From a virus: a stretch of 64,000 nt of DNA. Of this stretch, positions 1 to 64,000 are shown piece by piece; the first letter of the stretch is position 1, and each line of letters begins with the position of its first letter. The notes below the pieces were generated by a model. That model searched no databases and had not been told where the DNA came from. It saw only the letters and a program-made list of their open reading frames with translations. The translations under genes were made by a program, and so were the position numbers. Where the stretch lies: the IMG/VR virus record IMGVR_UViG_3300036818_000070, positions 16,166-80,165 of that record; one strand, 5' to 3'.

Positions 1-65
1 GTCTCCTGCTCGAAGCGCTCCTGGATGTGCGCCTCTTGCCCAAGGTCGGTAGTCAACATCGGCAT
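1..65 (-). CDS. partial CDS, N-terminus of an unidentified phage protein
   Basis: A minus-strand reading frame opens at the ATG at 65-63 and runs off the left edge, so only about 21 codons are visible (MPMLTTDLGQEAHIQERFEQ...). It has a good ribosome binding site, AGGAG, about 9 nt upstream of the ATG. It lies just downstream of the next minus-strand gene and belongs to the same operon. The fragment is too short to assign a function. Confidence 0.6.
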   Translation of the reverse strand, partial: MPMLTTDLGQEAHIQERFEQE

Positions 66-76
66 AAGCTCAGCTC

Positions 77-730
77 CTAGTACGGACAGTTGCCGAGCAG
101 GTCCTCGGCCTCCTGCATCGCAGAGTCCAGAAGGTCGGCGTTCTCAGCCTCCACGCGGGCGGTCTCGTCGCGCTCGTGGTCGGACCGGCGGCCCTCTAGG
201 TCCTCCTCTAGCTCGGCGAGCTGGTCCTCGTCAAGCTCGGCCGAGTTGTCAACGCCGAACAGGTCCAGGCATAGCTCCGCGCGCTCGCCGCCCTCATCGA
301 AGTCCTCGGGCTCGATCTCCTCCTCGGGCGAGAAGGACTCAAGCTCGGACTGCCAGCTCTCCAGTTCGTCGGCGCGCTCGGCGTTCTCGCCTTGGCCACC
401 GAACGACTCGGCGGCCTCGCGGTACTCCTCAACGACGGAGCTGACGCTCTCTGCGACCCGCTCGACGGCTTCCCGCACCTGCTCCACCATCTTGGCCTGC
501 CCGATATCGTCCTCGGCCGCCTCGATCTCTGCGTAGACCTCGGACATCTTGCCCTGGGTCAGCTCTGAGCGCTTCGGGTAGTGGTCAGAGCACCGGAAGT
601 GCGCGCCGCCGTAGCGGAACTCCCAGGTGAAGTACTTCTCGCCGGGCTGGATGACATGGCCACAGCCGGACGCACCACAGCGGCGCTCTCGGCCAGCCTT
701 GTTCTTGGTGTGGGTATGAACGCGGGGCAT
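77..730 (-). CDS. acidic coiled-coil protein with N-terminal zinc finger
   Basis: 217 residues. The first 55 residues hold a probable zinc site (RRCGASGCGHVIQPGEKYF, then FRCSDH) of the C-x4-C...C-x2-H type. The rest is very acidic and largely helical, with long Glu/Asp/Ala stretches typical of a coiled coil. The ATG at 730 follows the shared leader GGAGTCTGGCGA (731-743), which supports this start. The fold suggests a nucleic-acid or protein-binding role; no family was recognised. It is part of the minus-strand early operon. Confidence 0.8.
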   Translation of the reverse strand: MPRVHTHTKNKAGRERRCGASGCGHVIQPGEKYFTWEFRYGGAHFRCSDHYPKRSELTQGKMSEVYAEIEAAEDDIGQAKMVEQVREAVERVAESVSSVVEEYREAAESFGGQGENAERADELESWQSELESFSPEEEIEPEDFDEGGERAELCLDLFGVDNSAELDEDQLAELEEDLEGRRSDHERDETARVEAENADLLDSAMQEAEDLLGNCPY

Positions 731-757
731 TCGCCAGACTCCTCGTTGCTTCGGTGG

Positions 758-1075
758 TTAGGTAAGTTCGATCGGCTCCGGGGCGCCCTCGCGGTTCGCC
801 CAGAAGTCGTCCTGCGCGCGTCGCACGGCCGCCAGCGCGGCCCTCAGCGATATGTCGTAGGTCTTGGCCATGCGCTTCGCGCTGCGTCGCGCCAGCCGGT
901 CACGGTCGCCACGCTGGATCAGCGCATGACACGGCGGACACGCCGCCCAACCGCCAGCGCTACCCCAGTCGGGGATCTCCGATGGTGTCTTGATGATGAA
1001 GTCGCGCGCCGGGTATGCGTAGCGCACGTCCGGCGACGAGCAGAAGTCACACTCTCCGTTCGGGTCCTTCTTCAT
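758..1075 (-). CDS. small zinc-binding phage protein (CxxC...CxxCH)
   Basis: 105 residues. It has two cysteine pairs, CDFC near residue 10 and CPPCHALI near residue 47, the pattern of a small phage family with C-x2-C and W-A-A-C-x2-C-H motifs. It probably binds one zinc ion; its role is unknown. The ATG at 1075 overlaps the upstream gene's stop in an ATGA junction and follows GGAGG with 8 nt spacing, so I prefer it to an in-frame GTG 24 nt earlier. Confidence 0.75.
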   Translation of the reverse strand: MKKDPNGECDFCSSPDVRYAYPARDFIIKTPSEIPDWGSAGGWAACPPCHALIQRGDRDRLARRSAKRMAKTYDISLRAALAAVRRAQDDFWANREGAPEPIELT

Positions 1076-1539
1076 GCCGCAACCCTCCGGTTCGCCCACG
1101 GGTCAGGCTCCGGACGACGCCGACCACCCTCCCCGTCGTCCTGACTAGGCGGCCAACTCTGCGCGCTGTCCGCCTTCACGTACCAGACCCACACACCGGT
1201 CCAGCCCTCAATCGGCGTGGACGCTCCCGTCTCCTCGTCCACGACGTAGACGATGCTGCGACGAATGCCGAGTAGCTCGAAGCCATAGTCGGTGGGCACG
1301 ACGACCACACGTTCGTGCGCGTGGATGTCGTTAGGCTTGACGAACCGTGCGTAGTGACCGCGATAGCGACGTTCGTAGGTGACGCAGCCAGCCTGCATCC
1401 AGCGGTGATCTGGCCCGTGGTCGGTCCTGTCGGCCAGGTGCTTGCCTTGGCGGTGCGTCGCGGCCAGGTAGTGACGCTGGAACCGTGAGAGTGACGCCCA
1501 CCACTCGGGTGTGGCGCCGGGGCCGTAGGTGATCTTCAT
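1072..1539 (-). CDS. hypothetical protein, Trp/Arg-rich
   Basis: 155 residues starting at the ATG at 1539, which overlaps the stop of the RuvB-like gene (ATGA). The middle (HERVVVVPTDYGFELLGIRR...TGVWVWYVKAD) looks like a compact beta-rich domain, and the C-terminus is basic and proline-rich. No family was recognised. Overlapping starts and stops on both sides show it is translationally coupled within the operon. An upstream extension of this frame is a shadow of the RuvB-like gene. Confidence 0.7.
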   Translation of the reverse strand: MKITYGPGATPEWWASLSRFQRHYLAATHRQGKHLADRTDHGPDHRWMQAGCVTYERRYRGHYARFVKPNDIHAHERVVVVPTDYGFELLGIRRSIVYVVDEETGASTPIEGWTGVWVWYVKADSAQSWPPSQDDGEGGRRRPEPDPWANRRVAA

Positions 1540-2708
1540 TGAGCCAGCTCCAGTGCTCGTGTGATTCCGTCTTCGGTGAGTTGGCGACCGCCGTGCGTGA
1601 CACACACGAGGCCCTCGCCGATAAGGTAGGGCTCGACAAACAGCGAGACAGCCTTGGTGTCGCGCGAGTGGCCGAGCGCGGTGGCGATCGTGTTGACCGA
1701 CGCCTGGTAGACGACCTCGCCGCGGCCCTTGGTTCGGCGCGAGCCGAGGAGCGTCGTAAGCATGCGCTGCATGTCGATCGTCAAGCCGTCCCACGTGCAG
1801 CCGTTCAGGTCGAAGACGACCTCGTCGGCCACGTGAGCGTCGAGTATCGCGCCGGGCGCCATGATGTCCTGCGCATTGCGCACGAACGTGTTGAGCTGGC
1901 GCGGGATGCGACGCGATGCACGGCCGAGCCGGATGGCGGCGACGTCGGTGATCGTTAGGCCGAGCGCGTGAGCGTTGGCTATGGCCATGTCGCGCATGTC
2001 CTCCCACGTGTAGGGGTCGAGCACTAGCCGCAGCGGGAAGCGGTTCAGGAACGCCTCGGGCAGCAGGCCCTCGTCGGTGGTGGCGCCGACGAACGTGACA
2101 GCAGGGAAGGGCAACATGTGACCCTCAACCGGTAGTCGGCGGTCCTCCATGATGTGGTAGAAGTCCTCCGGATCGGCAGCTTGCGAGACGCCGCGTCGAT
2201 CTCCACTGACTTGCTGGTGGATCTCGTCCACGATGACGACGTCGCCGTCCTTGAGCTGGCGCTGCATCTGGCGCAGCACGGCGTGCGTGACTGGTGCCTT
2301 GACTTGGTACACCGTGCGGCCGAGTTCGTGTGCGGCGACCTGAGCGATCGTCGTCTTGCCGGTGCCAGACGCGCCAGTGACCATTGTGTGACTGAGTGGA
2401 CGGCCGGACGCCTGAACGTTGGCGACAATGCGCGCCATCAACGTCTTCAGACGGTGCTGCCCGATCATCTGGTCGAACGTCGCCGGACGCAGCCGGTTGG
2501 CTGAGCGGTCATCGAACTCCAGCGGGCGCAGCTCGACGTGCTCGTCGCCATTGCGCAGATTGGCAGCGGCGCGCTGGTAGGCGGCGTGATAGGCGATCTC
2601 GCCGTAGCCGGTTGGCAGCGGCACGGCCGGTTGGCAGCGGCGCGCTTCGCGGATCGCGTGAGCCGCTGCGTGGTGCCCTGCGTGCTCAGCTACTGACTCG
2701 TGGGACAT
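1536..2708 (-). CDS. RuvB-like AAA+ Holliday-junction branch-migration ATPase
   Basis: 390 residues with the RuvB signature in order: RPATFDQMIGQ (74-84), Walker A GASGTGKTT (112-120), Walker B VVIVDEIH (157-164), sensor-1 GATTDEG (208-214), arginine finger R223 in LNRFPLRL, sensor-2 RRIPRQL (266-272), and a C-terminal winged-helix region (about 305-380, GLTIDMQRML...EPYLIGEGL...T..GR). Bacterial RuvB is about 340 residues; the extra 70 N-terminal residues here are His/Ala-rich and unmatched. RuvB drives branch migration of recombination and replication intermediates. No RuvA or RuvC is in this window, so it may use host partners or act differently. It is preceded by a TACACT promoter-like element. 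Confidence 0.85.
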   Translation of the reverse strand: MSHESVAEHAGHHAAAHAIREARRCQPAVPLPTGYGEIAYHAAYQRAAANLRNGDEHVELRPLEFDDRSANRLRPATFDQMIGQHRLKTLMARIVANVQASGRPLSHTMVTGASGTGKTTIAQVAAHELGRTVYQVKAPVTHAVLRQMQRQLKDGDVVIVDEIHQQVSGDRRGVSQAADPEDFYHIMEDRRLPVEGHMLPFPAVTFVGATTDEGLLPEAFLNRFPLRLVLDPYTWEDMRDMAIANAHALGLTITDVAAIRLGRASRRIPRQLNTFVRNAQDIMAPGAILDAHVADEVVFDLNGCTWDGLTIDMQRMLTTLLGSRRTKGRGEVVYQASVNTIATALGHSRDTKAVSLFVEPYLIGEGLVCVTHGGRQLTEDGITRALELAQ

Positions 2709-2738
2709 GGCGCCTCACTCAGGAATGGATGGGGTAGA

Positions 2739-2744
2739 AGTGTA
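2739..2744 (-). promoter_or_regulatory. putative -10 element upstream of the RuvB-like gene
   Basis: The minus strand reads GCTACACT, giving a TANNNT -10 hexamer (TACACT) 31 nt upstream of the ATG at 2708. The same GC-TACACT sequence lies upstream of the MoxR gene (6975-6970). I see no convincing -35. Confidence 0.45.
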
Positions 2745-2770
2745 GCATCGTGCGACAGAAGATGGGACTG

Positions 2771-3754
2771 CTAAACGCCCAGCAGTTGGCGGAGTTGAGC
2801 GTTCAGCACGTCCAGGTGAGCGGTCACGTCGTCCTGCTCCTCGCGGAGCGCTTCGGCGTACTGCGCAGCGCGCCGCTTGAGCTGCTCAAGGCGGCGGAAG
2901 TGGTGCTGGCGAACGTTGTCACGAACGCCGCGCTTGCGGTCCTCGCGCAACAGGTCGCGAACCTCGCCGATCTCCTCCTCGATGTCGGCGAGACTGTTGG
3001 CCACGTGCTGGCGACGGATCATGTCACGCTCGGTCGCCCCGTCGGCCATCGGCACCGAGTACAGACCGGCGCTGGCGTGGTCGGGGTACATCTCCGACAG
3101 GAAGTCGGCGAGCGATGCGACCTGATCGGCGTAACGGGCAAGCACGAAGTACACACCGCCAGCCTTGCCGCGCATGTTCTCGCCGCTCAGCCCGACCTTG
3201 CCCGCCTGCTCGTCGTCGTCGTTCTTGAGGTAGTCGCGGACGAGCGAGCGCACTTTAGCGCCAGTGATCGCCTTGACATTGGCCTCGAACCGCTCCTGGA
3301 TCGACTCCATGATCGGCAGGACGTCCTTGCGCGGGATCTCGCCGAGGGCGTCGAAGTCGGTGTCACGACGCTCGGGGTGGTACTTGACTCGCAGCGCCTT
3401 GGGGTAGCTGACGAGCTGCTCGTCGGCGTCCTTGACGACGCGGCTGAGCTGGTAGACGATGTAGCCGTCGTTGGTGGGGATGTCGCGGACGTCCGTTTCC
3501 ATCACCGTGCCGTCGGGTAGCGCGATGCGGCCCTCCTCGCCACGCACGGCGCGACGGAAAGCGTTGACCTCGCCCGGCGCCTTCGGCAGCGGCTTGGGGT
3601 CGAGCCCCGAGAGCTGCCAGACTCGGCGCAGCTTGCGCACCGAGACGTCCACGTCTGGCACCGAGTACCAAACGATGTAGCCGAGCGGCGTTACGCCACT
3701 GTCGGCGCTGATCGCGACCATCTGGCGCGGATCAGTCAGTGTGGTGGGAGTCAT
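2771..3754 (-). CDS. conserved phage protein next to the AAA+/VWA genes (DUF6744-like?)
   Basis: 327 residues, ATG at 3754 after AGGAG. The N-terminal half is mixed alpha/beta (GYIVWYSVPDVDVSVRKLRR, then a VNAFRRAVRGEE segment). The C-terminal 80 residues are a long charged helix (IEEEIGEVRDLLREDRKRG...LEQLKRRAAQYAEALREEQDD). The position, just downstream of the VWA gene and upstream of the RuvB-like gene, suggests a partner of the MoxR/VWA pair. The resemblance to the phage DUF6744 family is from memory and unverified. Confidence 0.75.
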   Translation of the reverse strand: MTPTTLTDPRQMVAISADSGVTPLGYIVWYSVPDVDVSVRKLRRVWQLSGLDPKPLPKAPGEVNAFRRAVRGEEGRIALPDGTVMETDVRDIPTNDGYIVYQLSRVVKDADEQLVSYPKALRVKYHPERRDTDFDALGEIPRKDVLPIMESIQERFEANVKAITGAKVRSLVRDYLKNDDDEQAGKVGLSGENMRGKAGGVYFVLARYADQVASLADFLSEMYPDHASAGLYSVPMADGATERDMIRRQHVANSLADIEEEIGEVRDLLREDRKRGVRDNVRQHHFRRLEQLKRRAAQYAEALREEQDDVTAHLDVLNAQLRQLLGV

Positions 3755-3767
3755 CAGCGGTTAGCTC

Positions 3768-3801
3768 CTGTTACGGATGAATGGAAGTTGCAGCGTAACA
3801 G
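3768..3801. promoter_or_regulatory. inverted repeat next to the ribosome binding site of the 3754 gene
   Basis: CTGTTACG (3768-3775) and CGTAACAG (3794-3801) form a perfect 8-bp inverted repeat with an 18-nt loop, in the 65-nt gap between two minus-strand genes. In the minus-strand mRNA the 3' arm ends in ..CGTAACAG and runs into the AGGAG of the next gene, so the hairpin could mask that site. It has no T tract, so a simple terminator is unlikely. Confidence 0.45.
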
Positions 3802-3819
3802 CCGCTGCGGTCGATCTGG

Positions 3820-5511
3820 TCAGGTGATGTGGGTGGCCAGCTCGGCGGTTGCCTGGCTGGGGTCCTGTAGCTCGAAGTCGTGCACTGGCACGACCGCCGA
3901 GCAGTAGTCGGCTAGGTACTTGAAGGGGCCGTTACCGATCGCGATGCCGAACAGTCGCACGCCCATCTCTATGAGCTGGTCGCGCAGCCGCTTGTCCTCG
4001 GGACCGAAGCTGGCCTCGCCGTCGCCGATCATCACAAGATCGGCCTTACGGAAGTCGGCAGCGTCCTCCATGATCTTCACGGCGCCAGCGACACCTTGGA
4101 TTGGTGATGTGCCGCCGCCGAAGAAGTGCGACGCCATGTCAACGATCTCCTGCGCGCCGAGCGCCTTCTTCGCGGGCATGACCCACGCCTCGACCTGTCG
4201 GGCGTCAGCGAACTCCACGCAAGCGAAGTCACGCTTCTCCAGCCGCGCGATGTGAAGAAGACACATGGCCACTGCGCGAGCCCAGATGTTGCGCTCGCCG
4301 TTCATTGAGTAGCTGCCGTCCACGACGACCACAATCGGGCCGCGTCCGGCATGCTCCTCGCCGACGGTGGCGAAGCACAGCAGCTCCTGGCTGGCGTAGC
4401 GGACAAGAAAGTCGTCCTCGGTGTCCTCGTCGGCCAGCAGCGCCAGCTCAGCTGGCAGCACGCGCTGAAGGTTGTCGCCGAACTCAACGTCAACGATCTC
4501 GTCGTTGCCGCCGACGACTCGCTTGGACCGCTGGAAGCGGATGTCACGGTCAAGCCGACCGAAGCGCTCAGCCATCGCTCGGAGCTGCGGGTTGTTCGCC
4601 CACATCTCAGCGATCGTCAGCGCCTGCTCGGGCGACTCGTACGTCGGCTCTCCGGCGCCGAAGCCAGCACCGAAGCTCGGGATGCCAGCGGCGCCGCTTG
4701 CGGCCTCGCCAGCCGCAGCAGCAGCAGCCTGGATCGCCTGCATCGCAGCCGCCGACATCGGCGTCTGGCTTGCGGCAGCGCCGAGCGCCGCCTGCTGTGC
4801 TGCGCGTCGCTCCTGCACCGCTGCGCCGATCTGCTGCTTGAGCACGTCGGGGACAGGCAGTCCCTGCTGGTGCAGGTCTTTGGCTTGCTGGCGCATGAAG
4901 TCGAGCTGGTCGCTTGCGTCCTGCGCCTGCTGCGCGTGCTGCTGATACTCCTCGGCCTCGCGCATCTGCTGCTCAAGCTCGTCGCCGAGCACTTGCTTCA
5001 GTGCGTTGACGGCGGCCATTGTCGCGATAGCTGCCGTGGTCGGATTGTCGCGCGTGATGTTGCGCGCCTGCGCGTGATCGTCGGTGGTCATCAGCTTCGG
5101 CATGACACGCTTGTGCAGTTCGACGCCCGGATCAACGGGCTCGACCAGCTCGGGCATGTCATGCGTGTGATAGCTGTAGAACACGTCGCGCGTCAGCTTG
5201 TCCCAGACGCTATAGGTGGGCGCGTTCTCTCGTGCCTCGCGAGCGGCCTTCATCGCCTGCTGATAGGCGACGAACTCGTCGGGCGACGCTGTGGTCATGT
5301 CGATCGGGTCAGGGTCCGGGACATCTGGCGTGACCACTGGAGCGTCCTCGATCGCGATGCGACGAAACCTGGGGGAGTCGTCGGTGTAGTTGTCGAACTC
5401 CATCGAGTCGATCGAATCGTGGGTCACCACGCTATCGGGCAACTTCAGTCGCGACGTACCGATCTTGCGACCGCCGCGACCAAGAAAGTCGGTCAGTGAA
5501 ATGATCGGCAC
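3820..5511 (-). CDS. VWA-domain protein, partner of the MoxR-type ATPase
   Basis: 563 residues. The C-terminal third (about 390-560) is a von Willebrand A domain with the metal-ion-dependent adhesion site: DGSYS in IVVVVDGSYSMNG (about 398), the threonine loop GGGTSP (about 468), and the aspartate in MIGDGEASFG (about 498). The N-terminal half is helical, with a Gln/Ala-rich stretch at about 165-285. This matches the CobT/ViaA type of VWA protein, which acts with a MoxR AAA+ ATPase as a remodelling or chaperone pair. The MoxR gene lies two genes upstream in the same operon. The target is unknown. Confidence 0.85.
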   Translation of the reverse strand: MPIISLTDFLGRGGRKIGTSRLKLPDSVVTHDSIDSMEFDNYTDDSPRFRRIAIEDAPVVTPDVPDPDPIDMTTASPDEFVAYQQAMKAAREARENAPTYSVWDKLTRDVFYSYHTHDMPELVEPVDPGVELHKRVMPKLMTTDDHAQARNITRDNPTTAAIATMAAVNALKQVLGDELEQQMREAEEYQQHAQQAQDASDQLDFMRQQAKDLHQQGLPVPDVLKQQIGAAVQERRAAQQAALGAAASQTPMSAAAMQAIQAAAAAAGEAASGAAGIPSFGAGFGAGEPTYESPEQALTIAEMWANNPQLRAMAERFGRLDRDIRFQRSKRVVGGNDEIVDVEFGDNLQRVLPAELALLADEDTEDDFLVRYASQELLCFATVGEEHAGRGPIVVVVDGSYSMNGERNIWARAVAMCLLHIARLEKRDFACVEFADARQVEAWVMPAKKALGAQEIVDMASHFFGGGTSPIQGVAGAVKIMEDAADFRKADLVMIGDGEASFGPEDKRLRDQLIEMGVRLFGIAIGNGPFKYLADYCSAVVPVHDFELQDPSQATAELATHIT

Positions 5512-5514
5512 GGG

Positions 5515-5715
5515 TCAGTCCTCGCTATAGGGTTGTAGGGGTTGGCGGTCGATGTAATGGCGCCAGGCGTCCTGCGCGCCGCGATTGAATGGCGTGGCAC
5601 TCATGCTGCGCAGGTGCTGTTCGAGCCCGTGCCTGGCGACGGCGAGCGACGGTTGCTCGTGCGCGAGCCACTCGCACTGCGCGTCGTAGCCACGCGCGTA
5701 TTCGTCGCGTGCCAT
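5515..5715 (-). CDS. small hypothetical protein between the MoxR and VWA genes
   Basis: 66 residues (MARDEYARGYDAQCEWLAHE...). The ATG at 5715 lies 5 nt after the MoxR stop, and the stop lies 3 nt before the VWA start, so it is translationally tied to both. It is charged and mostly helical, with no known motif. Its fixed place between two partner proteins suggests an accessory subunit. A longer frame starting upstream overlaps MoxR and is less likely. Confidence 0.65.
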   Translation of the reverse strand: MARDEYARGYDAQCEWLAHEQPSLAVARHGLEQHLRSMSATPFNRGAQDAWRHYIDRQPLQPYSED

Positions 5716-5720
5716 GCGTC

Positions 5721-6941
5721 TCAGTCCTCGTCGTCGTCCGCGCCGGAGAGCTGTTGCTGCGCCCACTCGTCAATGCGCTTGATCTCGGACGCGACCTCTT
5801 CGAGCATCGTGACGTCCTGGCCCTGGTCTTTGCCGGTGCGGATCTGCGAGTTGACCTCCTTGCCCAGCGTTCGTGCCTGGCGGATCAGCTTGAAGCCTTC
5901 GCCGAGCAGGTCGCCGGTCGCAGTGTCGTCGCCCTGGGCCACGACCAACTTCGGGCGCAGCTCCTCCATCTGGGCGAGAATCGGTTCGAGTGCCTCGCGC
6001 GCACGCTCAGCCTTGCGGGTGAACACGCTGGCGAACTCCAGCACGACCTCGCGGGCGCTGTCGGCGTCGTCGGGGTGGTTCCAGGCCATGTGCTGGCACG
6101 GCAGGAAGTCATCGGCCACAACATCGTCGCGCCCGTGCATCCATGCGTGAGCCTTGACGACCTTCCACATCTGACCAATGCGGCGCTGTGATGGCGGATG
6201 ACCGGCCTCGGTCCACTTCTGCTGCGCGTCCACCATGATCTGGCGGCACGCGTCGTTGACCGTGACCTTGTGGATCTCGGTACGGATCGCCTTGATCTCG
6301 TCCAGCGTCAGCGGCTCAAGGTTCGATGTGTCCAGCCCGTTGAGCTGGAAGTCGAGCTGAAGATCGGTGACAGCACGCCGACCCTCTGGCGTGCGCACTT
6401 CGCGCACGAACTTGGTGATGCCGATACGGTCACGGAACGCCTGCAAGTCCTCGCGGTCCGGTAGTTCGTTGCTCGACATGAAGATCGTCAGGAGCTGCGA
6501 GCAGTCGAGCACCGTGCCGCCGGTCTTCAGCACACGGTTCGCGAGCAGGTCGAGCAGCGGGTTGAGCATCGGCGGCGACGCCTTGAAGATCTCGTCCGCG
6601 TAGCCGAAGTTCGCCGACGGCAGGTAGCCATCGGTCAATCGCGCGATCTGACCAGCCTTCATCGCCATGATGTCGCGCGGACCGAGCACCTCGTCGGCAC
6701 TCTGGTCCTTCGCGAAAAGGTGCGAGAACAGCTTCATGTCGGTCAGGCAGTGATCGACCAGACCTTCGATCATCCACGTCTTGCCGGTGCCAGGAGGGCC
6801 GAGGAAGAGCGTGTCAACGCCCGAGACGAGCGCGACCATTGCCAGGTCGATGTCCTCGTTGCGCTCGACGTTGTGAGCCTTGAGCCAGCCCGTGATTTCG
6901 TTGAATCGGGTGAGCATGGGGGATGCAGCGGTTGTGGCCAT
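5721..6941 (-). CDS. MoxR/RavA-type AAA+ ATPase
   Basis: 406 residues. Walker A GPPGTGKT (48-55), Walker B FGYADEIFKA (112-121), sensor-1 MSSNE (155-159), and a lid region rich in charged helices. The ADEIFKASPPMLNPLLDLL segment is typical of RavA-like MoxR proteins. The C-terminus (about 330-406) is a charged coiled coil ending in an acidic tail. MoxR ATPases work with VWA proteins, and one is encoded downstream. The ATG at 6941 follows the shared GGAGTCTGGCGAC leader; a promoter/operator palindrome precedes it. Confidence 0.9.
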   Translation of the reverse strand: MATTAASPMLTRFNEITGWLKAHNVERNEDIDLAMVALVSGVDTLFLGPPGTGKTWMIEGLVDHCLTDMKLFSHLFAKDQSADEVLGPRDIMAMKAGQIARLTDGYLPSANFGYADEIFKASPPMLNPLLDLLANRVLKTGGTVLDCSQLLTIFMSSNELPDREDLQAFRDRIGITKFVREVRTPEGRRAVTDLQLDFQLNGLDTSNLEPLTLDEIKAIRTEIHKVTVNDACRQIMVDAQQKWTEAGHPPSQRRIGQMWKVVKAHAWMHGRDDVVADDFLPCQHMAWNHPDDADSAREVVLEFASVFTRKAERAREALEPILAQMEELRPKLVVAQGDDTATGDLLGEGFKLIRQARTLGKEVNSQIRTGKDQGQDVTMLEEVASEIKRIDEWAQQQLSGADDDED

Positions 6942-6967
6942 TGTCGCCAGACTCCAGTTCGTTTGTT

Positions 6968-6987
6968 GTAGTGTAGCGCTACGCTAC
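6968..6987. promoter_or_regulatory. 20-bp near-perfect palindrome, promoter/operator for the MoxR operon
   Basis: Two 10-bp arms (GTAGTGTAGC and GCTACGCTAC) form a palindrome with one mismatched pair. On the minus strand it contains the hexamer TACACT (6975-6970), suitably placed as a -10 for the MoxR gene whose start is at 6941. It overlaps the stop codon of the upstream gene at 6984. It probably doubles as a regulator-binding site. Confidence 0.5.
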
Positions 6988-7691
6988 AGCCGGATGGATG
7001 TTTCGTGTGACTGTGCGAGGGAGCCGACTGTCACAACGTCGGCGCAGGCCCAGTGAAACGCCTCGGCCTGCTCGCGTTCGATCAGCGTGCGCTGCCAGTT
7101 AGCGGATGACAGCCCCTCGTGGCGCACGCCGCCGATGTCCTCCGACCACACGTCGCCGATGAAGCCCCAGCACGAATCGAGCGTGCCTCCGTCCTCGTCT
7201 TTGACCACGTAGCCGTAGACCTCGCCGTTGTACCAGTGCGCGAACTCCTCGGCGTTCGCTTCGACATAGCTGCGAGCCATCGCCGGGTCGCCGGAGAATT
7301 GACCGAGCAGCTCGTCGGCCGTGAACATCCACGCCAGGTTCGCGCGCTCGGCATCGTCGGTCACGTCGAGCGACGCGGTACCCGAACCGTGGTTGTTCGA
7401 CGCCCAGTCGAGCAGCACGACAAGTTCGACGTCGTGGTCGGCGCCGAGCGCCTGTTCGAGTGTGCGCGCCTGCCAGTCTTCGCGCTCGAAGTCATCGCTG
7501 ACGTCTATCTCAAGCTCCGGCTCGGCGATCTCCTCGAAACCGTCCGGCACGTGGCCGTTATAGCTGTGATCGCCCCAGCCGACGCGCTTGCCGACCTCGT
7601 CGCGCTCGACTAGCGGGTTGTCCATGCCGCCCTCGTCGTAGTACAGCTCGACCGTGAGCCCTGCGTGCTCGAAGGTGTCGATGGGCTCCAT
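6984..7691 (-). CDS. conserved acidic hypothetical protein
   Basis: 235 residues, strongly acidic. It includes EFAHWYNGEVYGYVVKDEDGG and LDSCWGFIGDVW, a pattern I associate with uncharacterised plasmid and phage proteins carrying GEVYGY...DSCWGF. The ATG at 7691 overlaps the upstream stop (TGATG) and follows GAGGA; a GTG one codon earlier is possible. Function unknown. Confidence 0.7.
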   Translation of the reverse strand: MEPIDTFEHAGLTVELYYDEGGMDNPLVERDEVGKRVGWGDHSYNGHVPDGFEEIAEPELEIDVSDDFEREDWQARTLEQALGADHDVELVVLLDWASNNHGSGTASLDVTDDAERANLAWMFTADELLGQFSGDPAMARSYVEANAEEFAHWYNGEVYGYVVKDEDGGTLDSCWGFIGDVWSEDIGGVRHEGLSSANWQRTLIEREQAEAFHWACADVVTVGSLAQSHETSIRL

Positions 7692-8026
7692 CACTCGTCC
7701 TCCGGATCATCGGCAAACTCCAGCACCGTGCGGAAGTTCGCGTAGTCATCGTCGCTGCCCTCGCGAAAATGCCGGAAGACTCCGTAGTGGTTGCCCGGTT
7801 CGTCAACAGCCGGGTCGCCGGTCAGGCCGAGATAGACGAACACGTTGCTCAGCGGCTGGTCGTAATCGTCGTCCTCGCTGGACGGATTGAAGTACAGGTA
7901 CGCGGGCGTCTCAACACTCGGGTGCGTGCAGATGTAGCCCGCGCGGCCACGTTGGTCGATGTATGGGGTATAGGTGGTCCCGTGCTCGTCGGTAGTGGCG
8001 CGAGACGGAAAGCGCGTGATCTTCAT
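7691..8026 (-). CDS. hypothetical protein
   Basis: 111 residues (MKITRFPSRATTDEHG...), acidic in its C-terminal half (SSEDDDYDQPLSNVFVYLGL...). The ATG at 8026 follows a slightly changed copy of the shared leader (GGAGTCTGGCAC-TA at 8027-8040). No recognisable family. The leader extends with GTTCGCTTGTT, nearly the same as the extension upstream of the MoxR gene. Confidence 0.65.
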   Translation of the reverse strand: MKITRFPSRATTDEHGTTYTPYIDQRGRAGYICTHPSVETPAYLYFNPSSEDDDYDQPLSNVFVYLGLTGDPAVDEPGNHYGVFRHFREGSDDDYANFRTVLEFADDPEDE

Positions 8027-8050
8027 TAGTGCCAGACTCCAGTTCGCTTG

Positions 8051-8215
8051 TTAGATCGGTTCGACGTCGCGGAAGACGGTCCAGTTGGTCAGCCAATCGC
8101 GGCCGGTCATTACCCACACGGCGCGCACATCGTCAACGCGTTCGATGTCCTCGACCTCGGCCTCGTAGGTGAGTTCGACCACCGACACGACGCGCTCGGT
8201 GATGCGGACCTTCAC
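8051..8215 (-). CDS. small hypothetical protein (54 aa)
   Basis: A GTG start at 8215 overlaps the upstream stop (GTGA) and the frame ends with TAA at 8051. The product (VKVRITERVVSVVELTYEAE...) looks like a small beta-hairpin domain with a Trp-rich C-terminus (DWLTNWTVFRDVEPI). It fills an otherwise empty gap in a tightly packed operon and keeps the overlap pattern of its neighbours, so it is probably real. Confidence 0.6.
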   Translation of the reverse strand: MKVRITERVVSVVELTYEAEVEDIERVDDVRAVWVMTGRDWLTNWTVFRDVEPI

Positions 8216-8478
8216 GACGTCACCAGTCCGTCGATGTAGTCCTTGGCGCTCCTAACGGCTTGGTGCCAATGGGCAACCTCGTCCCGAGCAAGCGCGAGAT
8301 CATGCGCGCCGGAGTTGGGTTCGTAGATCGACCACTCCCACACCTTGACCAGCACGGACGATCGGGTCATCACGAGGCGGGTCTCGATCAGGTGGCCGCG
8401 ATACTCGCCAGTCAGGTAAGTCGGCGAGCCGGTCGCGGACGGTTCGGCCATGCGCCACTCGATGTCGTGGGCGAGCAC
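8212..8478 (-). CDS. small hypothetical protein
   Basis: 88 residues from a GTG at 8478; a GTG at 8487 and an ATG at 8451 are alternatives. The GTG at 8478 lies just past the upstream stop (8481), with a GGGGTGG sequence that could pair with 16S rRNA. The product (MAEPSATGSPTYLTGEYRGHLI...VWEWSIYEPN...) is a small mixed alpha/beta protein of unknown role. The long upstream extension is Arg/Pro-rich shadow sequence. Confidence 0.55.
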   Translation of the reverse strand: MLAHDIEWRMAEPSATGSPTYLTGEYRGHLIETRLVMTRSSVLVKVWEWSIYEPNSGAHDLALARDEVAHWHQAVRSAKDYIDGLVTS

Positions 8479-8480
8479 CG

Positions 8481-8948
8481 CTACCACCCCGAGCGCGTGA
8501 GTTCGCGGCCGTCGCGGTGGATGAGTCGCCGACCGCCGTTGCTCGGGCTGCCGACGTAGTGCACGTCCGGTTCGCGGTCGGGTAGGTCGCACATCACGCG
8601 GAGTTGGTCGCGTTCGATCATGCGCAGCTCAATCGCGAAGTCGATCGGTCGTGACTCTCGCGCAACCCACTCGCCGCCGATGCGGCGCATGTGCCGATGA
8701 ATGGCGCCGTTCGCTTGCGCGAGCGCCAGCGCGCCGCTGACGCCGCTCTGGTGCTGCGTGGTGGTCATCGAGAACTTGTGCAGCGTCTGACGGAACACCA
8801 CGAGCCGCGAGCCGACGAGCTGTCGGTGGCAGATCGGCTCCTCGTAGCTGTAGAGCGCCAGACCGTGGGGCGCGTAGCGGATCGACAGGCTGTTCGCATG
8901 GCCGTGCTCGCCAGCGATAAATGCCTCGATCACGTCGTCGTTCGTCAT
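8481..8948 (-). CDS. conserved phage hypothetical protein
   Basis: 155 residues. The ATG at 8948 follows the shared leader AAGGAGTCTGGCGACC. The N-terminus (MTNDDVIEAFIAGEHGHANS) followed by LYSYEEPICHR and KFSMTTTQHQS resembles small actinophage proteins of the form 'xSYxxPIA...KFSVTTSxHQ'. Function unknown. The C-terminal 60 residues are basic. Confidence 0.7.
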   Translation of the reverse strand: MTNDDVIEAFIAGEHGHANSLSIRYAPHGLALYSYEEPICHRQLVGSRLVVFRQTLHKFSMTTTQHQSGVSGALALAQANGAIHRHMRRIGGEWVARESRPIDFAIELRMIERDQLRVMCDLPDREPDVHYVGSPSNGGRRLIHRDGRELTRSGW

Positions 8949-8964
8949 TGGGTCGCCAGACTCC

Positions 8965-9252
8965 TTAGTCGATGAGGGATTCGCCACAGTGCCCGCAATA
9001 CGCGCCGTCTTCTTCGGCGTTACAGGCCAAGATGACCTTCGGGAAGCCGCCCGAATCGAAGCTCTGTTCGTCGTCGCGGTCGATGCCGAATGCCTGCGCA
9101 ATCTCGCCGAGATTCGCCTCGACGTTCATGCCGATGGCAGTCGCCCAACCGTCGAAGCGCTGGCCAGGTCCCGTCGGCAGCGCCTCGATCACACAGAACG
9201 GGCAGTGGACGTCGGCTTGGTAGATGTAGCCAACGATCGTGTCGCTTCGCAT
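8965..9252 (-). CDS. small zinc-ribbon protein
   Basis: 95 residues with two C-x2-C knuckles: CPFC near residue 17 and CGHC near residue 86, preceded by DEQSFDSGGFPKVI. This looks like a phage zinc-ribbon family that carries a D-S-F-D-S-x-D/G-F-P-K-V motif. It probably binds zinc; the role is unknown. The ATG at 9252 has the shared leader GGAGTCTGGCGACCC. Confidence 0.7.
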   Translation of the reverse strand: MRSDTIVGYIYQADVHCPFCVIEALPTGPGQRFDGWATAIGMNVEANLGEIAQAFGIDRDDEQSFDSGGFPKVILACNAEEDGAYCGHCGESLID

Positions 9253-9285
9253 GGGTCGCCAGACTCCTGTTCGTAGGTGTGACAG

Positions 9286-9708
9286 TTACAGGCGGTAGTA
9301 GTAACTGTCGCCGTCGTACTCGATCAACGTGTAATCGGTCGCCAGTTCGTTGGCTGCACGCTCCCAGTCGATACAGTGGAGTGGCCAGCCTGCCTGTGGG
9401 TCGATCGCGCCGATGTCCTCCGCCAGCTCGCGGGCGTAGTCTTGGAAGCCGCTTTCGGGGATCAGCGTCACCCCGTAGTTGTCCGCCGCCCACTCAAGGT
9501 CGTCGGGTCCCACATCGACGTTGGCGGTCAGTTCGCGGGCCAGCTCGACATACTTCTCAACCTGCTCGGCTTGCTCTGGCTGCGCCAGGAAGCGCTCCGT
9601 GGCATCGCTCAGTTCGCCCAAAGACATACCTTCGGTGTTGGGCACATTGCCCGACATCTCTTGGACGAGTTCGCGCCACTCGCTGGCGAGTTCGCGTAGG
9701 TCGAGCAT
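9286..9708 (-). CDS. ArdA-like antirestriction protein (C-terminal type)
   Basis: 140 residues. The C-terminal half (FQDYARELAEDIGAIDP..WPLHCIDWERAANELATDYT..EYDGDSYYYR) matches the end of the ArdA family, where an EYA-x-E-L-x-D motif is followed by a helical 'IDWxxxAxxLxxDY' motif. ArdA proteins are acidic DNA mimics that block type I restriction enzymes. The ArdA N-terminal part is short or absent, so this is a reduced or distant member. The start overlaps the upstream stop (TGATG). Confidence 0.55.
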   Translation of the reverse strand: MLDLRELASEWRELVQEMSGNVPNTEGMSLGELSDATERFLAQPEQAEQVEKYVELARELTANVDVGPDDLEWAADNYGVTLIPESGFQDYARELAEDIGAIDPQAGWPLHCIDWERAANELATDYTLIEYDGDSYYYRL

Positions 9709-10055
9709 CACAGTTCGCCTCCGTCGGCGACGGTCGCCCAGTGGTCGTACTCAGCGCGCGCGGAGATGAACACGTCGCGTGCCTCCTGTTCGGAGTCACA
9801 CTCCTGCAAGGTAACGAAGCCCTGCGAATCGGTGCGGACAATCCAGCGTCCGAGGAGCGTGAAGAAGCCGGTAGGCGCTTCCGTCTCGCCTGCGGCGGCG
9901 TCGATCTCGCCATGCAGCTCCAGCTCGCAGATCGCCTCCGCGAGCGCCGGATCGCTACAGCGCTCAAACCGCCCCGGCATGCCGTCAGCGGCACGTTCGA
10001 GGCCATGCTGCTCGGCCATGCTAAGCACGGCGTCGCGCGTGAGTTCGCTGCTCAT
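9708..10055 (-). CDS. acidic hypothetical protein, first gene of the left operon segment
   Basis: 115 residues starting at the ATG at 10055, directly after the shared leader AAGGAGTCTGGCGACT. The middle (TGFFTLLGRWIVRTDSQGFVTLQECDSEQEARDVFISARAEYD) reads like a small beta-alpha domain. Function unknown. The longer frame that starts at 10172 lacks a ribosome binding site and is not used. Confidence 0.65.
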   Translation of the reverse strand: MSSELTRDAVLSMAEQHGLERAADGMPGRFERCSDPALAEAICELELHGEIDAAAGETEAPTGFFTLLGRWIVRTDSQGFVTLQECDSEQEARDVFISARAEYDHWATVADGGEL

Positions 10056-10071
10056 AGTCGCCAGACTCCTT
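10056..10071 (-). repeat. shared leader cassette (one of seven copies)
   Basis: On the minus strand the sequence AAGGAGTCTGGCGACT directly precedes the ATG at 10055. Minus-strand copies lie at 731-743, 6942-6955, 8027-8040 (variant), 8952-8965, 9253-9268 and here. A plus-strand copy lies at 63615-63629 before a TTG. A partial copy is at 13406-13418 (GGAGTCTGGCTAC). Only AAGGAG is a Shine-Dalgarno core, so the conserved TCTGGCGAC part needs another explanation. Confidence 0.8.
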
Positions 10072-10471
10072 GTAAGTGTTCGCTGCATCATGTCACGGCT
10101 CGGCGCGGAATGCCACGCACTCCGCCCGTCTAAAAGTCGCCAACGAGCGGAGGCACGTGAACCGTGGTCCACGGGCCTCGCTCGCTACCTGCTGCTCTGT
10201 TCGTGGTCGGCGGTGAAGCGTTCACACAGAACCGGGCAACTCTCGACTGATCGCGCCCTAGTGCGGACGTCTAATTGCGAGACTGTGTGCGTTCGCTCCG
10301 GTGCCTATTTGGCCCGGTAGATAGCTCGCGGGCGCCAACGCAGTCTGTTCGCTGCGCTCGCGTCCGCGTGGCTACGCAAGTTCACTGCTGTTCGCTCTGT
10401 TCGTCGTGCGCGAGGCGCACACGAGCGAGCCCGGCCGCGCGAGCCCCCGTGGGCACTCGCGCGGCGCTTGG
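10072..10471. other. 400-nt gene-free control region with repeated TGTTCG
   Basis: No convincing reading frame. It lies upstream of the minus-strand operon that begins at 10055 and downstream of the small minus gene at 10472. TGTTCG occurs at 10077, 10198, 10346, 10389 and 10398, always in the same orientation. A 13-bp palindrome CCGTGG-T-CCACGG lies at 10162-10174, and a GC-rich 9-bp inverted repeat (CCGCGCGAG / CTCGCGCGG) just after the 10472 stop may terminate that gene. The operon's promoter should be here. Confidence 0.5.
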
Positions 10472-10759
10472 CTAGGCAGTGAGCGCGTCAAGCTCGGCGC
10501 GTGTGATGACGCCCGCCGCGATAGCAGCGCCGACGGCCGCGAGCGGTAGCGCGGTCTGCGTGCTGCCGTCTTGGACGAGCAGCACGGCCGTGCCGTTCTT
10601 CGCGTGCGCGCCGCGCGTGACGTACGCGGCATCGCTGACGGCCGGGACGAGCGCGCGCGTCGCGTCGCTCGCGGCCGTATACATCGGCGCGCGTCGCGCG
10701 CTTGTGCGGAAGTCCGCGAGAAGGTCGAGCGCGGGCGCGTCAACGGTTTTGGTTGCCAT
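10472..10759 (-). CDS. small Ala-rich hypothetical protein
   Basis: 95 residues (MATKTVDAPALDLLADFRTS...). The ATG at 10759 follows ACTAGGAGCTACACGC, with AGGAG about 10 nt upstream. The C-terminal half alternates short strands and helices (AVLLVQDGSTQTALPLAAVGAAIAAGVITRAELDALTA). No family recognised. It is divergent from the sigma-like gene and isolated from the main minus operon by the control region. Confidence 0.6.
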   Translation of the reverse strand: MATKTVDAPALDLLADFRTSARRAPMYTAASDATRALVPAVSDAAYVTRGAHAKNGTAVLLVQDGSTQTALPLAAVGAAIAAGVITRAELDALTA

Positions 10760-10991
10760 GCGTGTAGCTCCTAGTCTGCGCCACACGTGGCGCGTAGTTT
10801 CTGACTCTGCTTAGTCCATGCCGCACGCCTCCAAATTTGTTACAGACAGTTTCCCGTCTGGCGGTAACACTTTGAGCGGTAAGCGGCATGGAATAGGTAC
10901 AGGGCAACTACAGTTGCGCCGTACTCTGCTACAGTGGAACGCAGCGGCCACATACGAGCCGCAAGTAACCACTAGACAGGAGCGCGCCACT

Positions 10992-12056
10992 ATGGCCCGT
11001 AAGTCAGCAATCAGAATCTCTAACGCCGAGATTGCAGCCGTTGAGTATGCGAAAGCAGCGCGGCGCGATCAGTTGGCCGCTGAAAACGGAAAGCAGGGGA
11101 TAGACCTACTGCACCGAATCGCGGCCGAGGATCGGCGCGAGCGACTTGGCCTTATGGCTGAGCGTGACCTTTTGAAGCGCGCAGCGGATGCCGCACGGCT
11201 GGAATTGCGCGGCGCGTCATTTTCGCCCGACGATAGGCAGGATGTAGCCGCGCAGATTGTTGCCGACGTACTGGAGATGATCGGCGGAGGCATGCCGCGC
11301 CACGATGATCGGCGCGTCAGTCTGACGGCGCTGTGTGACCGCGCGAAGACTTTGCGCCGAAGCATTGAGCGCCAGCGCGCCCGCGATGACATCTCGGCGC
11401 AGGATGACGCGAACCGCTATGCGACTAGCGCCGCCGCGCTTGGGATTGATACCGACGAAACGCCCGCCGAGCGCGCCGCGCTGCTGGCGGCCGAATCTGC
11501 GGATGCCGCCGCGCACGCTGCCAGCGCGCTCTGTCGGATGCTCCGGCTAGCGGCCGAGCCCGATAGCGCGGTCTGGTGTCACTTCTATGTGCTGGCGCGC
11601 GGCAAGTCGCCCGAGGATTGCGCCGCCGAGCGCGCCGTCAGTTGGGGCGCGTGGCGCGTGCGGATGTCTCGCGGCGCGAAGCTCATCCGCGCCGCCTACA
11701 GCGCGACCGAGCTAGTGCGTCGTCTCACGCTGGGCGCACAGTGGAGCGCGACAGGCGAACTCATCTACGTGCGCGAGGATCGCAGCGCCGAGGCTGGCAG
11801 CCGTACCCGGATGCTTGCCGACGTCAGCAGCGCGGAACACTGGCGCGACTATCAACCGACAGACTCGCCGATCACGGAGCGCGAGCTACCGAAGTCGGAG
11901 CGCGTCCACCATGTGACCGCACGCAAGCGGCGCGGCAGTGAGGCCGAGCAGGCGCAGCAGCGCGCCGACTCACTGCGGAGGATCGGCGCGCATTACGCCC
12001 GTGAGTCTCGACGCGAACGCTCAGTGGCGCGAACGTCAGCACTCAAAGCAGCCTAA
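10992..12056 (+). CDS. possible divergent phage sigma factor (ECF-like)
   Basis: 354 residues, ATG at 10992 after AGGAG with 9 nt spacing. Two segments read like an extracytoplasmic-function sigma factor. Residues 79-130 (PDDRQDVAAQIVADVLEM...SLTALCDRAKTLRRSIERQR) follow the region 2 pattern D-x2-D-x-x-DV-xQ-xx...L-x-x-L-x-x-I/A-R-x-x-x-x-x-R-R. Residues 193-235 (VWCHFYVLARGKSPEDCAAE, then VSWGAWRVRMSRGAKLIRAAY) follow the region 4 helix-turn-helix pattern with its V/R-x-R-x-S-R-x-x-x-x-L-R ending. A 120-residue basic C-terminal tail is unlike ECF sigma factors. The assignment is by eye. An in-frame ATG at 10818 is less likely because the intervening sequence looks non-coding. Confidence 0.5.
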   Translation: MARKSAIRISNAEIAAVEYAKAARRDQLAAENGKQGIDLLHRIAAEDRRERLGLMAERDLLKRAADAARLELRGASFSPDDRQDVAAQIVADVLEMIGGGMPRHDDRRVSLTALCDRAKTLRRSIERQRARDDISAQDDANRYATSAAALGIDTDETPAERAALLAAESADAAAHAASALCRMLRLAAEPDSAVWCHFYVLARGKSPEDCAAERAVSWGAWRVRMSRGAKLIRAAYSATELVRRLTLGAQWSATGELIYVREDRSAEAGSRTRMLADVSSAEHWRDYQPTDSPITERELPKSERVHHVTARKRRGSEAEQAQQRADSLRRIGAHYARESRRERSVARTSALKAA

Positions 12057-12073
12057 CCCCACACGGTAGGCGA

Positions 12074-12118
12074 GCCGCTCAGTCGAACATGCGTCCAGGA
12101 CGCTAACGGCTGAGCGGC
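12074..12118. terminator. nested hairpin after the sigma-like gene
   Basis: Outer arms GCCGCTCAG (12074-12082) and CTGAGCGGC (12110-12118) pair perfectly, enclosing an inner hairpin GCGTCC-A-GGACGC. The structure follows the stop at 12056 and is followed only by AGTTT, so it may be a weak terminator or an attenuator ahead of the gene at 12186. Confidence 0.5.
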
Positions 12119-12185
12119 AGTTTGCCGATAATGATTGAACAGAGCGCGCCACACTGGCCCGCCACGATCACCGGAGGATGCCACT

Positions 12186-12476
12186 ATGGCCACCACCACG
12201 CAGACAATCGAGCAGCTGAGCGCACTGGCCGAGTCAGCCGAGGCACGCGCCGCAATTTTTGCCGAGGATCACGGCACCCACAGCGCCGACGCAAGGGCAG
12301 AACGCGCAGTAGCCAGAACGTACAGGCAGCGCGCGGCCGAGCTAGCCACGTTGCGCCAGCGCGCCGAGGCACGCGAGCGGCTGCACTGCCTGCCCACGCA
12401 GGGCGCGGCGCTCGCGGATAGGATCGCCACACGCAGCCGCGCGCTGGCGGCATGGGACCGGATCGGCTACCGCTAG
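12186..12476 (+). CDS. small Ala/Arg-rich helical protein
   Basis: 96 residues (MATTTQTIEQLSALAESAEARAAI...), almost entirely helical and coiled-coil-like. The ATG at 12186 follows GGAGGATGCCACT. It is the only gene downstream of the sigma-like gene on the same strand, so a role as a partner or anti-sigma factor is possible but purely positional. It is followed by a strong hairpin at 12689. Confidence 0.6.
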   Translation: MATTTQTIEQLSALAESAEARAAIFAEDHGTHSADARAERAVARTYRQRAAELATLRQRAEARERLHCLPTQGAALADRIATRSRALAAWDRIGYR

Positions 12477-12688
12477 CCCACAGGATCGGACACGGCCCAC
12501 GCTGCCCGCCAGCGCGCCGCACACGCGGCCACAGCGGGCAGCGCAACCGCCAGCCCACCACCCACCGGAGCCCGACTCCCACGCTTCCCCAGCAGGCAGT
12601 TACAGCCCAAGGCGAGCGCGGTCGGGACGCGCGCACCGTTGCGTCAAGCAAGCCAGCCCGAAAACCGGGCGCCTCACCCCGATGATTG

Positions 12689-12715
12689 GGTCACACTCCA
12701 CTACGGAGTGTGACC
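12689..12715. terminator. bidirectional terminator-like hairpin
   Basis: GGTCACACTCC (12689-12699) and GGAGTGTGACC (12705-12715) form a perfect 11-bp stem with a 5-nt loop. It lies downstream of the plus gene ending at 12476 and directly after a minus-strand TAG at 12717-12715. It lacks a clear T tract on either side. Confidence 0.55.
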
Positions 12716-12838
12716 TAGCCCCCGTTCCGCCAGGGCGAACGTGCGTTCGGCCAAATCGCCTCACCACACCCGCACTCACACCAGCCCCCTTTTGGCGCTT
12801 TGTGGGGAACTCTTACCGGGTAGCGAGAGACTGTGCAT
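12715..12838 (-). pseudogene. possible frame-broken small zinc-finger gene
   Basis: On the minus strand a good start (AGGAG, 4 nt, ATG at 12838) opens a frame that stops after 20 codons. The adjacent frame continues as ..PHKAPKGGWCECGCGEAIWPN.. to a TAG at 12715 that sits right against the 12689-12715 hairpin. A shift of reading frame near codon 10 would join them into a protein of about 40 residues with a CxCxC cluster. This could be a decayed gene or coincidence. Confidence 0.2.
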
Positions 12839-13021
12839 AAATCTCCTGAAACTGTTGCCGACCCGCCTATGCCGCTGCTACCCTCTCGCCAACTGTGCGT
12901 GGCAGGTGGACTGGACCGTGGCGTGCGATGCGACCAGGCATCGAGGAAGCGGTCGGCCAAAATCCGGCGCACTGTGTATTGGTGGGGGCTGCACGGGCTC
13001 GCGATCCCTCTGCATGGACGC

Positions 13022-13258
13022 GATCCGATGGCTGTAGGTGCGCGCGGAGCTGGCAGGGATGTCCGGCCCGCGTGCGCTGATCCGACGGCGAAGGCAACAG
13101 TGAACCGGGGCCAGATGGAACTGATCCGGCGGAGATAGAGGCGGAGTCGCTGGGGGGTGTGCTCGTGGCGTGGGACGTCTCGCTCCACACGTAGATCGAA
13201 CACCTACGGGCGCACCCCCCAGCGGACGCCGGAGGAGGGCGTCGCCTCGATCCGGCTC
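13022..13258. repeat. four GATCCG-core repeats (iteron-like)
   Basis: GATCCGATGG (13022), GATCCGACGG (13079), GATCCGGCGG (13123) and GATCCGGCTC (13249) lie in the same orientation inside the non-coding region. Spacing is irregular (57, 44 and 126 nt). They may be binding sites for a replication or regulatory protein. Confidence 0.4.
13149..13223. ncRNA. 75-nt strongly structured element of unknown function
   Basis: The arms 13149-13162 (GCTGGGGGGTGTGC) and 13210-13223 (GCGCACCCCCCAGC) pair over 14 bp, with one T-G wobble. The 47-nt interior can form two short hairpins: 13169-13175 with 13184-13191 (7 bp, one bulge) and 13190-13194 with 13204-13208 (5 bp), which compete for two bases. It has tRNA-like size but no tRNA features. 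It may act as RNA or as a DNA cruciform. Confidence 0.35.
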
Positions 13259-13271
13259 ACTGGGCCGTCGT

Positions 13272-13285
13272 CCCCCGGCCGGGGG
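13272..13285. repeat. 14-bp perfect palindrome
   Basis: CCCCCGGCCGGGGG, a perfect palindrome 50 nt downstream of the 75-nt structured element and about 80 nt upstream of the promoter at 13374. It may be a protein-binding site or a cruciform; nothing else identifies it. Confidence 0.5.
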
Positions 13286-13368
13286 CACAGATACTAGCCA
13301 CGGCGAGTCGAACTCACGTTCGGTCGCCGGGGAGTGCTCACAAGACGACACCCATGTCGGTTACCCGG

Positions 13369-13385
13369 TGTGGTAGTGTGCCACA
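13369..13385 (+). promoter_or_regulatory. promoter/operator for the plus-strand early operon
   Basis: The sequence TGTGG-TAGTGTG-CCACA places a TANNNT -10 hexamer (TAGTGT, 13374-13379) between the arms of an inverted repeat, so a bound repressor would cover the promoter. A very similar dyad lies at 60330-60344. The transcript would start near 13386, about 77 nt upstream of the first ATG (13463). Confidence 0.5.
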
Positions 13386-13462
13386 CGTCTTGGCGGACGA
13401 CTAGCGGAGTCTGGCTACCCCTGTGGGAGTTCGCCGTGTTCACGCGAACCCCAGGAGGGGAG

Positions 13463-13810
13463 ATGGACCCATTCAAGTACCGCGACAGTGACGGCGACGA
13501 GCTGACACTGGTCGCCACCAGCGGCTTCGCGGAGGTCGTCGTCAACGGCGCGACCGTGCACCTGGCCGTCGCCGACGCCGAAGGCGCCGCAGACTGGCTC
13601 GGCAGCTTCGCGATCCAGCACGCGCCCACCGATCCCAACGCGGAGCCCACTCTCGCCCGGCGCGTCGTTGACGCGTTCAAGCGCTACGACACCGCGCTCG
13701 GGTCGGCGGCAGCCCACGGCGGTGACCGCGCGATCGTCGGCGACGAGCTACGCGCTCTCTCGCTGCTCATCAGCGAGCTAGACACGAGGCTCGGTGAGAT
13801 CGGTGCCTGA
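13463..13810 (+). CDS. hypothetical protein, first gene of the plus-strand early operon
   Basis: 115 residues (MDPFKYRDSDGDELTLVATSGFAEVVVNGATVHLAVADAEG...). The ATG at 13463 follows AGGAGGGGAG. The N-terminal half looks like a small beta-sandwich and the C-terminal half is helical. No known family. The stop overlaps the next gene's GTG. Confidence 0.7.
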   Translation: MDPFKYRDSDGDELTLVATSGFAEVVVNGATVHLAVADAEGAADWLGSFAIQHAPTDPNAEPTLARRVVDAFKRYDTALGSAAAHGGDRAIVGDELRALSLLISELDTRLGEIGA

Positions 13811-14363
13811 TCCCGCCACGTGGTACTGCAAGATCGGCGAGGTTCCGCGCGACAAGCTCCCGGAGGACTCCGACGAGCCGATGCGCGATGCCGTCGCCGC
13901 TGCCTACGAGGAGATGACGGGCGACGAACCTGTGTTCCTGTTTTCCGGCTGGGGTGCGGAGCTGACCGACGAGGAGCGCGCCGTGGTCGAGAACCGCGAC
14001 CCCGGCCTCGCGGAGATCCCCGACTCCGTCACGCAGGCCGACGGCATCTACGTCATGGCCACCCGCTCGGGCGCGATGTGGCTGGAGACGTGGGAGGGCC
14101 AGGTTCGGACGGCGCTCAGCAGCGACGAGCTTACGCACGAACTGTCGCCGACCACCTACGCATTCGGCCCGTTCATCCCGGTGCCGAGTCCGCTGGACAC
14201 GCTCGACGTCTACACGCGCTTCATCGAGGAGGTCGATGCGCTCACGATCAACGCCGAGGACTCGGCGGTCTCTGTCGTCGGCGACCTGACGCGTGCAGTC
14301 AAGCGCGCGCAGCTCGTGCACGAGGGCAAGCTGGACCCGGTCGCGCTGCGGGGTGGTGAGTGA
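13803..14363 (+). CDS. acidic hypothetical protein
   Basis: 186 residues from a GTG at 13803 that overlaps the upstream stop by 8 nt; another GTG at 13794 is possible. The sequence is mixed alpha/beta (YCKIGEVPRDKLPEDSDEPMRDAV...GDEPVFLFSGWGAELTDEERAVVE). No recognised domain. It is coupled to the next gene through an ATG that overlaps its stop. Confidence 0.65.
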   Translation: MPDPATWYCKIGEVPRDKLPEDSDEPMRDAVAAAYEEMTGDEPVFLFSGWGAELTDEERAVVENRDPGLAEIPDSVTQADGIYVMATRSGAMWLETWEGQVRTALSSDELTHELSPTTYAFGPFIPVPSPLDTLDVYTRFIEEVDALTINAEDSAVSVVGDLTRAVKRAQLVHEGKLDPVALRGGE

Positions 14364-14647
14364 TGGCGGTCAACCTCACACACGCAGAGCGCGAGGTGCT
14401 CAAGAAGTACGTCGAGCTATCCAAGGAGGACCCCGAGGGCTCGTGGAACCCGTACTTCATCGACGTCGCGCAGGCAGCCGGTGGCGACGCTGACCTTGCC
14501 TACTCGATCTGCAAGCGCCTCAAGAAGGCGATGCTGCTCGAACACCACGGCGCCGCCGGGCGGTCACTCGCTGCATCGCCCGGTTACTGGCCGACTGAGG
14601 CTGGCGAGAAGCTGATCGCCGACCTGGAGGGCGACGATGCCCAATAG
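14363..14647 (+). CDS. small winged-helix-like protein
   Basis: 94 residues (MAVNLTHAEREVLKKYVELSK...). The pattern of helices with AGGDADLAYSICKRLKKAMLLEHHG..GYWPTEAGEKLIADL is what a small winged-helix DNA-binding domain looks like (recognition helix then wing, ending in 'xxPTEAGxxL'). Probably a regulator; this is fold inference only. Start overlaps the upstream TGA. Confidence 0.5.
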   Translation: MAVNLTHAEREVLKKYVELSKEDPEGSWNPYFIDVAQAAGGDADLAYSICKRLKKAMLLEHHGAAGRSLAASPGYWPTEAGEKLIADLEGDDAQ

Positions 14648-14873
14648 CGCAATCGGCCACAGCCACAACCAGAAACCGGGCGAGTCTCCGTGGGACCTCA
14701 CGATCACTCGCACCGTGACCGTCAAGAGCCCAAGTGGGCGACCGTCGCTGGAGCTAGAAGCCAAAGGCGACGACGTGATGGTCACTGTCCTGCCGCGCAA
14801 CGGCAGCAAGCGCGAGCCGGTGAAGCTCGTCACCCTCCGACAGGCCATCGACGCACTCGGCGGTGACAGATGA
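14637..14873 (+). CDS. small beta-rich hypothetical protein
   Basis: 78 residues. After a polar N-terminus, strands alternate (DLTITRTVTVKSPSGRPSLELEAKGDDVMVTVLP). No motif known. It overlaps both neighbours by 4-11 nt, showing coupled translation. Confidence 0.6.
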   Translation: MPNSAIGHSHNQKPGESPWDLTITRTVTVKSPSGRPSLELEAKGDDVMVTVLPRNGSKREPVKLVTLRQAIDALGGDR

Positions 14874-15124
14874 TGGTCGATGTCGGCATGCGGGACGGCC
14901 GCACCACGTTCCGCTTCAAGTCGCGCGCCACGGCGATCGAGATGATGCAGCGCGACCCGCTGACTATGGATGAGTCGATGACGCGGGAGGCGTGGGTGCG
15001 CTGGCATCCGGAGTCGCCGTTCATCCCGGTGCGCATGTGCCACTTCTCGAAGAACAGCATCTCCTACGTCGTACAGGTGCCACCGGAGCAGGCGCAGGCG
15101 TTCCTGGGCGGTGATGGACAGTGA
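14870..15124 (+). CDS. small hypothetical protein
   Basis: 84 residues (MMVDVGMRDGRTTFRFKSRATAIEMMQRDP...). The ATG at 14870 overlaps the upstream stop (ATGA); a second ATG follows at once. No known domain. It sits in the run of coupled early genes. Confidence 0.6.
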   Translation: MMVDVGMRDGRTTFRFKSRATAIEMMQRDPLTMDESMTREAWVRWHPESPFIPVRMCHFSKNSISYVVQVPPEQAQAFLGGDGQ

Positions 15125-15522
15125 GTCGCGAGATGGAGTACTCCGACGAGGACCGCGACACGCTGCTCCTCAAGGACAGCTCGGACGACCGCGAGCGTGG
15201 GGCAGTGATCTTCGCGATCAACCACACGCAGGCGGTCCACGTCCGCACCGAGGGCGTCGCCGCGATCCACCGGTGGCTCACCGGCTGGCTCTATGGGCGG
15301 GGCGTGCTGCCCAAGCCGCCGGACTCATATGAGCCGGAGGCGATGGACCTGCTCGACACGATCCGCGAGTACGCCGACAGCGATCATGGGTTCACTCCAC
15401 CAGGGGCGTTCCTCAGATGGCGCAAGGTGCTCGACGCAGCGGAGGCGTTGCGGCACGCGATGCTTACGGCTCAACTCAAGCCAGCCACTACGTTCGATGA
15501 GGAGGGCCACCACGATGCCTGA
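15121..15522 (+). CDS. hypothetical protein
   Basis: 133 residues from a GTG at 15121 overlapping the upstream stop (GTGA). Acidic N-terminus, then a helical middle (EAMDLLDTIREYADSDHGFTPPGAFLRWRKVLDAAEALRHAML). No recognised family; probably cytoplasmic. Confidence 0.6.
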   Translation: MSREMEYSDEDRDTLLLKDSSDDRERGAVIFAINHTQAVHVRTEGVAAIHRWLTGWLYGRGVLPKPPDSYEPEAMDLLDTIREYADSDHGFTPPGAFLRWRKVLDAAEALRHAMLTAQLKPATTFDEEGHHDA

Positions 15523-16216
15523 GTTGCGCAAGCTGTTCGTCACCCGAACCAGACTCGGCGAGCTGGGCGTCTCGGACGAGAACGGCCGCCAGGTCCTCCA
15601 CGAGGTGGGGGGCGTCCAAATCGCCAGCACCGTCGAGGGCGGCGCTGTCGTCGGTCCGCTCATGGAATGGGCCGAGCCCGAGGTCGTGCCCGACGCCATG
15701 AGTGCGTTGCTGTACGAGGTGTGCGCCGAGACCGAGCGCCAGGACAACGCACACGGCGCCTTCAGTGGCACGCGCGTGGGCGTGTCACGTCTCGCGCTCG
15801 CCGTGCTCCAGGACGAGATAGACGAGGCACATGACTGGTGGCGCGCGGAGAAGGGCGGCGCCAGCGGTGGCCCCGACTGGGAGCAGACGCGCCGGGAGGT
15901 CATCCAGGTCGCGGCCGTAGCGTTGCGCGCGCTGCGGGACGTGTTCCACGAGGACGCGCCGACGCGGCCGGACGACACCCGCTCCAGTGGGCTCACCAAG
16001 GCCCGGCAGCTTCTCGGCGAGGCTGAGGCGATCTGTGTCGATCACCAGGACGAGCACAATGACGGTACGGGTGGATACGACATCGTGCTCAACATGGGCA
16101 GCTCGGGTGACCACTGTGTCGCCGAGAGTCTCGACCGGGAGGGCGCGCTCGGCATCGCCCATGCGCTCGACGCCGCGATCGGCGGTGGCGTTTACCTCGA
16201 CGGGGAGCGTCAGTAA
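15515..16216 (+). CDS. MazG-like / all-alpha hydrolase-like protein
   Basis: 233 residues. The central segment (EVCAETERQDNAHGAF...RLALAVLQDEIDEAHDWWRAEKG...WEQTRREVIQVAAVALRALRDV) has the helical E-x-x-E/D and R-x-E-x-x-x-V-A-A-x-A pattern of phage proteins related to the MazG nucleotide pyrophosphohydrolase fold. If active, it would hydrolyse an NTP or similar. The C-terminal 60 residues are unrelated. The match is by pattern only. Confidence 0.45.
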   Translation: MPELRKLFVTRTRLGELGVSDENGRQVLHEVGGVQIASTVEGGAVVGPLMEWAEPEVVPDAMSALLYEVCAETERQDNAHGAFSGTRVGVSRLALAVLQDEIDEAHDWWRAEKGGASGGPDWEQTRREVIQVAAVALRALRDVFHEDAPTRPDDTRSSGLTKARQLLGEAEAICVDHQDEHNDGTGGYDIVLNMGSSGDHCVAESLDREGALGIAHALDAAIGGGVYLDGERQ

Positions 16217-16395
16217 TGGTGGTCCTGGCTGGCGACTACGGCGTTCCGTGCCCAAGAGTCGGATGCGATGCGCGCAAGGGCGAGCGGTGCCTGGACATCC
16301 GGGCGAAAAGGTCCGGCGTAGAGCTTCCCAACTGGGAAGCGCACCCCGAGCGACACAAGCTGGCGATCAGGGAGGCGCATACGGATGGACGGTAG
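16216..16395 (+). CDS. phage-type small zinc finger
   Basis: 59 residues. The ATG at 16216 overlaps the upstream TAA (TAATG) and the frame ends at 16395. The motif VPCPRVGCDARKGERC...NWEAHPERH matches the small phage zinc-binding family 'CP-x3-C-x4-G-x2-C ... H-x2-R', found alone or at the end of phage enzymes. It probably binds DNA or RNA. Confidence 0.75.
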   Translation: MVVLAGDYGVPCPRVGCDARKGERCLDIRAKRSGVELPNWEAHPERHKLAIREAHTDGR

Positions 16396-16597
16396 TTCGG
16401 TCATAACAGAGGTGCGGCTGCTCCCGAGTCGGGGCGATGCGTTCGCTCGCTGGCTCAAGGAACAGCGCGACAACCAGAACCGCAACGTGGAACTGGGGCG
16501 CCAGCGCTGGGCCGCGATCGACGGCCTGCTCGACACCTACCGGCTGCATGCCGACACCGGCACGCCGCTAGACCAGGAGGCATGCGAAGGTGGCTGA
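16385..16597 (+). CDS. small hypothetical protein
   Basis: 70 residues (MDGSSVITEVRLLPSRGDAFARWLKEQRDNQNRNV...). The helix FARWLKEQRDNQNRNVELGRQRWAAIDGLLDTYR is long and charged. It overlaps the zinc-finger gene by 11 nt and the next gene by 8 nt. Unknown role. Confidence 0.55.
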   Translation: MDGSSVITEVRLLPSRGDAFARWLKEQRDNQNRNVELGRQRWAAIDGLLDTYRLHADTGTPLDQEACEGG

Positions 16598-17021
16598 CGT
16601 TGTGGTCACAGTGCCGAAGGCGCTCTGGTCAGAGTGGCTCGGCGAGGGCGACCTCGCGTACAGCGAGCATCTCCCAGAGGGACCGTATGGAGCAGTAGTA
16701 CTCAACCCCCCGAGGCCGTGGGAGGGGTTCAACGAGTACGGCTTCAACGTCGGCCATCGCCGTCCGGCGATCGAGCGCGGCGAGCGCCTCTACATCGTCA
16801 GCCACGGTCGGCTGCGGGGGTACTCGCCCGTGGTGGGCGTCGAGCAAACGTTGCGGTTCGGTGGCCGCAACCACGGCAACTGGGCGATCGTCCGGCGCGG
16901 AGATGCGGTAGCCGTCACTGTGCCGTGGGAGATGAGGGGGTTCCAGGGCTACCACTATAGGACGTGGGCTTACAACGATGAGGTCCCGTTTCCCAACTGG
17001 CGCACAGAGGGCGTCATCTGA
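16590..17021 (+). CDS. ASCH/PUA-like phage protein
   Basis: 143 residues, GTG start at 16590. The sequence VPKALWSEWLGEGDLA...ERLYIVSHGRLRGYSPVVGVE...WAIVRRGDAVAVTVPWEMRGFQGYHYRTW is typical of small phage proteins with a beta-barrel that resembles ASCH/PUA domains (G-x-R-L-Y-x-V-x-H-G-R-L-R-G). Such domains bind RNA or modified nucleotides. Function not established. Confidence 0.5.
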   Translation: MADVVVTVPKALWSEWLGEGDLAYSEHLPEGPYGAVVLNPPRPWEGFNEYGFNVGHRRPAIERGERLYIVSHGRLRGYSPVVGVEQTLRFGGRNHGNWAIVRRGDAVAVTVPWEMRGFQGYHYRTWAYNDEVPFPNWRTEGVI

Positions 17022-17308
17022 TGGCACGCAGGGCCGACGTACTGCTGGACGAGCTGGTGCTGGCGGAGGCACAGCGCATCACATGGTTCGGTGTGTTGGT
17101 CGCGTTCGGCGGATGGTTCCGGCCATTCCAGATCCGCCACTTTCACGAGGACACGACCGCCGAGGTCAAAGCACTGACACTCGATCAGATCGACTACAGG
17201 CTGCGCAAACTGGCGGCGCGCGGCGAGCTAGAGAAGAAGCCAGGCGAGAAGCTGTACCGCATACCACCAAGGGATGATCCACATGACATTGACACTGACG
17301 CCAACTGA
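17021..17308 (+). CDS. small winged-helix-like protein
   Basis: 95 residues. The pattern FGVLVAFGGWFRPFQIRHFHED...LDQIDYRLRKLAARGELEKKPGEKLYRI reads as a winged helix (recognition helix RLRKLAARG followed by a strand ending LYRI). Its start overlaps the upstream stop. It may be a DNA-binding regulator; inference from fold pattern only. Confidence 0.45.
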   Translation: MARRADVLLDELVLAEAQRITWFGVLVAFGGWFRPFQIRHFHEDTTAEVKALTLDQIDYRLRKLAARGELEKKPGEKLYRIPPRDDPHDIDTDAN

Positions 17309-17633
17309 GACGATGCGAGTCGGTATCGACACGGCGCGCAACGTGATCGACAACCTCGGCCCCGAGGGCGGCGTGTGGGCGATCACGACGTCGATGGCCC
17401 ACTACCCGGAGCCGTCCGACGCACTGCTCATGGTTTGGCTCGCGCACGAGGTGGACGGCCTACGTGACGAGCACTTCGAGAACCTGCCGAACAACTGGCC
17501 CGACCGCTGCGTGAAGATGGCGCAGGCGCTCGGCCACCTGGACGCCGACGGCCGCGCGACCGTGAAGGGCGTGGAGGCGGTGACCGCGTTTATCGACGCG
17601 ACGCACCCCGCCGAAGGGACCAACGACAGTTAG
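17283..17633 (+). CDS. hypothetical protein, last of the early plus-strand cluster
   Basis: 116 residues from the ATG at 17283, which has AAGGG upstream; an ATG at 17274 is possible. Helical throughout (MTLTLTPTETMRVGIDTARNVIDNL...). No known domain. It ends just before a promoter (17638) and a terminator (17732), so it closes a transcription unit. Confidence 0.6.
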   Translation: MTLTLTPTETMRVGIDTARNVIDNLGPEGGVWAITTSMAHYPEPSDALLMVWLAHEVDGLRDEHFENLPNNWPDRCVKMAQALGHLDADGRATVKGVEAVTAFIDATHPAEGTNDS

Positions 17634-17637
17634 CCGG

Positions 17638-17666
17638 TTGCAGCATCCACCGCCCCACGCTAAGAT
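17638..17666 (+). promoter_or_regulatory. sigma-70-type promoter of a possible small RNA
   Basis: TTGCAG (-35, 17638-17643), a 17-nt spacer and TAAGAT (-10, 17661-17666) give one of the best housekeeping-type promoters in the window. The predicted start is near 17673. Confidence 0.55.
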
Positions 17667-17672
17667 CGCTAG

Positions 17673-17765
17673 GGGTAGCAACCAGGCTCAACTGGGTACG
17701 TCTCTCTCCGACGGCTCCTTGCGATACGGGGAAACGGCCGCTCTTACCAGGGCGGCCGTTTCTTT
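17673..17765 (+). ncRNA. candidate small RNA of about 90 nt
   Basis: The stretch between the promoter at 17638-17666 and the terminator at 17732-17765 has no ATG and no plausible reading frame, so the unit would make a short non-coding RNA. The body can form a small CCAG...CTGG hairpin, followed by the 10-bp terminator stem. Its position right before a late-type promoter suggests a regulatory role. Confidence 0.4.
17732..17765 (+). terminator. intrinsic terminator
   Basis: AAACGGCCGC and GCGGCCGTTT form a 10-bp stem with a 10-nt loop, followed by TTTCTTT. It ends the early operon and/or the candidate small RNA, and immediately precedes a phage-type promoter. Confidence 0.75.
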
Positions 17766-17785
17766 GCCCGGCGTAGATTAGGTGG
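17766..17785 (+). promoter_or_regulatory. phage-type promoter site 1 (CCCGGCGTAGATTAGG)
   Basis: One of six copies of GGCGTA[G/T]ATTAG. TAGATT at 17774-17779 would be the -10 and the predicted start is near 17786. The gene at 17818 follows with an AAAGGAG ribosome binding site, so this copy has a 32-nt leader. Confidence 0.7.
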
Positions 17786-17817
17786 GCTAAGCACCCTCTT
17801 CGCTGCAAAGGAGCCCC

Positions 17818-18393
17818 ATGACCGTCAACATCGCTCGCTTCGAGGAGTCCAGCGAGATCGTCCTCGACAGCGAGACCATTGCCGCCGAGGTCAATGTCAC
17901 CTTGTCGTACGCGAGCGTGATGCGCGTCGGCGCACTCGTGGCAGTACACATCGAAGGCTCATACGTTGGGCCGACCGTCGCGCAGTTGTCCGCCGCGCTA
18001 TCCACCGGGGGCGGCGCGATCACCGAGCTGCCGGTTGACGAGCTTGAGGCAGCGGTCGCCGCCGGAAGCTACGTGACCACCGACGGCGTCCATACCCAGA
18101 CCTGGGTGACGACCGGAGCCGCCAAGAGCGCCACCGAGATTCCGGTGACCTCCCAGACGCCGACCTTCGACTTCCCGGTGGGACAGGACGTTGTGAGCGC
18201 GGCCGAGGCTGAGTTCGCCACCGCCCAGCTCCCCGCCGCATTCGCGCCCGGCGCGACGGTGACCCCGGTCTTCAGCGGCGACCTGACGGCGGTCAGCATC
18301 GACGCGGACGGAGTGCTGCACGTCACGCCGAATGCGACGGCTGGAGCCTTCGTCATCGACGCGACCTACGCCGCCGGGGTGGCCACACCCTGA
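17818..18393 (+). CDS. probable secreted-like/virion beta-sandwich protein
   Basis: 191 residues, ATG after AAAGGAGCCCC. The whole sequence is low in charge and rich in Thr/Ala/Val with strand patterns, and the end (TPVFSGDLTAVSIDADGVLHVTPNATAGAFVIDATYA) resembles an immunoglobulin-like fold of the kind decorating virions. It stands alone, between a phage-type promoter and a strong terminator, so it is probably made in large amounts at a set time. It may be a capsid decoration or an accessory protein. Confidence 0.55.
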   Translation: MTVNIARFEESSEIVLDSETIAAEVNVTLSYASVMRVGALVAVHIEGSYVGPTVAQLSAALSTGGGAITELPVDELEAAVAAGSYVTTDGVHTQTWVTTGAAKSATEIPVTSQTPTFDFPVGQDVVSAAEAEFATAQLPAAFAPGATVTPVFSGDLTAVSIDADGVLHVTPNATAGAFVIDATYAAGVATP

Positions 18394-18435
18394 CGGCGGG
18401 TCTTCCGTAACTTCCTCCCGGTTCCAGGAAGCGAG

Positions 18436-18474
18436 AAAGGCGGTGCGTTCTCAGCGGTGCGCATCGCCTTTTTT
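18436..18474 (+). terminator. strong intrinsic terminator
   Basis: AAAGGCGGTGCG and CGCATCGCCTTT form a 12-bp stem with one G-T pair, followed by a run of six T. It isolates the single gene at 17818. Confidence 0.85.
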
Positions 18475-18479
18475 CGTAC

Positions 18480-18508
18480 TTGAAACTCTCCGCGTACCTG
18501 TGTACGTT
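18480..18508 (+). promoter_or_regulatory. housekeeping-type promoter with operator dyad
   Basis: TTGAAA (18480-18485), 17-nt spacer, TACGTT (18503-18508). A 6-bp inverted repeat (CCTGTG...CACAGG, 18497-18517) straddles the -10, suggesting repression. It drives the gene cluster beginning at 18553. Confidence 0.65.
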
Positions 18509-18552
18509 CGTCACAGGGATGATGTGACCGGCCGACAGGAGGCCAGGGAGAA

Positions 18553-18876
18553 GTGACGGACGAGAAGCGGGCCGCTGGCGGCGCCCCGCAAGTAACAACG
18601 AAGCACGCTCAGGCCGACGCGGCGATCACACTGCTGCGCGACGCCGCGAAGCTGGTGAAGGTGACTGGCGACGAGGCGGCCTATGCCAAGGAGCGCATTG
18701 TCGAGCTGACCGATGAGATCGGCGATCTGCGCGGCGACCTTGATAAGGCGCACGGCGAACTCGGCGACCTGCGGGAGATGCGCAAGCAGCACGAACGCAT
18801 CACAGACGGCATCCAGGACCTTCGGCGAGGCATCATCGACCTCGATGAGCTGGTGAAGATGGCGGCCATCGGATGA
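18553..18876 (+). CDS. coiled-coil protein
   Basis: 107 residues from a GTG preceded by GGGAGAA. The long region ERIVELTDEIGDLRGDLDKAHGELGDLREMRKQHERITDGIQDLRRG is a clear coiled coil. No other motif; possibly a scaffold or regulator. First gene downstream of the promoter at 18480. Confidence 0.65.
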   Translation: MTDEKRAAGGAPQVTTKHAQADAAITLLRDAAKLVKVTGDEAAYAKERIVELTDEIGDLRGDLDKAHGELGDLREMRKQHERITDGIQDLRRGIIDLDELVKMAAIG

Positions 18877-19196
18877 CACTCGACACGCACGACGCCGAGG
18901 AGCTGGCGATGCTTCTCCTCGCGCGCAAGTGGAAGGCTGGGGAACTGGGCAAAGTGCATCCCAGTATCGGCCGAATCTTCAACCGCAGCCTGCTGCTGGC
19001 GGGCGAGGAAGCGGTCCCGTTCGCTCGTGCGACCGACGAATCAGCCCCCAGCGTACCTGAGCTGATTCTTCGTGAGCATATGTGTGCACAAACGGTGCAG
19101 ATCGACCCCAAGATGGTCGCCGAGCGAGCGGTGATAACCCCAGAACGGTCAAGGCGGCTGCAAAACGAGCAGGTGTGTGCATATGACAGCGGGTGA
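18873..19196 (+). CDS. hypothetical protein
   Basis: 107 residues, ATG overlapping the upstream stop. Helical, with a mid-region ELILREHMCAQTVQIDP. No known family. Its end overlaps the start of the next gene by about 14 nt. Confidence 0.6.
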   Translation: MTLDTHDAEELAMLLLARKWKAGELGKVHPSIGRIFNRSLLLAGEEAVPFARATDESAPSVPELILREHMCAQTVQIDPKMVAERAVITPERSRRLQNEQVCAYDSG

Positions 19197-19425
19197 CCAC
19201 GAGGAAGCCCGCGCGCTGCTCATGGACGCGCGCCACAAGCGGGGCGCACAGGTGATCGCGGAAACCAATGCGCGCGAGGCCACCATTCGGTTCATGGATT
19301 CCGCGCTCTTGGCGCTCTGGGGCTGGGACACGATCGGTAGGGAGCTGAACATCACGGCGACAGCCGCCCGTCGCTACTACAACCGCAACCGCCGACTGAT
19401 GCGCCCCGGCGCTGCCATCGGCTGA
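19183..19425 (+). CDS. small HTH protein
   Basis: 80 residues from the ATG at 19183 (GTG at 19177 possible). The C-terminal 40 residues (WDTIGRELNITATAARRYYNRNRRLMRPG) form a helix-turn-helix pattern like the DNA-binding helix of resolvase or RNA-polymerase-sigma region 4 proteins. Probably a small DNA-binding regulator. Confidence 0.5.
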   Translation: MTAGDHEEARALLMDARHKRGAQVIAETNAREATIRFMDSALLALWGWDTIGRELNITATAARRYYNRNRRLMRPGAAIG

Positions 19426-19438
19426 ATAGGAGGGGACA

Positions 19439-19852
19439 GTGCACGACCACGACGCCGGAGTGAAGGCGACGGTAAACCGCATCAGTGCGGGAGCACACCA
19501 CTATGTGGCGATCACGCGCAAGCGCATCGCCGAGGCGTTGGATGACCTCGACGCCGGAGAGTTCTGTGACGCGCTCAACAGCCTTCAGGAAGCCTGCCGC
19601 AGCGTGGGGCCGCTCGCTCACGCACAGTCGAACATCGGCGTCGCTGGAGGGTCTGATCTCGTACGTGTCGGCGACCTCGCCGTTGGCATGGAACTGACCA
19701 ACGTTGGTGAGATCACCGAGGTCGAGCAGATCGAGTGCGATGACCCCGACTGTGCCGGTCATGTCGTCGTTCGCGTCGGTGGACGCGAAATGACCCTGGA
19801 CCCGGACCTGGAGGCGTTCGTTGTCGCGGCCGAGGAAGCGCCTCCGGAGTGA
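19439..19852 (+). CDS. hypothetical protein
   Basis: 137 residues from a GTG with AGGAGGGG upstream. The N-terminal half is helical; the C-terminal half (LAVGMELTNVGEITEVEQIECDDPDCAGHVVVRVGGREMTLDP) is a small beta-barrel-like region with two Cys. No family. Confidence 0.6.
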   Translation: MHDHDAGVKATVNRISAGAHHYVAITRKRIAEALDDLDAGEFCDALNSLQEACRSVGPLAHAQSNIGVAGGSDLVRVGDLAVGMELTNVGEITEVEQIECDDPDCAGHVVVRVGGREMTLDPDLEAFVVAAEEAPPE

Positions 19853-20256
19853 GCGCGCGCGCCGAGGCCCTGCTGGCCCGCGCGCTCGCCGCCGAGGAGG
19901 AGGTCGAGCGACTGGGGGGCGAGATGGAGAAGTTCCGCCGGGTGCTCGGCAACGTGATGGAGGGGGACCCTCACACCGCCGTGCAGGCTTTGGCGTATAT
20001 CAAACGGTGTGAGACGGCCGAGGAACTGGTCAGGGACGCCCTACAGATCATGGAGACGTGGGACACGGCCGAGTCCAGAGAGCGGCGCAGCGTCTGGCGG
20101 ACGCGTGCCCACGCCGCGGTGAGCGCGATGCAAGTCGCCGATCGTGACGCCGAGGGCACGCTGCCGGACGAGAGCGAGTTCTGGCAGTCGGCGGCGGTAC
20201 CGAGCATCAGACAGAGCCTTGGGCAAATCTCGCGCGACAGAAAGAGGCGACAGTGA
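19849..20256 (+). CDS. hypothetical helical protein
   Basis: 135 residues, GTG overlapping the upstream stop. Coiled-coil start (AEALLARALAAEEEVERLGGEMEKFRRVLG), then helices. No motif recognised. Confidence 0.6.
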   Translation: MSARAEALLARALAAEEEVERLGGEMEKFRRVLGNVMEGDPHTAVQALAYIKRCETAEELVRDALQIMETWDTAESRERRSVWRTRAHAAVSAMQVADRDAEGTLPDESEFWQSAAVPSIRQSLGQISRDRKRRQ

Positions 20257-20525
20257 ACGCCGAGGCGGACGAGGTCAGCTACACCCAGTACCGCAACGCC
20301 TGCGCCGCGCTCGCGCGCATCGGCGAGCACCTTCAGACCGCTGACCCCGATGAGGCCGCCGAGCACTATTTGCCCGAGATGACACATCAGGTTGCGCTCA
20401 TCTTCAGCTTCGTCGGCTCCAACATGACAGCGCGACACGTCCCGCGCTACGCGCAAACTGTCGCTGAGTTGGAGGCCGCGAAGGACGGTACCCTTCCAAC
20501 CAAACACCAATCGCAGGAGGAGTAA
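20253..20525 (+). CDS. hypothetical helical protein
   Basis: 90 residues from a GTG overlapping the upstream stop. A short, soluble, helical protein (VSYTQYRNACAALARIGEHLQTADPDEAAEHYL). Unknown function; part of the run of overlapping genes. Confidence 0.55.
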   Translation: MNAEADEVSYTQYRNACAALARIGEHLQTADPDEAAEHYLPEMTHQVALIFSFVGSNMTARHVPRYAQTVAELEAAKDGTLPTKHQSQEE

Positions 20526-20528
20526 GCG

Positions 20529-21110
20529 ATGGAAGCATCAGAGGCCGGGCTCACGCCCGAGCAGGAGAACGCACAGTCCACCGATGAGCTGGCCGCAGCC
20601 GAGCAGGAAGTGGCAGCGACCGAAGAGACGATCGCGACCGAAGAGGCGGCGACCGCAGGCGACGAGGGTCCGGCGCCGACCGACGGCGGCAGCGCGACCG
20701 ACGGCGGCAGCGCGGACGGGGGAACCGACGGCGGCACGACCACCGACGGTGGCGGCACGCAGGCGACCGGCGATACCTCGGGTGGCGATGGTTCCGATTC
20801 GGACGGCGCCGACGGCGGCAGCGGCTCGGACGGCGGCAGCGGCTCGGACGGCGGCGATGGCAGCTCCACCGAGGGTCAGGCCCCCGTCGCGACGGAGCGC
20901 GACAAGATCATCGTCGGCGACAGCGGCATGTTCGAGCAGCAGCCGATGAACCCGGACAACGACGCCGACAAGGTCCACCGCACCTCGGCGCCAGCCGCCG
21001 AGATGCAGAGCGGCGTGCCACTGGCCGAGGACCGCGCCGCTGGCGTGGAGCCCGGCCAGCCGAGCGGAAAGACTCCGCCGCAGGGACCGCCCGCCGAGCC
21101 GACGGCCTGA
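20529..21110 (+). CDS. low-complexity Gly/Asp/Ser/Thr-rich protein
   Basis: 193 residues, ATG after CAGGAGGAGTAAGCG. Residues about 50-113 consist of short repeats such as TDGGSATDGGSADGG and SGSDGGSGSDGGDG, clearly disordered; the C-terminus is proline-rich. Very acidic. Disordered linkers like this occur in virion surface proteins, but this gene lies among unknown small genes. The repeats in the DNA (GACGGCGGCAGCG) may allow slippage. Confidence 0.65.
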   Translation: MEASEAGLTPEQENAQSTDELAAAEQEVAATEETIATEEAATAGDEGPAPTDGGSATDGGSADGGTDGGTTTDGGGTQATGDTSGGDGSDSDGADGGSGSDGGSGSDGGDGSSTEGQAPVATERDKIIVGDSGMFEQQPMNPDNDADKVHRTSAPAAEMQSGVPLAEDRAAGVEPGQPSGKTPPQGPPAEPTA

Positions 21111-21238
21111 TGCCGTTCGGACCCTACATCTCGGCCGTGTTCACGTTGCCGACGACGACGACGACGAAGGTGGGCGGCCGTAGGCGCGACAAGCGCAAGG
21201 CCCGCGCCGCGCGCGGCGCACGACGGCGCAATCGCTAG
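21110..21238 (+). CDS. very basic small protein (42 aa)
   Basis: The ATG at 21110 overlaps the upstream TGA (TGATG); the frame ends at 21238. The C-terminal half (KVGGRRRDKRKARAARGARR...) is extremely basic and would bind nucleic acid. It is the last gene before a terminator. Confidence 0.5.
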   Translation: MPFGPYISAVFTLPTTTTTKVGGRRRDKRKARAARGARRRNR

Positions 21239-21261
21239 TCGCGATTCGTTGCACGTTGCGG

Positions 21262-21287
21262 GGAAGGCGTCCCTTGGGGCGCCTTCC
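21262..21287 (+). terminator. terminator-like hairpin
   Basis: GGAAGGCG (21262-21269) and CGCCTTCC (21280-21287) form a perfect 8-bp stem; no strong T tract follows. It separates the basic-protein gene from the promoter at 21303. Confidence 0.5.
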
Positions 21288-21302
21288 GTCGTTCCGGCGC
21301 TG

Positions 21303-21308
21303 TAGCAT
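21303..21308 (+). promoter_or_regulatory. -10 element of a predicted leaderless gene
   Basis: TAGCAT lies 8 nt before the ATG at 21317, so the transcript would begin at about 21315, two nt before the start codon. The same geometry occurs at 23546-23560. Confidence 0.45.
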
Positions 21309-21316
21309 GCCGCCAC

Positions 21317-21586
21317 ATGGCTGACCTGGCGGACGGCTCGGGCGCGGAGGACGCGCGCCTGAAGGAGAAAACGACCGATGCGTGGCATCGGGAACTCGAC
21401 GGCGGGCGCATCGAAGTGATGTGCAAGGCCCCCGGCTACCGGATTCGCGTGACGGCTCCGGCGGAGGAGGCTTGGCAGGCCGTCGAGATGTTCGAGCGCT
21501 GGACCGGGCTCATTGTTCGCTCAGATCGCCGACCGCGGCGCACGCCTAGCGTGCCCGCCGGACAGCTATCAATGACCGAACTGTAG
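21317..21586 (+). CDS. hypothetical protein, predicted leaderless
   Basis: 89 residues (MADLADGSGAEDARLKEKTTDAW...). No ribosome binding site precedes the ATG, in line with a leaderless mRNA from the adjacent TAGCAT. The middle (IEVMCKAPGYRIRVTAPAEEAWQAVEMFERWTG) is a small alpha/beta segment. Function unknown. Confidence 0.55.
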   Translation: MADLADGSGAEDARLKEKTTDAWHRELDGGRIEVMCKAPGYRIRVTAPAEEAWQAVEMFERWTGLIVRSDRRPRRTPSVPAGQLSMTEL

Positions 21587-21596
21587 GTGGGCCGTA

Positions 21597-21833
21597 ATGA
21601 GTGAATCGACGTGCCAGGCGTGTGGCGCGAACATCGACATCGCGACCGTTGTCGGGACGGAGGAGCGCGTCGCCCTGGAGAAGTACACTGACGCCAGCAC
21701 TGATGCTCCGCGATACCGCATCGTGGGTGTCAACCCGCTGCGAGTCGAGAGGGTGCCGGATTCGGCGCCGGGCGACTTCTACCCTGACCACAACTTCGAC
21801 TGCAAGGACTCAAATGCCGGGCGAACGTTCTGA
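21597..21833 (+). CDS. small Cys-containing hypothetical protein
   Basis: 78 residues with one CxxC pair near the N-terminus (CQACGANID) and another Cys near the C-terminus. It may bind zinc. Its end overlaps the next start. Confidence 0.55.
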   Translation: MSESTCQACGANIDIATVVGTEERVALEKYTDASTDAPRYRIVGVNPLRVERVPDSAPGDFYPDHNFDCKDSNAGRTF

Positions 21834-22038
21834 GGCTGACCGCGTGCGGCTGCGCCTACGGGAACTCGGCCAACAGCGAGTGCAGCACGCTGCCGCTGGC
21901 GAGGAGCTTGCAGACGAGATCAAGAAGACGGTCAGGGAAGCTCAAAGCAGCAGCGTGCCTCTCGCTGAGGTTGCGCGCCTGCTCGGGCTCGATCGCTCGA
22001 CGCTCTATCGGACCTATCTCGATGGCGGGGAAGGCTAG
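21814..22038 (+). CDS. small HTH protein (resolvase-type helix-turn-helix)
   Basis: 74 residues from the ATG at 21814 (AAGGA 6-7 nt upstream). The C-terminus VPLAEVARLLGLDRSTLYRTYL is a typical helix-turn-helix as at the end of resolvases or in small regulators. A longer upstream extension of the frame is a shadow. Confidence 0.6.
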   Translation: MPGERSEADRVRLRLRELGQQRVQHAAAGEELADEIKKTVREAQSSSVPLAEVARLLGLDRSTLYRTYLDGGEG

Positions 22039-22384
22039 CCTTGCGCGCCCAGCCCGCACAGAGTACGAGACCCTAACCAAGCACGACGCGCTCGGGCGGC
22101 CGGTGCTGACCCGAGTCTCGCCGTTTAGCTTCATGCAGGTGCTCGTCCGGGGCGGCCTGGCGCTCAACGAGGTCCCAGATAACCACTGGGCTAAAGAGTT
22201 CATCGACGGCGGCGACTGCGCGCGCGTCAAATGTGCGTGTGGCTGCGAGCCGGTGGTCCATATCGCGGCGATGCCGACCAAGTGTGAGTGTGGACGCTGG
22301 TTCTTCTTCGACGCAACTGGCGTTTACTCGATGTGCAAGCCTGGGCAGCGGGCCGACGCGCCGGAGGAGCCCGCCCCGGCGTAG
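22022..22384 (+). CDS. zinc-binding hypothetical protein
   Basis: 120 residues. A cysteine cluster CARVKCACGCEPVVHIA...KCECGRWF (residues about 68-95) suggests a zinc-binding site. The C-terminal end is proline-rich. It ends directly before promoter site 2. Unknown role. Confidence 0.6.
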   Translation: MAGKASLARPARTEYETLTKHDALGRPVLTRVSPFSFMQVLVRGGLALNEVPDNHWAKEFIDGGDCARVKCACGCEPVVHIAAMPTKCECGRWFFFDATGVYSMCKPGQRADAPEEPAPA

Positions 22385-22394
22385 ATTAGGAGCC
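22373..22394 (+). promoter_or_regulatory. phage-type promoter site 2 (CCCGGCGTAGATTAGG)
   Basis: TAGATT at 22382-22387, in the invariant GGCGTAGATTAG context, and predicted start near 22394. It overlaps the end of the upstream gene and would transcribe the lysis region. Confidence 0.7.
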
Positions 22395-22422
22395 GTGACG
22401 GTTGCAGGAGGGACTCAAAACC

Positions 22423-22503
22423 GTGCTAGGACAGGTCATTGGTGAAACCACTCAGCCCAGCGAACTCGTTGTCGCTCAACAGCCTCAGAGCAGGCCGGGA
22501 TGA
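22423..22503 (+). CDS. 26-residue coupled peptide ahead of the lysis genes
   Basis: GTG at 22423 preceded by GGAGG (about 11 nt) and ending in TGA that overlaps the next ATG (ATGA, 22500). The peptide VLGQVIGETTQPSELVVAQQ... has no known motif. It is the first frame downstream of promoter site 2; it could be a leader peptide coupling translation of the downstream membrane protein. Confidence 0.35.
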   Translation: MLGQVIGETTQPSELVVAQQPQSRPG

Positions 22504-22793
22504 ACCGTCATCTGCCGCCGTTCCTTCTGCAACTGTTGGGTATCGCGATCTGCATAGCGAGTGTGGTCTACTACTTCGCGACACTGAACGTCAGCCTGTA
22601 TATCACCGGGCTGGGGTTCAGTTTGGCCACGCTGGGGACGGTGCAGAGGTTGTTCTCGGCGGTCTACGACGAGGTAGCAGGGAACGCGACCGACTGGGAG
22701 AAGCCATCAGAGCACTCCCGGTACTCGTTGCCGCAGCAAGAAGTGCTTCCAGAAGGAGACGACGGGTCATGGGACGGGGGCGAGCTGCCTTGA
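22500..22793 (+). CDS. small membrane protein, holin-like
   Basis: 97 residues with two predicted membrane segments (LQLLGIAICIASVVYYFATL and LYITGLGFSLATLGTVQRLF) and a charged C-terminal tail. Size and topology fit a class II holin. It is the first of three consecutive small membrane proteins. Confidence 0.5.
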   Translation: MNRHLPPFLLQLLGIAICIASVVYYFATLNVSLYITGLGFSLATLGTVQRLFSAVYDEVAGNATDWEKPSEHSRYSLPQQEVLPEGDDGSWDGGELP

Positions 22794-22987
22794 AGCTTCG
22801 CGCCGTGATTCTCGCCGCGCTGCTTGCCGTGCTGGTCCTGCTACTGCTGTCCTCCATCGCTGCGCACAGTCCGCTGGCGCTGTTCGCCTTCACAGTGGCC
22901 GCTGTGCTCGTGATCGGGTTGGAGCTGCATGACTCTGCGCGGTGCATCCAGCGAGCGAGAAGGCGTCACCATCATGTCCGACGCTGA
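22769..22987 (+). CDS. small two-TM membrane protein
   Basis: 72 residues from the ATG at 22769 (GAAGGAG upstream). Two hydrophobic stretches (AVILAALLAVLVLLLLSSIA and LALFAFTVAAVLVIGLELH) and a very basic C-terminus (RRRHHHVRR). It could be a second holin or antiholin. Confidence 0.5.
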   Translation: MGRGRAALKLRAVILAALLAVLVLLLLSSIAAHSPLALFAFTVAAVLVIGLELHDSARCIQRARRRHHHVRR

Positions 22988-23525
22988 GCGTCGCCAGAAC
23001 GAGCGCCGCTGGGTCGATCGACCCGGCGAAAGCGCCCAGCTTCGTGCCACGGTCGCGCAGCACATCCAGGACCTGCGCGAAGCCGGAGACGATGACCTCG
23101 CGGCGCTGATCGAGGCGGTCGCGGTCGAGTACCGCTACTACGCGAAGCGCAATTGGGCGAAGGTGCGACAGATCGGGACCAAGGCTAGCCGCTTCATGAT
23201 CGCGGCCGGGGTCGTCCTGTGCTTCTACATCGCATTCGAGGCCGGTCTCGCCGTCGAGGAGCTGCACTTGTCACACCAGACACGTCACACGCAGCAGCAG
23301 ATTCAGCAGAGTCGCTACGCCAATGCGGTCGATTCATGCCGAACAGACGACACCCGCAACGCGGACTTCGTCAAGTTGCTTCAGCACTACACGACGCCCG
23401 CCCAGCGGCAGGCCAAGAACTACACCGAGGTCTTGCTGTTCGTGGACGCGCTGGTGCCAGTCCACGGCAATTGCGTCGCCTTTGCGCGCGGCCAGGTGGC
23501 GCTACCCGCCGGTCCACGCAACTGA
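22974..23525 (+). CDS. membrane-anchored protein of the lysis region
   Basis: 183 residues from the ATG at 22974 (an ATG at 22929 is possible). One membrane segment (SRFMIAAGVVLCFYIAFEAGLAV, about 80-100) separates a basic cytoplasmic N-terminus from an external C-terminal domain with two Cys that may form a disulphide. The topology suits a lysis-related or superinfection protein. Confidence 0.5.
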   Translation: MSDAERRQNERRWVDRPGESAQLRATVAQHIQDLREAGDDDLAALIEAVAVEYRYYAKRNWAKVRQIGTKASRFMIAAGVVLCFYIAFEAGLAVEELHLSHQTRHTQQQIQQSRYANAVDSCRTDDTRNADFVKLLQHYTTPAQRQAKNYTEVLLFVDALVPVHGNCVAFARGQVALPAGPRN

Positions 23526-23545
23526 AGTCCGTCTGTAGGCTGCTG

Positions 23546-23551
23546 TACGAT
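23546..23551 (+). promoter_or_regulatory. -10 element of a predicted leaderless gene
   Basis: TACGAT ends 8 nt before the ATG at 23560, and CTGAAG lies 18 nt upstream as a possible -35. The start would be at about 23558. Confidence 0.4.
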
Positions 23552-23559
23552 GCCACAGC

Positions 23560-23934
23560 ATGGCCCCCTTGACGACCGACCGACTGGCCGAAGCGTTGCA
23601 GCTCGCCCGCGACTTGCTCGACCAGGACTCGGCGCACTACGAGCGCGGCCGGTTCGGCTTCGAGCTGGCCGCGGGCTGGCGGCTGGCGATTTCCCCGGAC
23701 GATGCGGAAAGGCTTCGCGTCGAGGTTGTTTCCGGGGCGCAGACCTGCGGTACGATGTGGACCCGCGCGACCGATCATGAGCGACTGGCGGAGCTTGTGA
23801 CGACTGCGCGAGATGAGGCACTAGCCCTCGAAAGGGATGATGATGCGGAAGGCACCTTGGTATCTGTGGGTCATCGTCGCCTGCGCGGCGGTCTGCTTGA
23901 GCCTATTCGGGCTCGGGCTCGCGGACGTCGGTAG
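23560..23934 (+). CDS. hypothetical protein overlapping the endolysin start
   Basis: 124 residues (MAPLTTDRLAEALQLARDLLDQDSAHYERG...), no ribosome binding site, predicted leaderless. The last 30 codons overlap out of frame with the beginning of the endolysin gene, which encodes its membrane anchor. The C-terminus is Arg-rich. Function unknown. Confidence 0.5.
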   Translation: MAPLTTDRLAEALQLARDLLDQDSAHYERGRFGFELAAGWRLAISPDDAERLRVEVVSGAQTCGTMWTRATDHERLAELVTTARDEALALERDDDAEGTLVSVGHRRLRGGLLEPIRARARGRR

Positions 23935-25015
23935 CACCACCACCACCGTCACGAGGACGGTTACAACACCGTCGCGAACATCCACGACGGCGGCAGCGCA
24001 GCTCAAGGCACAAGCCGTGGCGCCGTGCGGCGCGAACGACAAGGGCTCGATGGGCGGTTGTGCGCCGAGGACATTTTCCGGCGCGATCACGCAGCCCGCT
24101 GGCGTCCTGTTCTGTGACCGCAGCAACAACAACACGCTTCAGTCAGGCGCCGCCCTCAAGGCCGAGGGCTGCCACGGGTTGATAGCCAAGGCGAACCAGG
24201 GCTCCTGGGACGACCCGACGACGGCCTCGTGGATAAACAACGCGCGGTCGGTCGGGCTCGCTGTCGGCGTCTACGACTTCGATGCCGACTACACGGTCGC
24301 GGAGGCGAAGGTGTTCGCTTCCGCCGCGCGTGCCGTCGCCATCACGCCGACGGCACGTAACACCTTCCTGCTCATTCTCGACGTCGAGTGGGGCTCGTTC
24401 AACTACACCGGCCTCAAGGCGCAGATCCACTACCTCGTGGGGCTCGGCTACCGGGTCGGCATCTACACGGGGGAGTGGTACTGGACGCCGCACGCTGGCG
24501 ACATCTGGCCGACGAACACCTACGGCTGGCTCTCTGGCTACCCGGTCGCAGTGACGATCACCGGCATGCCGACGAACCTCTATGTCATGCACCAATACAC
24601 CAGCTCGCCGCTCGACCAGTCGGTGTACTTCGGGTCCCTGGCGCAGTTCGAGGCGTTCGTGAACAACGCCCCCGTCCCGGTCAAGACGACCACCGCGACG
24701 ACGGCGACCAAGACCTCGACCACGCCGACGAAGAGGCGCAACCCCAAGGTCAAGCCGAAGCCCACAATGCGCCTGGCCATCGTCGTTGGACGCTACCCGC
24801 ACAAATCTGAGGTGCGCGTCCGGGCGGGATACGACCGCCGGGGACTCGGCGACGGCTGGTGGGAATACGTACCGAACCGGAGCGCCGCCAAGGGGGCAAC
24901 TCTCGTTGGCCGGTACGGGCGCAAATCGCAAGTGCCGGTCCGACGCGGTTCCACGCGCCGGGGACTCGGCGATGGCTGGTGGGAATACGTCAAGACCAAG
25001 GAGACGACGAAGTGA
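23843..25015 (+). CDS. endolysin: GH25 muramidase with N-terminal membrane anchor and C-terminal repeats
   Basis: 390 residues from the third of three consecutive ATGs (23837/23840 are alternatives; GAAAGGG directly precedes the first). Residues 5-30 (WYLWVIVACAAVCLSLFGLGLA) are a signal-anchor. The GH25 lysozyme domain shows YDFDADYTVAEA, the catalytic-loop motif LILDVEWG (about 178), IYTGEWYW, and a terminal SPLDQSVYFG. A Thr/Lys-rich linker then leads to two tandem 40-residue repeats ending GLGDGWWEYV, probable wall-binding units. It cleaves the glycan chain of peptidoglycan during host lysis. Confidence 0.85.
   Translation: MRKAPWYLWVIVACAAVCLSLFGLGLADVGSTTTTVTRTVTTPSRTSTTAAAQLKAQAVAPCGANDKGSMGGCAPRTFSGAITQPAGVLFCDRSNNNTLQSGAALKAEGCHGLIAKANQGSWDDPTTASWINNARSVGLAVGVYDFDADYTVAEAKVFASAARAVAITPTARNTFLLILDVEWGSFNYTGLKAQIHYLVGLGYRVGIYTGEWYWTPHAGDIWPTNTYGWLSGYPVAVTITGMPTNLYVMHQYTSSPLDQSVYFGSLAQFEAFVNNAPVPVKTTTATTATKTSTTPTKRRNPKVKPKPTMRLAIVVGRYPHKSEVRVRAGYDRRGLGDGWWEYVPNRSAAKGATLVGRYGRKSQVPVRRGSTRRGLGDGWWEYVKTKETTK
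24784..24993 (+). repeat. tandem repeat in the endolysin C-terminus
   Basis: Two repeat units spaced 120 bp apart (24784-24873 and 24904-24993). Each carries GRY-x2-KS-x-V-x-VR-x-G...RRGLGDGWWEYV. The core CGCCGGGGACTCGGCGA is nearly identical at the DNA level, so the duplication is recent or under selection. Confidence 0.7.
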
Positions 25016-25932
25016 GCGCCACCCAGGAACATCCCCATTTCGCGCGGATGAGGTACGAGGCCGAGCATCAGGGCCACTTCTTCGCCACGCAGCAGCACGC
25101 CGACCTCATCAAGCTCGTGCGCGCCGTCAACGCACCCAGGCGCGTGCTCACGGCCGAGGAGCATCAGGTCCACCAGCCGAAGCTCGACCTGCGCAGCTAC
25201 CTCGTTGGCGACAACGAGGCGCCCGCCTCCATCTCGCGCGTGCTGCCACCGTTCGGGGACGCGTGGCTGAACGACACGCTCGGCGACTGCGGGGAGGCGA
25301 TGGCTCTCAACGGCATCCAGACCTTCCACTCGGCCGCTGGTACGGCGATTCCGCCCTTCGCCAACGCGGACGCCGAAACCCTCTATGAGCAGGTCGGGGG
25401 TTACGACCCGACCGCCCCGCTCGTGGACGGGCAGAACCCCACCGACCAGGGCACCGACAACAACGTGCTCGTGGCGAAGTGGAAGAACCCAGGCGTGTCG
25501 TGCAAGGCCGACGGCAGCCGCCACCAGATCGCCGCCTCGCTGTTCATCGACCCAGCCGACACCAACCTGACCAAGCTGGCCATCTGGGAGTTCGTCGTCA
25601 ACTTCCGTGCCTACGCGTTGCCGATCACGGCCGAGACGCAGCAGGGCCAGTGGAGCGTCGAGGGCGACGGCCAGACCGGCGACTCAGCGCCCGGCTCATA
25701 CGGCTACCACGACATCGCCCAGCAGGAATATGACGCGGCGGCCATACACATCAAGACGTGGGGCCTGCCGTGGCTGGTGGACTGGGACTTCGACACGACG
25801 TACGAGGTCCAGGGCTTCGTGGTCGTGACACGGGAGCAGCTCAGCCTGAAGGGCGTGAGCCCCGCGGGCGTTGACTGGACCGCGCTCAACGCGGACATCG
25901 CAAAGCTGCCCTCCAGCAATAGCAGCAACTAA
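25012..25932 (+). CDS. papain-like cysteine-peptidase-fold protein, possible second lysin
   Basis: 306 residues, GTG overlapping the endolysin stop (GTGA). WLNDTLGDCGEAMALNGIQ (Cys about 92) has the 'NDxLGDC-x-A-A' form of a papain-like active-site cysteine found in actinophage lysis genes, and GYHDIAQQEY supplies a possible His. The N-terminus lacks a signal peptide. Position suggests a peptidoglycan peptidase or amidase, but activity is not shown. Confidence 0.5.
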   Translation: MSATQEHPHFARMRYEAEHQGHFFATQQHADLIKLVRAVNAPRRVLTAEEHQVHQPKLDLRSYLVGDNEAPASISRVLPPFGDAWLNDTLGDCGEAMALNGIQTFHSAAGTAIPPFANADAETLYEQVGGYDPTAPLVDGQNPTDQGTDNNVLVAKWKNPGVSCKADGSRHQIAASLFIDPADTNLTKLAIWEFVVNFRAYALPITAETQQGQWSVEGDGQTGDSAPGSYGYHDIAQQEYDAAAIHIKTWGLPWLVDWDFDTTYEVQGFVVVTREQLSLKGVSPAGVDWTALNADIAKLPSSNSSN

Positions 25933-25969
25933 AAACCGTCCTCGCAAGGACAAAGGAGTCAGGAGTCAC

Positions 25970-26542
25970 ATGGACGTCAAGTCTGAGGTCGCGACGGTGG
26001 AAGCAGCCGTCAAGCCGACCTTCACTCAAGTAGAGAAGTTCGTTGCGGCGTTCTCGCCGCTCATCGCCGTGCTCGTCGGCTATGTCGCCACGCTGGTCGC
26101 CAAGGACTTCCCTGGCGTCAGCATCAACCAGGACGAGCTGATCTGGGTGTTTATCGTGGCGTTCGCCGGAGTGGTGCTGCTCGTCATCCGCTGGCTGGAG
26201 GCGAAGCACAGGGCGATCTTGTCCGACATTCAGACCGCCGCGCTGGCGCCAGTGCATTTCGCGGAGGGAATACTCGGCGATGTCACGTCGCCATTGACCG
26301 AGGCCGCTGTGGTCTCGCTCATCAAGAAGGAGCTGGAGTCACATTCCAGCGAGATCGACGCGATCATCACCGACCTGGAGAAGCAGCTCCCTACCCAGGT
26401 CGTGCAGGTGCTTCAGAACCTGCTGAAGGACGTCAATCTCGGCGATCTGCTCAGCGGCAAGGTGAACCTCGGAGACCTCCTGGCTGCCAAGATTACCCCG
26501 GCACCGGTCGCCCCGGTTGCTGCACCCGTCACCCAGTCGTAA
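25970..26542 (+). CDS. holin with C-terminal extension
   Basis: 190 residues, ATG after GGAGTCACA. Two membrane segments (FVAAFSPLIAVLVGYVATLVA and ELIWVFIVAFAGVVLLVIRWL) separated by a short loop, then a 110-residue cytoplasmic tail with a coiled coil and a repeated VNLGDLL motif (two copies). The layout, after the lysins, fits a holin. Confidence 0.65.
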   Translation: MDVKSEVATVEAAVKPTFTQVEKFVAAFSPLIAVLVGYVATLVAKDFPGVSINQDELIWVFIVAFAGVVLLVIRWLEAKHRAILSDIQTAALAPVHFAEGILGDVTSPLTEAAVVSLIKKELESHSSEIDAIITDLEKQLPTQVVQVLQNLLKDVNLGDLLSGKVNLGDLLAAKITPAPVAPVAAPVTQS

Positions 26543-26547
26543 GGGGC

Positions 26548-26961
26548 ATGGCGCCCGGTATTCGCACGGAGTGGCACTTGGCTGAGCTAGTGACAACCGG
26601 AGACCCGTTCGAGGGCACCGCCTACTCGGGCGTCGAGATTCGTCTCGACGGCTCGGTGGCGGAGCTGTCGATCAACCTCCAGCGCCTGCTCGACCAGGAG
26701 GAGGGCCTGTTCAAGTTCGGGCTCACGTGCGACCTGAAAGACGCTGGGCAGGACTGCCGCTCCTGCCCGATGGCCACGGTCAACCCAGACGAGCGTCGGT
26801 CGGCGCTGTGTCGTCTCGGGAAGGACCAGTGCGCCCTGTCGGAGCGCATCGAGACGGTGCACGCTCCGCTGCAAGAGATCGGTGAACACGTCGGCGTGTT
26901 CATGGAGATGGGCCAGCTCGACGGCGAGTACGCCGAGCTGCTGGAGGCGGTGGGGCTCTGA
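26548..26961 (+). CDS. Cys-rich hypothetical protein
   Basis: 137 residues, ATG 3 nt after the holin stop. A cluster of five cysteines in CDLKDAGQDCRSCPMATVNPDERRSALCRLGKDQCAL suggests a metal site. No family recognised. Confidence 0.6.
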   Translation: MAPGIRTEWHLAELVTTGDPFEGTAYSGVEIRLDGSVAELSINLQRLLDQEEGLFKFGLTCDLKDAGQDCRSCPMATVNPDERRSALCRLGKDQCALSERIETVHAPLQEIGEHVGVFMEMGQLDGEYAELLEAVGL

Positions 26962-27131
26962 TGGACCCCATAGAGCAGCCCACCGCCACGGCTCCGCGTC
27001 CCGGCGGCCTGCCGCCATCCCCGGCTGCCCAGCGAGATCTCGCGCTGGCGCGACTCTTCACCGCGCTGGCTTCGCTGGCCAGCAAGGTGGAGAAGCTCGT
27101 TGATCGAGAGCTAACGGATGCTGGTCGCTGA
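26961..27131 (+). CDS. small Pro-rich/helical protein (56 aa)
   Basis: The ATG at 26961 overlaps the upstream stop (TGATG), and the frame ends at 27131, overlapping the next gene. It has a proline-rich start (TATAPRPGGLPPSPA) and a helical end (LARLFTALASLASKVEKLVDRELTD). Unknown function; the overlaps argue that it is translated. Confidence 0.5.
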   Translation: MDPIEQPTATAPRPGGLPPSPAAQRDLALARLFTALASLASKVEKLVDRELTDAGR

Positions 27132-27645
27132 GCGCGATCAGATCGAGGCGCTCGACTCCGGCGCTCTGTTCTCACCCTGCCGCCGCTACAGGTACCTCCT
27201 GTGGCGGCGGTGGGACGAGAGCTTGCCGACGATGGCGCTCATCGGCCTCAACCCGTCAACTGCCGACGAGCAGAAGGACGACCCCACCATCCGGCGCTGC
27301 ATCGGCTACGCCAGGGACTGGGGCTTCGGCGCGCTGCACATGCTGAACATCTTCGCATGGCGCTCGACAATGCCGAGCGTGCTGAGACAGCAGGGAGGCG
27401 CAGCGGTGGGGCCGCGCAACAACGAGTACATCGCCGAGGTCGTGGGCAACGCCCACACCACGGTCTGCGCCCGGGGGACGCACGGAGCGCTTCGTGGGCG
27501 CAGCGTGGAAGTACGGAAGCTCCTCGCTTCCCTTGGGGTAGTGCCGGTGGTTCTGAAGCTGACGAAGGACGGCTACCCCAGCCATCCGCTGTACCTGCCT
27601 AAGAACCTGACGCCGGTCGCATGGCCGTACCCTCGTGGCCTCTGA
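27118..27645 (+). CDS. DUF1643-family protein
   Basis: 175 residues. FSPCRRYRYLLWRRWDE..PTMALIGLNPSTADEQKDDPTIRRCIGYARDWGFGALHMLNIFAWRST and the later G-x-P-x-HPLYL motif match the DUF1643 family, common in phages and bacteria. The biochemical role is unknown. It sits between the lysis and packaging genes. Confidence 0.85.
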   Translation: MLVAERDQIEALDSGALFSPCRRYRYLLWRRWDESLPTMALIGLNPSTADEQKDDPTIRRCIGYARDWGFGALHMLNIFAWRSTMPSVLRQQGGAAVGPRNNEYIAEVVGNAHTTVCARGTHGALRGRSVEVRKLLASLGVVPVVLKLTKDGYPSHPLYLPKNLTPVAWPYPRGL

Positions 27646-28078
27646 GCGCCAGCCACGCCATCAGGTGACGACCCGCTATCTCCGCGTGCCAGCGGAAGAC
27701 TGGGCGGCCGTGCGCCAGGGCATCAAGACCGAGTTCCGCACGCGACCCCGCGAGGGCGTGCTCACCAAATGTAACGTGCCAACTCCAGTCGTGGCGTACG
27801 CGACACGGCGGGTCGCCGGGGCGACGCCGACCGCGCTCATGGTGCTGGAAGAGCGCCGCTACGAGCCACTGTTCTATCTGGCCGATGATGCCGACGGATT
27901 GGCGCGCGAAGGCTTCCCGACCTATGACCACTTTCGTCGCTACTGGCGCAAGCGAACGGGTGACAGCTACAGGCCGACGGCGCGGGTGTACGTCTGGCGC
28001 GTCCGGCCGTGGCGTGCCGGTGATGGCCACGCCTTCGGCGCCTCGCTGCTCCACGAACTCTACGGGGAGCATCTATGA
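27635..28078 (+). CDS. ASCH-like protein
   Basis: 147 residues. TTRYLRVPAEDWAAVRQGIKTEFR...PVVAYATRRVAGATPTALMVLEERRYEPLFYLADDADGLAREGF...RPTARVYVWRVRPW has the layout of an ASCH domain (PUA-like RNA-binding fold). Its start overlaps the DUF1643 stop. Role unknown. Confidence 0.5.
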   Translation: MASERQPRHQVTTRYLRVPAEDWAAVRQGIKTEFRTRPREGVLTKCNVPTPVVAYATRRVAGATPTALMVLEERRYEPLFYLADDADGLAREGFPTYDHFRRYWRKRTGDSYRPTARVYVWRVRPWRAGDGHAFGASLLHELYGEHL

Positions 28079-28479
28079 CCGGCGTGCCGATCATCAGCAA
28101 CCCGCAGAGCTTCTGGGAAGAGGCCCGATACCAGGCCGTCTGCGCCGTCTGTGAACGCGCTGGGCCATTCCACGCCCACCATGTGGTGTCCAAGAGCTGG
28201 CTGACGCAACGCGGGCTCCCTGAGTACGACACGCGCAACGCGCTTCGGCTTTGCTGCCACGACCCCAACAACTGTCACTTCAACTTCGAGTGGGGTGGCG
28301 TGGGCAAGGTCCAGGTGCTCGTCAGGCATCTCGTGCAGCTCAACCTCTGCTACGTGTTCGAGACGATGGGCGCGGGTCCCGGAATCGAGTTTCTGCGGCG
28401 CGAGTACCTGTACGAGGAGGGCACTGACGTGCGTTGGGAGCAGCACCTCACCAGCCGGTGCCCGTGGTGTCAGTCATGA
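28075..28479 (+). CDS. HNH endonuclease
   Basis: 134 residues. C-x2-C (CAVC), then HAHHVVSKSWL, LPEYDTRNALRLCCHDPNNCHFNFE: the HNH beta-beta-alpha metal site (H-H...N...H) with structural cysteines. Phage HNH proteins beside terminase genes often assist in packaging-linked cleavage; it is 5' to the terminase here. The end also has CPWC. Confidence 0.75.
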   Translation: MTGVPIISNPQSFWEEARYQAVCAVCERAGPFHAHHVVSKSWLTQRGLPEYDTRNALRLCCHDPNNCHFNFEWGGVGKVQVLVRHLVQLNLCYVFETMGAGPGIEFLRREYLYEEGTDVRWEQHLTSRCPWCQS

Positions 28480-29132
28480 CCCAGATCGTGGACTACGCCG
28501 TCGAGCTGCCCGCTGGGGGCGTCCTGCACCTTCAGTCACCGGACGAGGTCGAGCTGTGGGAGACCTCACTCAAGCGGTACCGCGAGGAGTACCCGACGCT
28601 CATCAAGATGAACGATCTCATTACGCTGGGCAACCTGCTCCAGCAGCAGGTGGTGATCTTCAGGTGTCAGACCAACATCAACGGTATGGTGCCCGAGCTG
28701 GACGCGCAGAACGTGCCGACCGGCCGCTACCAGCGCCAGCAGATGACCGGCGCGGACCTGTCGGCCTATCAGCGAGCACTCACGGAGGCCGCCAAGGAGA
28801 TGCGCAGCCTGGAGAAGTCGCTGGGCATTGACAAGGCGACGCGCGAGTCTGGGGGCGCTCACACCGTGGACAGCTACATCGCGACGCTCAAGCGCGCCGC
28901 TCATGCTCGCGGCATCCACATCGCAAAGCGCACACTGGCCTACGAAGCGTTCGTGAACGACCTGCGCTGGCGCGTGCGCATGCTCTACCACTCTGACGCC
29001 GAGGACCGCGCCTACCACAACATCACACCGCGCAGCGTGCTCGACTTCGTCAATGATGAGCTGGTGAAGCTGGAGGACGTGGACAAGACGTTTGCGCATG
29101 AGAAGGGTCGCCTGTTCGTGGGCCAGCTATGA
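28476..29132 (+). CDS. possible terminase small subunit
   Basis: 218 residues, ATG overlapping the HNH stop. The sequence is soluble and helical (VELWETSLKRYREEYPTLIKMNDLITLGNLLQQQV..., MTGADLSAYQRALTEAAKEMRSLEKSLGID). The position directly upstream of the large terminase cluster makes a DNA-recognition subunit likely, but no classic HTH motif is obvious. Confidence 0.4.
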   Translation: MTQIVDYAVELPAGGVLHLQSPDEVELWETSLKRYREEYPTLIKMNDLITLGNLLQQQVVIFRCQTNINGMVPELDAQNVPTGRYQRQQMTGADLSAYQRALTEAAKEMRSLEKSLGIDKATRESGGAHTVDSYIATLKRAAHARGIHIAKRTLAYEAFVNDLRWRVRMLYHSDAEDRAYHNITPRSVLDFVNDELVKLEDVDKTFAHEKGRLFVGQL

Positions 29133-29338
29133 GCCTCATCGCAGAGCTGTGCCGCGTCTTCAACGCCAGGCCGGAGGCGATCGGCTGCGCAATGCGCCAC
29201 CGCCAGATCACCGTGGACGGCTACGTGATGCGTCCTGAGTACGACCGGCGCTGGTCGGAGCGACAGCTTCGCGGTCGCATGGCCGCGCTGAACTTCAACA
29301 AGGGCGGGACGAAACGGGAGGCGAGGCTTTATGGCTGA
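29129..29338 (+). CDS. small basic hypothetical protein
   Basis: 69 residues (MSLIAELCRVFNARPEAIGCAMRHRQITVDGYVMRPEYDRRW...). The segment A-x-x-x-G-x-A-M-R-x-x-x-I-T-V-D-G-Y-V resembles an S4-like RNA-binding hairpin. Overlaps both neighbours. Confidence 0.5.
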   Translation: MSLIAELCRVFNARPEAIGCAMRHRQITVDGYVMRPEYDRRWSERQLRGRMAALNFNKGGTKREARLYG

Positions 29339-29816
29339 ACACAAGTCGAATGGTAATGACGTTCTGGGCGCGCAGATCATGGTCACGCCGGAGCGCGTGT
29401 GTTGCGCCGCCCACCTAGAGCCGCTGCGCTGGAAGTGGCCGGATGGCTTCGCAACCTTCTCGCTGGCGATGCTGCAACCGGCGCTCGCCTCGGACGGCCT
29501 CCAGCGTGCGGTGCGAGCCCTCGTGAGGCGGCCCGGCGGCAAGTTGCCAGTGGAGATGGTCAATCAGGTCTTCGAGAAGCGCCCGATGTGCTTCTACCTG
29601 ACGCGCGATGAGCTGCGAGACGCGCTCGTGGAGAGCGGTGTCACTCGCAAGCAGCGCTGCGACGTGTGCGGTCACATCGAGCGTGGGGCACCGTGTCGCG
29701 TCAAGATGGCGCCCGGTTCGGCTGCGGAGTTCGCAGAGCAGACACTGTGCGTCAACTGCTGGCTGGATGCCGGGGAGCTGGCCCACCGAGAGTGGGACGC
29801 CCGTGGCCGCGGGTGA
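29331..29816 (+). CDS. zinc-binding protein upstream of the terminase
   Basis: 161 residues. The C-terminal part has CDVCGHIERGAPCRVK...TLCVNCWLDAG, two CxxC knuckles suggesting zinc. Function unknown. Its last bases overlap the terminase start. Confidence 0.6.
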   Translation: MAEHKSNGNDVLGAQIMVTPERVCCAAHLEPLRWKWPDGFATFSLAMLQPALASDGLQRAVRALVRRPGGKLPVEMVNQVFEKRPMCFYLTRDELRDALVESGVTRKQRCDVCGHIERGAPCRVKMAPGSAAEFAEQTLCVNCWLDAGELAHREWDARGRG

Positions 29817-31551
29817 GCTAGGAGTCATCGACGGCGCGCAGGAGATGCGCGCACTGGAAGGCTCGTGGCTATTCGATGAGGACGACTGGGCTCTGATCGC
29901 GCAGCTCCAGGACCCGATCTACATGGCCGAGCTGCTGTGGCAGGACCCGAAGAACAACGAGTACTCGGGCACCTATCACGTGCGCGATTACCAGTACCCG
30001 ATGTTCCGGCCGACGACCAACTATGAGGGCTACCCGTGCGCCCGCGACGTCGGGAAGTCGGAGTCGATCAAGGCGAAGGCTGGCACGCACCCGTTCAAGC
30101 GAATGGGCGAGGACATGCTCATCACCGCGCCGGAGCTAATCCATCTTGAGGGCGTCACGCAGCAGGTCGAGCAGCGCCTCAGCGACACGCGGCTGACCAG
30201 CGACTTCCTGAAGAAGGAGAACGGCAAGACGGGCTTCACGCACAAGCCATTCCAGGTGGACTTCGCCGACGGCACGCGCATCGTCGGCCGCATACCAAAG
30301 CTCAACGGCACGGGCGTGAAAGGCCAGCACGTTCCCGACCTGCTCGTGGACGAGGGCCAGGACTACCCCGAGAACGGCTGGATTGAGGTCTTCCCGACCG
30401 TCATCAAGGACCACAAGGACGCCGACGGCAACTACGACTTCACGTTCCACTTCTACGGCGTGCACAGCGGCGCTGGCGGCGGCCAGTTCGCGCAGCTATC
30501 AACCTCCGGTGCGTACAAGGTGACAGCGATCACGGCGCTGATGAAGCCCGGTTGGAACAAGCAGGAGAAGGAGGCCGCCAAGGCGATGTACGGCGGCTCC
30601 AACACTCCCGACTACCGGCGCAACATTCTCGGAGAGCGTGGCGCCAAGCTGTCACAGTTCTTCAGCACCGCGCGACTCATGGCCTGCATGGACCAGGACA
30701 AAGAGTCGCACTACAACACCGCGATCTTCAAGGAACAGGAGTTCGAGGCCGAGCAGCTCGACACACTCATCGGGGCGGACGGCGACGTCGGCGACTTGCT
30801 CGACCTGCCGGAAGATCTCGGTCAGCAGGTCTTCTGCGGCATGGACGTCGGGCTCGTCACCGACCCGACTGTCATCACCGTGTGGGCGATCATGCGCCAC
30901 GAAAGAAAGGCGCGGCTCGCGCTCGTCCGGATGATTCACCTCTGGCGGTTCACCGAGAAGCAGATCAGGCAGGTCACGTACCGCATCGGACGCCAGTACG
31001 GACTGACGCTACGCAGCTTCGGGCAAGACATCACCGGCCTCGGCCTGCCGCTCTACCAGTCGATGGAAGCCGACGAGCAATGCCCGAAGCATCTCCGCGA
31101 GGTGTCACGCGGCTACGTCTTCAACGCCAAGGTTCCCGTCTCGGTTGACCCCAACTATGTCAGCGAGCAGGGCCAACAGATGGTCGATCAGTACGGGCAT
31201 ATCGTGCAGGTGGTCCGTGACAAGTGGACAGGCCAGGAGCGGCTCGTGGCGTTCATGTCGATGATCGAGGCCAGCACACGCTACCTCCGCAGCTTCGTGG
31301 ATGAGACCTTCCTGCTGCTGCCGTTCCACGACAAGCTCATCCGTGACTTCCAGGGCGAAACAGAGCAGCGCGTTCGGGCGATGGCCGGGGTGCGCAAGAA
31401 GCCCAACGCGTTCCACATGCTCGACTCCGCGCGCGTCATGGCGATGGCCTACAAAGCGGGGGAGATGGAGGAGCAGGTTTACGCGCGCAAGGCCGGTCCG
31501 GTGATGGACAAGGCCGTGGACTTCAACATGGACGCGGTGGCGCTCGGATGA
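29803..31551 (+). CDS. terL: terminase large subunit
   Basis: 582 residues from a GTG at 29803 (ATG at 29845 is an alternative). The N-terminal ATPase has Walker A in CARDVGKSES (about 80), Walker B LLVDEGQ (about 180) and a coupling motif near FYGVHSGAGGG. The C-terminal RNase H-like nuclease has GMDVGLVTDPTVITVW (first catalytic Asp, about 347) and later acidic residues. It cuts concatemeric phage DNA and pumps it into the prohead. A long extension of the frame to 29608 overlaps the zinc-protein gene and is not real. Confidence 0.9.
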   Translation: MAAGELGVIDGAQEMRALEGSWLFDEDDWALIAQLQDPIYMAELLWQDPKNNEYSGTYHVRDYQYPMFRPTTNYEGYPCARDVGKSESIKAKAGTHPFKRMGEDMLITAPELIHLEGVTQQVEQRLSDTRLTSDFLKKENGKTGFTHKPFQVDFADGTRIVGRIPKLNGTGVKGQHVPDLLVDEGQDYPENGWIEVFPTVIKDHKDADGNYDFTFHFYGVHSGAGGGQFAQLSTSGAYKVTAITALMKPGWNKQEKEAAKAMYGGSNTPDYRRNILGERGAKLSQFFSTARLMACMDQDKESHYNTAIFKEQEFEAEQLDTLIGADGDVGDLLDLPEDLGQQVFCGMDVGLVTDPTVITVWAIMRHERKARLALVRMIHLWRFTEKQIRQVTYRIGRQYGLTLRSFGQDITGLGLPLYQSMEADEQCPKHLREVSRGYVFNAKVPVSVDPNYVSEQGQQMVDQYGHIVQVVRDKWTGQERLVAFMSMIEASTRYLRSFVDETFLLLPFHDKLIRDFQGETEQRVRAMAGVRKKPNAFHMLDSARVMAMAYKAGEMEEQVYARKAGPVMDKAVDFNMDAVALG

Positions 31552-31745
31552 GTAAGATTCGGCGTACGCAGTCGGCCGACAGGTCCCGGCGCCACGTTCC
31601 AACCTACACGCCGTCGCTGGCGAGCGGCCCGAAGCCCCGAGGTCATAGGCCGAGCATTGCGATTCGGATGGCACCGCTTGAGGGGCGGGTGCGGAAGGCG
31701 GAGGGGTTCGACTCCCCGCGTGGCGCCGGGGTCCGCCGTGGCTAA
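31548..31745 (+). CDS. small Arg-rich protein after the terminase
   Basis: 65 residues, ATG overlapping the terminase stop. Strongly basic (SKIRRTQSADRSRRHVPTYT...). It overlaps the next start by 8 nt. The same DNA contains a tRNA T-arm-like motif (31700-31720) inside a long inverted repeat, so part of it may have another function. Confidence 0.4.
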   Translation: MSKIRRTQSADRSRRHVPTYTPSLASGPKPRGHRPSIAIRMAPLEGRVRKAEGFDSPRGAGVRRG

Positions 31746-32160
31746 GACCTTCGAGGAACTCCAGGACGTGCTCCACCGAGCGCTGCCGATGCGGCCCCCG
31801 AAGTTCGAGCCGGGCACGTCCGGCCGCGAGAAGGTGTCGGCGATCGAGGACTACCTGCTGGAGTCCGCCTACATCCACGCCGAGCTGGAGGAGGCGCTGC
31901 ATTGGCTCACGGCGCTCGTGGAGCACTTCAAGGAGCAGATCGACGCGATGCAGGGCTGGGAGGTTGGGCTGCCCAGCAAGCCGCGAGACAAGATCACCCG
32001 GCAGGACGTGCTTACGGCCAAACGGAAGCTGAACCCAACGCCGTTCGAGATCGGTGGCGATGCGCGCCGCACCCGCGACTCGGTGCTGCGCCAGATCGCT
32101 CGATTCGAGTACGACACGACTGTGATTTCGAGGGCATACTCGGTGATCTCCGGTGCCTGA
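31738..32160 (+). CDS. hypothetical helical protein
   Basis: 140 residues from a GTG at 31738 (VAKTFEELQDVLHRAL...). Helical, with a charged coil in the middle (AELEEALHWLTALVEHFKEQIDAMQG). The longer frame from 31657 passes through Arg-rich sequence and is less likely. Unknown; possibly a terminase- or portal-associated factor. Confidence 0.5.
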   Translation: MAKTFEELQDVLHRALPMRPPKFEPGTSGREKVSAIEDYLLESAYIHAELEEALHWLTALVEHFKEQIDAMQGWEVGLPSKPRDKITRQDVLTAKRKLNPTPFEIGGDARRTRDSVLRQIARFEYDTTVISRAYSVISGA

Positions 32161-32635
32161 GATACCCCTCCGCGCGAGGGATGGTTCGGTACGTGCGACG
32201 GTGACCGTCGATGACGCCGACTACGTCGAGCTGAGCAGGTACTCGTGGTGTCTGCGCGTCGGGACCACCGGCATCCGGTACGCCCAGCGCATGACGCCCC
32301 GCGACAGTGAAGGTCGGCAGACGACCGTCCTCATGCACCGTCAGGTCATGGGCTTCCCGGAGGCGAAGGTTGACCACATCAACGGCGACGGCCTAGACAA
32401 CCGCCGCGAGAACCTGCGCGCAGCGTCCGACAGCCTCAACGGCTGGAACCGGCGGGGCGCCGACAGGGACAACGCCACGGGGTGCCGGGGAGTCACCAGG
32501 GCTCGGGGGCGGTTCCGCGCCCACGCGACGGTCAAGGGGCGCTATCACCACCTCGGTATCTACGACACGGCGGAGAAAGCGGCGCAGGTTGCGGCCGATT
32601 TCAGGGCCACGGTGCCCGATTTGGCGCTCTTATGA
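32153..32635 (+). CDS. free-standing HNH-AP2 homing-type endonuclease
   Basis: 160 residues, GTG overlapping the upstream stop. HNH-3-type core VLMHRQVMGFPEAKVDHINGDGLDNRRENLR (residues about 61-91), then an AP2-like DNA-binding domain (TGCRGVTRARGRFRAHATVKGRYHHLGIYDTAEKAAQVAADF). This combination is typical of mobile endonucleases inserted between phage structural genes. It lies between the terminase and the portal. Confidence 0.85.
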   Translation: MPEIPLRARDGSVRATVTVDDADYVELSRYSWCLRVGTTGIRYAQRMTPRDSEGRQTTVLMHRQVMGFPEAKVDHINGDGLDNRRENLRAASDSLNGWNRRGADRDNATGCRGVTRARGRFRAHATVKGRYHHLGIYDTAEKAAQVAADFRATVPDLALL

Positions 32636-32658
32636 CCCGATTTCAGGCAGCTAGTAGG

Positions 32659-32680
32659 CGTCCCGGCGTAGATTAGGCGC
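32659..32680 (+). promoter_or_regulatory. phage-type promoter site 3, leaderless
   Basis: CCCGGCGTAGATTAGG with TAGATT at 32669-32674. Counting from the -10, the transcript start falls on or next to the A of the ATG at 32681. Confidence 0.75.
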
Positions 32681-32932
32681 ATGGCACTCTTCACGCTGAC
32701 CGAGCGCATCAACCTGTTGAACTCCCACCGTGGAGGGTTCGACCAGTACCAGATCGCCGCCATTCTCGGCGTCGACCTCGCCGACGTCGAAGGCGTGCTG
32801 AGCGACGCCGACTTCACGCCGACGGCGCCGCCGACGCCGAGCCTCAACGTGAGCGGCATCCCGACGGCCGACCCGCACGTCGAGGGTGACGTCTGGTCCA
32901 ACGACGGCGTGCTCACCGTAAGCGCGGGGTAA
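32681..32932 (+). CDS. small GGFD-module protein, predicted leaderless
   Basis: 83 residues. The N-terminal 42 residues (LTERINLLNSHRGGFDQYQIAAILGVDLADVEGVLSD) form a helix-turn-helix-like module, shared with the gene at 40226 (LNERAITLYNQSGGFDIQQV...). The C-terminal part is Pro/Thr-rich and flexible. Upstream of the portal; probably a virion or assembly protein. Confidence 0.6.
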   Translation: MALFTLTERINLLNSHRGGFDQYQIAAILGVDLADVEGVLSDADFTPTAPPTPSLNVSGIPTADPHVEGDVWSNDGVLTVSAG

Positions 32933-32936
32933 CCCG

Positions 32937-35495
32937 TTGGAGCCGTCCTTTCCGGCGGTCGCGCAGCCGCCGATGCGAAGCGAGCACCCGGTGGCGGGCG
33001 CCTCGGTGGTTATTGACAATCGCACGGACCTGCCGGACTCGCAGATTCGCGAGGTCGTGCGCGATCAGTGGACGGAGATCGCGGGGCTCCAGATGGGGCA
33101 CCCGAACAACTTCCAGCTCTACGCAAATAACCAGGGCTCGATGCTGGCGCGCACACCGTTCCGCACGCCGTCGAGCGTCATAGATGAGATCAGGCTGGCG
33201 CGCAGCGTCGCCGACACCGATGATGACATCGGCGCGATCATCGGACAGATGAACGCCATCGCGTTCGGCGACGGACTTGTCAACCAGCATCGTGACGAGA
33301 AGACGCTGGAGTTCTTCAACCAGATCACGAAGCCGACCGGCATGGACCTCCCGAGTGTCATGGAGGAGATGTATCGCGAGCTGCTGATCTCCTCCTCGGT
33401 CACAACGCTCACGGTCTTCAGTCGGAAGCGCATGCAGTACTGGCCACTGAAGAGTGACACCCCGATACAGGCACAGCTCCAGGTCCCGAACGTCGCCGTG
33501 CTCCCGGCCGAGAACCTTCGCGTCATCACCAACGACATCATGCACTCCGGGCAGCTCGCCTACTTCGTTGAGGACCCGAGCCTGCGGAACTGGCTGAACG
33601 AGTACCTGGACGAGAACACCAAGGCGTCACGCAAGGCGTACATGGCGATGCAGGAGCCTGTGGTGGCCGCGCTGTTCACCGGCAAGTATCGCGTGCCGAT
33701 GAACGACGGTGACATCACCTCGCGCGGGCAGACGCTCTACACACTGAACCAGGCGATGGTGAAGCGCACCACGATGCCGAAGGGTACGCAGCCGTACCCG
33801 CGCCCTCTGTTGACACGCAACTTCGCGCTCCTCGAAGCCAAGCGCCTGCTCAACATCATGGACTATGCGCTGCTTCAAGGTGGCACCAACTACATCGTTG
33901 TGGCCAAGAAGGGCTCGGACAATCTCCCGGCGCAGCAGGCCGAGGTTGACAATCTGGTCGAGCAGGTGCGTCACGCGTCACGTTCAGGCGTGCTCGTCGG
34001 CGACCACCGAGTGGACATCGAGATCATCACGCCGACACTCACCGAGCTGCTGAACCCGAACAAGCGCAAGCTCATCGGACGCAAGCTGAAGATGGGCCTC
34101 ATGCGCCAGTCCGAAGAGGTCCCCGGTGACACGGGGCCACAGGGCTCGATCAACGAGATGGAGCTGACCTCGCGCGTCATCGCCAGCGACCGCCGCAAAC
34201 TGATCTCACACGCCCAGGCGACCTTCTTCGATGACACCGCGACGCGCAATCGCAGCGTGTTCCCGATGGGCGCGCCGCACATCTGGGCACCGAAGATCAT
34301 TCTGACCAACGTCCAGCAGTTCTGGCAGATGGTCCTCAACGCCCGCGACCGCGGCGACATTCCCCGCCGCTGGGTGGTCGAGTCTCTCGGCTACAACTTC
34401 GACGCTGCCGTTGCCGAGCGCCAGCGTGAGATCGCCAATGGGGTCGATGAGATTCTCACCCCCGCGGCTGTGCCGTTCTCCAATCCCGGCGAGCCACAGG
34501 ACAACGGTCCCGGACGGCCGCCCGGCACGAGCCCGAACAACGGCAGCAGCAGAGACCTGCCAGGTCAGGGCCGTGATGCTGCCGCGCCGACTCGTGTCAT
34601 CCATCGCAACGCGGGGGAGACCGTGACGGCGTTCGTGGAGAACAACGAGGTCCACTACGTCGGCGAGCTGACCCGCAGGGTGCTGGAGCAGTATGGCGAG
34701 ACGGCCGACTACAACGGCTACGTCGTGCAGGCCGAACGAGACGCGATCGACTGGAACCAGACCGTCCGCTCCGGCAGCTCCGTCATCGTGCCGGTCAACC
34801 CCAACCAGCGCTGCCAGGAGTTCGCCAGCGTGAAGCTGGAGGAGGGGTTGCGCATGATCGTCGGACGCCGACTCGGCGACGGCGCGATGGTTGCCCGAGC
34901 GCTGCGCTTCCAGGAGCCGCGCTTCGATCTCAAGCGCGCCAGCGAGTACGCCATCCGCTGGGGCTTCATGGTCGCGCCGATGGTCGAGACCGCCGCGTCG
35001 AGCGCGCCGACCTGCACCAACTGCGGACTGCGACTGGACGACTACCCGACTAACCCGGTGTGTCCGTCCTGCGGCGCCGACAACACGCAGGGCGGCCCGG
35101 CCGTCGGCGAGTCATCAACCGGCGGCGTCGGGCCGTCATTGGACGACACGGCGGCCACCGACGACCTCGACCAGCGCGTCAGGACGCTTGCTGCGGAGGT
35201 CCAGCGACTGACCGTGCTACTCACCGGCAGCAGCCACGCGCCGAGCGAGTGGATCAGCGACGCGAAGTGGCCGTACGAGAAGCGCGAGCTGGCGGTCCGT
35301 GCCGGTGACGCGCTGCCGGGCGGCCGCTTCCCGATCATCGACCAGGAGGACGCCGACTTCGCTGCCGGTCACGCCGACCAGAGCACCATCCCGCGCGAGC
35401 AGGTCGTCTCCCACGTCATCGCAATGGTCAAGCGGCACGGACTGGAGATGCCGAAGGTCCTGGACGATGACATCAACCCACCAGACCGACAGTGA
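32937..35495 (+). CDS. portal protein with a zinc ribbon and an extra C-terminal module
   Basis: 852 residues from a TTG at 32937 (an ATG at 32973 is possible). The first 480 residues read like a large portal protein (DEIRLARSVADTDDDIGAIIGQMNAIAFGDGLV..., long central helices, IPRRWVVESLGYNFD). The last 370 residues are unusual: a Pro/Gly/Asn linker, a zinc ribbon CTNCGLRLDDYP..VCPSCGADN (about 692-715) and a C-terminal module GDALPGGRFPIIDQEDADFA... seen again in the next gene. It forms the vertex channel for DNA entry. Confidence 0.7.
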   Translation: MEPSFPAVAQPPMRSEHPVAGASVVIDNRTDLPDSQIREVVRDQWTEIAGLQMGHPNNFQLYANNQGSMLARTPFRTPSSVIDEIRLARSVADTDDDIGAIIGQMNAIAFGDGLVNQHRDEKTLEFFNQITKPTGMDLPSVMEEMYRELLISSSVTTLTVFSRKRMQYWPLKSDTPIQAQLQVPNVAVLPAENLRVITNDIMHSGQLAYFVEDPSLRNWLNEYLDENTKASRKAYMAMQEPVVAALFTGKYRVPMNDGDITSRGQTLYTLNQAMVKRTTMPKGTQPYPRPLLTRNFALLEAKRLLNIMDYALLQGGTNYIVVAKKGSDNLPAQQAEVDNLVEQVRHASRSGVLVGDHRVDIEIITPTLTELLNPNKRKLIGRKLKMGLMRQSEEVPGDTGPQGSINEMELTSRVIASDRRKLISHAQATFFDDTATRNRSVFPMGAPHIWAPKIILTNVQQFWQMVLNARDRGDIPRRWVVESLGYNFDAAVAERQREIANGVDEILTPAAVPFSNPGEPQDNGPGRPPGTSPNNGSSRDLPGQGRDAAAPTRVIHRNAGETVTAFVENNEVHYVGELTRRVLEQYGETADYNGYVVQAERDAIDWNQTVRSGSSVIVPVNPNQRCQEFASVKLEEGLRMIVGRRLGDGAMVARALRFQEPRFDLKRASEYAIRWGFMVAPMVETAASSAPTCTNCGLRLDDYPTNPVCPSCGADNTQGGPAVGESSTGGVGPSLDDTAATDDLDQRVRTLAAEVQRLTVLLTGSSHAPSEWISDAKWPYEKRELAVRAGDALPGGRFPIIDQEDADFAAGHADQSTIPREQVVSHVIAMVKRHGLEMPKVLDDDINPPDRQ

Positions 35496-35504
35496 GGTAG
35501 TCAC

Positions 35505-35843
35505 GTGAAGCCAACACACAGCAGGCGCCGCACGGACGCCGACATCCAGAGCGAGCTAGCCTCCGTCTTGGAGCGCGACGGCAAGGAGCTGGCGCGGCTT
35601 GAGGAGGAGTACGCGGCGCGCTGGCCGCAGGCGAAACGCCTCCAGGCCGTGAAGGAGGGCAACGCGATGCCCGGCGGCCACTTCCCGATCGAGACGCAGG
35701 AAGACCTGAACAGCGCCGCGCGGCTCGTGGGTCGCACGAAGCTCTCGCGCTCGGCGGTGATGACGCACATCAAGAAGATGGCCAAGAAGCACAGCCTCTC
35801 GCTGCCCGCCTCGTGGGGCGGCGGCGCCCCAGCTACGGCCTGA
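35505..35843 (+). CDS. small protein with the portal's C-terminal module
   Basis: 112 residues, GTG start. Residues about 52-100 (GNAMPGGHFPIETQEDLNSAARLVGRTKLSRSAVMTHIKKMAKKHSLSLPASW) match the last 55 residues of the portal and the phage domain often labelled DUF6582. The N-terminal half is a charged helix. Probably a head-assembly protein. It ends just before promoter site 4. Confidence 0.6.
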   Translation: MKPTHSRRRTDADIQSELASVLERDGKELARLEEEYAARWPQAKRLQAVKEGNAMPGGHFPIETQEDLNSAARLVGRTKLSRSAVMTHIKKMAKKHSLSLPASWGGGAPATA

Positions 35844-35849
35844 CGCTAG

Positions 35850-35870
35850 TCCCGGCGTAGATTAGTGTCG
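35850..35870 (+). promoter_or_regulatory. phage-type promoter site 4, leaderless
   Basis: CCCGGCGTAGATTAG with TAGATT at 35858-35863. The predicted start falls at the ATG at 35871. This supports 35871 over the GTG at 35865 as the first codon. Confidence 0.75.
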
Positions 35871-37178
35871 ATGACCGCAACGCTGCTGGGCAGGCCGCAT
35901 ACATTCGAGCGCGGCGACAGGGTGTATCTCACCACGCCGATTCGGATTGTTACGCCCTCGCAGCAGGAGGTCGAGGAGTTCGCGTTCGCGTCCGCGGTCA
36001 AGACGAAGGCGCCCAACGAGAACATCGGCTGGCTTGAGGGCCGCTACGTCGAGGCTGGCAATGCCAACCTCAATGGCGCGATGTGGCTCTCGAACGAGCT
36101 GGCCGTGAAGGCGCTTACGCCGATGCTCATGCCGATCACCGTGATGCACGACCCGCGCACTGCCGTTGGCACAATCGCCGACTGCAAGCTGCAAAGCGAG
36201 ACGACGTCGCGCATTGACACGGTGCTGGCGGTCTGGCGGCATCGCTTCCCCGAGGTGTGGGAGGAGGCGGAAGCGAATGTCGCGGCGGGCACGATGATGC
36301 AGTCGATGGAGTGCTACGCGCCGTGGTACACGTGCGCCGACTGCAACCAGCAGTACATCAAGCTGCCGAACGGCGCCGAGCGCGCCTCGTGGTGTGACCA
36401 CCTACGGGGCAACGGCAGTTCACCCGGACGGCGTATATTAGGCGACGTCTGCTTCACCGGAACTGGATTGATCTTCGGAACTCGGGGAGGGGTCGGCGCC
36501 TACACAGAGGCGTATCTCGACCACTTCCATGATGAGGTCGCGGAGTACCACGAACGGTCACACGCTGAGAGCACGTACACGCCGAACCACAGGAGCACAA
36601 GTCAAATGGGTCTTGTCCAGATTGAAGAGTCGGAGCTGGCAACCCTCCGCCGCGAGCGTGACGAGGCTCGTGTGGAGGCCGACACTCTGAAGAACAGCAA
36701 CCGCGACCTGACGACCAAGGCCGAGCAGGCCGAGGCCGCACAGAAGGTCGCGGAGACGGCCGCCGAGGCCGCACAGAAGGCGCAGAAGGACTCCGAGGAG
36801 AAGGCGCAGGCCGCCACCCTCAAGAGCACGCGCCTGGGCGCACTCGGCGACGGCTTCATGGCCAAGCTGGGCGAGACCTCCAAGACGGTTCTCGGCGAGC
36901 TGGCGGGCACCGCTTCCGATGAGGCGTGGGAGCAGGCGGTCGCCGAGCGCGAGGAGCTGGTCAAGGCCAAGCGCGACGCCAAGGCCGACGGCACGCCCGC
37001 GCCGAAGGACGAGGGCGCAAGCACCACGGCGAACGGCTTCCAGGACGAGGAGGTCGCGAGCTTCATGGGCCGCGTCACCGCGCCGGAGGCCAGCGCCACC
37101 AACAACGACGTCAATGGCTCGACGGCCGTGCGGTCACTCGCTCGCTCGTTCGCCAAGCCGAAGAAGACCGCCGCCTAA
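35871..37178 (+). CDS. prohead protease-scaffold fusion
   Basis: 435 residues, predicted leaderless. The first 240 residues resemble the capsid maturation protease of T4-gp21/S80-like phages: FAFASAVKTKAPNENIGWLEGRYVEAGNANLNGA, LMPITVMHDPRTAVGTI, MQSMECYAPWYTC, ADCNQQYIKL...ASWCDHL..., RILGDVCFTGTGLIF, with a Cys-rich insert. Residues 246-435 are a long, charged, Glu/Ala/Lys coiled coil typical of a scaffold. Protease and scaffold are joined in one frame, with a probable internal start at 36606. Confidence 0.65.
   Translation: MTATLLGRPHTFERGDRVYLTTPIRIVTPSQQEVEEFAFASAVKTKAPNENIGWLEGRYVEAGNANLNGAMWLSNELAVKALTPMLMPITVMHDPRTAVGTIADCKLQSETTSRIDTVLAVWRHRFPEVWEEAEANVAAGTMMQSMECYAPWYTCADCNQQYIKLPNGAERASWCDHLRGNGSSPGRRILGDVCFTGTGLIFGTRGGVGAYTEAYLDHFHDEVAEYHERSHAESTYTPNHRSTSQMGLVQIEESELATLRRERDEARVEADTLKNSNRDLTTKAEQAEAAQKVAETAAEAAQKAQKDSEEKAQAATLKSTRLGALGDGFMAKLGETSKTVLGELAGTASDEAWEQAVAEREELVKAKRDAKADGTPAPKDEGASTTANGFQDEEVASFMGRVTAPEASATNNDVNGSTAVRSLARSFAKPKKTAA
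36424..36446 (+). promoter_or_regulatory. phage-type promoter site 5, internal to the protease gene
   Basis: ACGGCGTATATTAGG with TATATT at 36434-36439, in frame within the protease coding sequence. The transcript would start near 36446, 160 nt ahead of the ATG at 36606. It differs from the consensus at one position. Confidence 0.4.
36606..37178 (+). CDS. probable internal start of a separate scaffold protein
   Basis: In frame with the protease gene, the ATG at 36606 follows AGGAG (10 nt) and opens a 190-residue coiled-coil product (MGLVQIEESELATLRRERDEARVEADTLKN...). This matches the arrangement of lambda C and Nu3, where the scaffold is made from an internal start. Whether it is translated separately is inference. 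Confidence 0.45.
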   Translation: MGLVQIEESELATLRRERDEARVEADTLKNSNRDLTTKAEQAEAAQKVAETAAEAAQKAQKDSEEKAQAATLKSTRLGALGDGFMAKLGETSKTVLGELAGTASDEAWEQAVAEREELVKAKRDAKADGTPAPKDEGASTTANGFQDEEVASFMGRVTAPEASATNNDVNGSTAVRSLARSFAKPKKTAA

Positions 37179-37228
37179 CAGGCGCCAGGTCAAGGACCAC
37201 GAGAGCCCGAGAGGAGCCCTGAAAGCAC

Positions 37229-37837
37229 ATGCCCGAGGCATTGACTCAAGTTGGCGCGTACCCGCTTCTGGGTGTTGGCCAGCTCCCCAACGTTTCCGTC
37301 GCCTCCCCTGGCGAGGTCTGGTCGCGGAAGCGCGCAAACGGGGTCATCGTCCCCGGCTCGTGCGTGCGTCCCGTCGAGGTCAACGGTGTCGATATGGTGC
37401 AGCCGGTCACGGCCGATGACACCGTCGTCGCCACCGGCAGCGGCATCCGCATCGAGCAGCTCTCCGTTGCCATGCGTCAAATCATGGTGCCGGACATCAA
37501 CCCCGGCTCGCAGTACAACCCGCAGCTCGGCCCGAACGAGATCGTCAACCTGGCGATTGCGGACAACGACTATGTCCGCGAGTACAAGACGGGTGTCCTG
37601 CACCTGACGCTGGTGAAGCCGGACGCGGACTACGCGGTCGGCGACATCGTCGGCTGGGACCCCGGCGCCGCCCGCCCCACCGGCAAGGCGACGGGCACCG
37701 GGGCCTGGGCGCGGATGGCCGACGACGAGAGCGTCGTCGCCAACACCGGCATCTTCGAGGTCCACACCAAGCCGCGTTACTACGGCTCAAACAACGAGTG
37801 CGTCCTGACTGTCCGCTTCCTGCGGAGCAACCAGTAG
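37229..37837 (+). CDS. capsid decoration/stabilisation protein
   Basis: 202 residues, ATG after GAGAGCCCGAGAGGAGC. The N-terminal part (PLLGVGQLPNVSVASPGEVWSRKRANG) and beta-rich rest (HLTLVKPDADYAVGDIVGWDPGAARPTGKATGTGAWARMADDES) resemble the capsid cement proteins that precede major capsid genes in many siphoviruses. The leader sequence is repeated ahead of the capsid gene, suggesting high and matched expression. Confidence 0.6.
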   Translation: MPEALTQVGAYPLLGVGQLPNVSVASPGEVWSRKRANGVIVPGSCVRPVEVNGVDMVQPVTADDTVVATGSGIRIEQLSVAMRQIMVPDINPGSQYNPQLGPNEIVNLAIADNDYVREYKTGVLHLTLVKPDADYAVGDIVGWDPGAARPTGKATGTGAWARMADDESVVANTGIFEVHTKPRYYGSNNECVLTVRFLRSNQ

Positions 37838-37886
37838 CGGCCACCACCACCGAGACGACGAGAGCCCGAGAGGAGCTACAGACGAA

Positions 37887-38825
37887 ATGGATGCCCTGGT
37901 AGAGCGCGCTCTTGCAGAGGTTGCGGCGGCCACAGACGAGGACCGCCGTGCCCTGCTGATGAGCGAGTCCAACGGGGCGCTGGGAGCTTACTTCCGGCGC
38001 CACCCGCAGGAGATGGAAGAGGTCGCGTTCGCGCTGTTCGATCAAGCGTGGGCCGACATGATGCAGGAGGACATTCTTCCGCGCATCATCGACGTCAAGA
38101 CCGTCGGGCTCGGCGAGGTTGACTGGGTGGATGAGGACCTGCGCGGCATGCACGCGTACTTCCAGGGCAAGGGCGGCCAGATTCTGTCCGACCTGCTCCG
38201 CTACCAGCGCACCCAGATGCCGCGCGAGGAGATGGCCATCGCCATCGACCTTCACCGTGACGAGATCGAACTGGACTTCTGGGGCACGTTCCAGAAGCTT
38301 CAGGACCAGGCCAACGAGAAGGTTCGTCAGCTCCCGGTCCGCCAGCTCATCACCCTGCTCCAGCAGGGCATCACGGCTGGTACGACGTTCGCCGAGGTCC
38401 CCGCCTCCACGTTGACCGCAAACAACGTGGACCCCGTGATCGACTTCGTGTCACAGCGCTCGAAGGGCAACGTCACGCTGATCGGCGCGCGCAACGCCGT
38501 CCGCGTCCTGTCCAACATCGGTGTGCAGTTCGGCATGAACGTCGCCGAGCGCATCTTCAACGCCGGACAGGTCGGCGTCTACAAGGGCTACCCGGTGGTC
38601 GAGGTCGAGAACTTCGAGGACTTCGGCGGCAATCTCGTCGTCCCGGTCAACGAGATCTGGGTCGTCGGCCAGAACGCGGGCCGTCTGACCTACTTCGGCG
38701 CGGACCCGAAGGTGCAGCAGCTCCCCCGTTCGGGCTTCTACGTCCGCTGGGAGAGCGCACGCGACGCGGGCATGCTGCTCTACGGCGTCGGCCGCGGGCG
38801 CATCGGGCGCATCGTCTTCTCCTAA
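37887..38825 (+). CDS. major capsid protein (HK97 fold)
   Basis: 312 residues. The layout fits an HK97-type capsid: N-terminal helical arm, MQEDILPRIIDVKTVGLGEVDWVDED (strand and E-loop), RTQMPREEMAIAIDLHRDEIELDFWGTFQK (spine helix), VIDFVSQRSKGNVTLIGARNAVRVL, WVVGQNAGRLTYFGADPKVQQL near the C-terminus. Same strong leader as 37229. Position between the scaffold and decoration genes supports this. No visible processing site. Confidence 0.75.
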   Translation: MDALVERALAEVAAATDEDRRALLMSESNGALGAYFRRHPQEMEEVAFALFDQAWADMMQEDILPRIIDVKTVGLGEVDWVDEDLRGMHAYFQGKGGQILSDLLRYQRTQMPREEMAIAIDLHRDEIELDFWGTFQKLQDQANEKVRQLPVRQLITLLQQGITAGTTFAEVPASTLTANNVDPVIDFVSQRSKGNVTLIGARNAVRVLSNIGVQFGMNVAERIFNAGQVGVYKGYPVVEVENFEDFGGNLVVPVNEIWVVGQNAGRLTYFGADPKVQQLPRSGFYVRWESARDAGMLLYGVGRGRIGRIVFS

Positions 38826-38871
38826 GACCTGACGACAGACCGACCGTAGAACCAGAGAGGACTGACACCTA

Positions 38872-39267
38872 ATGAGCAGCGGAACTCCGCAGAACGTATG
38901 GGGCGTCAGCGCCGTCATCTCCATCGAGACGACAGACGCGAGCGACGCCGCCACCGCCCTGACCACGGCCATCTCGGACATCAAGTCCGGGCTGACTTCG
39001 CTCGCAAACGGCACGGAGTTCTCGGTCCCCGAGATCGACGGCTCGCCGCAGTTCGATGAGGCGGACGGCGCCAACGGCTCGTTCTCCCTCAGCGAATGCC
39101 AGCTCATCGTGGCCGCGGTCACCGAGGCGACCGCGCAGAGCGCGGCTGAGTCGGCACAGACCGCCATCAACACCGCCATCGAGTCGATCACGCCGACGGT
39201 CACCGTCACGCTGGAGCAGGAGACCGACGGGGCGCAGGGCGGCTTCGTCTTCGACCTCCTCCAGTAG
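38872..39267 (+). CDS. small structural-like protein after the capsid gene
   Basis: 131 residues, ATG after AGAGAGGACTGACACCTA. Low charge, Ala/Ser/Thr-rich with coiled segments (EATAQSAAESAQTAINTAIESITPTVTVTLEQETD). It may decorate the head. Followed by a strong hairpin terminator. Confidence 0.55.
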   Translation: MSSGTPQNVWGVSAVISIETTDASDAATALTTAISDIKSGLTSLANGTEFSVPEIDGSPQFDEADGANGSFSLSECQLIVAAVTEATAQSAAESAQTAINTAIESITPTVTVTLEQETDGAQGGFVFDLLQ

Positions 39268-39289
39268 CTCACAAGACGCACAGCACACA

Positions 39290-39334
39290 ACTTCCCCCCG
39301 GCAGCGTTCCGTCACTTCTCTGCCGGGGGGAAGT
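39290..39334 (+). terminator. strong terminator-like hairpin after the capsid cluster
   Basis: ACTTCCCCCCGGCAG (39290-39304) and CTGCCGGGGGGAAGT (39320-39334) form a perfect 15-bp stem with a 15-nt loop. The following CCCTTGG is a weak T tract. It is suited to partial termination after the highly expressed capsid genes. Confidence 0.7.
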
Positions 39335-39369
39335 CCCTTGGTGAACACACCGCGAGAGGAGTAACGGAG

Positions 39370-40221
39370 ATGGACACAGCAGCAACACTGGCTATCGACA
39401 AGCTCGAATACCAGAACAACACGTCCGGCTGGATTGGCGTGGTCATTCTCGACCACGACGGCAAGCCGACCGGCGTCAATGTCGAGCCCGGTGGGACCAT
39501 CTGGCTGTCCGAGCAGGAGGCCATTCTCACCGCCCGAGCGCCGCGACGCGCCGAGGACAACCCCTTTGAGGAGCGCGAGTACATCGTCATGAACGATGGT
39601 CGTCGCGAGCCGATGAAGATGCGTCCGCTTACGCTCGTGAGCGGCGACGCGCAGTCGGTCAAGCCCAACGACCGCTTCGTGCCCGGAGTCACGCAGGACG
39701 CCGAGGCGCGCGCTGAGATCGAGCGCGCGGCGCACGACGGCTCACCGACCGCCATCCGCACCGACGCGCAAGTCCGCGCCGAAGCCGCCGTCACCGGCTC
39801 GACGCCCCAGCAGGGCGTGCCAGTACCACCCGCGCCGGTCATCCAGCCGGGCGCCCCCGAGGCCAGCGACGGCGAGACGGAGTACGAGGAGGGTCGCGAG
39901 AGCTGGACCGAGCCCGAGGCGCCCGGCCAGGTGCTCCAGGGAAGCCTCCAGGGCGACGACGGCGTCGAACCGGACCTGAGTGACCCGACCGAGTCAAAGC
40001 CCGGCGACGTCGTTCATCAGCAGCCCGCCGCAGTTGCGCAGACCGTGGGCGCGCAAGGCGCTCCCGAGGAGGAGCATGCGCAGCAGGTGGACCAGGGCAT
40101 CGGCGAGGAGACCGGGGCCGCACGGCCCCCGGTCGGCGACCAGCCGGAGGGCGAGTACGCCATCCATGAAGAGGTCGGCACGCCGCTGAACGAGGACGAC
40201 ACCGAGGGCCTTATCGGCTGA
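39370..40221 (+). CDS. acidic structural-like protein with disordered tail
   Basis: 283 residues, ATG after GCGAGAGGAGTAACGGAG. Residues 1-100 look globular (LDKLEYQNNTSGWIGVVILDHDGKPTGVNVEPGGTIWLSEQE..., a small beta domain). The rest is very acidic, Pro/Gln/Glu-rich and probably disordered. Likely a capsid accessory or decoration protein. Confidence 0.55.
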   Translation: MDTAATLAIDKLEYQNNTSGWIGVVILDHDGKPTGVNVEPGGTIWLSEQEAILTARAPRRAEDNPFEEREYIVMNDGRREPMKMRPLTLVSGDAQSVKPNDRFVPGVTQDAEARAEIERAAHDGSPTAIRTDAQVRAEAAVTGSTPQQGVPVPPAPVIQPGAPEASDGETEYEEGRESWTEPEAPGQVLQGSLQGDDGVEPDLSDPTESKPGDVVHQQPAAVAQTVGAQGAPEEEHAQQVDQGIGEETGAARPPVGDQPEGEYAIHEEVGTPLNEDDTEGLIG

Positions 40222-40225
40222 CGCT

Positions 40226-40603
40226 ATGCCGCCGACGCTCAATGAGCGGGCCATCACTCTCTACAACCAGAGCGGCGGCTTCGACATTCAGCAGGTCGCC
40301 GCGATTCTGGGCGTCGATGCTGCCGACGTCGCGGAGGCGATCTACAACCCCGGCTATGAGATACCCGACCCCAACACTGGCGACAACGGTGGAGGGTCGG
40401 GTGCCGAGGTCCAGGTCTTCGAGTTCGAGGAGCCGTCGAGCGAGTGGGTCTGCCACCACAACCTCGGCAGGGACCCGCTCATCGCGGTGTATGACTTACA
40501 GGGCAACTTGCGTCCGTTCGTACCTGCGGAGCAGAGCGAGGACGACAACACCACAACGCTCACTCCGACTCCGCCCCTCGCGGGCAAGGTGGTAATCGCA
40601 TGA
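40226..40603 (+). CDS. mosaic protein: GGFD module plus HNLG beta module
   Basis: 125 residues. The first 40 (LNERAITLYNQSGGFDIQQVAAILGVDAADVAEAI) match the N-terminus of the gene at 32681. The end (WVCHHNLGRDPLIAVYDLQGNLRPFVPAEQSEDDNTTTLTPTPPLAGKVVIA) matches the end of the next gene (HNLG..DIQVSVYD...). It looks like a joint between a head module and a fibre tip. Confidence 0.6.
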   Translation: MPPTLNERAITLYNQSGGFDIQQVAAILGVDAADVAEAIYNPGYEIPDPNTGDNGGGSGAEVQVFEFEEPSSEWVCHHNLGRDPLIAVYDLQGNLRPFVPAEQSEDDNTTTLTPTPPLAGKVVIA

Positions 40604-41415
40604 CTCTCGCCGTAGACAGCAATCTCGATTTCCAGAGCGTCAACACGGCGGTCAATCTGCCGACGCCGATCAGCTCCGGCGACGCTGCGAACAAGGCGTA
40701 CGTGGATGCGGTGGCACAGGGCATCATCTACAAGGAGGCGGTTGCCGCCGTCTCCACGACGAACGTCTCGGTCGCGTCGCCCGGTGCCATCGGCTCAGCC
40801 TCGACGGGGGACCGCGTACTGCTCGCGGGGCAGACGACTGAAAGCGAGAACGGTCTCTGGACTTGGAACGGCGCGACGTCGGCGCTAACCAGGACGCCGG
40901 ACTTCGACACTGGGTCTACCCAGGAGCCGGGAACCTCGGTGTTCGATGAGGGCACTGACACGTCCTGGACACTCATCAATACCGGCAATGTGACAGTGGA
41001 CACGACCGATCAGTCGTGGACGCAGACGACAAGCGCCGGGTCGCTGACCTTCGATGCGCCGCTGACACAGAGCGGAAGCACCGTGAGCCTCAACGGCGGC
41101 GACCCGCTCGATGTCACCGACGGCGGCACGGGCGCCTCGACGCCCGCTGGCGCGCGCTCGAACCTCAACGCCACCGGGAAGTATGCGACGACGGTTGGTG
41201 ACGCTTCCGCCACCTCGTTCACCATTACCCACAACCTCGGCACTACGGACATCCAGGTATCCGTGTACGACATGGCGACGGGTGCTCAGGAGCTGGTTGG
41301 CGTCACGGTCGATACCGTGAACACCTGCACGGTTGGTGCATTCGGAAGCGCTCCGGCCGCCGCCACTGGCACGATCGGCTCGGGCACGGGTAAGCGGGTC
41401 GTTGTCATCGGATGA
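40600..41415 (+). CDS. fibre protein with ANKAYVD and HNLG modules
   Basis: 271 residues, overlapping the upstream gene by 4 nt. GDAANKAYVDAVAQGIIYKEAV is a common phage fibre motif; SENGLWTWNGATSALTR and DGGTGASTPAGARSNL follow, and the C-terminus is the HNLG module (ATSFTITHNLGTTDIQVSVYDMATG). A short trimeric fibre, probably displayed on the head or tail. Confidence 0.65.
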   Translation: MTLAVDSNLDFQSVNTAVNLPTPISSGDAANKAYVDAVAQGIIYKEAVAAVSTTNVSVASPGAIGSASTGDRVLLAGQTTESENGLWTWNGATSALTRTPDFDTGSTQEPGTSVFDEGTDTSWTLINTGNVTVDTTDQSWTQTTSAGSLTFDAPLTQSGSTVSLNGGDPLDVTDGGTGASTPAGARSNLNATGKYATTVGDASATSFTITHNLGTTDIQVSVYDMATGAQELVGVTVDTVNTCTVGAFGSAPAAATGTIGSGTGKRVVVIG

Positions 41416-42263
41416 GCCTGCCGGTTGACACCCCGCTCGATCTCGGTCAGCTCGGGAGCAGCCCCTCAGCCCCGGCTTCGGGTCGCCTGCGCATATGGGC
41501 GGACTCGGATGGCTCCGTGTATGTCACGGACAGCTCGGGCACCACTACGCTCGTCGGCCCCGGCCTGACTGCGGCCGACGTCACTAACGCCGCCGACACC
41601 AGCTCGGACGACGTGCAGGAGTTCACGGGGTTCGTGGAGACGCCTGTGCTGATCTCCTCTGGATACGCGGGCGCGACCTATGGACTCGACGGCACCAACC
41701 GCTTCCTGGGGGCCACGAGTAGTGGGCCGCCGAGTGGCTACCCCATCTCGGGATGGCTGGAGGGCGACTGGTGCCTCGACCTGACGGGCGCGATATGGAT
41801 GTGCACGACCGCCGGGAAGCCTGGCACCTGGACGAACCTCACTAGCGCGGCGAACATTGGACTGGGCTCGGCCGCGATGATTCAGTCCTCCACAACGCAA
41901 GCGGTGACGGCAGCCACCTTCACGCCGATCACGATGCCTTCGACCGTGTGGGACTACTCGTCCGGCGACGCGATGACCGCCACCGCCAGCCGGTTGACAG
42001 CCCCGGTGGCGGGTCTCTATCTCGCGACGGGCTGGATTGAGTACCAGGAGGCCACTGAGGTCGCCCTTGAGGCGAACATACGCTGGAACGGAGCCACCTA
42101 CGACCAGCCAGAAGAGGAGCCCGGAGTCTCGACAAGTCAAACGACCGGGCAGGCCACGGCCATGATGAAGCTAGCAGCCGGAGGGTATGCCGAGCTGGTG
42201 GGGTGGTCATCGGCGGCCGTAACCGTCCACTACGGGGCACTGCAAATGGCAAGAATCGGATGA
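41412..42263 (+). CDS. fibre protein with C1q-like C-terminal head
   Basis: 283 residues, overlapping upstream by 4 nt. The C-terminal 110 residues (TAPVAGLYLATGWIEYQEATEVALEANIRWNGATYDQ...AMMKLAAGGYAELVGWSSAAVTVHYGALQMARIG) follow the C1q/TNF jelly-roll pattern often used as trimeric receptor-binding tips. The middle repeats WCLDLTGAIWMCTTAGKPGTWTNL, typical of fibres. Confidence 0.65.
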   Translation: MSLPVDTPLDLGQLGSSPSAPASGRLRIWADSDGSVYVTDSSGTTTLVGPGLTAADVTNAADTSSDDVQEFTGFVETPVLISSGYAGATYGLDGTNRFLGATSSGPPSGYPISGWLEGDWCLDLTGAIWMCTTAGKPGTWTNLTSAANIGLGSAAMIQSSTTQAVTAATFTPITMPSTVWDYSSGDAMTATASRLTAPVAGLYLATGWIEYQEATEVALEANIRWNGATYDQPEEEPGVSTSQTTGQATAMMKLAAGGYAELVGWSSAAVTVHYGALQMARIG

Positions 42264-42274
42264 GGCGGCTGTAG

Positions 42275-43198
42275 ATGATCGCGGCGACTATCGGCACGCA
42301 GTTCACGGCCTACACCGAAGAGGGTGTGACAGGGCTGGTCGGAACCATCGGAGTCACGCTCCAGGACGACCAGGGTAACGTCATCCAGGAGCGCACGACC
42401 GAGAACATCGCGGAGGTGGCGACCGGGTCCGGCATCTACCAGTACACCGGCACTGCGCCGCTCAAGCCGGGGCCATATGTGGTGACGTGGGACACGGGTG
42501 GCGACCCGCCACAAACCTTCAACGAGATGATGCTCGCCACGCCAGCCGTCACCCACGGAGGCGAGATCGAGACCGTCGCCGACCTTACGGACCTCTTGGT
42601 GCTGGTGCCGTGGGCCAAACGCGCGTGCGAGGGGCCATACGGACCGCCCCCTGGACAGTCCACGCTGACCAATGATCTGCTGTATCCGATGGTCGCCGAC
42701 GCCTGCTCCGAGATCATCTTGTACTCGGGGTCGCTGTTTGGCCACCAGCTTCATGTCAAGAGTCGTGACCCCACCGCGGGATTCCCGACGGGCTGGCGAA
42801 CCGACAAGGTTCTCAACCAGTGGGAGGGCGCGGTCGTCATCTGTCAGGTTGCACTCGACTATCTGCGCTTCCTGTACCGCGACCTCAAGACCACCCTGTC
42901 CATCAAGAATGAGGGCACCGAGTATTCCTACTCGATGTCACCGACCATCGTGGCGGCGTGGATCAAGCAGCTTCAGTCCGACCGCGACAAGGCCATCGAC
43001 GGGCTCCGCGCGCACAACGTCGTGCTCGATCAGTACGCCTCCAACATCCGGGTGCGCGACCCGGCAACTGTGGCGATCTTGGAGTGGTGGGACACCAACG
43101 AGTTTGACGGTGTCGGCTCGCTCGGAATGCCGGGCGGCCAGGAAGCGGCCGTCATTCCGTGGACCCCCGGCTGGTCTGGCCCAGGCTTCACGCCATGA
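42275..43198 (+). CDS. head-tail connector-like protein with an N-terminal Ig-like domain
   Basis: 307 residues. Residues 1-90 look like a small beta domain (GVTGLVGTIGVTLQDDQGNVIQERTTENI...YVVTWDTGGDPPQTFNEMMLAT). The rest is helical (DACSEIILYSGSLFGHQLHV..., VICQVALDYLRFLYRDLKTTLSIKNEG). The region is where a head-completion or adaptor protein is expected. Confidence 0.5.
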   Translation: MIAATIGTQFTAYTEEGVTGLVGTIGVTLQDDQGNVIQERTTENIAEVATGSGIYQYTGTAPLKPGPYVVTWDTGGDPPQTFNEMMLATPAVTHGGEIETVADLTDLLVLVPWAKRACEGPYGPPPGQSTLTNDLLYPMVADACSEIILYSGSLFGHQLHVKSRDPTAGFPTGWRTDKVLNQWEGAVVICQVALDYLRFLYRDLKTTLSIKNEGTEYSYSMSPTIVAAWIKQLQSDRDKAIDGLRAHNVVLDQYASNIRVRDPATVAILEWWDTNEFDGVGSLGMPGGQEAAVIPWTPGWSGPGFTP

Positions 43199-43644
43199 GC
43201 TTCACGATCGGCACCGGAGACGTCGCGGACTTCGTAGCGGCACAGGACTCGCTCCGCGCGCAACTCGGCGCCGAGGTTACGTTCGGCGTCCCAACCGACC
43301 CGCAGTGGCCCGAGGGCACGGCCATCAACGCCGACACCGGCGTGCCGTTCGACGCAACGGTAGTTCAGTCGAACGCCGAGTTCGACTACACGACGATCAC
43401 CTGCCTGGTCATCGAAAAGCAGGGGTCGCCGCTACGACCACAGGCGGATACCTACTTCAACCAGTCGGGCTTTCGCTCTGGCATGGACATCATCTTGGAC
43501 GTGGCCACTGCCGACTACGAGGCCACCGTGGCCAACGCGACGACGTTCACGGTCGATGGAGACGACTTCTCGGTCGAGGAAGCCAAGCCCTTCTCGATCG
43601 GCACGACCATCTATCGGTACATCGTCTACGGAGCCGCCAAGTGA
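43195..43644 (+). CDS. head-tail joining protein
   Basis: 149 residues, ATG overlapping the upstream stop. Beta-rich (VTFGVPTDPQWPEGTAINADTGVPFDATVVQSNAEFDYTTITCLVIEKQ...). Typical of a stopper or tail-completion protein by position. No diagnostic motif. Confidence 0.5.
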   Translation: MSFTIGTGDVADFVAAQDSLRAQLGAEVTFGVPTDPQWPEGTAINADTGVPFDATVVQSNAEFDYTTITCLVIEKQGSPLRPQADTYFNQSGFRSGMDIILDVATADYEATVANATTFTVDGDDFSVEEAKPFSIGTTIYRYIVYGAAK

Positions 43645-44195
43645 GCACGAACACGCCCAACCTCCTGCGCGCCGAGTTGGTCGAAGCATCCGTGCGCCGC
43701 TGCCTCATCTCACTGCTGCCGAACTACGGCATGGTCATGCAGCAGGAGGGCTTCAGCGGCCCGGCGCCCAACGTCGTCTTCCGGGAAGCGTTCCCAACAC
43801 CCGACGAGCGCGAAAGCGAGCTGACAGTAACCACCGTGTCCTTCGGCTTCAGTGTCGATGACGGCGGCGTCCCCGCCGAGCTGGGCACGACGCTGACGAA
43901 GTATGTCCACACGATCACGGCCTGGGTGTTCGCGCTTGAGCCGCGCTTCGGGCGCAAGGTCGCCTGGGCGATGCAGGCGGCGTCACGTATCGGCCCCGGT
44001 CCCTATGGGCTGCCGGACACCATCCCGTTACTGGACTTCAACGCGGACCCAGACGACCCGCCGCAGATCGACATTCTTTGCACGCTCGGCTCCCAGGTAG
44101 CGCACCAGGGCAACAACAGCATCCGACCGTGGGACAAGTACGTGTGGACGACGACGATCAACGTCCGCGACATCGCCGAGGTGGACGCTTCGTGA
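43641..44195 (+). CDS. tail completion-like protein
   Basis: 184 residues, GTG overlapping the upstream stop. Alpha/beta (LLRAELVEASVRRCLISLLPNYGMVMQQEG...TVSFGFSVDDGGVPAELGTTLTKYVHTITAWVFALEP). Position between connector and major tail genes suggests a tail-terminator protein. A long overlapping frame starting at 42672 is a shadow that runs into this one. Confidence 0.5.
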   Translation: MSTNTPNLLRAELVEASVRRCLISLLPNYGMVMQQEGFSGPAPNVVFREAFPTPDERESELTVTTVSFGFSVDDGGVPAELGTTLTKYVHTITAWVFALEPRFGRKVAWAMQAASRIGPGPYGLPDTIPLLDFNADPDDPPQIDILCTLGSQVAHQGNNSIRPWDKYVWTTTINVRDIAEVDAS

Positions 44196-44899
44196 GCTTC
44201 ACCGTCCCAGGCGGGAGAAGCGACTTCCACGAGTTCGCCTTCGTGTGCTACGGCAAGGACATCCCCGACGTCATACGCAACGCCGTGGACATCCAGGCGG
44301 TGGCCGAGAAGGTCGGCTACGCCACCTACGCCGACCGGCTCGGGCGCGCGCTGGACACGCTCACGCGCGACATGGAGCACCTCGGCGAGCAGATGGCCGT
44401 CCTCGGCACCCTCACGCTACGACAGATCGAGCGCGCCACCCGCGTCAGGCCGGAGGCTCACCGCTCCGGTCACAAGAGCCTCAACGACTCCCTCTATGCA
44501 CGTCCGCTCGCGATACCCGGCGGCATTGGCATCGCCGACTTCGTCGTGCTCGATCGCGATGTCCGCTGGTGGCCCACCAACGAGTTCGGTTCCAACGCAC
44601 GCGTCGGCGGCCGACTGTTCGGAACATTCACAGGCGGCTCGGGCGACTCGCCACCGGACCCCTCACAGTTTCGCCAGCACGCCATGTTCGAGTCCGGCGA
44701 CGGCCCCGACGCAGGGCTTGGCATCATCACGAACCCGATACCGGCCAGGCACTTCATCGAGGAGTCCGTCAAGGTCATCGACAAGGAGTGGCGAGCCAAG
44801 TACGACGCGGTCGTCGGCGCGTTCAACTCACAGCTAGACGACCTCCTCAAAGAGGTCGCGCGCCAGCTCAAGGCACAACGGGCCGGGGGCCTGCCGTGA
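44192..44899 (+). CDS. HK97-gp10-like tail component
   Basis: 235 residues, GTG overlapping the upstream stop. Early helix YADRLGRALDTLTRDMEHLGEQMAVLG and a long C-terminal helix (VKVIDKEWRAKYDAVVGAFNSQLDDLLKEVARQLKAQ) surround a beta-rich middle. By position a head-tail joining or tail-completion protein. Confidence 0.5.
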   Translation: MSFTVPGGRSDFHEFAFVCYGKDIPDVIRNAVDIQAVAEKVGYATYADRLGRALDTLTRDMEHLGEQMAVLGTLTLRQIERATRVRPEAHRSGHKSLNDSLYARPLAIPGGIGIADFVVLDRDVRWWPTNEFGSNARVGGRLFGTFTGGSGDSPPDPSQFRQHAMFESGDGPDAGLGIITNPIPARHFIEESVKVIDKEWRAKYDAVVGAFNSQLDDLLKEVARQLKAQRAGGLP

Positions 44900-45243
44900 G
44901 CAGTCTTGCGCGCCAACGGCAGTCGGGTGGAAAGCGCCGAGCGGCGTATATTAGCCCCAACCCCAAGGGCGATAGGGGGGTGGACCTGGCGGCCACCCTC
45001 CACAGGCGGCGGAAGAACGCGATGATCTCGCTGCTCAGCGAGTTCGAGACCGAAATCCAGCCCCTGATCGCCGGGAACGAACAGGCAATCGAGCATTTCA
45101 AGAGGAGCTGTCGAGAGAAACTGAACGCGGTCACGTTCGAGGCCATTGAGCTGATGCAGCTCGGGCCTGGCGAGGAGCTGAACGAACTGGCGGTCGATCT
45201 CACAGCACGTCTTCAGTCCGGCGATAACGGAGGCACCAAGTAA
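44896..45243 (+). CDS. hypothetical tail-region protein
   Basis: 115 residues from a GTG overlapping the upstream stop. A second in-frame GTG at 44980 has GGGGGG upstream and lies just after promoter site 6; in that case the protein is 87 residues (VDLAATLHRRRKNAMISLLSEFE...). Helical, soluble; function unknown. Confidence 0.5.
   Translation: MSSLARQRQSGGKRRAAYISPNPKGDRGVDLAATLHRRRKNAMISLLSEFETEIQPLIAGNEQAIEHFKRSCREKLNAVTFEAIELMQLGPGEELNELAVDLTARLQSGDNGGTK
44936..44960 (+). promoter_or_regulatory. phage-type promoter site 6
   Basis: GCGGCGTATATTAGC with TATATT at 44947-44952. It lies near the start of the gene at 44896 or in the gap before an alternative start at 44980. It would feed the major tail protein gene at 45244. 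Confidence 0.45.
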
Positions 45244-46530
45244 ATGAGCGGCATTCCCGCAGGAGCAATCGTCCACGTCGGCGGCAAGACGGTCCTCAAT
45301 CGTCTCCAGAACGTTGGGCTCCAGGACCCCAAGGTCCCCACCCAGATCGTCTACGAGACGGGCAACAACCTGGCCGTCGGCAAGATTCTGACCGAAGCCG
45401 ACTTCCGCTTCCAGATGACGTCGTGGGATGTCTCCACCGACCTGATGGCGTTGCTGACCGGCGAGTCAGCGACAGCCCTTGGCGACCAGATCAGCGGCGC
45501 CGACGACGCGGGCACCGTCTACAAGTGGGAGGACGTCGGCGCCTTCAACCTGACGTCGCCGTGGAAGTCGAACACCGGCAGCCAGGGCGGCAACATCGAG
45601 GCGGGTGTCATCATCCCGAACCTCTACCCGACGGCACTGTCTTATCGCCTCGGCGTCACCGATAACGCCGAGATGCAGGTCACGCTCGCGTCGGGCTCGT
45701 ACTTCATGGCGGAGAAGATGCCGCTGGAGGAGTACGCGACGGGCGACGGCACCACGGCCGCGTTCCAGACCGCCAACACGGCTGGCACCTACCGCATCGG
45801 CGGCGCGGGCTCGACCAACTACATGCACGTCTTCGGCGTCATGGTGGATGGCGTCCAGCAGATTCCGGGCATCGACTACACCGAGTCGGGCGGCGCGAAT
45901 GCCGACGTGACAGACACGAAGGTGACGATCACCTTCGCCGTGATTCCCGGCGACGGCGCGATCGTCAAGTACTGCTACTTCAGCGATACCGCCGCCGCCA
46001 TCCCGCAGGACGACAACCTGCCCGCCTCGGCAACACTCCCGGCCGCCGTCCGTGGTCGCGACATCACCCTGCTGGTGGGCGACCCCCACGGCACGGGCGA
46101 CGACGCGCCGCTGTCACTGTACGGCGTTCAGACGTTCGAGCTTCAAGCGAGCGTCTCGGGTTCCCTGCTGCGCCAGATGGGGACGCAGGACCCGATCGGC
46201 TTCGCCAACACCGGCATCGACACCACGGGCACCGTCACGATCGAGCCCGCCTCGATCGAGAAGCTGTTCCAGTTCATGTCGGCCTCGATGGGGATTGCCG
46301 AGTCGGAGGTGTACGGGTACATCAACCAGTTCACCTTCCCGCTCACTGCGGTCATCCACGAGCCGGGCGGCTCCGACATCATCAAGTCGATCTTCGTGCC
46401 CGACGCCTTCTTCCAGGCGCCCGGCGAGAACGCCCGCGTTCAGACGGTGACCCAGTACCCGATCAGCTTCGAGTCAATGACGGGCACCTTCCACGAGGTC
46501 AAGGGCGACCTGCCGACCGTCGGGGAGTAG
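45244..46530 (+). CDS. major tail protein
   Basis: 428 residues, ATG 1 nt after the upstream stop. Beta-rich with repeated globular segments (VGKILTEADFRFQMTSWDVSTDLMALLTGESATAL..., GDGTTAAFQTANTAGTYRIGGAG, QTFELQASVSGSLLRQMG..., a C-terminal ITVQTVTQYPISFESMTG-type strand). The size and position, just ahead of the chaperone and tape-measure genes, fit a tail-tube protein. One tube protein and no sheath gene point to a siphovirus. Confidence 0.7.
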   Translation: MSGIPAGAIVHVGGKTVLNRLQNVGLQDPKVPTQIVYETGNNLAVGKILTEADFRFQMTSWDVSTDLMALLTGESATALGDQISGADDAGTVYKWEDVGAFNLTSPWKSNTGSQGGNIEAGVIIPNLYPTALSYRLGVTDNAEMQVTLASGSYFMAEKMPLEEYATGDGTTAAFQTANTAGTYRIGGAGSTNYMHVFGVMVDGVQQIPGIDYTESGGANADVTDTKVTITFAVIPGDGAIVKYCYFSDTAAAIPQDDNLPASATLPAAVRGRDITLLVGDPHGTGDDAPLSLYGVQTFELQASVSGSLLRQMGTQDPIGFANTGIDTTGTVTIEPASIEKLFQFMSASMGIAESEVYGYINQFTFPLTAVIHEPGGSDIIKSIFVPDAFFQAPGENARVQTVTQYPISFESMTGTFHEVKGDLPTVGE

Positions 46531-46532
46531 TC

Positions 46533-46952
46533 GTGAGCGGTCAGGTCATCACACAGGCGGCGGCGGCCGTCGCTGCGCCACAGGCATCCGTATCGCTCCC
46601 GGAGGCCACCAGCACCCTCGTGCTCGCAGCCAACCCGGAGCGCGCCGAGGCCATCATCAGCGTTCCGGCGGGAGACACGATCTTCCTCGGGCTCGGCGAG
46701 GATGCTGTCGCGACCACCGGCATCGCAGTGGTCGGCGGCGGCGAGCCGTTCAGGACCACGAACTGGAAGGGCGACATCAACGCGATCTCGGCCACCGCGA
46801 TCGACGTCGCCGTCACCGAGCTGGTCTACAACGCGGGCGACCCGGACAGCAACAACGAGCTGGACGAGGGTGCCAGCACGTTCGTCCCGGAGGGTCCGTC
46901 AGATGGCCACCCGTCCACGGACGTTCCGACGTTCAACGTCTTCGGGCAATAG
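46533..46952 (+). CDS. small structural-like protein
   Basis: 139 residues, GTG 2 nt after the tail-protein stop. Compact beta protein (QAAAAVAAPQASVSLPEATSTLVLAANPERAEAIISVPAGDTIFLGLGEDAV...) with an acidic end. Perhaps a tail or head decoration. Confidence 0.5.
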   Translation: MSGQVITQAAAAVAAPQASVSLPEATSTLVLAANPERAEAIISVPAGDTIFLGLGEDAVATTGIAVVGGGEPFRTTNWKGDINAISATAIDVAVTELVYNAGDPDSNNELDEGASTFVPEGPSDGHPSTDVPTFNVFGQ

Positions 46953-47009
46953 CGCCCAGCGGTAGTTCGGCAGTACGACCGGGGCGCGAGTCCCACGAGA
47001 GGAGTTCAC

Positions 47010-47876
47010 ATGGAAGGTTCGGTCGCCACCAAGGAAGCGCCGCCGGAGCCCGCAGCATCGTTCGACGGCAACGCTGAGGCTACGCGCACCACCGAGGAGC
47101 TGTTCCAGTGGTCAACCTACGTGCACGTCGGCACGGGTGCGGCTGGGTGCAAGCATGGCGAGGACGGCGGCTGCGTTGACCCCCGCCACTTCCACTGCTG
47201 GCTGACGATGCCCAACGTCTTCCAGCAGCGCGATATCCAAGACAAGGCGCAGGCAGCCAAGGCGCGAAAGCGGCGCACGCTACACGACGAAGAGTCCGAC
47301 GCGCGCATCGTCCTGGAGGAGCAGATCGAGGCATGGGGGTCCACCGAGGAGTCGATGCGGCTGTTGATCGACCGGCTCGCGGACCAGCGCGTGCGACCGG
47401 AGTGGATTGAGATTCGCCACCGGCTCGTGGACACTGATCGCTTCGAGCACATCGACGCCGATATCGAGGAGTTGACGCGGCTGATCGCGGTCCCGGAGGA
47501 CGAGCGGGACGCCGACGAGTTCGCGCGGCTGGACGAGCACGTCAAGGCATTCCGCGACGAGTACGAGGGGGCCATCGCCACACAGGTCGGCTCCGAAGTC
47601 GCGCGTCTCACCGCGATGCCGAAGGCGGAGGTCCTCGACCTGGAGCGCGCCAACGTGATCGACTACACGTGCGGCGAGTCGTTCCTCAACACGATGTATA
47701 CGTGGACCTACTACGCCTGCGCCCGCAAGCCCGTCGAAAATGGGTACCCAGAGGAGCGAGCGTTCCCAAGACCCGAGAGCCTCAAGGCGGCACCGCCCGA
47801 GGTCGTCGTGGCCCTCCGTGACGCCTACCGGGAGCTGGAGATGCGGATGTCGAGAGGTGATGCGGCGGGAAACTAA
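47010..47876 (+). CDS. tail assembly chaperone (short product)
   Basis: 288 residues, ATG after ACGAGAGGAGTTCAC. Acidic and helical, with a His/Cys cluster near residue 45 (CKHGEDGGCVDPRHFHCW). The position before the tape-measure gene identifies it as the first chaperone (lambda gpG type). Its final codons GGA AAC are the slippery site for a -1 shift that continues into the next frame. Confidence 0.7.
   Translation: MEGSVATKEAPPEPAASFDGNAEATRTTEELFQWSTYVHVGTGAAGCKHGEDGGCVDPRHFHCWLTMPNVFQQRDIQDKAQAAKARKRRTLHDEESDARIVLEEQIEAWGSTEESMRLLIDRLADQRVRPEWIEIRHRLVDTDRFEHIDADIEELTRLIAVPEDERDADEFARLDEHVKAFRDEYEGAIATQVGSEVARLTAMPKAEVLDLERANVIDYTCGESFLNTMYTWTYYACARKPVENGYPEERAFPRPESLKAAPPEVVVALRDAYRELEMRMSRGDAAGN
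47867..47873 (+). promoter_or_regulatory. programmed -1 ribosomal frameshift site GGGAAAC
   Basis: The heptamer G-GGA-AAC is in the correct phase (zero-frame codons GGA and AAC) and is followed at once by the TAA of the first frame. A -1 slip reads GGG AAA CTA ATA GTG GAC and continues in frame into the gene at 47879, making a product of about 400 residues. This is the canonical X-XXY-YYZ form used by lambda G/GT. Confidence 0.85.
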
Positions 47877-47878
47877 TA

Positions 47879-48211
47879 GTGGACGACGCGTGGCTGGCGC
47901 TCGTGCGAATCGCACGCGACGCCGGAGATGTGTCGTCCCTGCTTCCACCCGGTGTCAAGTCGCTGTACGACGCACCCCACATGTTCGTGGTGGCCGTCAA
48001 ACAAGCCCTCCAGTTCATCAGCTTCGAGGAGCTACCGACCGAGGAGCGGCCCCCGAAGTGGATATGGCTGGACAACGAGCGCATGACACGATGGTGGGAT
48101 GAAGTGAAGCTCAACCGCCAAAACAAGAACAACGGCCTTGGTGACTTCTCACAGATGGAGCGCAATCAGTTCATGGATGTAGCGTTCAAGGGGGTCAAGT
48201 TCCGTGGCTGA
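47879..48211 (+). CDS. tail assembly chaperone, frameshift extension
   Basis: 110 residues if started at the GTG at 47879, but more probably made as the C-terminal part of the -1 frameshift fusion with the gene at 47010. Trp-rich and basic (WIWLDNERMTRWWDEVKLNRQNKNN). The stop overlaps the tape-measure start. Confidence 0.7.
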   Translation: MDDAWLALVRIARDAGDVSSLLPPGVKSLYDAPHMFVVAVKQALQFISFEELPTEERPPKWIWLDNERMTRWWDEVKLNRQNKNNGLGDFSQMERNQFMDVAFKGVKFRG

Positions 48212-51200
48212 GGAGCGCAACTTCGGCTCTGACGTCCAGGGTGCGCAGGAGACTCTCGCCAAGCTTCAGCAGCTTCAGCAGGAGATCGCTGGACTGGAGC
48301 AGCGCGAACGCCAGCTCGGCACGGCCGAGGTGGGCACATCCACCGCGATCAACGAGAACTCGACGGCGCTTCAGCGCGCGATCGAGCAGACACGTTCGCT
48401 GAACGCTGCTACCGGCGAACTGACGGCGTCGCTTAGGGCTGAGACCGACTCTCTCATCAGCAACGTCAGCGCCTGGACCGCGAGGACCAATGCGATGCGC
48501 GCCGCCGGTACGGCCAGCGGCGTCACACAGGGCGCCACCGTCGCCGACACCGAGGCGGCGACGGTCATCGCCCAACAGCGCGCGCGAGTCTCCCGTGCCC
48601 CCCGCACGGTCGCCGCCTACGATCAGCTCGCCTTCGACACCTCGGTCGCCACTGAGTCGGCGAGGGGTCAGCTCTCCCTTCTCGGCACCGCCAACCTAGC
48701 GCCCCGACGCCCGAGTGCCGCTCCGCGTGAGCCCGCCACGGAGACCGCCCTCGCACCCAATGTCGGCGCAATCTCCCAGGCCGACCAGGCACTCCGCCAA
48801 CAGGCCGAGGCGGAGCAGATGGCCGCCGCCGAGGCGCAGCGCCTGATAGCGGTCCAGGACCAGATGTCCGTGCGCGCCGCGGAGCTGGCCGCCGAGCAGA
48901 CGCGGGTCAACGTCGCCTACCAGGAGTCGGTCGCGGCCTATGCGGAGTCAAGCTCGGCGCTGTCACGTAATGGTGCGCTCACCACGGAGTTCATCCAGGC
49001 GTTCGCCCGCGGTGACGTGACACTCAAGGAGTTCGAGTCACAGATGGTCTCGACCATCGGCAAGTTCGGCGGCTGGGCCGTGGCGGGCGGCGCAGTGTAC
49101 GGCGCCTACGACGCGATCAAGAAGCTCGGCGACGGCATGAAGGAGACCCAGGAGGGTGTTCAACAGGTCTCGCGCTTCATTCCAACCGCCGGTACTAGCC
49201 AGCGCGGGTACACCGAGCAGACCTTCCGCAACATCTCCAGCGAGCTGAACGTCCCCATCAGCGAAGTCACCTCGGCGATGGCGGTCATGGCCCGCACCTT
49301 CCACGACGTCTCTGACGCGGGGCAGGCAACCCGTGCCGTGCTGCTGGCCACGCGCCTTGACCAGATCGCCCCGACACAGTCCGAGCAGTACTTCACCGGC
49401 ATCGCGCAGTCACTTGGCTTCGCCGGACCTGGTGGCGGCCCGCAGCTCCTCGGGGTCGTGAACAGTCTCAATGCTCTCCAGAACGTGTACGCGGCCCGAG
49501 TGAGTCAGACGCTGCCGGGCCTCGCCCGCGCTGCGCCAGCCGCCCGTGCGGCCGGACTACAGACGACTGGTGGGGCGATCGGCACACAGAACGGCACGCC
49601 GTTGCTCGAAGCGCTCGTCGGCCTCGGCGTCAGGTCGGGCATCAGCGGCCCGCAGGTCGGCACCGCTCTCGTGCGCGCGATGGGCGGCAGGTTCGAGTTC
49701 CAGGGCAACAGCCTCCAGAACCTTCACCAGCTTGGGCTCAACCCACAGCGCGGCCAGTTCGGCAACCTCATGAACGAGATCGTCGGCCGCCAGACCGGCC
49801 CGGCGAATCAGCGGTATTCGGAGAACCAGCTCCTCCAGATCGCGACCGATATCGGTGGCACGATGCTCGGCCCCCGCGTGCTGCTTCCGCTCCTCCAGCA
49901 CGCGTCACTGCTGCCCGGCATGGTGCAGACGGCCGCGAACCCACAGCAGACCGCACAACAGGAGCTGTCACACGTTCTCGGCGGGGTCGGCGAGGAGTTC
50001 AGTCACATCGGCATCGTGCTGGAGAACATCGGCTCCGAGCTTGAGTCCGCCGGGCTCACGAGCGCGCTCCAGGTCGTACTGAAGGCCGTGGACGCCTTCG
50101 GCAATGCGCTCACGTTCGCGGCACGGCCCGTCGATCAAGTGGCAACAGCATTCGGCCAGCTCCCAGGCGTGCTCAAGGACGTCGTCGGCGCGGGCATTGG
50201 CTACGCCGGATTCCGTGCCGTGCAGCGCTCCGGTTTCGGCTTCTCGTCACAGCAGTTCCTCGGCAGACTGCCCGGCCTCTCGCTATTGGCGCCGGACGAG
50301 CAGGAGGTAGCCATCCGCTCGACGGCCGCGCGACTCCGGACATTCCAGCTCCCCGAGCTACAGCGAGACCGAGAGAGTGCGGCGGCGCGTTCCATGCGCG
50401 CCAACCAGGCAGCCCAGGGGGCGGCCACCGCCGCGGTAGGGGCGCAGAACGTCGCGCTGGCCAACCCGGAGGACGAGGCAGCCGCCCAGGCCGCCCTGGA
50501 GGCGCAGGACACCCTCGCCACGGCAACGGAGCGTGCCAGCGTGGCCAAGCAGGCGTACGCCGAGGCGGCGGGCCGCGAGCTGGACGCGCAGGTCGTCATC
50601 AATGCACTGCTCGACGGGAGTCTCAGCCTGGAGGAGCGCATCAGCGTGATGCGCAGCCAGGGGCTCGATATCGAGACGCAGATACTCGCCACTGATCGCG
50701 AGCTGCTTGAGGAGAAGCGCAAGCAGTTACTGGCGACCGCAACCGGCGCGACGGTCGCGGTCGAAAGCGTGGGCGGCGGCGCTTTCAACGGAACTGGAGT
50801 TGGCGCGTTGAGCGCTGCCGCCGTTGCCGGTGGCGGCGGCATGATCGCAACCCGCGCCTTCCAGAACGCCAACGCCGAGGAGCAGGCCGCGATCATCGGC
50901 TCGACGGTCAACGCCGAGAACCCGCAGGAGATGCAGACGATTCTCGCCGGAGGGTCGATCGAGACGGCGGAGTCGATGGCGAACTCCAGCACTGGCATCG
51001 GACTCACCGCGGTGGCTGGCGCAACGGCGCTGGGCCAGCGGGCCGTGGGCGCGATTGGCAGCGTCGCGAGCAACCCATTCGGCCTCCTGTTCGGCGGCCA
51101 GATTCTCGGCGCCGGGCTCGGAGCCCTTGGGGCCGGGGGACTGGGCAGCGCCGTCAGCAACGCAGGTCTCCTCGGCGCCGGGGGACTTCTACTCGGCAAG

Positions 51201-53555
51201 TCGGTGCTCCCGAAGCTCGGGAGTGCTGCGGACCTCATCCCCGGCGTGGAGGGTGTGGGGGATGCCCTGGGCGCTGCCAGTGTCGGGACGCTCGGCATCG
51301 CTGGCGCGGGCCTGCTCGGGGTCGGCTATGGTGCGATCAACCACAGCGCGCTGGGCCTCGGGGCTGGAGTGCTCGGAGGCGCAGCGACGGGCGCCGCCCT
51401 CGGGTCGGTCTTTCCGGTCGTCGGGACGGCCGCCGGTGGCCTCGTCGGTGGTCTCGTCGGCGCAGGCGCTCATTTCCTCGGCGATGCGCTCAGCAGCGGC
51501 GGCAGCTCCGGCGCGAACACGCCGTCCAAGATCGCCACCGCCAACTCGCAGGCCCTCACGCGCGCGGCCACCATCGCCGCTAGCAATCTCGCCAACGGCG
51601 CCAACGTCGGAGGCGCCCAGCTCGCCAGCTTCTCCAGCGTCTTCAGCCACGAGCTGACGAGCGCCTTCAACAATCCGACGAACACTAGCGATGCGCAGAC
51701 TGCGCAGTCCGCCGTCGAGAAGGCCGTCCAGAACAACATGCAGCTACTGAAGGCGGCCGGTACCAACACACCCCTTGGACAGTCGGCGGCGAGCATTTTG
51801 AACGCGGCTATCAGGTCGGTGCTGACCTCGAACACCACACGCGTGGACCCGTATGACACCGGCCAGATCGTTGACAACGCCACCCAAGGGCTCCTGACCG
51901 GCATCGGCAATCGCTTCACCTACCAGACCGCCACCGCGGCCACAGGTGGACAGCAGGAAAGCGCACTGCGCACGGCCGCATCATCCACGAGCACGAGCTA
52001 CCAGTCTTCAGTCGCCAACACCATCGCCAAGCTGAAGCAGCAAGAGGCCGGACAGCAGTCCGTGGTGGACCTGTTCAAGGTCGTCGGCGACAACAACGAG
52101 AAGCTCAACGCCGAGCTGGACGCCACCAAGTCCAAGCTGGCCCAAGCGAGCGCACTCGGCGCCCAGATCAACGTTCAGAACGTCGAGGCGCTCCAGGCCG
52201 ACGCGGCCACGGTCCTCGGCAATCTGACCACGCAGGCGTCCGACCTCCAGTCACTGTCGTCGGCAGCGGCAGGCGGCAACCAGCTCGCCCAGGCGCAGTC
52301 ACAGATCACCGAGGGTCGCACCAACCTGCGCAACACCCTGAAGACCCCGAACCTGTCACCACAGACGCGCGAAGAGAACGTCTACCAGGCGCAGACGCTG
52401 ATCGACACGGGGCAGACGCAGTCCACTCAGACGCTGGCCACGCGCATGCAGGCACAGCTCTCTGCCGAGTCGGCGCTGATTCCAAGCGACGACACCGTGC
52501 AGGCGGCACAGTCGGCCGTGAAGGACGCCTCGGCCTACTACTCGTATCTGGTGGAGCATTCACACGCGTTCGACCCGTCCCAGATCAGCCAGGCCCTCCA
52601 GTCTCTCAATCAGGCACAGGCCCAGCTCGGCGTAGCCCTTCGCGCCCAGACCCAGGCGAAGTATCAGATCACGGAGACGCAGCAGACCGGCAACCCGCTG
52701 GCCGCGGCCTACACCGAGGAGGCGGCAGCCCTGAAGGCCGAGGCGCAGGCGCAGGGCTCTGGAGAGCTGCTGGCGGCCCAGGAGCAATACGCACAGGCCG
52801 TGCAGGCCGTCCACTCGGCCACGACGCAGCAGATCACCGATATCGGCAGCCTGCGCGCCTCGCAAACCAACCAGACGCTCGCCCAGGACCAGAGCAAGGC
52901 GGCGGCGGCACTGAAGGCGCTCCAGGTTGCCATCAAGGGCGGCTACGGGACATCAACCATCCGCACGCTACAGACGAACTACAACCAGGCCGTACTCCAG
53001 AGCTTCAACGATCGCGTCAGCCAGGACCTCTCCACGGTCCAGTACGAGCAGAGCACCCTCCAGATCAGCGCCCAGGGCGCGCTCTCGAAGCTGGAGCAGC
53101 TCTACAAGAACAAGAACCTGTCCGTCTCCGAGCGCCAGCAGATCTCGGAGCAGATGTACCAGATTGAAACCAATCAGGACAACACCAGCCTGTTCGACCT
53201 GTCGCCCGCTGGCTCCAACATCCGCGCCCCCACGATCTATGACATCCGTGGCGCCGTTGGACGCACGCGCCGAGCCCTGGACGTCGGTGGCCCCTACGGC
53301 GGCACGGGACACGTGACCATCGGGGGGGCGCAGCTCAACACCACCGCCGGACAGCTCAACACCTACGACACGCGCGTGGAGGCCGCCATCAAGGACCTCG
53401 GCGCGAAGCTCGTCAGCACCAATAACGGCCGCGGCGATGTCACCTTCAACTTCGAGGTCAAGAACGCGGCCGACGTGCCGAAGGTGGCCGGAGCCATCGA
53501 CAAGGTGATGAAGACCTCCGTCAAGTCCCGACTGAAGTCCGCCGGATTGAGGTAA
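48204..53555 (+). CDS. tape measure protein
   Basis: 1783 residues, the longest gene. Coiled-coil start (ALAKLQQLQQEIAGLEQRERQLG-type), a segment near 285-400 typical of TMP proteins (AVYGAYDAIKKLGDGMKETQEGVQQVSRFIPT...), a Gly/Ala-rich hydrophobic region at about 930-1095, and a long helical tail. By the usual rule of about 0.15 nm per residue it would give a tail near 270 nm. The GTG start overlaps the chaperone stop. Confidence 0.9.
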   Translation: MAEERNFGSDVQGAQETLAKLQQLQQEIAGLEQRERQLGTAEVGTSTAINENSTALQRAIEQTRSLNAATGELTASLRAETDSLISNVSAWTARTNAMRAAGTASGVTQGATVADTEAATVIAQQRARVSRAPRTVAAYDQLAFDTSVATESARGQLSLLGTANLAPRRPSAAPREPATETALAPNVGAISQADQALRQQAEAEQMAAAEAQRLIAVQDQMSVRAAELAAEQTRVNVAYQESVAAYAESSSALSRNGALTTEFIQAFARGDVTLKEFESQMVSTIGKFGGWAVAGGAVYGAYDAIKKLGDGMKETQEGVQQVSRFIPTAGTSQRGYTEQTFRNISSELNVPISEVTSAMAVMARTFHDVSDAGQATRAVLLATRLDQIAPTQSEQYFTGIAQSLGFAGPGGGPQLLGVVNSLNALQNVYAARVSQTLPGLARAAPAARAAGLQTTGGAIGTQNGTPLLEALVGLGVRSGISGPQVGTALVRAMGGRFEFQGNSLQNLHQLGLNPQRGQFGNLMNEIVGRQTGPANQRYSENQLLQIATDIGGTMLGPRVLLPLLQHASLLPGMVQTAANPQQTAQQELSHVLGGVGEEFSHIGIVLENIGSELESAGLTSALQVVLKAVDAFGNALTFAARPVDQVATAFGQLPGVLKDVVGAGIGYAGFRAVQRSGFGFSSQQFLGRLPGLSLLAPDEQEVAIRSTAARLRTFQLPELQRDRESAAARSMRANQAAQGAATAAVGAQNVALANPEDEAAAQAALEAQDTLATATERASVAKQAYAEAAGRELDAQVVINALLDGSLSLEERISVMRSQGLDIETQILATDRELLEEKRKQLLATATGATVAVESVGGGAFNGTGVGALSAAAVAGGGGMIATRAFQNANAEEQAAIIGSTVNAENPQEMQTILAGGSIETAESMANSSTGIGLTAVAGATALGQRAVGAIGSVASNPFGLLFGGQILGAGLGALGAGGLGSAVSNAGLLGAGGLLLGKSVLPKLGSAADLIPGVEGVGDALGAASVGTLGIAGAGLLGVGYGAINHSALGLGAGVLGGAATGAALGSVFPVVGTAAGGLVGGLVGAGAHFLGDALSSGGSSGANTPSKIATANSQALTRAATIAASNLANGANVGGAQLASFSSVFSHELTSAFNNPTNTSDAQTAQSAVEKAVQNNMQLLKAAGTNTPLGQSAASILNAAIRSVLTSNTTRVDPYDTGQIVDNATQGLLTGIGNRFTYQTATAATGGQQESALRTAASSTSTSYQSSVANTIAKLKQQEAGQQSVVDLFKVVGDNNEKLNAELDATKSKLAQASALGAQINVQNVEALQADAATVLGNLTTQASDLQSLSSAAAGGNQLAQAQSQITEGRTNLRNTLKTPNLSPQTREENVYQAQTLIDTGQTQSTQTLATRMQAQLSAESALIPSDDTVQAAQSAVKDASAYYSYLVEHSHAFDPSQISQALQSLNQAQAQLGVALRAQTQAKYQITETQQTGNPLAAAYTEEAAALKAEAQAQGSGELLAAQEQYAQAVQAVHSATTQQITDIGSLRASQTNQTLAQDQSKAAAALKALQVAIKGGYGTSTIRTLQTNYNQAVLQSFNDRVSQDLSTVQYEQSTLQISAQGALSKLEQLYKNKNLSVSERQQISEQMYQIETNQDNTSLFDLSPAGSNIRAPTIYDIRGAVGRTRRALDVGGPYGGTGHVTIGGAQLNTTAGQLNTYDTRVEAAIKDLGAKLVSTNNGRGDVTFNFEVKNAADVPKVAGAIDKVMKTSVKSRLKSAGLR

Positions 53556-53558
53556 GCG

Positions 53559-54014
53559 ATGCAGCGCGTCACATTCACCAACCCTGCCAATGGCGACACA
53601 TACGAGTTCGCGACCAACCCCGAGTGGGACGCGGAGACCCAGCAGGGCACCGGCTACCAGGAGAAGGTGCGCCAGATCGAGCGCACGTCAAACACCGGCA
53701 ACATCGGCGCCACCCGCCAGCAGGGTGACGACGGCGCCTTCATCTTGAACTGGCAGTTCGCTATCTACAGCGCCGCGCAGGAACAGGCCATGTGGTCATG
53801 GTATGAACTCTCCGGCAAGCAGTCGATCTACCTCACCGACTTCGACGGCGAGGAGTACGAGGGCCAGCTCACCACCGTGGGACGCATGCGGCAGGGCGCC
53901 GCCGGGGGGCCACAGGACACGAACTCGCGAGGCTTCTATGCCATCTATGTGGTCCAGTTCGAGGTGTGGGTGTTCCGCAGCGGCATGATCGCGACCGCCG
54001 GGGTCAATACCTGA
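53559..54014 (+). CDS. distal tail-like protein
   Basis: 151 residues. Beta-rich (RVTFTNPANGDTYEFATNPEWDAETQQGTGYQEKVRQIERTSNTGNIGATRQQGDDG...), with the shape of small tail-tip proteins placed after the tape measure. Its end overlaps the next start. Confidence 0.55.
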   Translation: MQRVTFTNPANGDTYEFATNPEWDAETQQGTGYQEKVRQIERTSNTGNIGATRQQGDDGAFILNWQFAIYSAAQEQAMWSWYELSGKQSIYLTDFDGEEYEGQLTTVGRMRQGAAGGPQDTNSRGFYAIYVVQFEVWVFRSGMIATAGVNT

Positions 54015-56362
54015 TGGGCACCGTCCCCGCCGTCCTGAAGTCTCGCTGGCGGTCACGCAACCTCGTCGGCGACGCCAAGCACCAGCTCGTAGTCCGCATC
54101 CGACAGGGCTACATAGCCCGCGTCCACCAGCCGATGCGTGACCTCAACACCAACAAGGAGATGCCGGGCATCCCGATCATCTGGGGCCACCAGAACTCAG
54201 TGCCGTACCAGGGCCAATGGACGCCGACGTCCGACTGGATAACGCTCCCCAGCATCCAGTCAGCCAAGACCACGAAATCGGCCGAGAACGACAACGGCAG
54301 CTCGACAGCTACCGTATTGATGGACAACGTCGCCTTCCCCGACGTGGAGGGCGACGGCGGCCTCTACCACACCATCCAGCGCGGATACTTCTCACCCCAG
54401 CGCGGCGTCAAGGTCATCTCGCGACCGTCCATGTGGTCGGCGAACTCATGGGCCGACACCCTCAACGGCGGCTGGCAGATCGAACTATGGGAAGGGTACG
54501 GGCCGGACAACGACCCGAGCGTCACACCGTACCCGGACGCCGCCGACTCTTACACGTGGATCGACGCCGACGGCGCGGCCATCGGGTACTGGAGCCGTAG
54601 CGCCTTTGGTGGCGGCGACGGCACGTGCGTCCCGCCGAGCCCAGCGATCTCGCGCACATGGACGGGGCTGATCGACCAATGTGACAACGCATCCCACCCC
54701 GACGTGATAACGCTCACCGCGAGAGACTTCGGCGTCCTCGTGACCGATCAGCAGCTTGTCACAAACGTCAAGGCTCCCGAAGTCATCGCACCCACCCAAT
54801 TCGCCGACAAGGACACCGTCCTCGGCGTGACACGACGGGGCTATGCGGGCAAGGCGTCAGGCACCAGGGGCGGCTTCACGGTCGCGGGCATCTCGACGCT
54901 CGGCACCGACTACCCCGGCTGGTGCTCGGACAGCCAGAACGCCCAGGACGATCGCGTGTGGCTTGAGATCAAGCTCAAGCAGGGCCAATACAACGAGTTC
55001 TACATTGCGACCGAGACCCCGGACCTCGAAGCCTACGTCTGCATCAAGGCGGCCAGCTCCGCTTCGCAGCCGACGACACGCTGGAACCAGGGCGCCGTCA
55101 CGACTGGCAACTGGGTGAACGGCAGCGGCGGCACGGTCGTACCTGGGACCGAAGGCGAGGACGAGACCTACTACTACGTCAATCACATCAAGACGGTCGC
55201 TCGCGGCGGCATCAAGCTATCGCTCGGGGGCACGCTCAACGCCGCCGAAGGGACCGTGCTGCGCGTCTACTTCACCCATCTGGACACCAATCTCTACGAC
55301 TTCAACGGCACGCGGACCACGATCACAAAGGTGCCTGGCTACGTCGCCACAATCTACCGGATGTGGGCCTACATGCTCGGCCATACCGCCAACGCTCCCG
55401 TGCCAAGAGCGGCGACGGCGGAGATCAAGGCACAGGGCTGGGTGCTGGTCGATGACTGCGCCGACATAGCCCGCATCTTGTTCATGTGGTGTGGGTTCCA
55501 CGAGTGGGATGTAGATAACTTCGGGTGGTCGCTCGCGCAGCCGTTCAACTTTGGCCAGGACCAGTACTTCATCGACGTGCTCACAAGTCTCCAGAACCAG
55601 GCCAACTACCTGTTCTACATGACAGCGCCGACCGACAACGATCTCTCTATCGGTGTCCCGTGTTTCAAGCGCCAGCGCGTCGGCAGTCCCAAGACCACCA
55701 ACTACGTCGGCAGCGGCGACTTCTCGCTGGTCCCCACCAACAATCTCACCTTGCGCGACCAGGACTACCTGGAGGCGTTCGACGCACCGTGGGACCTCAC
55801 ATCGCTGCCGGAGGTCATCATCTTTCGCGGCGCTATCACTGACACTGGCGTGACCTGGGGCCAGGACCTGTCCCGCCGCTACCAAGGTCGCTATTACCCG
55901 CCTTGGTCCGGGCTTGACTACACGCAAGTGAACCCCAACCCTGGCGGCAGCGGGCCGTCGGTGGCGAAGTACAACCACGCCGGACGTATCGCCGGAGTCT
56001 TCCGGAAATACGTACAGACACAGGGTCAGGTCATCTCGCTTTCGATGAACTCCACGGCGGAGTGCCTGTTCGCTTGCCTACTCACCGCCGTTCAGTTCGC
56101 CCTGGCCGAGACCAACGCCACTGCGCAGCTCAGCGGTCACCCCGGCGTCGAGCTGAACACGGCCGTCACGGTGATAGACGAGGCGACAGGCACGAACTCG
56201 CGCATGTGGGTCAACAGCATCGAGTCCGACCACAACATGGGGGAGGAGGGCTCGTGGCACATGACCCTCCAGGGACCGTTGCTCGATACCGATGACATGA
56301 GCGCCATCGCCGAAGACTGGTCCTACGTCAACTTCCGCTACAAGATGGCGCGAGGCGTCTGA
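54014..56362 (+). CDS. tail tip / minor tail protein
   Basis: 782 residues from the ATG at 54014 (TGATG junction). A large, beta-rich, multi-domain protein (SADTLNGGWQIELWEGYGPD..., VLRVYFTHLDTNLYDFNGTRTTITK, LVDDCADIARILFMWCGFHEWDVDNFGWSLAQPF..., repeated Trp). The position matches a baseplate hub or Tal-like protein. No lysozyme motif was seen. Confidence 0.65.
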   Translation: MGTVPAVLKSRWRSRNLVGDAKHQLVVRIRQGYIARVHQPMRDLNTNKEMPGIPIIWGHQNSVPYQGQWTPTSDWITLPSIQSAKTTKSAENDNGSSTATVLMDNVAFPDVEGDGGLYHTIQRGYFSPQRGVKVISRPSMWSANSWADTLNGGWQIELWEGYGPDNDPSVTPYPDAADSYTWIDADGAAIGYWSRSAFGGGDGTCVPPSPAISRTWTGLIDQCDNASHPDVITLTARDFGVLVTDQQLVTNVKAPEVIAPTQFADKDTVLGVTRRGYAGKASGTRGGFTVAGISTLGTDYPGWCSDSQNAQDDRVWLEIKLKQGQYNEFYIATETPDLEAYVCIKAASSASQPTTRWNQGAVTTGNWVNGSGGTVVPGTEGEDETYYYVNHIKTVARGGIKLSLGGTLNAAEGTVLRVYFTHLDTNLYDFNGTRTTITKVPGYVATIYRMWAYMLGHTANAPVPRAATAEIKAQGWVLVDDCADIARILFMWCGFHEWDVDNFGWSLAQPFNFGQDQYFIDVLTSLQNQANYLFYMTAPTDNDLSIGVPCFKRQRVGSPKTTNYVGSGDFSLVPTNNLTLRDQDYLEAFDAPWDLTSLPEVIIFRGAITDTGVTWGQDLSRRYQGRYYPPWSGLDYTQVNPNPGGSGPSVAKYNHAGRIAGVFRKYVQTQGQVISLSMNSTAECLFACLLTAVQFALAETNATAQLSGHPGVELNTAVTVIDEATGTNSRMWVNSIESDHNMGEEGSWHMTLQGPLLDTDDMSAIAEDWSYVNFRYKMARGV

Positions 56363-56850
56363 TGCACGAGGCGGCCAGCGGCGGCGTCCCCCAGGGCGCC
56401 CTGGAGCGCAGCATCGCGGACATGCTGATCGGAACGCAGCGCGCGCTGCGGAAGCGGGAGCGCGCACTGGAGTCGATTAGTGGCGGCGAGTTTGACCAGC
56501 AGGTCCAGCTTCCGGTATCCGGCGTCGCGGCTACGACATGGGGGCACGCTGATTCGCCCGTGTCGTGGGAGCACCCGTTCATCTTCTCGCCGTTACAGCG
56601 AAACCCACAATTCCCGACGCCGCAAGTTACGCACCACTTTGAGTTCACGCGTACACCCAGCGACCTTGTGCTCGTGACCGCGAACATCATCGGCTGGAAC
56701 GAGAACCAGTCGGGCTGGCTGATCGGCGCCAAGGTCCGCGTCGCGAGCTGCGCGCCGAACTCGACCGGCAACATCCCGTTTACCGGCATCTTGCACCTGA
56801 CCTTCGAGGGCTATGCCTTCCCAACCGACAGCGGAGCAGAAGACCTATGA
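56362..56850 (+). CDS. minor tail protein
   Basis: 162 residues. Helical N-terminus (QGALERSIADMLIGTQRALRKRERALESI) followed by a beta domain (FDQQVQLPVSGVAATTWGHADSPVSW...) like phage lectin-type tips. Starts overlap on both sides. Confidence 0.55.
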   Translation: MHEAASGGVPQGALERSIADMLIGTQRALRKRERALESISGGEFDQQVQLPVSGVAATTWGHADSPVSWEHPFIFSPLQRNPQFPTPQVTHHFEFTRTPSDLVLVTANIIGWNENQSGWLIGAKVRVASCAPNSTGNIPFTGILHLTFEGYAFPTDSGAEDL

Positions 56851-58322
56851 CCGCATCGCAAACCGAGTTCGCAGGACTCGAAGTCCTCGGCCCCGGCGAC
56901 CCACTGTCAAGCGATGGCTGGGCCTTCCAGTACAAGAACCCGCTGATAATCGCGGCGCTGCTGAAGGTCGGCGCCGTCACCCACCGCCACGATGCCCACA
57001 GCGCAATGGCCGACCCCACGGTCGCGCCCACTGTGACCACTGACGACACGGGCGGCAGCATCCCGTCCGGCACCGATGTGTATGTCACCTACACGCTGCT
57101 GGACCCCGACGGCGGCGAGTCCGCACCCGTGGACGCCACACAGGTAACCACGGGCGGTGCATACGCCGACCCAACCGGCGCCCCAACGGCAGCGCTCGAC
57201 CTCTCCGCCGGGACGCTACTTGCCGACACCTATCTCTACGCACTGACCGTCACCGACGGGCTCGGCGGGGAGACGGCGCTCGGCCCGATCACCTCGGTCC
57301 AGGTTCCGGCGTCGGCGAACGCCCAGATCAACTTCTCGGGCCTCACTGACATCACCAACACGTCAAGTGACAGCGATACGAGCGCGGGCTGGAGACTCTG
57401 GCGATCGACCGACGGTGGCAACACCTTCGACCTGATGAGCACGGGCGTCTACTCACAGGACACCTACACCGACGATGGAAGCTCGCCCGGCGACTGCTCC
57501 GTGGCGCCACCCTCCACCGGGACCACCGGAGGCACGAGCAGCGTCTCGATCACGGTTCCGACTGGACAGCCGGACGAGGCGCAGTTCATCAACGTCTACA
57601 TCGACAGCGAGGGCCTATTCGCCACCCCGGCACTGCTCGGCACCTACCCGAGTACGGACGCCGGGACGGCACTCACCTGCACCGACCTCACGGCGGTCCA
57701 GGCGGGCTCGCCGCCGGAGGCCAGCAACTGCGTCGGCGGCGCCAACCAGATCGACCCCGACACCGACATCATGAACTGGCCGTGGAAGCAGCCGGTCACG
57801 ACAGAGTCGGCGCTCCCCACTAGCGGCAACACCGACGGCGATGCTCGTATCGCCCTGGATACACACACCGCCTACATCTGGGACGCCGGGACAACCGCCT
57901 GGGTCGAGGCGATCGGCGCCACCGGACCAGCAGGACCGACCGGAGCCGACGGACCGACCGGCCCCGCTGGGCCTCCAGCTTCGTCCACCCTGAGCGCGAC
58001 GGAGCAGACGGGCAGCTATACGCTCGCGCTCGATGACGCGGGGACTGTGGTCGAGGTTGATGGCTCGGCAGGGGCCGTGGCCGTCACCATCCCAGCGAAC
58101 GCCGACGTGGCATACCCGGTCGGCACGGTAATCGAACTATGCGACATCGGCACGACCGCCATCGCCGTGACGGCTGCTGCCGGGGTCACGCTAGATCTGC
58201 CACCGGGCAGCTCTGGGACCGGCGGCGTCGCGGGCACCGCAAACTCCGCCGGTCAGTGGGCCACGATCGGCCTGCGCCAGCGCAACACAGACGAGTGGAT
58301 CGTCTCCGGCCGGGTGAGCTGA
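56847..58322 (+). CDS. tail fibre with collagen-like region
   Basis: 491 residues. Fibronectin-III-like repeats in the first 200 residues (DPTVAPTVTTDDTGGSIPSGTDVYVTYTLLDPDGGES...), a glycine-repeat stretch GATGPAGPTGADGPTGPAGPP (about 355-375) of the collagen-like type, and a beta C-terminal tip (IPANADVAYPVGTVIELCDIGTTAIAVTAAAGVTLDLP). A trimeric receptor-binding fibre. Confidence 0.75.
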   Translation: MTASQTEFAGLEVLGPGDPLSSDGWAFQYKNPLIIAALLKVGAVTHRHDAHSAMADPTVAPTVTTDDTGGSIPSGTDVYVTYTLLDPDGGESAPVDATQVTTGGAYADPTGAPTAALDLSAGTLLADTYLYALTVTDGLGGETALGPITSVQVPASANAQINFSGLTDITNTSSDSDTSAGWRLWRSTDGGNTFDLMSTGVYSQDTYTDDGSSPGDCSVAPPSTGTTGGTSSVSITVPTGQPDEAQFINVYIDSEGLFATPALLGTYPSTDAGTALTCTDLTAVQAGSPPEASNCVGGANQIDPDTDIMNWPWKQPVTTESALPTSGNTDGDARIALDTHTAYIWDAGTTAWVEAIGATGPAGPTGADGPTGPAGPPASSTLSATEQTGSYTLALDDAGTVVEVDGSAGAVAVTIPANADVAYPVGTVIELCDIGTTAIAVTAAAGVTLDLPPGSSGTGGVAGTANSAGQWATIGLRQRNTDEWIVSGRVS

Positions 58323-58984
58323 TGCCCACGTTCACAACCGTCGGCCATGCGGACGTCGCGGACACTCCGGCCGTGCCGATCACGGCCGACGTTCCGGAAG
58401 GCAGCCTACTGCTGGTGTTCTTCGGTGACGGCTTCGGAAACGGGGAGACCCTCACCGGCGTCACCGACACCCAGGGAAACACATACTCCGTGGACTTCGA
58501 CGGCGAAGGCGACGTGGACGGGGATGGCGTCGTCGCCGTTGCCAGTTCGGTCATCGCACATCCACTGACGGACTCCGACACGGTCACGCCCACATTCGCT
58601 GGGTCCGTGGCGACGGGCTCGGCCGACACTTGGATCATGAGCGTCACGGGCGGCGACTACAGTTCCCCGGCTGCGGGCTCCGGCGCCGCAGGCGTAGACG
58701 ACTCGTCGCCATGCACCGTCGAGTACGCCAGTCAGGGCGGCCTGCTCGTGGGCTTCGCGGCCTTCCAGGGGCACCTTACCGTGGACTCAACCCACGGCTG
58801 GAGCACCGTCATGGACGGCGGAGACGACCAGCCGGGCAGCATCATGACGATCGCCTACCAGAAGCCATCCGCCGGAGGCGTGACGTTCGCTCCATCGGGC
58901 AGCGATGGTTACGGGGCAGCGGCCGTTGTCGAGTACCTGGAGCCCGAGCCCAACTGGATTGCTCGTTCGATGGCGTACCGATGA
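58322..58984 (+). CDS. tail fibre-like protein
   Basis: 220 residues, ATG overlapping the upstream stop. Beta-sandwich sequence (SLLLVFFGDGFGNGETLTGVTDTQGNTYSVDFDGEGDVDGDGVV...) resembling lectin-like virion tips. Low charge except for acidic loops. Confidence 0.55.
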   Translation: MPTFTTVGHADVADTPAVPITADVPEGSLLLVFFGDGFGNGETLTGVTDTQGNTYSVDFDGEGDVDGDGVVAVASSVIAHPLTDSDTVTPTFAGSVATGSADTWIMSVTGGDYSSPAAGSGAAGVDDSSPCTVEYASQGGLLVGFAAFQGHLTVDSTHGWSTVMDGGDDQPGSIMTIAYQKPSAGGVTFAPSGSDGYGAAAVVEYLEPEPNWIARSMAYR

Positions 58985-59553
58985 CACGCGGGCGCGCAAT
59001 AACAGGAACCACGGGCACCGGGCTCTCGATACCGCTCGGACCCACGCCAGACAACGTCGCCGCGCTCGCGCTGGCCGTGTACGGCAGCAGTTGGTCGATG
59101 GGGTTCGATGACCAGCCTGTCGAGTGGGCACAGTCCACGTTCGTCATCCCTGACAATGCACTGCTCTCGATGGGCACGCTGGCGGGCTGTTCGATTTCCC
59201 AGGTAGGGATGACCGACCCTGGCGACGCCAACTCACTGAACATCAGCTACCGCATGAATGCCAACGACGAGTTCTATTCCGCGTTGAACGATGCGCTGGC
59301 CACCCAGGAGATAGGCGTCGCCGCCGTCGTGTACGCCTGCTCACTAGACGGAGCCAACATCTTCCGCATGACATGCTCCAACCCGTTCCCAGAGGCGGAC
59401 CTCAACGGCGCCGACCTTACCGGGTGGGAAGACTACGTCGCGGGCGATGTCGGCGACCTGTTCAGCACGGACGGCACCGGACTACAGATCGCGTCGGGCT
59501 CGAACATGATCGCCGTGAACTTCAACCTGACTATGTTCATCGACCGAGACTGA
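58981..59553 (+). CDS. small fibre-like/lectin-like protein
   Basis: 190 residues, overlapping upstream by 4 nt. Compact beta protein (GTGLSIPLGPTPDNVAALALAVYGSSWSMGFDDQPV...). Last gene of the structural operon. Confidence 0.5.
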   Translation: MTRGRAITGTTGTGLSIPLGPTPDNVAALALAVYGSSWSMGFDDQPVEWAQSTFVIPDNALLSMGTLAGCSISQVGMTDPGDANSLNISYRMNANDEFYSALNDALATQEIGVAAVVYACSLDGANIFRMTCSNPFPEADLNGADLTGWEDYVAGDVGDLFSTDGTGLQIASGSNMIAVNFNLTMFIDRD

Positions 59554-59565
59554 GAGTGATGTGAA

Positions 59566-60300
59566 GTGGCTAACCCTGTAGCTCACGCAATGAGCAGCGC
59601 GAAGAAGTACGGCGGGACCTTCCAGGACTACCTTCACATACATGAATGGTTCGATGCCACGAAGGGCTGGCAGCCGGACGCCCGCCACCGCTCTATCCGC
59701 CACCACAGTGAAGGCGTCATACAAGCCACCGAAGTCTTCCCGCCGATCAGGCTGGAGAGCGGCCGACTGGTCCCGGCCCGTCGCATCGCCGAGCAGCACG
59801 TGATGGAGGACCTTGGCGAGATTCCGACGGCGGCCGACTATCTGCGCTGCATGGGTCTCGAAGCGTGGATGCAGCCTCACCCCGAGTCTGACGTCAACAC
59901 GGTCAGCCACGCGACCAGCAGCGCCGAGAAGTTCGGCGGCAGCTACGAGCTGTATCTCCCGGTTCACCAGTGGCTCGATGCGACGCGGGGCTGGCTGCCC
60001 GACGCCCGGCACCGGGCGATCAGGCACCACAGTGAGGGCATCGCGCAAGCCGTCGAGATCTTCAAGCCGATCGAGATACCGGGAGGCAGCCCGGTCTCGG
60101 TCGCGGTCATCGCCGAGCAGCACGTGGCCGAGGACCTCGGGGAGGTCCCCACGGCTGCCGACTACCTGCGCTGCATGCAGGTCGAGCTATGGATGCAGGT
60201 CAATACCCATCGGCGCACGAGCGTCAAGATCGACGGCAAGTGGGTGGCCCCCCCACGCCTCAAGAGCGCGCCCATCGACGCAGGAATTCAGGGCAAATAG
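59566..60300 (+). CDS. tandem duplicated DUF6915-like domain protein
   Basis: 244 residues, GTG start. Two consecutive copies of a 95-residue domain: residues 4-103 and 112-207. Each shows SAxKxGGxxxxYLxxHxWxDATxGWxPDARHRxIRHHSEG and AEQHVxEDLGExPTAADYLRCM. The pattern matches phage/bacterial DUF6915 (from memory) and its conserved His cluster suggests a metal site. A 25-residue basic tail ends the protein. The function is unknown. Confidence 0.75.
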   Translation: MANPVAHAMSSAKKYGGTFQDYLHIHEWFDATKGWQPDARHRSIRHHSEGVIQATEVFPPIRLESGRLVPARRIAEQHVMEDLGEIPTAADYLRCMGLEAWMQPHPESDVNTVSHATSSAEKFGGSYELYLPVHQWLDATRGWLPDARHRAIRHHSEGIAQAVEIFKPIEIPGGSPVSVAVIAEQHVAEDLGEVPTAADYLRCMQVELWMQVNTHRRTSVKIDGKWVAPPRLKSAPIDAGIQGK

Positions 60301-60329
60301 CGGGGAGCCACCGAAGATCACCGATTCGT

Positions 60330-60344
60330 GTAGTAGTGTCCTAC
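60330..60344 (+). promoter_or_regulatory. promoter/operator dyad upstream of the recombination genes
   Basis: GTAG-TAGTGTC-CTAC places TAGTGT (60334-60339) as a -10 between the arms of an inverted repeat. The arrangement is nearly the same as at 13369-13385, so both promoters could share one repressor. The gene at 60393 follows. Confidence 0.5.
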
Positions 60345-60392
60345 GCCTCGTGTGGAGCGAGAAGGTCCTAATGCTGAAAGGTTCGATCTACA

Positions 60393-61439
60393 TTGCCTCA
60401 GCCGCAAGCGCGGCAGCAGCCCCAGTTGGGGCCGCCGCCCATTCCCGGCGAGACTGTGCAGGAAGGGGCGCGCTGGCGACACCACGCGCCGACGACTGCG
60501 CAGGTCGCCGAGTGGTTCAAGTCGGTCCCGCTCGATAAAGAGTTCGCCGACGCCCACGACCGCTTCATCAGCGGCGTAGTCATCATCCCGCAGTCGGGCA
60601 AGGTCAAGTACGCCACCGCCAACGGCACAACCGAGCGGTACGAGATGACCTTCACGCCCTACATGCAGATCGGCACCCGGCTGGCCTATGCGCACCAGCT
60701 CGCCGACGAGCGAGAGTTGGTGCTGCGCATCGCACCGCTGCCAGTTCCGCGCCTCGACAAGCAGGAGTCGCCGTACCACAACGCCAACCTCGGCGAGGGT
60801 CTCTGGTGGCATGTCGTCAAAGACGGCGAGGGCAACATCGTCCGCTATCTCTGCGCCACCCAGGCGGTGCAGTTCTACGAGCGCGACGAGTACTACAGGG
60901 CCGAGCGCCACCCGGACACGAAGGCCGTCGTCTGGGAGAGCATCATGCCGCTGCTCGAAGGCCAGGGCACCAAGCAGGTCTCCGGCGGCACCGACATGAA
61001 CGCCGTGATGAAGGCCCAGACCGGCGCCATCGGCCGCGCGCTCGGCGTCGCGGGCATCTTGGTGCTCGGCACGGGTATCGCGACCGCGGAGGACATGCAG
61101 GAGTTCAGCGGGCAGGCCGCCGCCGCGCCTGAGCTGCCAAGCGTCGCGGCGGCGCCGACAGAGATCGCCGCCGGGACCGCGCCCGAGCCGCCCGAGGAGC
61201 GCGAGGAGCGCCTCACACACTTCCGCGCGCGGGCGATGGCGGCCGAGACCCGACTCCACGAGCTGGGCGCCGCTGGCACCTGGAATTCGTGGTGGGATTC
61301 ACGCGCCGGAATCGAGGGCTGGCAGGGACTCGGAGACGTGCCGCTCGAAGCGCTGGAGGGCATCGTGGTGCGGCTGGATCAGGCCGTCAGCAATGCCGAG
61401 GCCCAGGGTCCGGCGGTCGAGGCCGCCCCGGTCCAATGA
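60393..61439 (+). CDS. Erf-like single-strand annealing protein
   Basis: 348 residues from a TTG with GAAAGG about 12 nt upstream. The middle (SGGTDMNAVMKAQTGAIGRALGVAGILVLGTGIATAEDMQEFSGQ) is a recombinase-family signature: phage Erf/Sak proteins have a T-x-A-x-GRAL-x-x-x-G motif followed by a short acidic site. The N-terminal half is a beta-alpha domain and the end is a helical tail. Probably pairs complementary single strands in phage recombination. Confidence 0.55.
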   Translation: MPQPQARQQPQLGPPPIPGETVQEGARWRHHAPTTAQVAEWFKSVPLDKEFADAHDRFISGVVIIPQSGKVKYATANGTTERYEMTFTPYMQIGTRLAYAHQLADERELVLRIAPLPVPRLDKQESPYHNANLGEGLWWHVVKDGEGNIVRYLCATQAVQFYERDEYYRAERHPDTKAVVWESIMPLLEGQGTKQVSGGTDMNAVMKAQTGAIGRALGVAGILVLGTGIATAEDMQEFSGQAAAAPELPSVAAAPTEIAAGTAPEPPEEREERLTHFRARAMAAETRLHELGAAGTWNSWWDSRAGIEGWQGLGDVPLEALEGIVVRLDQAVSNAEAQGPAVEAAPVQ

Positions 61440-61735
61440 GCGCGACCGTGGTCAGCATCAACCAGCGCAAGCTGCTCACCAAGCGGGAACTGGCCGACTA
61501 CCTCAAGCGCAGCGAGCGATGGATTGAGCTGCACCAGAAGGAGGACGGCCTGCCTGTCGCAGAGCGCGACAGATTCGGACACAACCTCTATAGCCTTGAC
61601 GAGGTCAAGGTGTGGCTCAAAAGCCCCAAGAAGCCGAGCACGGCCGAGCAGGTCGAGCAGCTTCAGCGGGAAGTGCAAGAGCTGCGCGAGTTCGTAATCG
61701 GGAGACTAGGCAGTGACGATCGTTCGCAGGGGTGA
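61436..61735 (+). CDS. xis: excisionase/HTH protein
   Basis: 99 residues, ATG overlapping the upstream stop. KLLTKRELADYLKRSERWIELHQKEDGLPVAERDRFGHNLYSLDEVKVWLKSP is the MerR-type winged helix seen in excisionases, followed by a coiled coil. Its end overlaps the integrase start by 23 nt. It should direct excision and/or bind the att site. A long N-terminal extension in the same frame overlaps the upstream gene. Confidence 0.65.
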   Translation: MSATVVSINQRKLLTKRELADYLKRSERWIELHQKEDGLPVAERDRFGHNLYSLDEVKVWLKSPKKPSTAEQVEQLQREVQELREFVIGRLGSDDRSQG

Positions 61736-62765
61736 TAAGTACGGCGCTCGGGTCTATGACCGGAGCGCCGGGAAGCAGCGCTGGCTGGGCACGTTCGACA
61801 CGGTGGAACTGGCGGAAGCCGCCGAGGCCGACGCCACCCTCACGGGAGTGCCGACCGTCGCTCAATGGGGGCGCGTGTGGCTATCTGACTACGCGCGTCC
61901 CGCCGCGGCCACGAGAATGAATCACCGCAGCGCCGTGGCCCGCATCACCAAGGACCTCGGCTCGCGGGCGCTGGACGACATCGGGCGTCGCGAGGCGCGT
62001 CAGCTCGCGCAGGGCTGGCCGGAGGGCACCTACCGCGTCGCCCGCGCGATGTGGGGCGACGCGGTGCGCGACGACATCGTCACGATCAACCCGTGGACCG
62101 AGCTGCGGATGCCGCAGCCGCGCGGACGCAAAGACCTCGACGCGCTCACCGAGCAGGAGGTACTGGGGCTCGGCGCCATCGCGATGCGCGTCCACGGCAA
62201 TGGATACGGCATCGAGGCGGCGGCGATCGTACTCACGCTCGGCTTCGTCGGCGTGCGACCCGGTGAACTGTGCGCGCTGCGCCACGAGGACCTACTGCTC
62301 GACGCCGCCGAGCTGATCGTGTGCGGCAGCATCGACGCTACGGGCAAACTCAAGTCGCCCAAAAACGGGAAAGAGCGCGTCGTCACGGTCCCGCCGTCGG
62401 CCGCGAACGCGCTGGCGCAGATACCTGACTCACTCGACGGACTGCTCTTTCACACGTCGCGTGGCCTGGCGCTCAACAAGGGCAACTTGAACTACGTCTG
62501 GCGGCCCATCGCCAACGGCTGGCATGCGCAGGGCGGTCGGAAGATCACGATGTACGACCTGCGGCACGCCGCCGCCACACACTTCATCGAGCGCGGCGTC
62601 ATCTCCAGTGACGTCGCCATCCAGCTCGGACACACCGACGGCGGCCGACTCGTGGAGCAGCTTTACGGACACCCGAAGCAGCAGCCAGCGCGCGACCGCC
62701 TGAAGATGGCCTACGCGACCGGCGCTCCGGCGCGCGAGCGACAGTTGAAGGGGTACAGCTCGTGA
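61713..62765 (+). CDS. int: tyrosine integrase
   Basis: 350 residues, GTG start. N-terminal arm-binding and core-binding domains, then the catalytic domain with Arg I in GVRPGEL (about 188), YDLRHAAATHF (box II, where the usual His is Tyr and Arg II is kept), LGHTDG (His III, about 311) and the nucleophile Tyr in LYGHP (about 321). Integrates the phage by site-specific recombination. attP should lie to its right. Confidence 0.9.
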   Translation: MTIVRRGDKYGARVYDRSAGKQRWLGTFDTVELAEAAEADATLTGVPTVAQWGRVWLSDYARPAAATRMNHRSAVARITKDLGSRALDDIGRREARQLAQGWPEGTYRVARAMWGDAVRDDIVTINPWTELRMPQPRGRKDLDALTEQEVLGLGAIAMRVHGNGYGIEAAAIVLTLGFVGVRPGELCALRHEDLLLDAAELIVCGSIDATGKLKSPKNGKERVVTVPPSAANALAQIPDSLDGLLFHTSRGLALNKGNLNYVWRPIANGWHAQGGRKITMYDLRHAAATHFIERGVISSDVAIQLGHTDGGRLVEQLYGHPKQQPARDRLKMAYATGAPARERQLKGYSS

Positions 62766-63064
62766 GTTCTAGCATCGGCGAACTGACGGCGAAGCGAGCA
62801 CGTCTTGACGCCGAAATTGAGGAGTTGCTCGCTAGCTACACGGACGAGGTCAACGAGCGCTTCGGCCGGAACCTGAAGTGGGCGCGCGCACGTCGCGGCC
62901 TCAGCCAAGGGGCGCTCGCCGCACAGATCGGCCTGACGCGCACCAGCGTCACGAACATCGAGGCTGGGCGTCAGGCTCCTTCGTGGGCTACGGCCGTGCT
63001 GATCGCGCAAGTGCTCGACCTGGCAATCGGGGTGTTCTGCGCCGAACCACCAGAGGAGGGTTGA
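62762..63064 (+). CDS. Xre-family helix-turn-helix regulator
   Basis: 100 residues, GTG overlapping the integrase stop. GRNLKWARARRGLSQGALAAQIGLTRTSVTNIEAGRQAPSWATAVLIAQVLDL is a clear Xre/Cro-type helix-turn-helix. Alone near the integrase, it is a candidate repressor or antirepressor of lysogeny; the dyad promoters at 13.37 and 60.33 kb are candidate targets. Confidence 0.75.
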   Translation: MSSSIGELTAKRARLDAEIEELLASYTDEVNERFGRNLKWARARRGLSQGALAAQIGLTRTSVTNIEAGRQAPSWATAVLIAQVLDLAIGVFCAEPPEEG

Positions 63065-63126
63065 TGCCTTCGCATGACACGAACGACGCGCTCTGCGGCG
63101 GCACGGGAAAGGACCCGAACCCATGA
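63064..63126 (+). CDS. 20-residue coupled peptide
   Basis: ATG overlapping the regulator stop (TGATG) and a TGA that overlaps the next ATG (ATGA). The peptide MPSHDTNDALCGGTGKDPNP has no motif. The exact start/stop overlaps on both sides suggest it is translated to couple its neighbours. Confidence 0.35.
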   Translation: MPSHDTNDALCGGTGKDPNP

Positions 63127-63605
63127 ACTTCCCAGAGCGCTTCAAGCGACACAACCAGATCATCAAGGTAGACCCGGTGTCCTTCGCCTTTGATGGCGGC
63201 AAGATCATCCCTGGTGGCACTCCTGAGTACGAGGAGGCCAAGGCTAAGTTCGAGGCGGCGCAGACGCCAGGTGCAACCGATGCGGGACGAGGCTGTGATG
63301 CACGGGAACTCAGGGCCTACGTTCCGCTGGCCGAGGACGGTCCCGGCGGCCCGATCGGCGTCTATATCTGCCCGCTCTGTGGGCAGGCCCTCGGCGCCGC
63401 TGACGAGCGCTGCAACAGCGGCATCCACGAGGGGCCGGACAGCGACTACGAGAAGCGGCCGACCGCCGTCCTCTCGACGCAGTTCGTCGCCGAGCTGAGG
63501 GGCGCGACACACCTCGTCGCCGAACTGAGGGGCATTGAAAGTATCCGATCGGACGTGTTGAATAGTGCGAACAGGGATGAAGACAGTCGCGAGCCCGGCT
63601 CGTAA
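63123..63605 (+). CDS. zinc-ribbon hypothetical protein
   Basis: 160 residues. VYICPLCGQALGAADERCNSGIHEG (C-x2-C...C) suggests a zinc site. The N-terminal part has an alpha/beta segment (IKVDPVSFAFDGGKIIPGGTPEYEEAK). No known family. Last full phage gene before the right end. Confidence 0.6.
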   Translation: MNFPERFKRHNQIIKVDPVSFAFDGGKIIPGGTPEYEEAKAKFEAAQTPGATDAGRGCDARELRAYVPLAEDGPGGPIGVYICPLCGQALGAADERCNSGIHEGPDSDYEKRPTAVLSTQFVAELRGATHLVAELRGIESIRSDVLNSANRDEDSREPGS

Positions 63606-63629
63606 CTGTCCACCAAGGAGTCTGGCGAC

Positions 63630-63863
63630 TTGTCTGCTACCGAAGCTTCGGTAACAACGCAGAGCACAAATGTGCCGAATAGCAGGAATTTGCGGGGCGG
63701 CTTACTAAGCCGTCTCCACTGGTTTCAACGGTCCGCGACACAGTCGCGGACCGTTTGCGTTCAGGGGGACGTTCGGATGTACATGCCGCTGTCCTCAGCG
63801 GACCTTCCGATTCGTCGTGTGGGTATAAGTGGCGGATCCGGACGGAGGAGGCGATGGAGATGA
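63630..63863 (+). CDS. possible att-interrupted phage gene
   Basis: 77 codons from a TTG that follows an exact copy of the shared leader AAGGAGTCTGGCGAC (63615-63629). The N-terminus (MSATEASVTTQSTNVPNSRNL...) reads as a plausible start, but the frame then crosses a terminator and the host gene's upstream region, so the C-terminal part is probably host-derived or read-through. The attR junction may lie inside. Confidence 0.3.
   Translation: MSATEASVTTQSTNVPNSRNLRGGLLSRLHWFQRSATQSRTVCVQGDVRMYMPLSSADLPIRRVGISGGSGRRRRWR
63727..63755 (+). terminator. terminator-like hairpin at the prophage edge
   Basis: AACGGTCCGCGAC (63727-63739) and GTCGCGGACCGTT (63743-63755) form a 13-bp stem with a 3-nt loop, then TTTGCGTT. 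It insulates the adjoining cellular gene from the integrase operon. Confidence 0.7.
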
Positions 63864-64000
63864 GGTTCGTGGCGTTTGTCGGCACGGAGGGCGGGATGCC
63901 CACCGAGGCTGTCGAGGAGATGAATCGCGACTGGCCGGCGTACGCGCAGATGCTCGAGCGCCGCGGAGGTCTGCGGCTGGGCCGAGAGCTCAGGCTCCCC
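63854..64000 (+). CDS. cellular YCII-domain protein, partial
   Basis: The ATG at 63854 (GGAGGAG upstream) opens a frame that runs off the right edge: MEMRFVAFVGTEGGMPTEAV... with WPAYAQMLERRGGLRLGRELRL. This fits the N-terminus of the YCII-related (DGPF) family, small enzymes common in actinobacterial genomes and not typical of phages. It marks the host side of the prophage boundary. Confidence 0.6.
   Translation, partial: MEMRFVAFVGTEGGMPTEAVEEMNRDWPAYAQMLERRGGLRLGRELRLP

What the first reader, a model, noticed from the sequence alone, without database searches (positions are those of the whole stretch)
63615..63863. A phage gene may be split by integration at the right end
The early leader AAGGAGTCTGGCGAC precedes a TTG start at 63630, but the frame runs into the terminator and the cellular gene within 78 codons. 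If attP lies inside this gene, integration would cut it and replace its C-terminus, as in phages with integration-dependent immunity. The missing part would be at the left end, outside the window.
Basis: inference. Interest (0 to 1): 0.5.

Follow-up and report, generated by a model that had tools for sequence, protein, structure and literature searches.

The report
Prophage end in a tmRNA gene
This is the right-hand end of a virus inserted in a soil bacterium's tmRNA gene; a reading frame does run across the insertion point, but it looks mostly like recombination-site DNA rather than a split gene, and not like a known immunity switch.

Summary
An exact copy of this phage's repeated 15-nt start leader lies at 63615-63629, before TTG 63630; the frame runs 77 codons through the prophage junction, a strong hairpin and into a cellular frame. 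The window is the right end of an 80,165-bp IMG/VR record whose left end I read: it begins in the 3' end of a tmRNA gene (ssrA). A 12-bp core, GCCGTCTCCACT, is shared: attR at window 63709-63720, attL at record 29-40.

Evidence for a real split gene is mixed. For: exact leader, no better start, the specified frame open in only 1.0% of shuffles. Against: 111 codons from 63630 to record 282 score below all 195 gene stretches compared; putative integrase arm repeats and hairpins fill the region; a colinear relative lacks the module; no homologue found. Integration-dependent immunity is not supported: no family hit in the frame, no ssrA-like tag, and the HTH gene ends 644 bp before the core. Best reading: an ordinary tmRNA-site attP that may be translated, not shown to encode a functional protein.

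The parts
61436..61735 (+). excisionase-like small HTH protein (99 aa), overlapping the integrase start
   Evidence: PHROG 66 'excisionase and transcriptional regulator' E 6e-4, but the best hit is PHROG 57 'terminase small subunit' E 3.1e-6; Pfam HTH_17 15.2 bits, below its cutoff of 27; a 40%-identical protein stands before the 54%-identical integrase of G160:C80
61713..62765 (+). tyrosine integrase of the tmRNA site
   Evidence: Pfam PF00589 E 8.5e-12, PHROG 1 E 7e-41; a core-like GTCTYCAC lies near the int stop in 4 of 11 genome relatives and 2 of 15 viral relatives examined
62762..63064 (+). HTH regulator, 100 aa, GTGA overlap with int; the only repressor-like gene between int and attR
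   Evidence: Pfam HTH_31 E 3.4e-13, PHROG 2439 E 1.3e-11
63123..63605 (+). 160-aa protein with a CPLCG motif, no family; same frame as the leader ORF
   Evidence: 0 hits in Pfam, PHROGs and NCBIfam; codon score 0.22
63615..63629 (+). start-associated leader AAGGAGTCTGGCGAC; of 3 plus-strand copies of its core the only one with a long frame behind it
   Evidence: codon score -0.241 for 63630..L003:282
63635..63645 (+). putative arm-type site TGCTACCGAAG; exact direct copy at L003:157-167, copies matching 8 of 11 bases at L003:182 and 192 and, inverted, at 168
   Evidence: a direct match that long in 8 of 2000 shuffles; GGTAGC repeats at similar offsets in L088
63646..63656 (-). inverted copy of the putative arm site, one mismatch
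63690..63699 (+). TTGCGGGGCG, inverted copy CGCCCCGCAA at L003:50-59, each 9 bp from the core
   Evidence: an inverted match that long in 26 of 2000 shuffles
63709..63720 (+). attR core GCCGTCTCCACT, identical to the attL core L003:29-40 in the tmRNA 3' end
   Evidence: tmRNA RF00023 39.4 bits (gathering score 47; match cut at its 5' side), E 1.3e-14, at L003:1-41
63727..63755 (+). hairpin on the host side of the core, probably the displaced ssrA terminator
   Evidence: -25.6 kcal/mol for 63721-63770, z -4.67; not called by the U-tract scan
63854..64000 (+). start of a frame on the host side, open at the window end (MEMRFVAFVGTEGG...)
   Evidence: no Pfam or NCBIfam hit for the 49 aa held

Best explanation
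The place is the attR of a prophage inserted by its own tyrosine integrase into the 3' end of the host tmRNA gene. The 12-bp core equals the last bases of the tmRNA gene, so attL keeps an intact tmRNA 3' end, and the hairpin that follows the gene, probably its terminator, is left at attR (ends and core shown by sequence; terminator role inferred). The DNA from 63635 to the core, and the first ~165 bp after the core at the left end, is the rest of attP: arm-type repeats, an inverted repeat round the core, and a phage-borne hairpin that may replace the lost ssrA terminator (repeats and folds shown; function inferred). The frame from TTG 63630 is an open run through this site. The leader suggests that ribosomes may start there, so in the free phage attP may be translated as a low-information leader up to the GTGA overlap with the next gene; in the lysogen this run would be cut off. 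Nothing shows that the product is a functional protein or a repressor.
For: tmRNA 3' end at the left end of the record; same core at both ends. 21 genome contigs hold the same 33-base tmRNA end, 16 labelled as Solirubrobacter or its family or order and 5 as other actinobacterial groups, with an ARAGORN tmRNA in 19 of 21 (in L017 and L023 the gene would run off the fetched piece). The right end of the window joins the left end of the record in the free phage: in the colinear relative G456 the homologue of window 60393-61439 is directly followed by the homologue of L003:486-1046. A core-like GTCTYCAC lies within 50 bases of the int stop in 4 of 11 genome matches and in 2 of 15 viral loci examined, of 54 returned. 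Repeats and folds. Codon score of 63630..L003:282 is -0.241; all 195 overlapping stretches of that length from the 31 training genes are higher (minimum -0.235, 1% -0.003). A plus frame of 100 aa or more starting within 120 nt upstream crosses 3 of 6 relatives' cores; such a frame crosses 725 of 2100 antisense points.
Against: The leader is exact and sits where 8 of 9 minus-strand copies start frames with positive scores. Dinucleotide shuffles keep this specified frame open in only 1.0% of 5000. No canonical in-frame start with a good Shine-Dalgarno site follows the core. In L088, a relative with the same core, a frame with a weak HNH match (15.5 bits, cutoff 21.4) also has its only early starts upstream of the core. 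The arm motif is not specific: with up to 2 mismatches it occurs 36 times in the record, and the hexamer is absent near 5 of 6 related cores. No same-species empty site was found. The U-tract scan found no terminator on either side.
Confidence: 0.7

Rival explanations
1. A real 179-codon phage gene starts at TTG 63630, spans attP and is cut by integration; the lysogen makes at most a 77-aa chimera, or a nonstop message that ends at the ssrA hairpin.
For: Exact leader with 9-nt spacing; specified frame open across attP in 1.0% of shuffles; GTGA overlap with the next gene, which is conserved in G456; last 39 codons score 0.12; similar geometry in L088.
Against: 111 codons score below all 195 gene stretches, and L003:283-486 scores -0.048 with 4 of 330 stretches as low; no homologue or family found in the searches made (one search gave two 29-base matches at E 0.3 in Xanthomonas phages); no such gene between the two neighbours in G456; long frames across cores are common.
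Confidence: 0.22
2. Integration-dependent immunity as in BPs: attP inside the repressor gene, and integration removes a degradation tag.
For: attP lies in an open frame near int and an HTH gene; the frame is shorter in the lysogen.
Against: No family hit in the frame; joined form ends REAACW; the HTH gene 62762-63064 lies wholly on one side of the core and is whole in both forms.
Confidence: 0.02
3. The leader is a relic or a moved copy left after a gene was lost when the integration module was acquired; nothing is translated from it.
For: The module is absent between the same neighbours in G456; the 10-mer GGAGTCTGGC is absent from G456, though the 8-mer GGAGTCTG occurs 5 times there; this copy is on the other strand from the 8 start-associated copies and uses TTG where they use ATG.
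Against: All 15 bases are intact, and it follows a stop codon closely, as several other copies do.
Confidence: 0.25

Closest known systems
Cluster K1 mycobacteriophage int/attP at the tmRNA gene (Adephagia, CrimD, Anaya; PMC3203893, section 14 and part 1 of section 15 read, other passages seen)
   Same: Tyrosine integrase, core equal to the tmRNA 3' end, 11-bp putative arm-type repeats on both sides, a stem-loop between core and distal arms; the same phages also carry repeated start-associated sequences.
   Different: Core 12 bp against 24 bp; attP lies 3' of int here, 5' in K1; other arm and leader sequences; an HTH gene and a 160-aa gene lie between int and attP here.
Integration-dependent immunity of BPs and of MabB/MabN prophages (PMC4557955, PMC9934374; passages read)
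   Same: attP inside an open frame near int; frame shortened by integration.
   Different: Here the frame has no repressor domain and no ssrA-like tag, and the HTH gene is untouched.
Start-associated sequences (SAS) of Cluster K (PMC3203893)
   Same: Short asymmetric repeat containing GGAG, a few nt before mostly ATG starts, strand-biased.
   Different: GGAGTCTGGCGAC instead of GGGATAGGAGCCC; a 45-nt upstream alignment shows no strong extension, and inverted repeats were not searched for.

Membership tests
Integration-dependent immunity (BPs type) | attP core inside the repressor coding sequence | tested here: not met
   The core is in a frame with no HTH or other family hit; the HTH gene ends at 63064, the core starts at 63709
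Integration-dependent immunity (BPs type) | phage form ends in an ssrA-like tag (C-terminal AA) | tested here: not met
   Joined frame ends ...AREAACW
Integration-dependent immunity (BPs type) | prophage form shorter than phage form | tested here: inconclusive
   77 against 179 codons, but the frame is not a repressor and may not be a gene
Integration-dependent immunity (BPs type) | prophage form confers immunity | not testable with these tools
   needs strains
tmRNA-site tyrosine-integrase prophage | tyrosine recombinase near one att site | tested here: met
   943 bases between int stop and core
tmRNA-site tyrosine-integrase prophage | direct-repeat core identical to the tmRNA 3' end at both ends | tested here: met
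tmRNA-site tyrosine-integrase prophage | arm-type repeats on both sides of the core | tested here: inconclusive
   Repeats present, direct 11-mer match in 8 of 2000 shuffles; same hexamer at similar offsets in 1 of 6 related cores, L088 (of the others L048 ends soon after its core and L049 looks like an attR, so each can show one arm only); binding untested
tmRNA-site tyrosine-integrase prophage | empty site in a related strain | tested here: inconclusive
   The same tmRNA end is followed by other sequence in 21 contigs, but the host species itself was not found and those sites were not checked for other elements
Cluster K1 mycobacteriophage | attP 5' of int, K1-type core | tested here: not met
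   attP is 3' of int here; the K1 core-like sequences read in three K1 phages differ
SAS-like start leaders | repeat with Shine-Dalgarno core a few nt before starts, mostly on one strand | tested here: met
   8 of 9 minus-strand copies before ATG frames; 3 plus-strand copies, one before a long frame
SAS of Cluster K | 13-bp sequence GGGATAGGAGCCC | tested here: not met
   The repeat here reads GGAGTCTGGCGAC

The most novel reading that the evidence does not exclude
attP is itself a translation unit: in the free phage, ribosomes loaded by the start leader at 63615 read through attP to the start of the next phage gene; integration into the tmRNA gene cuts this run and leaves a message that ends without a stop codon at the ssrA terminator, so that translation of the right-end operon reports whether the phage is integrated and, in the lysogen, the truncated product is handed to tmRNA, the product of the very gene used as insertion site.
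Probability: 0.1. Interest if true: 0.65.

Novelty: new member of a known kind. Interest (0 to 1): 0.3.

Why it matters
It fixes both ends of a temperate phage of a probable Solirubrobacterales host (inferred from the tmRNA end), identifies the insertion gene, and points to a family of tmRNA-targeting integrases in such hosts. It also corrects a tempting analogy: an open frame over a core in high-GC DNA is common and is not enough to call an immunity switch. If the start leader at attP proves active, integration would change phage translation in a way I know of no example for (recall, not a search).

Tried and rejected
Integration-dependent immunity: rejected on the sequence of the frame and its end. 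tRNA as insertion gene: ARAGORN found no tRNA or tmRNA in the window or in L003, since the tmRNA is cut by the record's end; Rfam found it. Rfam at gathering threshold found nothing in the window. The lone opposite-strand SAS copies of Cluster K1 phages lie far from int and attP in the three phages looked at, so they are no parallel. Relatives of the integrase by short peptides in viral contigs: none, found later with an alignment. In the phage collection the integrase has only matches under 60% identity, the best 27-28%. Relatives of the 160-aa protein: none in viral contigs or phages, one weak match (E 4.2e-4) in 232 genomes. Relatives of L003:480/486-1043: 3 loci in viral contigs, none in 232 genomes or in phages. 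Ten viral contigs hold the leader before an ATG, one copy each; 8 of the 10 went into (L059 and L060 did not) and gave no integrase match, which the tool warns shows little; I took them as chance. Host by its right flank: 39 of 232 genomes gave matches, those listed being scraps of 21-52 bp. L087 has frames over its core too, but the long one has several later starts, so it says nothing. Literature searches; one search listed no paper with the word Solirubrobacter among the 8 shown of 998. I make no claim that anything is absent from print.

Full report
What the window is. The window is bases 16166-80165 of an 80,165-bp IMG/VR virus record, so its right end is the record's right end. I fetched the left 16.4 kb as L003; L003 coordinates equal record coordinates.

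The two ends. L003 begins CGCGACCGCGGACGCGGGTTCAATTCCCGCCGTCTCCACT. Rfam reads bases 1-41 as the 3' end of tmRNA (RF00023, 39.4 bits, E 1.3e-14, cut off at the 5' side and so below the gathering score of 47). The longest exact direct repeat between window 63600-64000 and the first 300 bases of the record is GCCGTCTCCACT, at window 63709-63720 and L003:29-40. Left flank plus core plus right flank gives a tmRNA 3' end followed by a strong hairpin (63727-63755; -25.6 kcal/mol for 63721-63770, z -4.67). The same 33-base tmRNA end occurs in 21 genome contigs, 16 labelled Solirubrobacter or its family or order, 5 other actinobacterial groups, with an ARAGORN tmRNA in 19 of 21; in L017 and L023 the gene would run off the fetched locus. 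In all 21 another sequence follows the core. So the right end is attR in ssrA. The host species was not found: its right flank gave only short matches, the listed ones 21-52 bp, in 39 of 232 genomes of the order.

The phage form. The right end of the window joins the left end of the record in the free phage. A colinear relative, G456 (82,353 bp), supports this: the homologue of window 60393-61439 lies at 26217-27158 and the homologue of L003:486-1046 follows at 27199-27759. What lies between them in our phage, about 2.7 kb (2726 bases), is missing there; of frames of 75 aa or more in that stretch none matched G456 at E 1e-8. In our phage the order is a small HTH protein (61436-61735), integrase (61713-62765), HTH regulator (62762-63064), 160-aa protein (63123-63605), leader (63615-63629), attP, then the gene at L003:486. 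Integrase and regulator are supported.

In the lysogen it is 63630-63863, 77 codons. In the joined phage form the same frame is open for 179 codons to L003:489, and its TGA overlaps the GTG of the next gene at L003:486, the start placed by the G456 homologue.

Is it a gene? For: the leader is real. GGAGTCTG occurs 9 times on the minus strand of the record, and 8 of these 9 have an ATG 6-12 nt behind GGAG that opens a frame of 28-406 codons with score 0.10-0.48; the ninth (record 15594) has no start within the range scanned. On the plus strand there are 3 copies, and only 63617 has a long frame behind it. The specified frame over 111 codons stays open in 1.0% of 5000 dinucleotide shuffles, and any of the three plus frames in 3.7%. 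No in-frame ATG, GTG or TTG with a good Shine-Dalgarno site follows the core. Against: the 111 codons 63630..L003:282 score -0.241. Of 195 overlapping stretches of that length, cut from the 31 genes that also trained the score, none is as low; the lowest is -0.235, the lowest 1% lies at -0.003. L003:283-486 scores -0.048, with 4 of 330 stretches as low; the last 39 codons score 0.12. No homologue or family was found for the frame or its parts; 63606-63720 gave two 29-base matches at E 0.3 in Xanthomonas phages. Open frames across such points are common: 3 of 6 related cores have a plus frame of 100 aa or more that starts within 120 nt upstream (L050b, L087, L088), and 725 of 2100 antisense points in our phage's own genes have one. 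Antisense DNA of high-GC genes tends to be open, so this control is generous to chance, while the shuffles are not.

attP anatomy. TGCTACCGAAG lies at 63635 and L003:157, with copies matching 8 of 11 bases at L003:182 and 192 and inverted copies at 63646 (one mismatch) and L003:168 (8 of 11). A direct match of 11 between the arms occurs in 8 of 2000 shuffles; an inverted match of 10, as TTGCGGGGCG/CGCCCCGCAA 9 bp from the core on each side, in 26 of 2000. Copies with up to two mismatches occur 36 times in the whole record, so the motif alone is not specific. L088, probably unintegrated (one core found in its record, well inside it; integrase 41%), has GGTAGC at -58, -49, +120, +129 and +153 from its core; ours has GCTACC at -75, +127, +152 and +162 and GGTAGC at +141 and +314. 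The other 5 related cores have none, though L048 ends soon after its core and L049 looks like an attR. L003:41-120 folds at -32.6 kcal/mol (z -3.98), L003:66-112 at -22.9 (z -4.32), L003:150-235 at -50.6 (z -6.96); L003:118-150 (z -1.61) and window 63620-63708 (z -1.37) are not unusual. The pattern scan found no U-tract terminator there or at the ssrA hairpin. Cluster K1 mycobacteriophages have the same plan: tmRNA core, 11-bp arm repeats, and a stem-loop between core and P3 (PMC3203893, sections read).

The integrase family. In 232 genomes of the order 11 matches at E up to 1e-25 were found; 4 of the 11 have a GTCTYCAC within 50 bases of the int stop, after it in three and 19 bases before it in the second integrase of L050. 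An alignment query returned 54 viral loci, of which I examined 15 (27-51% identity); 2 of the 15, L087 and L088, have it 47 and 29 bases after the int stop, and in 2 others (L094, L095) the record ends at the int stop. In these relatives int lies directly beside the core; in our phage 943 bases with two genes lie between.

In L088 a 205-aa frame begins with an ATG overlapping the int stop (a GTG stands one codon earlier), crosses the core, and carries a weak HNH match (15.5 bits, cutoff 21.4); its next start lies after that motif. Its first 74 codons also score poorly (-0.12; 8 of 149 stretches as low), its last 131 better (0.12; 27 of 116). L087 has later starts and says nothing.

Immunity. 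In integration-dependent immunity the core lies in the repressor gene, the prophage form is shorter and the phage form carries an ssrA-like tag (PMC4557955 and PMC9934374, passages). Here the frame has no family hit, ends REAACW, and the HTH gene is whole in both forms. Not a member.

Conclusion. attR of a prophage in ssrA, with attP inside an open frame that has a real start leader but non-coding codon use. Most likely an ordinary recombination site that may be translated; a functional split gene is possible (about 0.2), an immunity switch very unlikely.

Noticed in passing
window 742, 6955, 8040, 8964, 9267, 10069 (minus strand); L003:12374, 13573, 15594 (minus strand); window 63617 (plus): Repeated leader GGAGTCTGGC(GAC), in 8 of the 9 minus-strand copies just before an ATG, like the SAS of Cluster K phages but with another sequence; the 10-mer is absent from the colinear relative G456.
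   Followed up: partly
L003:11152-12177 (minus strand): A second tyrosine recombinase (PF00589 E 2.8e-22), 49% identical in G456, which gave no match to the tmRNA-site integrase; perhaps the ancestral recombinase of this phage group.
   Followed up: partly
L050 (G215:C203), 4162-4833 and 6671-7639, minus strand: Two related integrases on one contig, each with a GTCTCCACT core at its end, perhaps two elements in tandem at ssrA; the frame of the second integrase runs over its core.
   Followed up: partly
L088:4068-4685: Weakly HNH-like frame whose only early starts lie upstream of the attP core.
   Followed up: partly
L025, L026: Two IMG/VR contigs that carry tRNA genes and a tmRNA (tag DKSYALAA) with the same 31-base 3' end.
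   Followed up: no
window 63123-63605: 160-aa protein with a CPLCG motif and no family; it shares the frame of the leader ORF after its TAA stop.
   Followed up: partly
L003:209-224: CTATTCGGCCGAATAG palindrome with a 9-base copy GCCGAATAG at window 63674: a possible second class of site at attP.
   Followed up: no
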